A stretch of 20,606 nt of DNA from a virus: the IMG/VR virus record IMGVR_UViG_3300034105_002823, positions 1 through 20,606 of that record. One strand, given 5' to 3'. The position numbers were made by a program, and so were the translations under genes. Below, piece after piece: positions 1 through 20,606 of this stretch; position 1 is the stretch's first letter; every line of letters begins with the position of its first letter. A model generated the notes under the pieces. The model ran no database searches, was not told the origin of the DNA, and saw nothing but the letters and a program-made list of their open reading frames with translations.

Positions 1-18
1 GTTCCGGCCCCATTCGGC

Positions 19-351
19 CTAGAGATTCGATCCCCCCGCCCCCTTGCGCCACGGGTGGCTGGGGTCGAGAGGCACGCCATCGGCAGTGCATCCATGCGCA
101 ACCACCGGCTTGTCGCTGCGTCGGTAGGCGCCTCGGTCACGTCGTGCAGTTTTTTGCGAGTGATGCTGGTGGCAGTAGGCTCGCAAGCCGGCCGGGTCTA
201 GCGCGTCGCCACCTGATCGGATGGTTTTGACATGGTCCACATCGGTTGCGCGGGCGTCACAGCCCGGCACGCTACAAATGGGGTGGGTTGCGAGGAATGC
301 GGCCCGCGCTTTGCGCCAGGCTTGCGAACGGTAGAACGGGTTGCCCGGCAT
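19..351 (-). CDS. HNH endonuclease, small phage type
   Basis: 110 residues. The sequence shows a compact HNH fold: a CSVPGC knuckle (C26, C31), the DH pair (D39-H40) that begins the beta-beta-alpha metal site, and a second knuckle YCHQHH (C60, H63) followed by a basic helix. Phage HNH proteins of this size are metal-dependent nickases/nucleases, often encoded beside the terminase genes and needed for genome packaging. No terminase is visible because the window ends just downstream. The ATG follows a GAAGGGG ribosome site. It is the last leftward gene, 40 bases after the helix-turn-helix gene of the left cassette, so it may be read through from that cassette or belong to the packaging module. 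The fold is clear; the packaging role is inferred. Confidence 0.85.
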   Translation of the reverse strand: MPGNPFYRSQAWRKARAAFLATHPICSVPGCDARATDVDHVKTIRSGGDALDPAGLRAYCHQHHSQKTARRDRGAYRRSDKPVVAHGCTADGVPLDPSHPWRKGAGGSNL

Positions 352-391
352 GATGGCACCCCTTCAGGTCGATTATCGGGAGCGGCAGCCG

Positions 392-628
392 CTATGACCG
401 CCAAGGTATCACCCCATTGGCACACATTGCCGCAGTGTGTAAAACATTTTCGCGTGCCTTGGCCAATGCCTCGGGGTGCGCTTCCCATGTAGCGAGGATC
501 AGCAGCAGCCAGCAAGGCGCGGGAAGGGCGTTGCGGGCGTAGCGGGATAGCGTGTGGTGGCTGATCCCGAGAATTGCAGCAGCCTCGGTCTGGGTCAGAC
601 CGAGGCGCTTGAGAGTGGCGTTAATCAT
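392..628 (-). CDS. Small helix-turn-helix regulator, Aca-like, left copy
   Basis: 78 residues. Residues 11-30 (from LTQTEAAAIL to the SRY end) form a helix-turn-helix; a PAPCWLLLILATWE helix follows, then a divergent C-terminal tail. The start overlaps the stop of the upstream gene as ATGA, so the two are co-translated. It is a near-duplicate of the gene at 17062-17280 on the other strand: 60 consecutive bases are identical (554-613 against 17089-17148). The order of features (helix-turn-helix core, Pro-rich turn, hydrophobic helix ending near a 'PEAL' segment) resembles Aca1-type regulators that sit last in anti-CRISPR operons and repress their own promoter. The DNA-binding fold is well supported; the Aca assignment is inference. 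It most likely represses the promoter at 1193-1221. Confidence 0.85.
   Translation of the reverse strand: MINATLKRLGLTQTEAAAILGISHHTLSRYARNALPAPCWLLLILATWEAHPEALAKARENVLHTAAMCANGVIPWRS
554..613. repeat. 60-bp inverted repeat, left arm (HTH gene)
   Basis: Identical to 17089-17148 on the opposite strand over 60 bases, about 16.5 kb apart. It covers the HTH-coding core of both Aca-like genes. Beyond it the two genes differ at many positions, so this is a sharply bounded block of identity. Confidence 0.95.
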
Positions 629-909
629 GCGTAGGCTTCGGCCGTCGTAACAGCGACGCCGCCGACCGTCCGCCAGGCGATGTCGCCGCCCTCGTCCATC
701 ACAGCAGCGATCACCGCGTCGGAAGCAGGCACGCAGCGCAGCCCGCTCTCACGCGTCCAGCTGCCCAGGCACTCGGTGCTATCCACGTCGTCGCCGATAA
801 GCTCGACCTGGGCTGCTGCCAGTGTGGCTCGGGCGTCGTCCCACGCGGCGTCTACCGTGTCGCCCGTGCCATAGATGATGACGTCGTTGTCGGTGATGAT
901 GTAGGCCAT
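625..909 (-). CDS. Orphan acidic protein of left cassette
   Basis: 94 residues, family not recognised. It starts MAYIITDNDVIIYGTGDT, has a beta-rich beginning, then an Ala-rich helix and an acidic GDDVDSTE stretch; there is no signal peptide or membrane segment. The ATG is preceded by CGGGAG, and just before that lies the UNCG-loop hairpin shared with the right cassette. Its stop overlaps the start of the helix-turn-helix gene (ATGA). The small size, the acidic stretch and the place between a strong promoter and an Aca-like gene make it a candidate counter-defence protein, but nothing in the sequence itself shows a function. Confidence 0.75.
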   Translation of the reverse strand: MAYIITDNDVIIYGTGDTVDAAWDDARATLAAAQVELIGDDVDSTECLGSWTRESGLRCVPASDAVIAAVMDEGGDIAWRTVGGVAVTTAEAYA

Positions 910-930
910 GGTCTGTGTCTCCCGTTGGTG

Positions 931-944
931 GGGGCCGGAGCCCC
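931..944 (-). promoter_or_regulatory. UNCG-tetraloop hairpin before the second gene of the left cassette
   Basis: Read on the minus strand this is GGGGC-TCCG-GCCCC, a 5-bp stem closed by a UCCG (UNCG-class) loop. It lies between the stop of the 63-residue gene and the CGGGAG ribosome site of the 94-residue gene. The right cassette has the equivalent GGGGGC-TTCG-GCCCCC at 16646-16661, and the bases after the hairpin (CACCA, then CGGGAGAC) are also shared. There is no T-run, so it is more likely an mRNA-stabilising or translation-tuning element than a terminator. Confidence 0.6.
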
Positions 945-952
945 GGGTTGGG

Positions 953-1144
953 TTAGGCGGCGTCAGCCAGCCGGATCAGGTGCGCGGCCAGGGCGCGGGC
1001 CTCGTTTGCCGTCATCCGCAGCATTGCGGGGCATCCGAACATCTGGTCATCGTGGAGGATTGCGATCGGCGCCTTGACTGACTCAGCAACGCGCATGCGG
1101 GCCGGCGTCACGATCACGGTGTAGGTGGCTTCTTGAATGTGCAT
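953..1144 (-). CDS. Orphan small protein, first gene of left cassette
   Basis: 63 residues, not recognised. The frame stays open upstream, but this ATG is chosen because AAAGGAACG stands 7 to 9 bases before it and because the upstream part contains the promoter and leader shared with the right cassette. The protein has a beta-rich start (TYTVIVTPARMRV) and ends in a helix with TANEARALAAHLIRLADAA. It has no membrane segment or known motif. It is the first gene behind promoter 1193-1221 and the counterpart, in position only, of the gene at 16305-16637; their sequences are unrelated by eye. Candidate counter-defence protein by context. Confidence 0.7.
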   Translation of the reverse strand: MHIQEATYTVIVTPARMRVAESVKAPIAILHDDQMFGCPAMLRMTANEARALAAHLIRLADAA

Positions 1145-1164
1145 CGTCTGCGTTCCTTTCTGTA

Positions 1165-1188
1165 GGTCCGGCCATCCCGTCCCGATGC
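1165..1188 (-). repeat. 24-bp leader segment shared with the right cassette (left copy)
   Basis: These 24 bases are identical, in inverted orientation, to 16262-16285. They lie in the 5' untranslated leader, just downstream of the -10 box and before the ribosome site. The similarity continues more loosely on both sides, through the promoter and to the AAGGAAC..AGACGATG start region. Confidence 0.9.
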
Positions 1189-1192
1189 CCAC

Positions 1193-1221
1193 AACATATC
1201 GCCCCACGGGCGGAACGTCAA
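1193..1221 (-). promoter_or_regulatory. Promoter of the left cassette with operator-like inverted repeat
   Basis: On the minus strand: -35 TTGACG (1216-1221), a 17-base spacer, -10 TATGTT (1193-1198). The spacer holds a perfect 5-bp inverted repeat with a 3-base centre (CGCCC-GTG-GGGCG, 1200-1212), well placed for a repressor. The right cassette promoter has the same -35, spacer length and a similar inverted repeat. It starts right behind the stop of the 181-residue gene, so that gene and the cassette are separate transcription units or only loosely linked. Confidence 0.7.
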
Positions 1222-1244
1222 CAGGATAATGGACCGACAGGCGA

Positions 1245-1790
1245 TTATTCCCGCTTAGGCCGCGTCCCGTCATAGTGGTCCACCAACCGCAGCATAGCAG
1301 CCTCGACCATCGCCGCCGTCCGGTCCCGTGGTAGGCCGCGGGCGCTGGTGATCGCCGCCAATGACAACCGCCACACGAGTAAGTCCGAGGCGAACGCGTG
1401 CAGCGTCGGACCGAGCGCATCCCGTGCGGAGTGGTGCCGATTGAGTGCCGCGGCTTTGCCCCATGCCTTAACGTGCGGACACGGCAGGTCAACCGCACCA
1501 CGACCACCGGCCGAGGATGCCCCCAGCACACCGACCTCGTAATCCCGCCGGTATCGCTCGCCAGCGCCCACCATGGCGTTCGTCCACCGTTCAGGCGTCT
1601 GGCGGTGGAGCATGAGCAGCGGGTCGTATCGCCGCTCTCCCTGGATCAGCCGCGCCTCACGCCGTAGCGGGTCCATGTCGTCGGGGTCGGCCCATGCGGC
1701 ACGCATCACGCCAGGATGGTCGAGGGTCACCGCCGCCACTGTCCGGAGCGCTGGCGCGGAGGCTGGCTTGGGCTGCTTGCGGGGCTTCAT
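1245..1790 (-). CDS. Possible phage late regulator, resembling DUF6456-type proteins
   Basis: 181 residues. The start is the ATG overlapping the upstream stop as ATGA at 1787-1790; the frame extends further upstream but lies over the neighbouring gene. The N-terminus is basic and Pro-rich (MKPRKQPKPAS). The centre has an AGERYRRDYE helix, and the C-terminal half has LGPTLHAFASDLLVW followed by a basic helix and a last helix MLRLVDHYDG. This arrangement recalls the DUF6456 family of alphaproteobacterial putative DNA-binding proteins. The likeness was judged by eye and is weak. Its place at the end of the replication operon would suit a late-gene activator, but that is inference. Confidence 0.7.
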   Translation of the reverse strand: MKPRKQPKPASAPALRTVAAVTLDHPGVMRAAWADPDDMDPLRREARLIQGERRYDPLLMLHRQTPERWTNAMVGAGERYRRDYEVGVLGASSAGGRGAVDLPCPHVKAWGKAAALNRHHSARDALGPTLHAFASDLLVWRLSLAAITSARGLPRDRTAAMVEAAMLRLVDHYDGTRPKRE

Positions 1791-1999
1791 GGGCGGGGTT
1801 TCTTGCGTTGAAAGATAGGCACGGCGGAGACACGCACAAACCCGCGCGCCATCGGATCGGGCGCGACCGTCACCAACCCCGCCGCAAGCATCCGGGACAC
1901 GGCGTCCCATTCGGGGTTCTGGCCTAAAGAGTAGGGTCGGATGGTTCGGGGGGTGGCGTAGGCGGATGGGTCTGGGGCTTTGGCGTAGGCTGGGGTCAT
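1787..1999 (-). CDS. Orphan small protein, possible winged-helix-like
   Basis: 70 residues from the chosen ATG, which has CAGGAGCC in good position; an ATG 24 bases further upstream lacks a ribosome site. The segment NPEWDAVSRMLAAGLVTVAPD followed by basic GFVRVSAVPIF reads like a short helix plus beta hairpin, but no family is recognised. Its stop overlaps the next start (ATGA), so it is co-translated with the 181-residue protein. It is the first gene after the repeat-rich non-coding block and is probably transcribed from within it. Confidence 0.7.
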   Translation of the reverse strand: MTPAYAKAPDPSAYATPRTIRPYSLGQNPEWDAVSRMLAAGLVTVAPDPMARGFVRVSAVPIFQRKKPRP

Positions 2000-2068
2000 C
2001 GGTGGCTCCTGTCGGCTGGTCATTCAGGGCGCGTGTAGGTTGTAGTGATGGCGATCCCTCCAGGGGTC

Positions 2069-2088
2069 GGGCGGTTCCCAAACCGCCC
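2069..2088 (-). promoter_or_regulatory. Leader hairpin upstream of the 70-residue gene
   Basis: Perfect 8-bp stem GGGCGGTT/AACCGCCC around a 4-base loop. It lies about 70 bases before the start of the gene at 1787-1999. No T-run follows on either strand, so a terminator is unlikely; a translational or attenuation role is possible. Confidence 0.45.
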
Positions 2089-2127
2089 CGAACCCCCGTG
2101 AGGGATAGGGGGGGGGATGGGGGGGGA

Positions 2128-2352
2128 ACTTCCGCCGCCGACTTCCGCCAAACCTCCGCTTGATATCATTGGGAAAACGGAACTCGGCGGAAGTCTAAAG
2201 TGTATATACTGGCGGAAGTCGACTTCCGCCGCTTGTGAGACACCATAACCTGTTGTGATCTAGTTGTGTTTCCGTGCGCGTCCATTTTTTGAACTTCCGC
2301 CTGTCTATACAAAACACCGCCGACTTCCGCCCAACCTCCGCCAACTTCCGCC
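2128..2352. repeat. Iteron-like cluster of ACTTCCGCC (8 exact copies, 2 or more variants)
   Basis: Exact ACTTCCGCC reads on the plus strand at 2128-2136, 2141-2149, 2222-2230, 2293-2301, 2323-2331 and 2344-2352. The reverse complement occurs at 2186-2194 and 2211-2219. One-base variants (ACCTCCGC) occur at 2152-2159 and 2334-2342. Several copies are spaced about 10 to 13 bases apart, close to one helical turn. Two further exact copies lie inside the helicase gene (3445-3453 and 3455-3463). Confidence 0.9.
2211..2230. repeat. Perfect 20-bp palindrome in the repeat cluster
   Basis: Two repeat units meet head to head here: GGCGGAAGTC followed directly by GACTTCCGCC, a perfect 20-bp palindrome with no spacer. 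A GTATATAC element lies 1 base to the left (2202-2209). A symmetric site of this size suits a dimeric binding protein. Confidence 0.85.
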
Positions 2353-2358
2353 ACCAAC

Positions 2359-4341
2359 CTACGGTTGAAGAAACCTCAAAACCCTCAGTCCTTTGGCCTT
2401 GGTTTTTGGGTCACATACCTCTGTGCGGAGGTATCCGAGCGTGCTCCATTTTTCCACAATCCCGGCTGCCTCTCGGTTGCTTAACCCGAATGTGACAGAA
2501 ATATAGGTCGGCAGATACCGCCCGTCTTTCCGGGTCTGCGGGGCTGACGACCACGGGTCTCCGCGCTTCCATGCGGCGTCTATTTCCGTAAAAACGGCAT
2601 GGATTGCCGGCCAGTCGAGGCCGGCTGCTTGTTCACTTTCTCCGTTCGTGGTGAAAGCGCCATCCTCCCATTTGATTGTGATGCCTTCGCCACGCTTGCT
2701 GTAATTTGCCTTCTTTCGATCAAGAAAGCGGGTATCAGGGTCTGCGTCATCCTTCGGGCCGGTCAGGTATAGCCGTGATCGGAATGTATTGGACCATGCG
2801 GTATTGCCGCTTGTCCCTGATCCGCTGGCCATGCCGGATGCGGACGGGTGAGCGGCAACCACCACAGCACAATCAAATGCGCGGGCAATGTTGCCTGCGA
2901 CGCCCTGGACAAACTGACGAGCGTGGGCACGCTTCACTTCCTCGCCTCCGAAGATATCGGCCAGGGTATCCAGCACCACCAATTTAGGGCGAAAAGTGGT
3001 TAGAACCTTTACCAAATCCTTGAAAAGCGCCGTCAGTTCCGGCCGATTGCGGTCATCGAATGTCATCAAGATATTGTCGAGGCCAAGGCGGGACGTATAG
3101 CGCAACATTTCCAGGTGTTGCGGGATTATGCCGATCTGGCGGTTGATTGCCTCTTGCCGGCGGTGCAGTTCGGCCGGGTCATCCTCGCACATGAAGCCGA
3201 ACGCGTTGCCGGCCCGGACATTAAGGCCGAGCCACGGCAGGCCGGTGGCCACGCTTGTGAGAAGCTGTTGAAGTAGCAATGACTTTCCTAACCCGCCGTC
3301 GCCGTAAAGCCCCGTGGCATAGCCGATCGGTATCCAATCTTGCACGAGCCATTGTCGCAATGGGGCCGGAGCGGTCCATTCGCGTGGGTCTATAATGCCG
3401 CCGTTTTCGATCTGCGGAGGTTCATCATCTTTAACCTCCGCACAACTTCCGCCGACTTCCGCCGGGTCGGCTGCCATGGACCTTTCAAGGCTTTCCCACC
3501 ATCCGGGATCGTCCGGCGGTTCAGGCGGTGGGCCTTCAAGTGACACGGGATCCCCTCGGTCTTGCATCTTCCTTGGGTTAGCCGTTCCGAAATCGAGACC
3601 GCTCTTAATCGTCGCCAACACTTCGCGTGAGGGCAGGCCGCACATTTGGCCGGCGCGGGTAAGTTCTGCCTCCGCGTCGCCCCTGCTGATCTGCCCTGCG
3701 CCGACAAGCGTGCCGATCTTTATGGCAGCGGTGTGGAGGGTGGTGTTGCGAGTCCCTTCCCCGGCTCGAATGACGGCAGCAATCTCCCCGTCTATGGCCG
3801 TTTGCGTATACCGCTCATGGTAGGTCTGCGGCCGCGTTGTATGGGTCTGGACTTGCTGTTGTGGGAGACATGCCCGGATCAACCATCGTGGCATTTCAGC
3901 CGGCTGGGAGGCGTCCGCTACGGTGTATCCGGGCGAACCGGGAAGGATGACGTAACCACCCTCCCCGCGCACGTCGACGCCTGGTGCAACACGGGATGCC
4001 GAATTACGGATTTCCACGCCTTCCGGCAGTAGGAACACCAGATGCAACCCACCGGACTGAGTGCGATGGGTGCGGGTTTCCGGGAGTGCGTCGGTGTTCT
4101 CCTGCAACCAGGCATCACCTGCCGCGCCGTTCTTGATATCCACGTCGATGACGATCAGGCCGGACGCCTTGCCGGTTGGCATCCCGATCATGGCCGCGCC
4201 ATCGGATGCGAACATGCGGCGGATCGTTTCCGGGTCCGAAGATGCGACTTCCTGCCATCGTTGGACGATCGGCCGCTTATGGCTTTCGCACGGGAAGACC
4301 GGCAAGCCAAGCGATGCGGCCAGATCGGCAATCCCGGCCAT
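2359..4341 (-). CDS. Bifunctional primase-polymerase / AAA helicase
   Basis: 660 residues from the ATG in the TGATG overlap with the upstream gene; a GTG one codon earlier is less likely. Residues 1-160 are a Prim-Pol (AEP) domain: VIDVD with D66 and D68, SGGLHLVF (96-103, the sGGxH motif) and GVDVRG (121-126). The second half is a RecA/AAA ATPase: Walker A GDGGLGKS (347-354), Walker B LVVLD (454-458) and a sensor-like VVVAAHPSASG strand. The C-terminal segment looks like a winged helix. Such proteins prime and unwind DNA at phage and plasmid origins. The linker AEVGGSCAEV (294-303) is encoded by two ACTTCCGCC units read in reverse. Its neighbours upstream are SpoVG-like and RHH proteins; the repeat-rich candidate origin is directly downstream. 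Confidence 0.92.
   Translation of the reverse strand: MAGIADLAASLGLPVFPCESHKRPIVQRWQEVASSDPETIRRMFASDGAAMIGMPTGKASGLIVIDVDIKNGAAGDAWLQENTDALPETRTHRTQSGGLHLVFLLPEGVEIRNSASRVAPGVDVRGEGGYVILPGSPGYTVADASQPAEMPRWLIRACLPQQQVQTHTTRPQTYHERYTQTAIDGEIAAVIRAGEGTRNTTLHTAAIKIGTLVGAGQISRGDAEAELTRAGQMCGLPSREVLATIKSGLDFGTANPRKMQDRGDPVSLEGPPPEPPDDPGWWESLERSMAADPAEVGGSCAEVKDDEPPQIENGGIIDPREWTAPAPLRQWLVQDWIPIGYATGLYGDGGLGKSLLLQQLLTSVATGLPWLGLNVRAGNAFGFMCEDDPAELHRRQEAINRQIGIIPQHLEMLRYTSRLGLDNILMTFDDRNRPELTALFKDLVKVLTTFRPKLVVLDTLADIFGGEEVKRAHARQFVQGVAGNIARAFDCAVVVAAHPSASGMASGSGTSGNTAWSNTFRSRLYLTGPKDDADPDTRFLDRKKANYSKRGEGITIKWEDGAFTTNGESEQAAGLDWPAIHAVFTEIDAAWKRGDPWSSAPQTRKDGRYLPTYISVTFGLSNREAAGIVEKWSTLGYLRTEVCDPKTKAKGLRVLRFLQP
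3445..3463. repeat. Two ACTTCCGCC units inside the helicase gene
   Basis: Exact units at 3445-3453 and 3455-3463, with a related ACCTCCGC at 3434-3441. They lie in the part of the gene coding for a Pro/Glu-rich linker between the primase and ATPase domains, where sequence constraint is low. Confidence 0.85.
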
Positions 4342-4655
4342 CACCCGATGGCGCCTGGATATGCCTCATTGATCGCAGCGACCACGGACACGGACAACCG
4401 ATCGGACGCCTCGCGGGTTTCCCATTCAAGGACTGGCGTATAAAGCATCTTGCCATCATTGCTGCGCCGGACGGTGCCATCGCTGGTCACCTGTGGCCTA
4501 GACGGAAGCTGCACCCATGCTTTGTCGTTCTTCGTATGGACTGCGACGTCCGTAATTTTGAGTGCGCCAAGTTTGATCTTGGCGAAACCCCGTAGGGTGT
4601 TCCGGTCCATAGCTTTCCATTCGAGGATTACCACCGGCATAGGTTTGTCGCTCAT
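4341..4655 (-). CDS. SpoVG-like small protein
   Basis: 104 residues. The segments LRGFAKIKLGALKITDVAVH and WVQLPSRP, then a run ending SVVAAINEAYPG, match the order of the SpoVG fold (a beta strand with 'GFv.v', 'i.di.v', then 'mPSr' and a C-terminal helix). SpoVG proteins bind nucleic acids; phage homologues usually sit in replication modules. The C-terminal part has an extra DGKMLYTPVLEW insertion. The start overlaps the stop of the RHH gene by four bases (ATGA), and its own stop overlaps the helicase start (TGATG), so three proteins are translationally coupled. The similarity is by eye and moderate. Confidence 0.72.
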   Translation of the reverse strand: MSDKPMPVVILEWKAMDRNTLRGFAKIKLGALKITDVAVHTKNDKAWVQLPSRPQVTSDGTVRRSNDGKMLYTPVLEWETREASDRLSVSVVAAINEAYPGAIG

Positions 4656-4858
4656 TGCCGCGGCCCCATCAAAACCACGTCCAACGCCTCCCGGTCTCGG
4701 GTGATCCCGACATAGGACCCGACCGCGCGCCCCTCCGCCGTGGCCAGGACGCCGATCGCGAGGCGCACGACGGCCGCGCGGGAAAGCCCTTGCTCGGTGG
4801 CGAGCGCCTCGATTTGCCCCACCGCCTCCCTTGGTAGTCTCATCTCGAAACGTTCCAT
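4652..4858 (-). CDS. Ribbon-helix-helix DNA-binding protein
   Basis: 68 residues from the second ATG. A first ATG 12 bases upstream is possible, but the bases of that ATG and the following codons (ATGGAGGCTGGC) supply a perfect GGAGG site for the second. Residues 1-40 fit a ribbon-helix-helix: a short strand MERFEMRLP, helix 1 REAVGQIEALATEQ, a GLS turn, helix 2 RAAVVRLAIGVLA. Such proteins dimerise, bind inverted repeats and usually repress their own operon. The perfect inverted repeat at 4884-4898 lies just upstream, overlapping a GTATATAC element. It heads the RHH / SpoVG-like / helicase operon. Confidence 0.8.
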   Translation of the reverse strand: MERFEMRLPREAVGQIEALATEQGLSRAAVVRLAIGVLATAEGRAVGSYVGITRDREALDVVLMGPRQ

Positions 4859-4883
4859 GCCAGCCTCCATTTATCCGGTATAT

Positions 4884-4898
4884 ACTACGTCGCGTAGT
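4884..4898. promoter_or_regulatory. Operator-like inverted repeat upstream of the RHH gene
   Basis: ACTACG-TCG-CGTAGT, perfect 6-bp arms with a 3-base centre, overlapping the end of the palindrome GTATATAC (4878-4885), which could serve as a -10 region on the minus strand. It lies 25 to 40 bases before the RHH start. Autorepression by the RHH protein is the obvious reading, untested. Confidence 0.5.
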
Positions 4899-4910
4899 GG
4901 CGCTGGGTAA

Positions 4911-5210
4911 TCAAGGGTTATGTGGGGGGTAATACGGCTGCTTGCACTCATGGAACGTCAGCACCCACGTCTTCGGATCAATCGCAACGCGCCAGTCCAC
5001 TCCGTCAAGAGTGATGAACCCGTGCCACGCCATGGTGACGAGATCATCATCCGACGCATACATCAGCACCCACTCCGCGCTCGCGATCCGCAGCCGTGCC
5101 CACATGCAACCGCTCGGATCGCGCACGGCTTGATCCATGACGATCGGCCCAAGATCGCACACGCCATGCCGCGCGCCGTTGATGTTGGGGCCAAGGGCGA
5201 TGAAGTTCAT
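4911..5210 (-). CDS. Orphan protein downstream of VRR-NUC
   Basis: 99 residues from the ATG in a TGATG overlap with the upstream stop; a TTG one codon earlier is less likely. It is mostly beta by eye, rich in Trp and aromatic residues (WARLRIASAEWVLMYASDDDLVTMAWHGFITLDGVDW), and ends HECKQPYYPPHNP. There is no known motif, signal or membrane segment. The full coupling to the nuclease suggests a partner role in the replication/recombination operon. Function unknown. Confidence 0.75.
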   Translation of the reverse strand: MNFIALGPNINGARHGVCDLGPIVMDQAVRDPSGCMWARLRIASAEWVLMYASDDDLVTMAWHGFITLDGVDWRVAIDPKTWVLTFHECKQPYYPPHNP

Positions 5211-5734
5211 CAAAAGGGCACCCGGGAGCGGACCGCCGCCACCTTCCGCAACCGCGAGGCAGTCGGCTTAACCTCGCGTGGCTTGTATGAGTTCGGCGCG
5301 GTCCCGGCTTTCGTTTCGGCCGCAGCAATCTTGCTCCGAACGCCAGCATCCGCGTGCATCGCCGAAAACTCCGCATTCGCGCGCATTTCCACACCGATGG
5401 ACCTGATCCACTCGAAATACGCGTCCACCGACGTAACCCACGACCACCAACACCCGAGCGCCATGAGGTTGTCCCCCATGGCGATTTGTTCCGGCGTCGG
5501 CTTGTTGCCGGGCGCCTTCAACTCGCACCAGATCACGGGCTTGTTCTCAACGATTAGCAGCGTGTCCGGTGTTCCCGCCTTCACGCCGCGCGCCTTTTCC
5601 CGCATGTGCGAAAACGCGCCGGAAGCCTTGGACCGATCGAACGCCAGGAATTGATGGGGCGCGGCGACGGCTTCGCGAACGAAACGGACCAGCGCGACTT
5701 GGAGGATGTGTTCGCGGTTGATGGGTCTAGGCAT
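5210..5734 (-). CDS. VRR-NUC domain nuclease
   Basis: 174 residues. The first 100 residues form a VRR-NUC (PD-(D/E)XK-like) nuclease: GTPD (54-57), the catalytic E-L-K triad member ELK (71-73), and PEQ (81-83), with the typical N-terminal helix (HILQVALVRFVRE). About 60 C-terminal residues are basic and probably disordered. Phage VRR-NUC proteins are structure-specific nucleases near helicases and recombinases, thought to act on branched DNA in replication or repair. It starts one base into the upstream stop (TAATG) and ends in a TGATG overlap. The domain is clear; the substrate is unknown. Confidence 0.9.
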   Translation of the reverse strand: MPRPINREHILQVALVRFVREAVAAPHQFLAFDRSKASGAFSHMREKARGVKAGTPDTLLIVENKPVIWCELKAPGNKPTPEQIAMGDNLMALGCWWSWVTSVDAYFEWIRSIGVEMRANAEFSAMHADAGVRSKIAAAETKAGTAPNSYKPREVKPTASRLRKVAAVRSRVPF

Positions 5735-6027
5735 TAGGCTTTGTCCTTACACGTCTCACACATACGGTTTCCAATTCCCTCAGACGGGAACATCGCCCGA
5801 CAACACAAGCACGCTCGCGGGGTGGTCGGTCGCTTGGCGGCTAAAGGCTTTTGCAAATACTTCTTCTCCCCCTTCCGGAAATGCCGCCGCATCTGTTCAT
5901 GGTTCCCCGGCGCCGGCTGGTCTGGATGTTCGGTGCACCATTTCTCAAGGATGCGTTCCCAGGACGTGCTTTCGTGGGCTTGCACGAAGGCTGCGAGGGC
6001 GGGGGTGATCCAGAGGGCGCGGGGCAT
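5734..6027 (-). CDS. Zinc-ribbon phage protein
   Basis: 97 residues from the ATG 2 bases after the ParB stop; the frame continues upstream inside the ParB gene and is not used. The N-terminal half is helical and reads like a small HTH (ALAAFVQAHESTSWERILEKW...NHEQMRRHFRKGEKKY). The C-terminus is a zinc ribbon with C73-LC-C76 and C90-ET-C93 around PSEGIGNRM, a motif common in short phage proteins. A DNA-binding or adaptor role is likely. It overlaps the VRR-NUC start by one base, so the two are probably made together. Confidence 0.82.
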   Translation of the reverse strand: MPRALWITPALAAFVQAHESTSWERILEKWCTEHPDQPAPGNHEQMRRHFRKGEKKYLQKPLAAKRPTTPRACLCCRAMFPSEGIGNRMCETCKDKA

Positions 6028-6029
6028 GG

Positions 6030-6890
6030 TTAGGCGGCCTTCCGCCGCAGTGCTGCGATGATACCAGCAGGCTTGGCGGTTTGTATCCACGCAATGAGCG
6101 TGTCTAGTTCGGACGTGGCAACGTGGCGCAATATCCATTCCGCGTATTCCTGCTCCACCGTCATGCGGATGACCGCATCAGTCGCAGCGTTGGCCTTCTT
6201 CGCTTCCTTGGCTTCTTCCTCTGCCAGTAGGCGTTCGGCTTTCTTCGCGGCCTTCTTTGCGGCCTTTTCTGCCCGTATCGTGTCTAGTTCCGCAGCAGGA
6301 TCATCCGCGTTCTTCAAGCGATCCAGCACCACGCCCTTGTCAAGATCGGTGCCAGCGATTTCCTTTAGGATAGGCTCGGGGATGTTTTCACCGCGTTCGG
6401 CGTCCCGCTGGATGGTCCGTTCCGCCTTGCCGGTCTTGGCAGCGGCGTCGGCGGTGAAGCGATCGGAGCTTTCGCCAATTTGGCGACTGCTCTCGTGCTG
6501 ATTTGTCCCGTGTTTCGTCTCCGGGTGCAGCGCCTCATAAGCCTCCTTCCGGCGCCGGGTGAATAATGCCCGTTCCGCCGTCGTCAGGCTGGTCCCGCAC
6601 AGGTTTTCGTCGCACTCGGCAACGATTGCTTCAAGTTCGTTCAGCCCAAGGATTTGCACGGGGATATTGGTTTCACCCATCTCCCTCAAAGCCTCTAACC
6701 GATGCAATCCCGAGACGAGCTTAAACCCATCAACGACACGGCCGCAGTTTAGGACGGAATGCGGCCGGACCGTGATTGGATGGAGTAGGCCAACGGATTT
6801 GATACTCGCGACCAGCGCCGCCACATGGGTAGGCGACACTTCGCGGATGCGCGACCCGCATTCGATGAGATGTAACGGCGCGGTCACCAT
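6030..6890 (-). CDS. ParB/Srx-fold protein with coiled-coil region
   Basis: 286 residues from the ATG one base after the upstream stop, with AAAGGAAA in place; in-frame codons further upstream lie inside the neighbour. Residues 1-100 are a ParB N-terminal domain: 'SIKSVGLLHPITVRP', SGLHR (60-64, the GxxR box) and DENL (94-97, equivalent to the ENxxR region) followed by LTTAER. The middle holds a possible HTH (AAAKTGKAERTIQRDAERG). Residues about 205-245 are a Lys/Glu/Ala-rich coiled coil. Phage ParB-like proteins may regulate, bind or nick DNA; some act as CTP-dependent clamps. There is no ParA partner in the window, so classic partitioning is unlikely unless it lies elsewhere. Confidence 0.88.
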   Translation of the reverse strand: MVTAPLHLIECGSRIREVSPTHVAALVASIKSVGLLHPITVRPHSVLNCGRVVDGFKLVSGLHRLEALREMGETNIPVQILGLNELEAIVAECDENLCGTSLTTAERALFTRRRKEAYEALHPETKHGTNQHESSRQIGESSDRFTADAAAKTGKAERTIQRDAERGENIPEPILKEIAGTDLDKGVVLDRLKNADDPAAELDTIRAEKAAKKAAKKAERLLAEEEAKEAKKANAATDAVIRMTVEQEYAEWILRHVATSELDTLIAWIQTAKPAGIIAALRRKAA

Positions 6891-6891
6891 A

Positions 6892-7845
6892 TCAGTTTCC
6901 TTTTGCAAAGGGGGTGCCGAGCAGCTTGAACACGCTGTTCTTTGACGCGCGGACCAGTTCAAGATGGCTGCGCCGATACCAAGCGTTCCATGCCATGGCC
7001 GTCACAAGCGAGTATTCCGTAATCGTTTGGACTTGTGCCCTTGAGAGATGCACGTTGAGCGTTCGGCGCGGGTCCTTTGCTGGCGTGGAACCGCTTTCAG
7101 CTACGCCAGCCCAGAATGCTGTCGCCTTCTGCGGTTGATACCGCAGTGTGACCAACGCGCACCCGAACACGCCTTGAGCGCGAAGCCGGCGGCGGAGGTC
7201 GCGGTCGGCAATCTCAATTATCCTGCCGTATTCCTGGATTTCGCCCTTCCACCCCAGGACCGCCGTGATCTTCCCGTCTGCCGATCTGATCTCCGGGCTT
7301 TGATTCACGCCCGTAATGAACTTGAGACCGCTATGAACAAAAACTGCGGCCTTGACCGCCGCCGACGCATGTTCTTTTGAGACGCCAAGCCCATCGGCCA
7401 ACTGTGCCGATGCCGCCAGCGTTTCGATGCTGCGAGACCGAACGGCGAAGTCATGCCGGAAGTATGCCGCGTTGATTTCATCTTCGCTTCCGACCGCGTT
7501 GACGCAAATCTGGAACTCAATCGCGGTGTTCGCCAGGATGACCGCGTGCATACGGTGGTTGCCGTTGACAAGAACAAGCCGCCCGTTCGGGAGCTTGCAG
7601 AACGCCAACTGCGACCCCGGCAACCAACTGCCCTGCGCCATGTCGTAGGCAAGGAGCCGCACATGCGGCTGGCTAATCTTGCGGTTGCTGCTATATCGGA
7701 ACATGTCCAGGATTTGCCGCGCGATCAACGGCGTGATGACAAGCCTGCCATCGTTGCGGATTCCTGCCGGTTCGTCATCTAGCAGAGTGCCAATGACCTT
7801 GCCGTCATGGTCCGTATCAAATATGTTGTTGCCTGTCTGAAGCAT
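6892..7845 (-). CDS. Second ParB-fold-like phage protein
   Basis: 317 residues. The segment 75-110 contains PNGRLVLVNGNHRMHAVI, with VNGNHR (93-98) in the place of the ParB/DGxHR box, followed by a strand and the helix SEDEINAAYFRHD. The rest is mixed helix with a basic C-terminus and is not recognised. The start has a GGAG site (TTGGAGACTAACG) directly after a hairpin. It ends one base before the next ParB gene, making a tandem of two distant ParB-fold proteins. A link to DNA or nucleotide binding is likely; catalytic activity is uncertain. Confidence 0.8.
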   Translation of the reverse strand: MLQTGNNIFDTDHDGKVIGTLLDDEPAGIRNDGRLVITPLIARQILDMFRYSSNRKISQPHVRLLAYDMAQGSWLPGSQLAFCKLPNGRLVLVNGNHRMHAVILANTAIEFQICVNAVGSEDEINAAYFRHDFAVRSRSIETLAASAQLADGLGVSKEHASAAVKAAVFVHSGLKFITGVNQSPEIRSADGKITAVLGWKGEIQEYGRIIEIADRDLRRRLRAQGVFGCALVTLRYQPQKATAFWAGVAESGSTPAKDPRRTLNVHLSRAQVQTITEYSLVTAMAWNAWYRRSHLELVRASKNSVFKLLGTPFAKGN

Positions 7846-7860
7846 CGTTAGTCTCCAATG

Positions 7861-7908
7861 AACACCCGCGCGCCATCGCGGGTGTTTGTTTGCCCGGGAC
7901 CGCCGGGC
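7861..7908 (-). promoter_or_regulatory. Two hairpins in the leader before the ParB-like gene
   Basis: Stem A: GCCCGG/CCGGGC (7892-7897 with 7903-7908). Stem B: AACACCCGCG/CGCGGGTGTT (7861-7870 with 7877-7886), a perfect 10-bp stem. On the minus strand both come after the stop of the winged-helix gene and before the GGAG site. On the plus strand stem B is followed by TGTTTG and could end antisense transcripts. A processing, attenuation or translation-control role is inferred. Confidence 0.55.
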
Positions 7909-7917
7909 GCGGATTGG

Positions 7918-8256
7918 TTAGGACGGCACCACCCAATGCGTCCCCGGCCCATTCTCCGCATCCAGCCGCAACCGCAAAGCCTCGGCCGTGCTGGGCTTGA
8001 GAGGCGCGCTCTGGCCGTCCTTCCACGCGACGCACACCAGCGGCGGGGCGATGGCTTGGCGGCCTTGGAGCGTGATCCGGTAGACGCAACGGCGGGTGGT
8101 GGAGACGTTGCGCGCGTGGCCGGCGGCGATGAGGCGGGCCATGAGTTCGCGGGCTGCGTTCGGGCACAGGAACCTCCGCGCATGGGCAACGTCTGCCGGC
8201 GTCGCGGTGTCCACCGTGGCCAGATATTCGAGGGTGCGGCGCTGTAGGGGGGTCAT
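7918..8256 (-). CDS. Winged-helix-like small protein
   Basis: 112 residues. The first 70 residues read as a winged helix: MTPLQRRTLEYLATVDTATP, a helix with AHARRFLCPNAARELMARLIAAGH, then a beta wing with TTRRCVYRITLQGRQAI. The C-terminal 40 residues are not recognised. It starts in the stop of the methyltransferase (ATGA). A DNA-binding regulator is likely; the target is unknown. Confidence 0.75.
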   Translation of the reverse strand: MTPLQRRTLEYLATVDTATPADVAHARRFLCPNAARELMARLIAAGHARNVSTTRRCVYRITLQGRQAIAPPLVCVAWKDGQSAPLKPSTAEALRLRLDAENGPGTHWVVPS

Positions 8257-9146
8257 GCGGCCACCAGATCGAACAGCGTGGCGGACGTAGCCTCGGCATC
8301 GGCCAAATACTTCGACGCCTGCCGGAAATAGCTTTCCTTCAACTCCACGCCCACGAACCGGCGCTTAGTCCGAAGCGACACGACACCTTCCGACCCGATG
8401 CCCATAAACGGCGACAGAACGATATCGCCGGGGTTAGACCACATGACCAACGCGCGCTCGATCAGATCGAGTTGCAGCGGGCAGATATGCTTTTCGTCGG
8501 CGTTGTCTTTCGCGGCGCGCACGTTGAGCGTGTCCGTCTGGCGGATGTCCATCCACACCGGACTTGCCCACCGCTGCCACTGCTCCACGGGGAACTCGCC
8601 CTCGCGATGCTCCACGGGTTCCGCGTTTTCGCCGGGCGCGCGGAACAGCAGCAGATAGTCGGGCATCCCCGCGCGCGACCGCGTGCTGTCCTTCTTGAGT
8701 TGCTTGTAGAGCAAGCCCAGCGCCTTCGTGCGGGTCATCTCCACAACCGGATCTTTCCAGATCGTGATGCGAGAATGCAAGACGAAGCCGGCATCCTGAT
8801 GCGCGCGGATGATATCGCCCGGCAAATCGTAGATACCGATGACGCCATCCTTCCACTTGGTGGTCGGGATTTCGGAACAATGAACGGCCGACAGCCGGCC
8901 CGGCTTGAGAACGCGCGCCATTTCCGTGAGCATAAAACGGTAGTGCGTGAAGAACTCGGCGTTATCAGCGGAATTGCCCATGTCGCACTCGCTGTCCGAG
9001 TAGCAGAACAGGTTCCCGAACGGCGGGGAGTAGACCGAAAACCCCACGGAATTGTCGGGCAGTTGCCGCATCACGGAAACGCAATCCCCGTTGTATGCTG
9101 CGTATTTCTGGCCGTGGGTTTCGTTCAGGCAAAGGATGTCAGACAT
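8253..9146 (-). CDS. DNA methyltransferase, SPPF (N4-cytosine or N6-adenine) type
   Basis: 297 residues. The catalytic motif IV is YSPPF (S40-F43) and the SAM-binding motif I is FMGIGSEG (247-254), followed by the acidic VGVEL strand. Motif IV comes before motif I, the order of beta-class N-methyltransferases. SPPF/SPPY is typical of N4-cytosine enzymes, while adenine enzymes usually carry DPPY, so m4C is somewhat favoured. The region between the two motifs (150-240) probably holds the target recognition domain. The start overlaps the upstream 83-residue gene by 8 bases. It is likely to modify phage DNA against host restriction or to mark phage promoters; no restriction nuclease partner is visible. 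Confidence 0.93.
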   Translation of the reverse strand: MSDILCLNETHGQKYAAYNGDCVSVMRQLPDNSVGFSVYSPPFGNLFCYSDSECDMGNSADNAEFFTHYRFMLTEMARVLKPGRLSAVHCSEIPTTKWKDGVIGIYDLPGDIIRAHQDAGFVLHSRITIWKDPVVEMTRTKALGLLYKQLKKDSTRSRAGMPDYLLLFRAPGENAEPVEHREGEFPVEQWQRWASPVWMDIRQTDTLNVRAAKDNADEKHICPLQLDLIERALVMWSNPGDIVLSPFMGIGSEGVVSLRTKRRFVGVELKESYFRQASKYLADAEATSATLFDLVAA

Positions 9147-9390
9147 CGATGATGGCCTCCCGGATTTCAGCGTCCAGTTTTTCGCGCGTCACAATCAGAT
9201 CGGCATGATCCCCGATAATCCACATGCCATGCCGATTACAGACTTCTACGATCTCATCTAGGAAGTCCGCCGCGCGAAATGGGTCAATCGGCTCAGCCTT
9301 TGGCGGCGTCGTGTTGTAGACCAGTGGCGGCGTTTCTTCGCTTGCCGCATCAAATACCCATGAGGGTATGGTCACGCGCTTATCAACCAT
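9139..9390 (-). CDS. Orphan small protein between helicase and methyltransferase
   Basis: 83 residues from the ATG with CGGAAGG 8 to 10 bases before it; the frame continues upstream inside the helicase gene and is not used. It begins MVDKRVTIPSWVFDAASEE, has a Pro-rich part, then helices with FLDEIVEVCNRHGMWII and a C-terminal helix LDAEIREAIIDV. No motif is recognised. The start lies 19 bases inside the helicase gene and the stop 8 bases inside the methyltransferase, so all three are tightly coupled and may act together. Confidence 0.75.
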   Translation of the reverse strand: MVDKRVTIPSWVFDAASEETPPLVYNTTPPKAEPIDPFRAADFLDEIVEVCNRHGMWIIGDHADLIVTREKLDAEIREAIIDV

Positions 9391-10745
9391 TTCGGCATCC
9401 TTCCGATGTATGTTGGATTGTATTGGACCTTCACCTTGGATGACGCGCCCGCGTTGCGGCGCTGCGCCTCGGCCATGCCCGTCATCATGGCCTTGTGATC
9501 TTCGCCTTTGCGGTCGATCACGCGGCCGATCTGGTCTTCGCCTTGGGCAACGGCGAGGTGGACGTTGACGGGCTTGGTCTGGCCGAACCGCCATGAACGC
9601 CGGACGGCCTGAAACCACATTTCATAGGAGAACGACCGCCCGACGAACGCCATCCGATCGGAGTGCTGCCAGTTCAGCCCGAACCCGGCGACCGATGGCT
9701 TCGTGATGATGTTCCTGATCTGGCCGGCGGCGAACGCTTCAAGCGCATCCTCTTTCTTTTCGATCGTGTGCGACCCGCGCACTTCCACCGCATCGGGGAT
9801 CACAAGCCTCAAGGCGTCTGCCTCGTAGTCAGTGTCGCACCAGATGATCCACGAATGATCCGGTTCCGCCGCGACCAGCTCCGCCACCATCGCGGACCGC
9901 GCCTCGGCCGTCTGCCGCTTCAGGTCGTGCATGTTCGTTGCTGATACGTGGGCATCGAATAGCATCCCCTCGGCCGGCTTTGCCTCGGCCTGCACCTGAT
10001 GGCGGATGATATTGAGCGGCGGGAGGACGAACCGAGACGCGTCAAACCCCAGGTCAGCCGGCGTTTCCGCCATCCGCGCCCATGACGCCATCCAGTCATA
10101 GAAGGATGACCGCGCGTGCCCCTTCAACCGCCACACGCCCGTATCGTTCGTGTCGTTAATGAACCACCGCACGAGCATTTCGGCTTGCGTCATGATACCG
10201 AGGAACTCGGCTTGTGAGCCAAGCTCCGCATGGTCATTCGGGGCAGGCGTTGCTGTCGCACACAGGCGGTATGGCACGCCCGCGAACGCCTCGATCAGCG
10301 CGCGGCTCGTGCGCCCCGTGTAAGATTTGAGTATCGACGCCTCGTCCATCGACACCGCGCCGAACACGGACGGGTCGATCTTGTCCAGTCTGTCGTAGTT
10401 GACGATGTTGATGCCCGGTCCGAGATTCGTCATGTCGCGGATGACGTGGGCATCGTATCCGAATTTTGATGCCTCCCGCTCAAACTGCTTTGCCACGGCC
10501 AGCGGCGCGAGAAGAAGCCCCGGCTTGTTCGTCTCACGGATGCACTGATCCAGCCATTCCAACTGGCAGATGCTTTTCCCGAGGCCAGTGGACAGATACA
10601 GCGCCGCCCGGCCCTGCCGCAGCGCAAAGTCCACCGATGCTCGCTGGAAGTCCATCATGGCTTCGTTCATTGGGCCGGGTTCAAATCCGACTGCCGATGC
10701 GGAGACCGCTTTTCGTCGTAGAAAATCTTCGTATTCATCGTCCAT
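9372..10745 (-). CDS. SNF2-family DNA helicase/translocase
   Basis: 457 residues. It has the classic superfamily 2 motifs: Walker A STGLGKS (52-58), motif II DEAS (134-137), motif III TATPAPN (164-170), and in the second lobe SVAGFGLNWQ followed by the motif VI run AVRRSWRFGQTKPV, which marks SNF2-type enzymes. It is short for the family and has no extra domains, as in many phage SNF2 helicases of replication/recombination modules. CGGAAGG precedes the ATG. It is the first gene after the terminator-like hairpin at 10796-10828 and is coupled to the methyltransferase. Confidence 0.93.
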   Translation of the reverse strand: MDDEYEDFLRRKAVSASAVGFEPGPMNEAMMDFQRASVDFALRQGRAALYLSTGLGKSICQLEWLDQCIRETNKPGLLLAPLAVAKQFEREASKFGYDAHVIRDMTNLGPGINIVNYDRLDKIDPSVFGAVSMDEASILKSYTGRTSRALIEAFAGVPYRLCATATPAPNDHAELGSQAEFLGIMTQAEMLVRWFINDTNDTGVWRLKGHARSSFYDWMASWARMAETPADLGFDASRFVLPPLNIIRHQVQAEAKPAEGMLFDAHVSATNMHDLKRQTAEARSAMVAELVAAEPDHSWIIWCDTDYEADALRLVIPDAVEVRGSHTIEKKEDALEAFAAGQIRNIITKPSVAGFGLNWQHSDRMAFVGRSFSYEMWFQAVRRSWRFGQTKPVNVHLAVAQGEDQIGRVIDRKGEDHKAMMTGMAEAQRRNAGASSKVKVQYNPTYIGRMPKWLISA

Positions 10746-10795
10746 CGTTCATCCTTCCGATCGTCGCGCGGGTTACTCCCGCCTCATCTGCCCCG

Positions 10796-10828
10796 AAAAA
10801 GCCGCCGGCTGAGCGAACCCAGCCGGCG
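10796..10828 (-). terminator. Terminator- or attenuator-like hairpin before the helicase operon
   Basis: On the minus strand CGCCGGCT (10821-10828) pairs with AGCCGGCG (10803-10810), an 8-bp stem with a 10-base loop, followed after GC by TTTTT (10796-10800). It would end transcripts coming from the XRE operon or attenuate the helicase operon. A second small hairpin, GCGGG/CCCGC, sits between it and the helicase ribosome site, in keeping with attenuation. Confidence 0.6.
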
Positions 10829-10847
10829 CAGTTGATCGGGGAGGAAG

Positions 10848-11108
10848 TCACGCACGGATAACCCCCCGCGCGCACGGGGATAAGATCGGCCGACGCGCGT
10901 CCCGGAGATCGGAACCGCCCGCGCCGGCCGTAGCCGGGTCCCGAGGCTGCTCATTTAGGCCAGAACCCTGGACAAAAGGGGCTTCACCATCCCGGCTATG
11001 GAAGACGCGACGGGTCCGCCGGGACGCACCCAGCCGCTCGCCCGCCGCGCCGGCCGGGTGGGCGCAGACCAACCACACATAGAGTGAGGCACCCGGCGTT
11101 CCTTTCAT
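10848..11108 (-). CDS. Doubtful 86-residue ORF, end of the XRE operon
   Basis: The ATG at 11106-11108 overlaps the stop of the upstream HTH gene as ATGA, which continues the coupling seen in the three genes before it. The protein starts MKGTPGASLYVWLVCAHPAG and then becomes Arg/Gly/Ala-rich, with no motif recognised; the composition is near that of random high-GC frames. If it is not real, 10746-11104 is a 359-base non-coding stretch holding only the hairpins described. The overlap is the main support. Confidence 0.4.
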   Translation of the reverse strand: MKGTPGASLYVWLVCAHPAGAAGERLGASRRTRRVFHSRDGEAPFVQGSGLNEQPRDPATAGAGGSDLRDARRPILSPCARGVIRA

Positions 11109-11287
11109 GCCCCGCGCGCCTTCTTGGCCTGCGCGGAAGTGCACCACTCATGCAGCGTCGAAACCGGAATGCCGGTCTGTTTGGCAATCGCGGCGTAGGT
11201 CATACCGGCGGCGCGCATCCGGGCTACCATGGTCCGTTGCGACACGGTGCGGACGCGTGGCCAGTACAGACGCGCGACCGTGATCAC
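11105..11287 (-). CDS. Small helix-turn-helix protein, resolvase-like HTH
   Basis: 60 residues from a GTG that overlaps the upstream stop (GTGA). The frame stays open further upstream, but that region is occupied by the 25-residue peptide gene. After a basic start, the run MVARMRAAGMTYAAIAKQTGIPVSTLHEWC is a clear helix-turn-helix of the resolvase/transposase-helper kind (two helices, 'GIPVSTLHEW' recognition helix). The C-terminus is basic. It is probably a DNA-binding accessory regulator of the immunity-like region. The start choice depends on the overlap. Confidence 0.75.
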   Translation of the reverse strand: MITVARLYWPRVRTVSQRTMVARMRAAGMTYAAIAKQTGIPVSTLHEWCTSAQAKKARGA

Positions 11288-11361
11288 AGCGCCAGCCACA
11301 CGATCAGCATCGCGCCGATGCCAAGGGACCCGAGCGCCGCGAGGATGGCGTTGAAGATCAT
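11284..11361 (-). CDS. 25-residue hydrophobic membrane peptide
   Basis: Encodes a peptide beginning MIFNAILAALGSLGIG and ending AMLIVWLAL, almost all hydrophobic, enough for a single membrane span. Its ATG overlaps the XRE stop (ATGA) and its TGA overlaps the GTG of the next gene, so it is held in a chain of coupled genes. It would be missed by most length cut-offs. Its role is unknown; small membrane peptides in phage immunity regions can be holin-like, toxic or superinfection-exclusion factors. Confidence 0.6.
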   Translation of the reverse strand: MIFNAILAALGSLGIGAMLIVWLAL

Positions 11362-11573
11362 GCCGCGGCGTCCTGGCTGGCGACGGCGGGTATATCAATC
11401 CAGTCATTCGGCATAACCTGCCCCCCTGTAATTTCCGCGATCCGCGCCAGCATATCCCGCGCCGGCATTGATCCAGCCTCCCACCGCGCCACGGTCGATT
11501 GCGTGACGGATAGCTCAGCAGCCAGTTCGGCTTGCGTGATCCCTCGGCTGTCTCGGTATGCGGCGATGTTCAT
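11358..11573 (-). CDS. XRE-family repressor-like regulator
   Basis: 71 residues from the ATG at 11571-11573, which begins MNIAAYRDSRGITQAELAAE, the usual start of a Cro/CI-type HTH. The helices 'ITQAELAAELSVTQSTVARWEAG' are textbook XRE. Upstream in-frame ATGs at 11633 and 11654 would add residues unlike any XRE N-terminus, and none has a good ribosome site. The gene is the first of the leftward set and faces the rightward early operon across a short divergent region, as a Cro- or CI-like switch protein would. There is no peptidase or oligomerisation domain. Confidence 0.82.
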   Translation of the reverse strand: MNIAAYRDSRGITQAELAAELSVTQSTVARWEAGSMPARDMLARIAEITGGQVMPNDWIDIPAVASQDAAA

Positions 11574-11643
11574 GCCGGGAACGTGCCACGCGGCATCGAA
11601 TGCGGTCAACGGATAAATATGCAATCGGCGCATGATGTATGAC

Positions 11644-11671
11644 TTGCGCGACAATGCGCAGCGTGCATAAT
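11644..11671 (+). promoter_or_regulatory. Possible promoter of the rightward early operon
   Basis: TTGCGC (11644-11649), 16 bases, CATAAT (11666-11671): a weak -35 and a good -10. It lies about 30 bases before the first rightward start. The TGCGC units around it could form part of the XRE operator, but no clean inverted repeat was found. Confidence 0.45.
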
Positions 11672-11702
11672 CCCCCCATCAAAACCGATGGGAACCGCCG
11701 AC

Positions 11703-11882
11703 ATGACCTGGACCCCCGCCGATATCCTCCCGGCGAGCCACCCTGACGACACGGGCCGGGCGCATCCCCCGATCACCCTTCTCCGCGCGTTGTCCGGCCC
11801 GGCTGATCCGCCGCCTGTGCTTGTCGAGTTCCTGACGCTGGAGCAAGTGGCGGACCGGGTTAAGATCGTGGGGTGGGTGTGA
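11703..11882 (+). CDS. Orphan small protein, first rightward gene
   Basis: 59 residues from the ATG preceded by GGGAA; an ATG at 11688 is possible but lacks a ribosome site. It begins MTWTPADILPASHPDDTGRAH and ends in a short helix EFLTLEQVADRVKIVGWV. No family is recognised. Its stop overlaps the next start (TGATG). As the first gene of the early operon beside the XRE regulator it may be regulatory, but no DNA-binding motif is visible. Confidence 0.65.
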   Translation: MTWTPADILPASHPDDTGRAHPPITLLRALSGPADPPPVLVEFLTLEQVADRVKIVGWV

Positions 11883-12187
11883 TGGCCCCTTACCCGGACA
11901 ACTTCGACGGCGCCAAGTTCGACCGTCTATACGGCACGTCGGACGAACCCGCGCCGCCGGTCATCCGCACCCCGATCGGCTGGGAGTGTATCACGGACAA
12001 TCCCGATCCGCACCTGACGACGTGCCTAGGTCTCGTCTGGGATGATGCATATCGGTGTTTTTTTCTCGACGTGACCGAAAGGAAGATCGGTCGTCGGGTG
12101 GATGAAATCGCGGAGGTGTCGCTTTCTCGCGACGGCCTGCGCCGGCTGGTGGAGCTTGGCACGCGGATGTTGGGGGATCGGACGTGA
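11882..12187 (+). CDS. Orphan early protein
   Basis: 101 residues from the ATG in the TGATG overlap; a GTG at 11873 is less likely. It has a Tyr/Asp-rich start (MAPYPDNFDGAKFDRLYG), a beta stretch (CLGLVWDDAYRCFFLDVTE) and a C-terminal helix with RDGLRRLVELGTRMLG. No family, signal or membrane segment is recognised. Its stop overlaps the next start (GTGA), so it is part of the coupled early operon. Confidence 0.72.
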   Translation: MAPYPDNFDGAKFDRLYGTSDEPAPPVIRTPIGWECITDNPDPHLTTCLGLVWDDAYRCFFLDVTERKIGRRVDEIAEVSLSRDGLRRLVELGTRMLGDRT

Positions 12188-12384
12188 GCGACCTCCCCGA
12201 CAACACCACCCGCTATCTGGGGTCCATCGGCTACCGAGCCGAACCCGCCACACTGGACGCCCTCGCTCGACCGTATCCGCCGGGAACGTATCGGATAGTC
12301 CCTGCGTCCGACATGGCTCGGCCGTTTGTGTTGAGTGGCGCGATCATCGACTGTGAGACGAAGCTACCGGAGATGCCGGAATGA
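12184..12384 (+). CDS. Orphan small early protein
   Basis: 66 residues starting at a GTG that overlaps the upstream stop (GTGA). It begins MSDLPDNTTRYLGSIGYRAE and has a PPGTYRIVPASDMARPFVLSG beta-like part. No motif is recognised. Its stop overlaps the next ATG (ATGA). Support is positional and by codon use rather than by homology. Confidence 0.65.
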   Translation: MSDLPDNTTRYLGSIGYRAEPATLDALARPYPPGTYRIVPASDMARPFVLSGAIIDCETKLPEMPE

Positions 12385-12839
12385 CCAACACCCCCACATA
12401 CCGCGACGCCCCGGGCGCAACGCACCGGATCGCGACCCTCCACGGCCACGACAAGACCAAGGTCCCAGGCGCCGACTGCATCACCGCAAGCAAAAGCGAC
12501 GCGCTGGATGTGCGGGTGCTCAAGATCGCTGAGTCGATCGCGGTATTCACCACCGTATTGCGGGATCAGCGCGGCTATTCAACCGCAACGAACCGGCTCT
12601 TTCAGGATGCGCTCGCACTCCGCGAAATCGCCGCCGAAATCCGCGATGCCGCAACCCATCCGCGCAACGAAATTGCGGCCACCCGCGAGGCCGCGACCCT
12701 CACCGAGCTACGCGACGTATGGATCGGGACGGCTGCAAGGCGGCTGGAGATGGAGCCGGTTGAGCGGATCAGGTTGCTGGGGAAAGCGATGGGGCGGCTG
12801 CTGGTCATTGAGGCGCGGCATGAGGGGGATGGACGATGA
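12381..12839 (+). CDS. Orphan helical early protein
   Basis: 152 residues. The N-terminal 45 residues are polar (THRIATLHGHDKTKVPGAD); the rest is almost all helix, with Ala/Arg/Glu-rich runs such as DALALREIAAEIRDAATH and a last helix LLGKAMGRLLVIEARHEGD. No family is recognised. It is coupled by ATGA overlaps to both neighbours and stands just before the Gp157-like gene, so a role in recombination or replication is possible. Confidence 0.75.
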   Translation: MTNTPTYRDAPGATHRIATLHGHDKTKVPGADCITASKSDALDVRVLKIAESIAVFTTVLRDQRGYSTATNRLFQDALALREIAAEIRDAATHPRNEIAATREAATLTELRDVWIGTAARRLEMEPVERIRLLGKAMGRLLVIEARHEGDGR

Positions 12840-13357
12840 GCGCCCCATCCGCTTGGCAGATCGAGCAGGCCATGTCCGCCCTCATGTCCGGCCGGGCCGC
12901 GCTGCTGGCCAACGACCCGGACCTGGCGGCCGATGAGGCGGCCATGTCCGACGCGTTGCGGGCCGAGACGGACGATGTGTTCACCCTGCTTCACCGCATG
13001 TTGCGCGCATCTGTCGCCGCCCGGTCCATGGCCGATGCGGCCGAGGAAATGGCGGCAAACATCACCGCCCGCCGGGACCGCTACAAGCGCCGGGCCGATG
13101 CGTTGCGGTCTACCGTGTTCGCCGCGATGGACGCGCTCGGTATCCCCAAGATCGAGTTGCCAGACCTGACGGCTTCGATCGCGCGGGGCAAGCCGGCTGC
13201 GCTCATCACGGATGAAGCGGCGCTGCCTGACGAATACTGGAGGACCACGCGCGCGGTGAACAAGGCCGCGATCAACGACGCGATCAAGCAAGGCGTCGTG
13301 ATCCCCGGCGTGGAGATGAGCAACGCGATCCCATCGCTTCAAGTGAGGACGAAATGA
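12836..13357 (+). CDS. Siphovirus Gp157 family protein
   Basis: 173 residues. The first half is a long coiled-coil-like helix; the second half carries the family signature: 'ALGIPKIELPDLTASIARGKP' then ITDEAALPDEYW (124-135) and AINDAIKQGVVIPGVEM (145-161). Gp157-family proteins are named after a streptococcal phage protein linked to phage resistance when expressed from plasmids; in phages they lie beside recT-type annealing proteins, as here, and their true role is not settled. ATGA overlaps join it to both neighbours. Confidence 0.88.
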   Translation: MSAPSAWQIEQAMSALMSGRAALLANDPDLAADEAAMSDALRAETDDVFTLLHRMLRASVAARSMADAAEEMAANITARRDRYKRRADALRSTVFAAMDALGIPKIELPDLTASIARGKPAALITDEAALPDEYWRTTRAVNKAAINDAIKQGVVIPGVEMSNAIPSLQVRTK

Positions 13358-14241
13358 CCAACGCAATCACGACCCGCGCATCCACCGCGCCGCAGGTCCT
13401 ACGCCCCCAGACGTTCGAGCAGCTTGGCCAGTTTGCCGCCATGGCTGCGCGGTCGTCCATGGTGCCGCAAGCCTACCGAGGGAAACCCGAAGACATCATG
13501 CTCGCGGTCCAGATGGGCAGCGAAGTCGGCCTCGCCCCGATGCAAGCCCTCCAGAACATCGCCACCATCAACGGCCGCCCGGCCCTGTGGGGAGACGCGC
13601 AACTTGGTCTCTGCAAGATGCACCCCGCGTGGGTGTCCATCGAGGAAACCATGACCGGCGCGGGGGAAACGCGATCCGCCCGCTGCGTCGTGATCCGCAA
13701 TGGCGAGCCGCCCGTGGTGCGGGAGTTCGGATATGCTCAGGCCAAACAAGCCGGCCTCTGGGGTAAGTCCGGGCCATGGACGCAATACCCGGATCGAATG
13801 ATGCAGATGCGAGCGCGGGGCTTTGCGCTCCGCGACGCCTTCCCCGATGCCTTGCGTGGGCTGCTGTCCGAGCATGAAGCGTTGGACACGCCGCCACCGC
13901 CTCCGCCGGTCTACCAGGGCACCACGATCGACAGCACCGCCACGCCGGTTGTTGATACGCCCGCCGTGACGGCCGAGGTCTATACCCTCGACACCGCCCC
14001 GAACCCGCGCGCGTTTCTGGACACGCTCGAGCCGATGCTGGCCGCAGCGCAGACGGCCGATGACGTGGACGCGATCCTTGCCCACCAGCGCATCCAGTCG
14101 GCGCAGGATCGATTTCTGAACGGCGCCAAGGAGCGGCTTGCATTCCTGATCCAGTCCGCCCTCACCCGCACTGCCCCGCCCGCGACCAAGGAGCCCGCCG
14201 CCACCGACGACGGCTGGCCCGGCCCGGGAGGTGACGCATGA
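13354..14241 (+). CDS. recT: RecT-family single-strand annealing protein
   Basis: 295 residues. Residues about 20-175 carry the family pattern: FEQLGQFAAMAARSSMVPQ, YRGKPEDIMLAVQMGSEVG, LAPMQALQNIATINGRPALW, then GDAQLGL and, further on, DRMMQMRARGFALRDAFPDAL. RecT proteins anneal complementary single strands and drive phage recombination. The last 110 residues are Pro/Thr-rich and then helical; they may bind SSB or a nuclease partner. No RecE-type exonuclease is adjacent; the VRR-NUC protein in the leftward operon is a possible substitute. It overlaps both neighbours by ATGA. Confidence 0.85.
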   Translation: MTNAITTRASTAPQVLRPQTFEQLGQFAAMAARSSMVPQAYRGKPEDIMLAVQMGSEVGLAPMQALQNIATINGRPALWGDAQLGLCKMHPAWVSIEETMTGAGETRSARCVVIRNGEPPVVREFGYAQAKQAGLWGKSGPWTQYPDRMMQMRARGFALRDAFPDALRGLLSEHEALDTPPPPPPVYQGTTIDSTATPVVDTPAVTAEVYTLDTAPNPRAFLDTLEPMLAAAQTADDVDAILAHQRIQSAQDRFLNGAKERLAFLIQSALTRTAPPATKEPAATDDGWPGPGGDA

Positions 14242-15074
14242 CCCGTCCCCATTCCCTTGCCCTAGACGCCATCCTCGGCCAGTCGTTCCCGGTCTTGGAT
14301 CATGGCTTTATCCGCGTGATCGACTACATGGGAGACGATGCGGCGATTGAGCAGGCGGCCCGCGTGTCCTATGCGGCAGGGACGCGCCGGGTATCAGAGA
14401 CGCGGGATTTGCTGCGCTACCTCATGCGCCATCGACACTCGACACCGTTCGAGATGGCGGAAATTAAATTCCACATCCGCCTTCCGATCTTCGTTGCCCG
14501 CCAGTGGATCAGGCATCGCACGGCGAACGTCAACGAACAGTCCGCGCGGTATTCGGAAATGCGGGAGGAATTTTACATCCCGCGCCCGGAACAGTTGGCC
14601 AAGCAATCAGAAACGAACAAACAAGGCCGTGGCGAGGTCCTATCGCCAGAAGACGCCGCGGTCGTCTTGCGGACGCTCTATGCCGACGCGGAACGGGTGC
14701 ATGACGACTACAAGGGGATGCTGCACACGCACAACCTTTCCCGCGAGGTAGCGCGGATCAACCTCCCGCTCGGCACCTATACGGAATGGGTGTGGAAGAT
14801 CGACCTTCACAACCTGTTCCACTTCTTATCCCTTCGCGCCGACAGCCACGCGCAATGGGAAATCCGACAATACGCAGACACCATGCTCGACATTGTTCGG
14901 CAGTGGGTGCCGATCGCTACGGAGGCTTGGGAGGATTACCGGCTGAACGCGGTCACGCTATCGGCCCAAGCGGTATGCGTCATGCTGCGCCGGTTGGCGG
15001 GGGAGGTTGTTACGCAGGACACCAGCGGGATGGGGCGGCGGGAGTGGGCGGAGTTCTTGGAGGCGTTCGCATGA
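14238..15074 (+). CDS. thyX: FAD-dependent thymidylate synthase ThyX
   Basis: 278 residues. The signature RHRxxxxxxxS is present as R92-H93-R94 to S102, followed by ARYS. Upstream is the FEMAEIKFHIRLPIFVARQW segment and downstream the 'INLPLGTYTEWVWKIDLHNLFHFLSLR' helix, all typical of ThyX. The enzyme makes dTMP from dUMP using methylenetetrahydrofolate, NADPH and FAD, supplying thymidine for phage DNA synthesis. Length and motifs suggest an intact enzyme. ATGA overlaps place it in the same operon as RecT and a GcrA-like protein. Confidence 0.97.
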   Translation: MTRPHSLALDAILGQSFPVLDHGFIRVIDYMGDDAAIEQAARVSYAAGTRRVSETRDLLRYLMRHRHSTPFEMAEIKFHIRLPIFVARQWIRHRTANVNEQSARYSEMREEFYIPRPEQLAKQSETNKQGRGEVLSPEDAAVVLRTLYADAERVHDDYKGMLHTHNLSREVARINLPLGTYTEWVWKIDLHNLFHFLSLRADSHAQWEIRQYADTMLDIVRQWVPIATEAWEDYRLNAVTLSAQAVCVMLRRLAGEVVTQDTSGMGRREWAEFLEAFA

Positions 15075-15505
15075 GACCCTCAAACTGGACACCCGAACGC
15101 GACGCCCTCTTACGCGAGCTACGCGCGTCCGACATGCCGAGGCCCCAAATGCTAGAGCGCATCAACGACGGTTTTGAACCGAAGGTTCGGATGACGCAGA
15201 TGCAAGAGCACGCGCGAACGATCGGTGCCAAGCGGCCGGCGCGGATCATCGCGCAATACGACTATGCGACGACAGGCCCGCGATACCCCACGGATGATGA
15301 ATATCGGACCATGAGCGATCAGTTTGCCCATGCCGGCGCCGCCGTCCGGCTGCAAGAGGTGGTCACCAAGCCGCCTGCGCCTCCGCGTCAGGGGATCATG
15401 TCGGGCAAGCCGCCGAACCACGCGGAGATGGTCGCGGCCCGAGTGGCTATGTCGGAGCGGACGCGGTGCGCGGTCGCGATTTTGAATGTTAGGGGGATGG
15501 TATGA
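15071..15505 (+). CDS. GcrA-like/SANT-like DNA-binding protein
   Basis: 144 residues from the ATG in the ATGA overlap with thyX; the frame extends upstream inside thyX and is not used. The start NWTPERDALLRELRASDMPR followed by QMLERIN and a basic stretch with ARTIGAKRP resembles the N-terminal HTH of GcrA, an alphaproteobacterial cell-cycle regulator that acts at methylated promoters. The remainder is Pro-rich and ends in a helix with AARVAMSERTRCAVAILN. The likeness is by eye and covers about 50 residues. A phage-encoded transcription regulator is the best guess. Confidence 0.7.
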   Translation: MRPSNWTPERDALLRELRASDMPRPQMLERINDGFEPKVRMTQMQEHARTIGAKRPARIIAQYDYATTGPRYPTDDEYRTMSDQFAHAGAAVRLQEVVTKPPAPPRQGIMSGKPPNHAEMVAARVAMSERTRCAVAILNVRGMV

Positions 15506-15702
15506 GCGGCACTCAGGCAACGTTTACCCACTTTCAGGCCATGGCGATTTTGTGCGACGCGATGGCCGCCTACCTCAAGGCAGTAGAGCCGGCCGGACCA
15601 CTGCCAGACGACACGCCGATCATGTCGACGATTAACGTGCATGGTGGTCAAAGCATCATCATCACCGCCGGCATGATCCGGGCGGCAGGGGGTGCGGTAT
15701 GA
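15502..15702 (+). CDS. Orphan small protein
   Basis: 66 residues. A helical start (FTHFQAMAILCDAMAAYLKAVE) is followed by a Pro/Asp turn and a beta-like stretch ending SIIITAGMIRAAGGAV. No known family and no clear membrane span. It is coupled by ATGA overlaps to the GcrA-like gene before it and the MazG-like gene after it. Confidence 0.68.
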   Translation: MSGTQATFTHFQAMAILCDAMAAYLKAVEPAGPLPDDTPIMSTINVHGGQSIIITAGMIRAAGGAV

Positions 15703-15986
15703 CCAACCCATGCCCCCACGCGCGATCCGCCGCCGAGTTCATCACCTCCCGCGCGGTGATGGGGCGCAAGAAATACGGCCACACGCTGGCGGATGCGAAC
15801 CTGTCCTCGGCCGAACTGGTGCAGCACGCGCGGGAGGAAACCGCCGATCTGCTGGTCTACCTGACGGCTCTGAAAGAGAGCATGGCCAAGCCCGAACCCG
15901 CCCGGCCGGCGGTGACGCGGCGTCCCCACAATACAAAACGCCCCAAGCCAAGGCAAGGGGCGTTAGGGCCAGACACCCCGCCGTAG
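15699..15986 (+). CDS. MazG-like all-alpha NTP pyrophosphohydrolase-type protein
   Basis: 95 residues. MGRKKYGHTL, then SAELVQHAREETADLLVYLTAL, matches the core of phage MazG-like proteins; E47-TA-D50 is the ExxD part of the metal site, and a helix with a second acidic cluster is expected before it but is not obvious. Such enzymes remove unwanted or signalling nucleotides and would fit next to ThyX. The last 20 residues are basic, Pro-rich and encoded across a strong hairpin (15937-15964), so the true C-terminus may be unimportant. Last gene of the early operon. Confidence 0.68.
   Translation: MTNPCPHARSAAEFITSRAVMGRKKYGHTLADANLSSAELVQHAREETADLLVYLTALKESMAKPEPARPAVTRRPHNTKRPKPRQGALGPDTPP
15937..15964 (-). 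terminator. Strong hairpin at the end of the early operon, terminator-like on the minus strand
   Basis: AACGCCCC pairs with GGGGCGTT (8 bp), and inside the loop GCC pairs with GGC. On the minus strand it is followed by TTGTATTG, giving a GTTTTG tract, so it looks like a terminator for leftward transcripts entering from the non-coding gap. On the plus strand the tail is only TTAGGG, a weak tract, but some bidirectional function at the end of the early operon is possible. Confidence 0.5.
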
Positions 15987-16102
15987 CCGAGTGTTAGACG
16001 CTGCACAGAGACACGAGTGGTCATGCTGGTATCACCGATTTCGCGGCGCAACGGGCGTGAGGTGTTGCGTTTCCCCAGACATTCCTTGAAGGATGTGCAG
16101 CA

Positions 16103-16134
16103 CCCTTTCCTTACCCCACGCGCAGAGGAAAGGG
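16103..16134. repeat. 9-bp-stem hairpin in the non-coding gap
   Basis: CCCTTTCCT (16103-16111) pairs perfectly with AGGAAAGGG (16126-16134) around a 14-base loop. Outside any gene and without a T-run on either strand. Confidence 0.6.
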
Positions 16135-16197
16135 AAGCGGGTTTGCCTTTCCATCTCACGGAATAGCATCAACCGCCGTTGTGTCTCACGCCACCCC

Positions 16198-16210
16198 GCG
16201 ATTAAATCGC
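16198..16210. promoter_or_regulatory. Palindrome upstream of the right cassette promoter
   Basis: GCGATT-A-AATCGC, perfect 6-bp arms, 20 bases before the -35 box. The left cassette has a partly matching segment (AATAATCGCC) in the same place, where it overlaps the stop of the upstream gene. A regulator site is possible. Confidence 0.45.
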
Positions 16211-16229
16211 CGTAGCGGCCATTTTATCT

Positions 16230-16258
16230 TTGACGGGTCGCCGTGGGGGCGATATAAG
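16230..16258 (+). promoter_or_regulatory. Promoter of the right cassette with operator-like inverted repeat
   Basis: TTGACG (16230-16235), 17 bases, TATAAG (16253-16258): a strong sigma-70-type promoter. The spacer contains TCGCC-GTGGG-GGCGA (16238-16252), an inverted repeat placed to block polymerase when bound. The left cassette promoter (1193-1221) is its counterpart with the same -35 and spacer length. The likely binder is the small HTH protein encoded last in the cassette. Confidence 0.75.
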
Positions 16259-16261
16259 GGT

Positions 16262-16285
16262 GCATCGGGACGGGATGGCCGGACC
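16262..16285 (+). repeat. 24-bp leader segment shared with the left cassette (right copy)
   Basis: Identical, in opposite orientation, to 1165-1188. It lies in the untranslated leader between the -10 box and the ribosome site of the gene at 16305. Confidence 0.9.
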
Positions 16286-16304
16286 GGAGGGAAGGAACCA
16301 GACG

Positions 16305-16637
16305 ATGACCACAGCCGAACGCAACCGCGCCATCAAGGCTCTCCTCTGCAAGGCATTCGCCGGACACGGGGTCAGCGTCAAAGGTTCGCGCGGCACGGGT
16401 CACGGCTGGGTCAGCATCAACATCGGATACGCCCCACGCGACAGCGGCGAGCAGCGGAAATTGAAGGCGCAAATCATGCAACTTCTTACCGCCGCCAAGA
16501 TCGAAATCGGGACATACGGATACGACGATCCCGGTTCCGATTACGGATATGGGAAGAAGATCAGCATCAACTTTGACCGCCTGCGCGACGATCCCACCGA
16601 GGATTTCAACTACGTCGGTTCGCGCCACCACTACTGA
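16305..16637 (+). CDS. Mobile-element accessory protein, first gene of right cassette
   Basis: 110 residues from the ATG behind GGAGGGAAGGAA; the upstream extension lies over the promoter and is not used. The start AERNRAIKALLCKAFAG followed by VSVKGSRGTGHGWVSINIGY recalls domains found in large polyvalent and other mobile-element accessory proteins (an LPD29-like 'F.g..fSV....g.ssinv' pattern), judged by eye. The C-terminus is Tyr/Asp-rich (YGYDDPGSDYGYGKK). No catalytic motif. It is the first gene after the strong promoter; the UUCG hairpin follows its stop. Confidence 0.75.
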   Translation: MTTAERNRAIKALLCKAFAGHGVSVKGSRGTGHGWVSINIGYAPRDSGEQRKLKAQIMQLLTAAKIEIGTYGYDDPGSDYGYGKKISINFDRLRDDPTEDFNYVGSRHHY

Positions 16638-16645
16638 CCACGGCC

Positions 16646-16661
16646 GGGGGCTTCGGCCCCC
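16646..16661 (+). promoter_or_regulatory. UUCG-tetraloop hairpin before the second gene of the right cassette
   Basis: GGGGGC-TTCG-GCCCCC, a perfect 6-bp stem with a very stable UUCG loop, 9 bases after the stop of the first gene and followed by CACCAGCACGGGAGACG and the ATG at 16681. The left cassette carries the same arrangement at 931-944. No T-run follows. Confidence 0.65.
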
Positions 16662-16680
16662 ACCAGCACGGGAGACGACC

Positions 16681-16836
16681 ATGTTTACGACCGAAAACAC
16701 CACCGGATACACCGCCGACGAACTGGCCGCACTAAACGCGGAATTAACCGAGCGCTTGGCGCAGATCGACTCGGACGCCATCGAGGCGCGCAACGCGGCG
16801 GAACAGGCGTTCGCTGACGAGGTTTCGCGCCGTTAA
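16681..16836 (+). CDS. Small acidic helical protein of right cassette
   Basis: 51 residues. It starts MFTTENTTGYTADELAALNA and continues as an Ala/Glu-rich helix ending AFADEVSRR. Short acidic proteins with an 'ETTGYT..EL.ALN' start recur in phages and plasmids, from memory; their function is not known. The ATG lies behind CGGGAG and the UUCG hairpin. The small size, acidity and position fit a counter-defence or DNA-mimic-like protein, but a simple accessory role is just as likely. Confidence 0.72.
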   Translation: MFTTENTTGYTADELAALNAELTERLAQIDSDAIEARNAAEQAFADEVSRR

Positions 16837-16837
16837 C

Positions 16838-16858
16838 GCCAACACGGGAGCACTGACC
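16838..16858 (+). promoter_or_regulatory. Ribosome site CGGGAG of the third right-cassette gene
   Basis: The bases CGGGAG then a short run to CCATGACC repeat the CGGGAG..ACCATG pattern used before 16681 and, on the minus strand, before 909. All three are members of the same cassette leader type. Confidence 0.6.
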
Positions 16859-17065
16859 ATGACCAACTTCATTCTGACCCGCTCAGACCAAGGCGACGGC
16901 GGATGGACCCTGCACGCGCCTGGGTCCACCGACGAGGACATTGCAACCGGGGACGCCTCGGCGCTGGTGAGCGGGGTATCCCGCAAACAGGCCGGGAGGT
17001 GGCTGCGGCCGAACGCGCGGGACTATGCCGACGCGGCCAGGGTGTTCGCGCGGGAGTCGGTATGA
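16859..17065 (+). CDS. Orphan small protein of right cassette
   Basis: 68 residues with CGGGAG 9 to 14 bases before the ATG. It begins MTNFILTRSDQGDGGWTLHA, has an acidic DEDIATGD part and ends in a basic helix region with DYADAARVFARESV. No family is recognised. Its stop overlaps the HTH gene start (ATGA), exactly as the 94-residue gene does in the left cassette. Candidate counter-defence protein by position only. Confidence 0.72.
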   Translation: MTNFILTRSDQGDGGWTLHAPGSTDEDIATGDASALVSGVSRKQAGRWLRPNARDYADAARVFARESV

Positions 17066-17280
17066 CCCCCACCGACATATCCCCCACCCTCAAGCGCCTC
17101 GGTCTGACCCAGACCGAGGCTGCTGCAATTCTCGGGATCAGCCACCACGCACTGTCCCGATACGTGCGCGGCGTGCTGGTGACGCCTCGGTGGTTGTTCC
17201 TGCTGCTCGATGCGTGGGAGCGGTGCCCGGAGGCTTTGGCGGCGGCACGGGCCGATTACGGCATCACCACCCGCCAGTAG
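17062..17280 (+). CDS. Small helix-turn-helix regulator, Aca-like, right copy
   Basis: 72 residues. It is the twin of the gene at 392-628: TLKRLGLTQTEAAAILGISHH is identical in both, encoded by 60 identical bases (17089-17148); beyond that the proteins diverge to about half identity (SRYVRGVLVTPRWLFLLLDAWERCPEAL here). The helix-turn-helix is clear. Overlap with the upstream gene is ATGA. As the last gene of a promoter-led cassette of small unrelated genes it fits the Aca role of shutting down its own promoter. The coding sequence contains CCTCGGTCTG-ACC-CAGACCGAGG, an mRNA hairpin also found in the twin. Confidence 0.85.
   Translation: MTPTDISPTLKRLGLTQTEAAAILGISHHALSRYVRGVLVTPRWLFLLLDAWERCPEALAAARADYGITTRQ
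17089..17148. repeat. 60-bp inverted repeat, right arm (HTH gene)
   Basis: Partner of 554-613. Contains the 10-bp-arm palindrome CCTCGGTCTG/CAGACCGAGG with a 3-base loop. Confidence 0.95.
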
Positions 17281-17306
17281 GGTTCCCGCGCGGCAATCCG
17301 TCGCCC

Positions 17307-17402
17307 CTACATCGACCACACCACCACAAACCCCAGCGTCACCTGCACGCACCTCCAGCACACCTTCGCCGGCCGGGTCCGATACTCGTGCAGGTGCCTC
17401 AT
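17307..17402 (-). CDS. Doubtful 31-residue membrane-like peptide
   Basis: ATG overlaps the stop of the 71-residue frame (ATGA). A basic start, MRHLHEYRTRPAK, then VCWRCVQVTLGFVVVWSM, hydrophobic enough for a short span. No ribosome site of its own apart from coupling. It ends 26 bases from the convergent HTH gene. Could be a lysis accessory or chance. Confidence 0.3.
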   Translation of the reverse strand: MRHLHEYRTRPAKVCWRCVQVTLGFVVVWSM

Positions 17403-17614
17403 TCCCCATAGAGCCACCGCCCCACCAATGCCACCAGCCCGCCGGCACCGATCCGAAAGAGAACCTTCCCAGCCTCGGGAAGCCCACCCTCCAATATCCG
17501 CAGGGCGATCCATCTCAGGGCTGTCCATGTGCGATTAACGGTCCTGTCACGATTTTTGTCCTGGCGTGCATGAGCGGCAACCTTCTCTCTCCGTTTGTCA
17601 CGCCGAGGCGGCAA
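17399..17614 (-). CDS. Doubtful 71-residue basic protein with a C-terminal hydrophobic helix
   Basis: TTG start without a good ribosome site. The N-terminus is strongly basic (PPRRDKRREKVAAHARQDKN), followed by TWTALRWIALRILEGG and a hydrophobic segment VLFRIGAGGLVALVGRWLYG that could span or sit on a membrane. Its place downstream of the holin and endolysin suggests a lysis accessory. A frameshift joining it to the short frame upstream (ATG near 17673, behind GAGGAAA) would give a normal start, so a broken or mis-sequenced gene is possible. Confidence 0.4.
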   Translation of the reverse strand: MPPRRDKRREKVAAHARQDKNRDRTVNRTWTALRWIALRILEGGLPEAGKVLFRIGAGGLVALVGRWLYGE

Positions 17615-17742
17615 GGTCTGTGACCCAGCACATACCCGCGCGCGATCGGGCGGTCCTATCGTGAGTTGTCGTCATGAGGGCGGTTTCCTCGTGTCGGGGC
17701 GGCGGCCGGTCCCGGTTGGCGCCGGGCCGGTCTAGCGGTCTG

Positions 17743-18216
17743 TCAGTCCATTCGGTAGAGCGCCAGGTCTAACACCCGGCGAGTCCATCCCAAACCGTAA
17801 TGGCTCCATCCAGCCAAGGCCGTGAGATACATCATGCGGCTGGCAAGCATGTCCCGGACGGCCCTAGGCTTGTCCCTACAGGCGTTTGCCGCCGCGATGG
17901 TCTTAGGCCCCATCACGCCGTCGATGGAGGCGCCCACAGCCATCTGTAGCCAGCGGATCGACGCGCCGCCATTCACGGACGCATCGAACACCGCCAGCCC
18001 CATATGCCCTGGCAGTTCGCCGCAACGGTTCTTGTCCCAATAGTCACGCCGGTATAGCTCGCGGGCGCGCTCGACCGTCAGGTTTCGAATATCTTCGGCC
18101 GGATATCGGCGCTTGCTGATCCCGTAGCGGGTTTCGCCGCCTAGGTCGTGCGGATCGTTGACGTATCCGCCCTCTTGCGCGAGGACGAACAGCAACGCGC
18201 GTTCAAAGCTGCTCAC
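17743..18216 (-). CDS. Endolysin, glycoside hydrolase 108 family
   Basis: 157 residues from a GTG overlapping the holin stop (GTGA); the frame continues upstream through the holin gene and is not used. EGGYVNDP (E15 catalytic), HDLGGETRYGIS, then 'RARELYRRDYWDKNRCGELP' and FDASVNGGAS are the marks of GH108 muramidases, and the C-terminal half (GVMGPKTIAAANA) is the family's peptidoglycan-binding domain. It cleaves the glycan backbone of peptidoglycan at the end of the lytic cycle. No signal peptide is visible, so it should need the holin for release. Confidence 0.93.
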   Translation of the reverse strand: MSSFERALLFVLAQEGGYVNDPHDLGGETRYGISKRRYPAEDIRNLTVERARELYRRDYWDKNRCGELPGHMGLAVFDASVNGGASIRWLQMAVGASIDGVMGPKTIAAANACRDKPRAVRDMLASRMMYLTALAGWSHYGLGWTRRVLDLALYRMD

Positions 18217-18407
18217 GCCCGGCGGTTCTGAGCGTTCCGGAAGTTCGCCGCCAGCAAATCCAGCACGACCCGGCAGTGCTTCCACCACGCGGGGGACGCC
18301 TCGGTTGCCGGCGGGGCGAACGCGGCCAGCATCGCAGCGACGCCGCACACGATCGCGAGGTATTCAGCCCAGCCGGACAGGTCGGCGATATGGTTTAGGT
18401 CCATCAT
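18213..18407 (-). CDS. Holin-like protein
   Basis: 64 residues with an AGGAG site 4 bases before the first of two consecutive ATGs. One clear membrane segment (AEYLAIVCGVAAMLAAFAPP) is followed by a helix WWKHCRVVLDLLAANFRNAQN, a C-terminal pattern often seen in small proteins paired with GH108 endolysins. Its stop overlaps the endolysin start, and its start overlaps the stop of the tail-fibre remnant (TGATG). A holin is the most likely role; the single span would make it a class III-like holin. Confidence 0.75.
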   Translation of the reverse strand: MMDLNHIADLSGWAEYLAIVCGVAAMLAAFAPPATEASPAWWKHCRVVLDLLAANFRNAQNRRA

Positions 18408-18691
18408 TTGCTCCTATTGTTTGACTGATACCGCAACACGCCGCCGGAAAGGTCGGCGGAAAACCCAAACGCCACGGCAGTGGCGGACAGTGCCGTGATC
18501 CCCGCTGTGATGGTCGCAGAGTTCGTATTGGCCGTGCACTTCGGCACTTGGGGCAGCGTCCCGGTAAAGGTCAGCGTGCAGGCAGTTATGCCGCCGGTCG
18601 CGATCGTTATGTCACCGCCCTGTTCCCGACGATAGAGACAACGCCGGCGTCGAGTGTTGAGGGCTGTTCTTCATTGCGTGACTAGCTCCAT
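18404..18691 (-). pseudogene. Frameshifted second tail-fibre C-terminal domain
   Basis: An ATG with a perfect GGAGG site 6 bases upstream lies 14 bases after the tail-fibre stop, but the frame reads only MELVTQ before a TGA. The next frame reads NEEQPSTLDAGVVSIVGN and then stops; after that the first frame resumes as GGDITIATGGITACTLTF and runs to the TGA that overlaps the holin start. The total length (288 bases) is a multiple of three, so two compensating indels restore the frame. The last 70 residues match the tail fibre's own end (ITIGSGVVTACRVTFTTTLP...). Either a decayed small gene or two sequencing indels. Confidence 0.75.
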
Positions 18692-18705
18692 CGTGTACCT
18701 CCGGG

Positions 18706-20606
18706 TCAATACGCGCACTGATACAAGAGCAACCCGCCGGGGAAGCTCGCGCCGAAAGAAAAATCAACCAACGTCGTTGACACGGCCGAGACGCTGACAG
18801 GGATCGTCACGGAATTACTGCTCACAGTGCAGATTGGCTGTTGCGGCAACGTGGTCGTGAACGTTACCCTGCACGCGGTGACTACGCCAGACCCGATCGT
18901 GATAATCCCCCGCTCGTTCGTGCCGCCGGCAAAGACGGACGGGCTTGTGCCGCACAAACTCAGAACCGGCGGACGCAATATAGGCGCGCTGGACCACACG
19001 TTAGCCTTTTGAATCAACCGCATATCCGACGTTGATACATCCCGCAGAGACGTAGACAGCGCACCAGTGCTGATATGGCCGGTAACCGTAACAAGGCCCG
19101 CCGATCCGGCGGTCAGAACGTCGTTCCAACAGTCGATCGTGGTATTACCTGTGAGGGTTGCGCTCACGCTTGCGCTGCTGGTAATGCCGATGCCAGACTT
19201 CTGCACCGACCCTGAGTGGTTGCACAGGATCGTGTTCCCCGAGGCCGTGATCCTGTATCCACTGCCCGATGACGCCGCCCCGGCGCGGATCGCGTAATAG
19301 GTCCCGGCGGTCGTGGTCCTGCCGAAGTTTTGCAAGGCCATTCCACTGATCGTCCATTTCCTCAAACCGCTCCCGGTGTCGGAAAAAATGTCTCCGACTG
19401 CATATTGAACATTACCGCTAGCAACCGCAAGATCGACCTGACCTGTCGATGTCACGCTGTAGACATCTCCACTGGCGGCGGCATCATAAAGGTTAATTGA
19501 GTAGATCGTGCCGCCGCTGATGCTCGTGGAAACCCACAGCGAAGATCCCTCAATGCTGTACGGGGTCTGCACTGCATCCCAGTTCAGATTGGCGATGTTC
19601 GATACGCCGACCCGACCTGAAGCCACACGGATGCCGTATCGCATCCCCTGCACGATGAAGCCGGTCAGCATTAAACCATCGATATAGGGATACGCTCCCG
19701 CGCCCACGGCGATCCGCATAAATTCTCCGCTGGTCGCAGTGAACCTGCCGAGGTTCGCGGGTCCATACGGCGCTTCATTATCTGCGGCCCCCGGTCCGAA
19801 ATAATTGTTTGAGCCAATTGTGAGAGTGTCGGCTTGCCCATTGGCATAGTTGAAGCAATAGCGCACACAGTACGCGCGGATGTTATCGAAGATGACGCGG
19901 CCAAGGCCCGACCCCGACACGTTCGTCACAGCCGCGAGGTCGTAGGAGTTGGGGAAACGACTGTCCCGGATCGTCGTATCAACCCAAAGCGAGCTCGAGA
20001 ACGTCGCGGGAAACGCGATGGGGGCAACAGTCGAATTGTCCTGCCGAGGATAGTAAACCGACAGCCCAGACCAGTCCACGCCCTGCATCCCCGAGAAAGC
20101 GGGCGTTGACTGATTGTCGATCAGCACCCACGATCCCTTGCCGATGAATGGCCAGCCGTAGGAGACTGCACCGTCACCCTCAACGGCAATGTTATTGATT
20201 GGGATTGAGGTTGTCTGCGTCGCCAGCCAGTACCCGCCTGACGGGAAATATAGCTTCTTTCCAGTCGCGACCGCCCGTGCAGCCGCAGCCGTTACAGCGG
20301 CTGTATCATCCGTGCCGTAAAGCAACCGGCCGGCGACAGAGAACCCTGACGTATTGAACGTCGCGCCAGTCCCACCGCCACCCGTCGTCGCTGCGGCGCT
20401 GCCGGGGACGTTGCTGCACACGCCTGGGTTAATCATGCCCAGCACAGCCGTCACGACGTTACCCGCGACCGTGACGCTCACCTGCGGCTGCGTGGTGCAG
20501 GTGCCCCCCGTGATCGTCAGCGTCTGTGTGCCATTGGTGTAGCCCGACCCGGCAGACGCGATCGTGACTGGTGCATGAGGGGCGCAGTAGATGCCGGGTC
20601 GGGCTA
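18706..20606 (-). CDS. Tail-fibre/pectate-lyase-like beta-helix protein, partial
   Basis: At least 633 codons; the frame stays open to the right edge, so the true start lies outside the window (a GTG at 20479-20481 is inside a continuous reading frame and not the start). A Gly-rich GTQTLTITGGT segment and a GGGGTGATFN linker lead into 'GTDDTAAVTAAAARAVATGKKLYFPSGGYWL', the standard entry to a pectate-lyase-3-type beta-helix, followed by many turns with repeated 'GN.I..' units. The end carries a 60-residue Ser/Thr/Val-rich domain repeated in the remnant downstream. Such proteins form receptor-binding fibres, sometimes with depolymerase activity. No catalytic residues can be named. Confidence 0.88.
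   Translation of the reverse strand, partial: ARPGIYCAPHAPVTIASAGSGYTNGTQTLTITGGTCTTQPQVSVTVAGNVVTAVLGMINPGVCSNVPGSAAATTGGGGTGATFNTSGFSVAGRLLYGTDDTAAVTAAAARAVATGKKLYFPSGGYWLATQTTSIPINNIAVEGDGAVSYGWPFIGKGSWVLIDNQSTPAFSGMQGVDWSGLSVYYPRQDNSTVAPIAFPATFSSSLWVDTTIRDSRFPNSYDLAAVTNVSGSGLGRVIFDNIRAYCVRYCFNYANGQADTLTIGSNNYFGPGAADNEAPYGPANLGRFTATSGEFMRIAVGAGAYPYIDGLMLTGFIVQGMRYGIRVASGRVGVSNIANLNWDAVQTPYSIEGSSLWVSTSISGGTIYSINLYDAAASGDVYSVTSTGQVDLAVASGNVQYAVGDIFSDTGSGLRKWTISGMALQNFGRTTTAGTYYAIRAGAASSGSGYRITASGNTILCNHSGSVQKSGIGITSSASVSATLTGNTTIDCWNDVLTAGSAGLVTVTGHISTGALSTSLRDVSTSDMRLIQKANVWSSAPILRPPVLSLCGTSPSVFAGGTNERGIITIGSGVVTACRVTFTTTLPQQPICTVSSNSVTIPVSVSAVSTTLVDFSFGASFPGGLLLYQCAY
20540..20606. repeat. 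15-bp inverted repeat ending exactly at the right edge
   Basis: TAGCCCGACCCGGCA (20540-20554) and its reverse complement (20592-20606) flank 37 bases. The second arm ends on the last base of the window. Confidence 0.85.

Follow-up and report, generated by a model that had tools for sequence, protein, structure and literature searches.

The question raised by this locus is what a cluster of short repeats is doing directly behind the gene for a primase-helicase, and which protein reads it. The window, a 20.6-kb IMG/VR virus fragment, carries the array at positions 2128 to 2352, after the stop codon of a 661-aa Prim-Pol/AAA_25 gene and before the gene that follows, placing it at the 3' end of the primase-helicase gene. 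In all likelihood, the array is a phage replication origin that is bound by the adjacent initiator's own C-terminal domain, with both the binding and the origin activity being inferred. The computed results are the array itself, its location 3' of the gene, the association between array and domain, the concerted change of domain and repeat, and the covariation of residues with bases.

The array is made up of 9-bp iterons lying on both strands. Eight exact copies of ACTTCCGCC start at 2128, 2141, 2186 (minus strand), 2211 (minus strand), 2222, 2293, 2323, and 2344, giving start-to-start distances of 13, 45, 25, 11, 71, 30, and 21, and two ACCTCCGC variants are found among them at 2152 and 2334; when these variants are counted, several neighboring sites are 10 to 11 bp apart. 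Two of the iterons are fused head to head at 2211 to 2230, forming a perfect 20-bp palindrome, GGCGGAAGTCGACTTCCGCC. The longest iteron-free spacer (2231 to 2292) is 55% AT, compared with 38% for the window, and is the candidate unwinding element. This is not peculiar to the window, as the largest spacer in 53 arrays has a median AT content of 54% versus 41% for the locus (Wilcoxon p 1e-7), and the position and form of the array are conserved in relatives as well. Two criteria for an iteron origin are therefore met: clustered short repeat copies beside an initiator gene, conserved in relatives, and an AT-rich unwinding stretch in or beside the iterons, judged by sequence. G-runs, which read as C-runs on the minus strand, occupy 2108 to 2126 at the far end of the array and recur in the same place in L009 to L013, L133, and L139. 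Beside the C-runs, the minus strand can form a hairpin at 2054 to 2106 (z = -2.8), with hairpins in the same place in relatives; it is possible that this is an ssi-like single-strand initiation site, or equally that it is a terminator.

Two other sources of the array were considered and rejected. Chance or low complexity is excluded by comparison with 300 random sequences of the window's dinucleotide composition, in which no 230-bp stretch contained more than one copy of ACTTCCGCC; 23 matches with at most one mismatch were observed against 6.9 expected. Tandem duplication is excluded by the irregular spacing and the use of both strands.

The initiator gene lies on the minus strand at 2359 to 4344, with its stop codon at 2359 to 2361, and encodes a Prim-Pol primase domain (3883-4320), an AAA_25 RepA-type helicase domain (2842-3372, E 4e-32), and a C-terminal winged-helix domain (residues 577 to 661, positions 2362 to 2616) that is proposed to bind the iterons, a role for which there are no binding data. 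The AAA_25 match satisfies the criterion for an RSF1010/IncQ RepA-type helicase, in the absence of hexamer data. Consistent matches are seen among relatives: the initiator of L268 matches "helicase RepA family" genes of small plasmids by tblastn, and gp5 of Wolbachia WO is annotated as similar to RSF1010 RepA. Pfam recognizes only AAA_25 and Prim-Pol in the window's initiator, and relatives add PriCT_2 at most. The C-terminal domain has no significant family in Pfam, and sequence searches of the PDB with it gave only chance-level matches. Its AlphaFold2 model is a winged helix with a core pLDDT of about 90, in which residues 647 to 651 form the wing and residue 603 begins the second helix. Foldseek and VIA-align returned only generic winged-helix matches to this model, with a best Z of 7.9, and for this reason no specific structural family is claimed.

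The original prediction had proposed a candidate origin here, and most of what it described held. The eight exact units plus variants within 230 bases, the perfect palindrome of two head-to-head units, the AT-richer core, and the G-runs were all confirmed at the coordinates given above, as was the spacing of some units by one helical turn, since neighbors are 10 to 11 bp apart when variants are included. The array does sit beside the Prim-Pol helicase, but at the 3' end of the gene and not at its promoter. The claim that no plasmid-type RepA is present failed, as the helicase portion belongs to the RSF1010 RepA type (AAA_25), and four further sites inside the gene, at 3414 to 3463, had been overlooked. 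The candidate origin itself is strongly supported by the comparative evidence, and of the three binders offered, the C-terminal domain of the Prim-Pol protein has been singled out, while the SpoVG-like and RHH proteins are unsupported.

Four lines of evidence single out this domain as the binder: it alone is common to phages found by the DNA motif only, it predicts a downstream array when phages are found by protein, its replacement accompanies a change of repeat, and its residues covary with repeat bases. The first comes from a partial scan of viral contigs, by DNA alone, for two ACTTCCGCC within 30 bp. Many of the pairs recovered are chance matches. Among loci with at least four clustered copies, almost all encode a domain matching the last ~80 residues of the initiator, and the rest of the protein may differ, sometimes being too distant for BLAST. 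Arrays of at least four copies without the domain are either regular tandem repeats or are cut by the contig end (L026, L037), and in the truncated L037, part of the domain is still present (E 6e-10). When bacterial genome contigs were searched for triple ACTTCCGCC, none of the loci examined had the C-terminal domain; the matches are mostly evenly spaced tandem repeats and serve as a negative control only. With query A2, relatives were not found in genome contigs.

The second line reverses the direction of search, as loci were gathered using protein queries only. The set was limited to distinct domain sequences followed by 3.3 kb or more of sequence, of which there were 58, and the criterion was at least five copies of [AG][CT][CT]TCCG within 300 bp downstream of the gene. 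This was satisfied by 45 of the 58 domain-bearing proteins, compared with none of 72 upstream, 4 of 89 inside the gene, and 1 of 58 downstream when the motif was reversed. Of the 13 misses, six have an array of a diverged repeat next to the gene, made up of ACCCTCGC (two loci), ACTTTCGC (two loci), ACCTACGC, and AGTTCCGC; in seven domain-bearing loci with several kilobases downstream (L287, L315, L344, L352, L362, L364, and L368), a clear array was not found. In most cases no more than ~40 bp separate the stop codon from the first repeat, and in one large branch the array is 0.4 to 3.5 kb away from the gene. Among phages found by protein, the repeats directly follow the stop codon in RHph_N65 (ATCTCCGC, 12 copies), EBPR siphovirus 5 (ACTTCCGC, 9 copies), 16-3 (GCGTGACA, 13 copies), CRP-823 (ACTACAAA, 10 copies), and 1N2-2 (CGGTACA, 8 copies). 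The last three, together with RHph_Y3_1 (CGTTCCCA), extend the rule to other C-termini; the relatives Wolbachia WO, Mycobacterium Wanda, and ctyzp037, which also have other C-termini, lack an array and do not follow the rule.

A further relative is a circular 38-kb phage-like plasmid, p1 of Caenibius sp. WL, which carries the C-terminal domain (2e-24) and 12 copies of CTTCCGCA adjoining the initiator gene, including the head-to-head palindrome TGCGGAAGTCGACTTCCGCA, and has no other annotated initiator. That a circular element has this module and no other annotated initiator suggests that the module is able to maintain a replicon. This is the only support, and an indirect one, for autonomous replication with the initiator supplied, which remains an inference.

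Several features of individual arrays are recorded here as side observations. A TAAGTCATTGAAA-like stretch is found in the spacers of RHph_N65, RHph_Y3_1, and EBPR siphovirus 5 despite their different iterons (L258, 4120 to 4220; L260, 4210 to 4300; L259, 4265 to 4310), and it bears a loose resemblance to an IHF site. L337 and L338 have an adjacent array of a different unit (ATTAACGG/ACGGGTAT) just after the gene end at 5038, and L338 also has a ACCTCCGC array about 2.2 kb downstream. In Microcystis phage Mae-Yong1326-1 (L262), GCCCTCGC occurs 15 or more times within 220 bp, 2.2 kb past the gene end at 4134, and five copies of CGCCAGTC lie closer to the initiator gene.

The third line of evidence is the concerted change of C-terminus and repeat. 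Sister phages with enzyme cores that are 60 to 91% identical and a diverged or foreign C-terminus keep the array in the same position with a different repeat, such as GTCCACA, GAAACAC, TGGCACA, CCAGACA, or CGGGACA. In the L268 (L048) family, the cores of L280, L281, and L290 are about 65% identical, their C-terminus is unrelated, and their array consists of GTCCACA; between L268 and L280 (66% core identity), the repeat thus goes from GGCGGAAGT to GTCCACA. Further repeats in this family are GAAACA(C) in L282 and L291 and TGGCACA(C) in L283 and L284. L282 and L283 have 91% identity across 694 core residues and 49% across the last 100 aa, and their repeats, GAAACA and TGGCACA, are not shared. The 16-3 family, at 74 to 76% core identity, displays four repeats (GCGTGACA, CCAGACA, CGGGACA, and CCATACA). 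Among all pairs with 50 to 97% core identity, both partners have the same repeat in 52 of 110 when C-terminal identity is 45% or more, in 12 of 74 at 30 to 45%, and in 8 of 71 below 30%, those 8 being within the same domain family; the pairs are non-independent, and the counts are descriptive only. The alternative C-terminal ~110 aa of L280 to L284, L290, and L291 is folded confidently by AlphaFold2 (pLDDT 85) into a helix-turn-helix-like plus β-hairpin order, for which Foldseek found no clear match in the PDB.

The fourth line, residue-base covariation, was examined in 56 distinct domains with repeats aligned to one register; L262, L300, L341, and L344, which have array-like 8-mers outside the motif family, and L337 and L338, in which the motif differs, were omitted. 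All 6 domains with arginine at the position of Q603 have T as the second base of the repeat, versus 0 of 50 others, and all 8 with aspartate at the position of K647 have a base other than C at repeat position 8, versus 4 of 48 others. Where K649 is replaced by any other residue, repeat position 5 is not C in 5 of 7 cases, versus 0 of 49 others. R603 and D647 are each found in at least three domain clusters, and with clusters of 60% identity the p values are 9e-4 (603), 1e-3 (647), and 0.03 (649), a treatment that corrects for kinship only roughly and in part. Specific binding of the repeat by the initiator is thus inferred, being supported only indirectly by the association of domain with repeat and by covariation.

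In the mechanism that we propose, the initiator would bind the 9-bp iterons via its own C-terminal winged helix, and several copies would load onto the inverted and direct iterons. The AT-richer spacer would then open, RepA-type helicase rings would assemble, and the Prim-Pol domain of the same chain would prime the exposed strands, perhaps, as a guess, at the C-run and hairpin. Binding, melting, helicase loading, and the site of priming are all inferred. The C-terminal domain and the array would form a cassette, exchanged or diverging as a unit, with the consequence that each phage lineage would have its own origin address. GC skew, a check that the original prediction had called for, did not indicate the array: in the complete phages RHph_N65, CRP-823, and RHph_Y3_1 and in the window, it is weak, has no minimum at the array, and largely tracks gene strand.

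A reader may object that the repeats are operators through which the initiator or another regulator controls its own operon or the next gene (1787 to 2023, minus strand), with replication starting elsewhere. In favor of this, the array does separate the initiator gene from the following gene, which has the same orientation, and initiators often autoregulate too. However, relatives keep the array 3' of the initiator whatever gene follows, including convergent ones; 6 to 12 copies in both orientations with AT-rich spacers exceed what an operator needs; and the repeat tracks the C-terminus of the initiator and no separate regulator. We consider the operator explanation unlikely.

Rather less plausible still is a different binder, either the RHH protein (4652 to 4870) or the SpoVG-like protein (4341 to 4655). 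Both genes adjoin the initiator and both products are of DNA-binding types, with Pfam matches to RHH_1 (E 4e-4) and SpoVG (E 4e-3, below the SpoVG cut-off). Against them, it is the initiator C-terminus that loci found by motif only have in common, repeat changes track that C-terminus even between 91%-identical cores, the covariation falls inside it, and no link was found from either protein to the repeat. Equally improbable, judged only by the position of the array and its covariation, is that the array serves the ParB-like protein (6030 to 6962) as a partition (centromere-like) site. A ParB_N-type protein is indeed encoded in the window, but the array adjoins the initiator and not the ParB-like gene, and it covaries with the initiator. 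An origin read by the initiator's C-terminal domain is thus the reading we retain.

There are precedents for an initiator-helicase domain that reads origin repeats in SaPI Rep, SCCmec Cch2, and P4 alpha (PMC7581432, PMC6092414, PMC4234260). Both SaPI Rep and SCCmec Cch2 use their C-terminal domains to bind repeats immediately behind their own genes (PMC7581432), and in PICIs the origin is found 3' of rep, where two sets of iterons surround an AT-rich stretch (PMC6092414). The SaPI/PICI rep-ori (Ubeda et al. 2007 as cited in PMC7581432; PMC6092414) resembles the present locus in that the C-terminal domain of an initiator helicase reads short iterons directly 3', an AT-rich stretch lies between iteron sets, and the iterons differ among elements. 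A 3' origin with C-terminal recognition is therefore a shared criterion, met here with recognition resting on covariation only and without binding data. The criterion of a DUF927 or Primase_Cterm/D5-type helicase, which SaPI Reps carry (PMC7581432), is not met, as the helicase here is of the AAA_25/RSF1010 RepA type with a Prim-Pol, and the elements here are phages. In SCCmec Cch2, the C-terminal domain on its own suffices to bind direct repeats that lie just behind the gene, and binding through this part of the protein is inferred here too, but the helicase is D5-type, the primase-polymerase is separate, and there are only three iterons (PMC7581432).

Phage P4 alpha likewise combines primase, helicase, and an origin-repeat-binding winged helix in one polypeptide (PMC4234260). 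Its primase is Toprim (PMC4234260) and its helicase is SF3, whereas the protein here has Prim-Pol and AAA_25, so the P4 criterion of a Toprim-type primase fused to an SF3 helicase is not met. The RSF1010/IncQ RepA-RepB'-RepC system shares the RepA-type helicase and the iterons, and is a precedent for combining such a helicase with ssi hairpins, to which the hairpins near the arrays here bear a possible resemblance; it uses three separate proteins, of which RepC binds the iterons (PMC4234260). Its criterion of a separate RepC iteron binder and a separate primase is not met by the single 661-aa chain found here, and the repeats here are 9 bp and in both orientations. Finally, pRN1 ORF904 and Bordetella phage BIP-1 (PMC4234260) have a Prim-Pol, a helicase, and a C-terminal winged helix with the origin just downstream; unlike here, the helicase is SF3 and the origin is a large stem-loop without iterons.

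What appears to be new is SaPI/P4-like logic on a fused RSF1010-RepA-type engine, with a swappable and partly decodable address, the binding again being inferred. An earlier description of origins in single phages possibly exists and is not excluded, as the open-access literature was searched. A bolder reading posits a widespread class of phage replicons in which a single Prim-Pol/RepA-type engine is retained and the origin address is varied through a cassette of C-terminal domain and neighboring iterons, swapped or rapidly evolving as one piece. The cassette would contain a readable code, in which residue 603 (first in helix 2) and the wing residues 647 and 649 determine particular iteron bases, and selection would favor private origins in the face of co-infecting phages or satellites. 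We lean slightly against this larger claim as it stands. The findings provide a rule for locating replication origins of uncultivated phages from sequence alone, and with the binding domain named, origin specificity becomes testable by domain and single-residue exchange. The origin layout described as unique to PICIs now extends to phages with an unrelated helicase, and the pair whose cores are 91% identical and whose repeats differ offers a clean natural experiment in the evolution of origin specificity.

The second iteron cluster comprises four sites at 3414 to 3463, with ACCTCCGC at 3414 (minus strand) and 3434 and ACTTCCGC at 3445 and 3455, all within the coding sequence for the primase-helicase linker. 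An initiator gene containing at least two copies of the phage's own repeat is found only in the window's clade (the window, L009 to L013, L133, and L139), in all 8 of its members. These clusters are mostly in the linker-coding part, and their copies change along with the downstream repeat. The linker reads AEVGGSCAEV in the window's protein and AETSDFRGDVAETRAET in L010, where the array repeat is GTCTCCGC; these are the repeats in translation. P4 has two repeat clusters, ori and crr, and there are two here too, but the second sits inside the initiator gene. By analogy, it may be a secondary binding site, as crr is in P4, or may serve in copy control.

Two further inverted repeats were observed elsewhere in the window. 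The longer is a 166-nt inverted duplication (78%) at 453 to 618 and 17084 to 17249, at opposite ends of the fragment, which carries two paralogous small HTH genes (392 to 628, minus strand; 17063 to 17280, plus strand). The shorter is a 37-nt inverted repeat (86%) at 1152 to 1188 and 16262 to 16298, running from GCATCGGGACGGGATGGCCGGACC to GGAAC and lying just upstream of two start codons, which could be a shared leader or operator.
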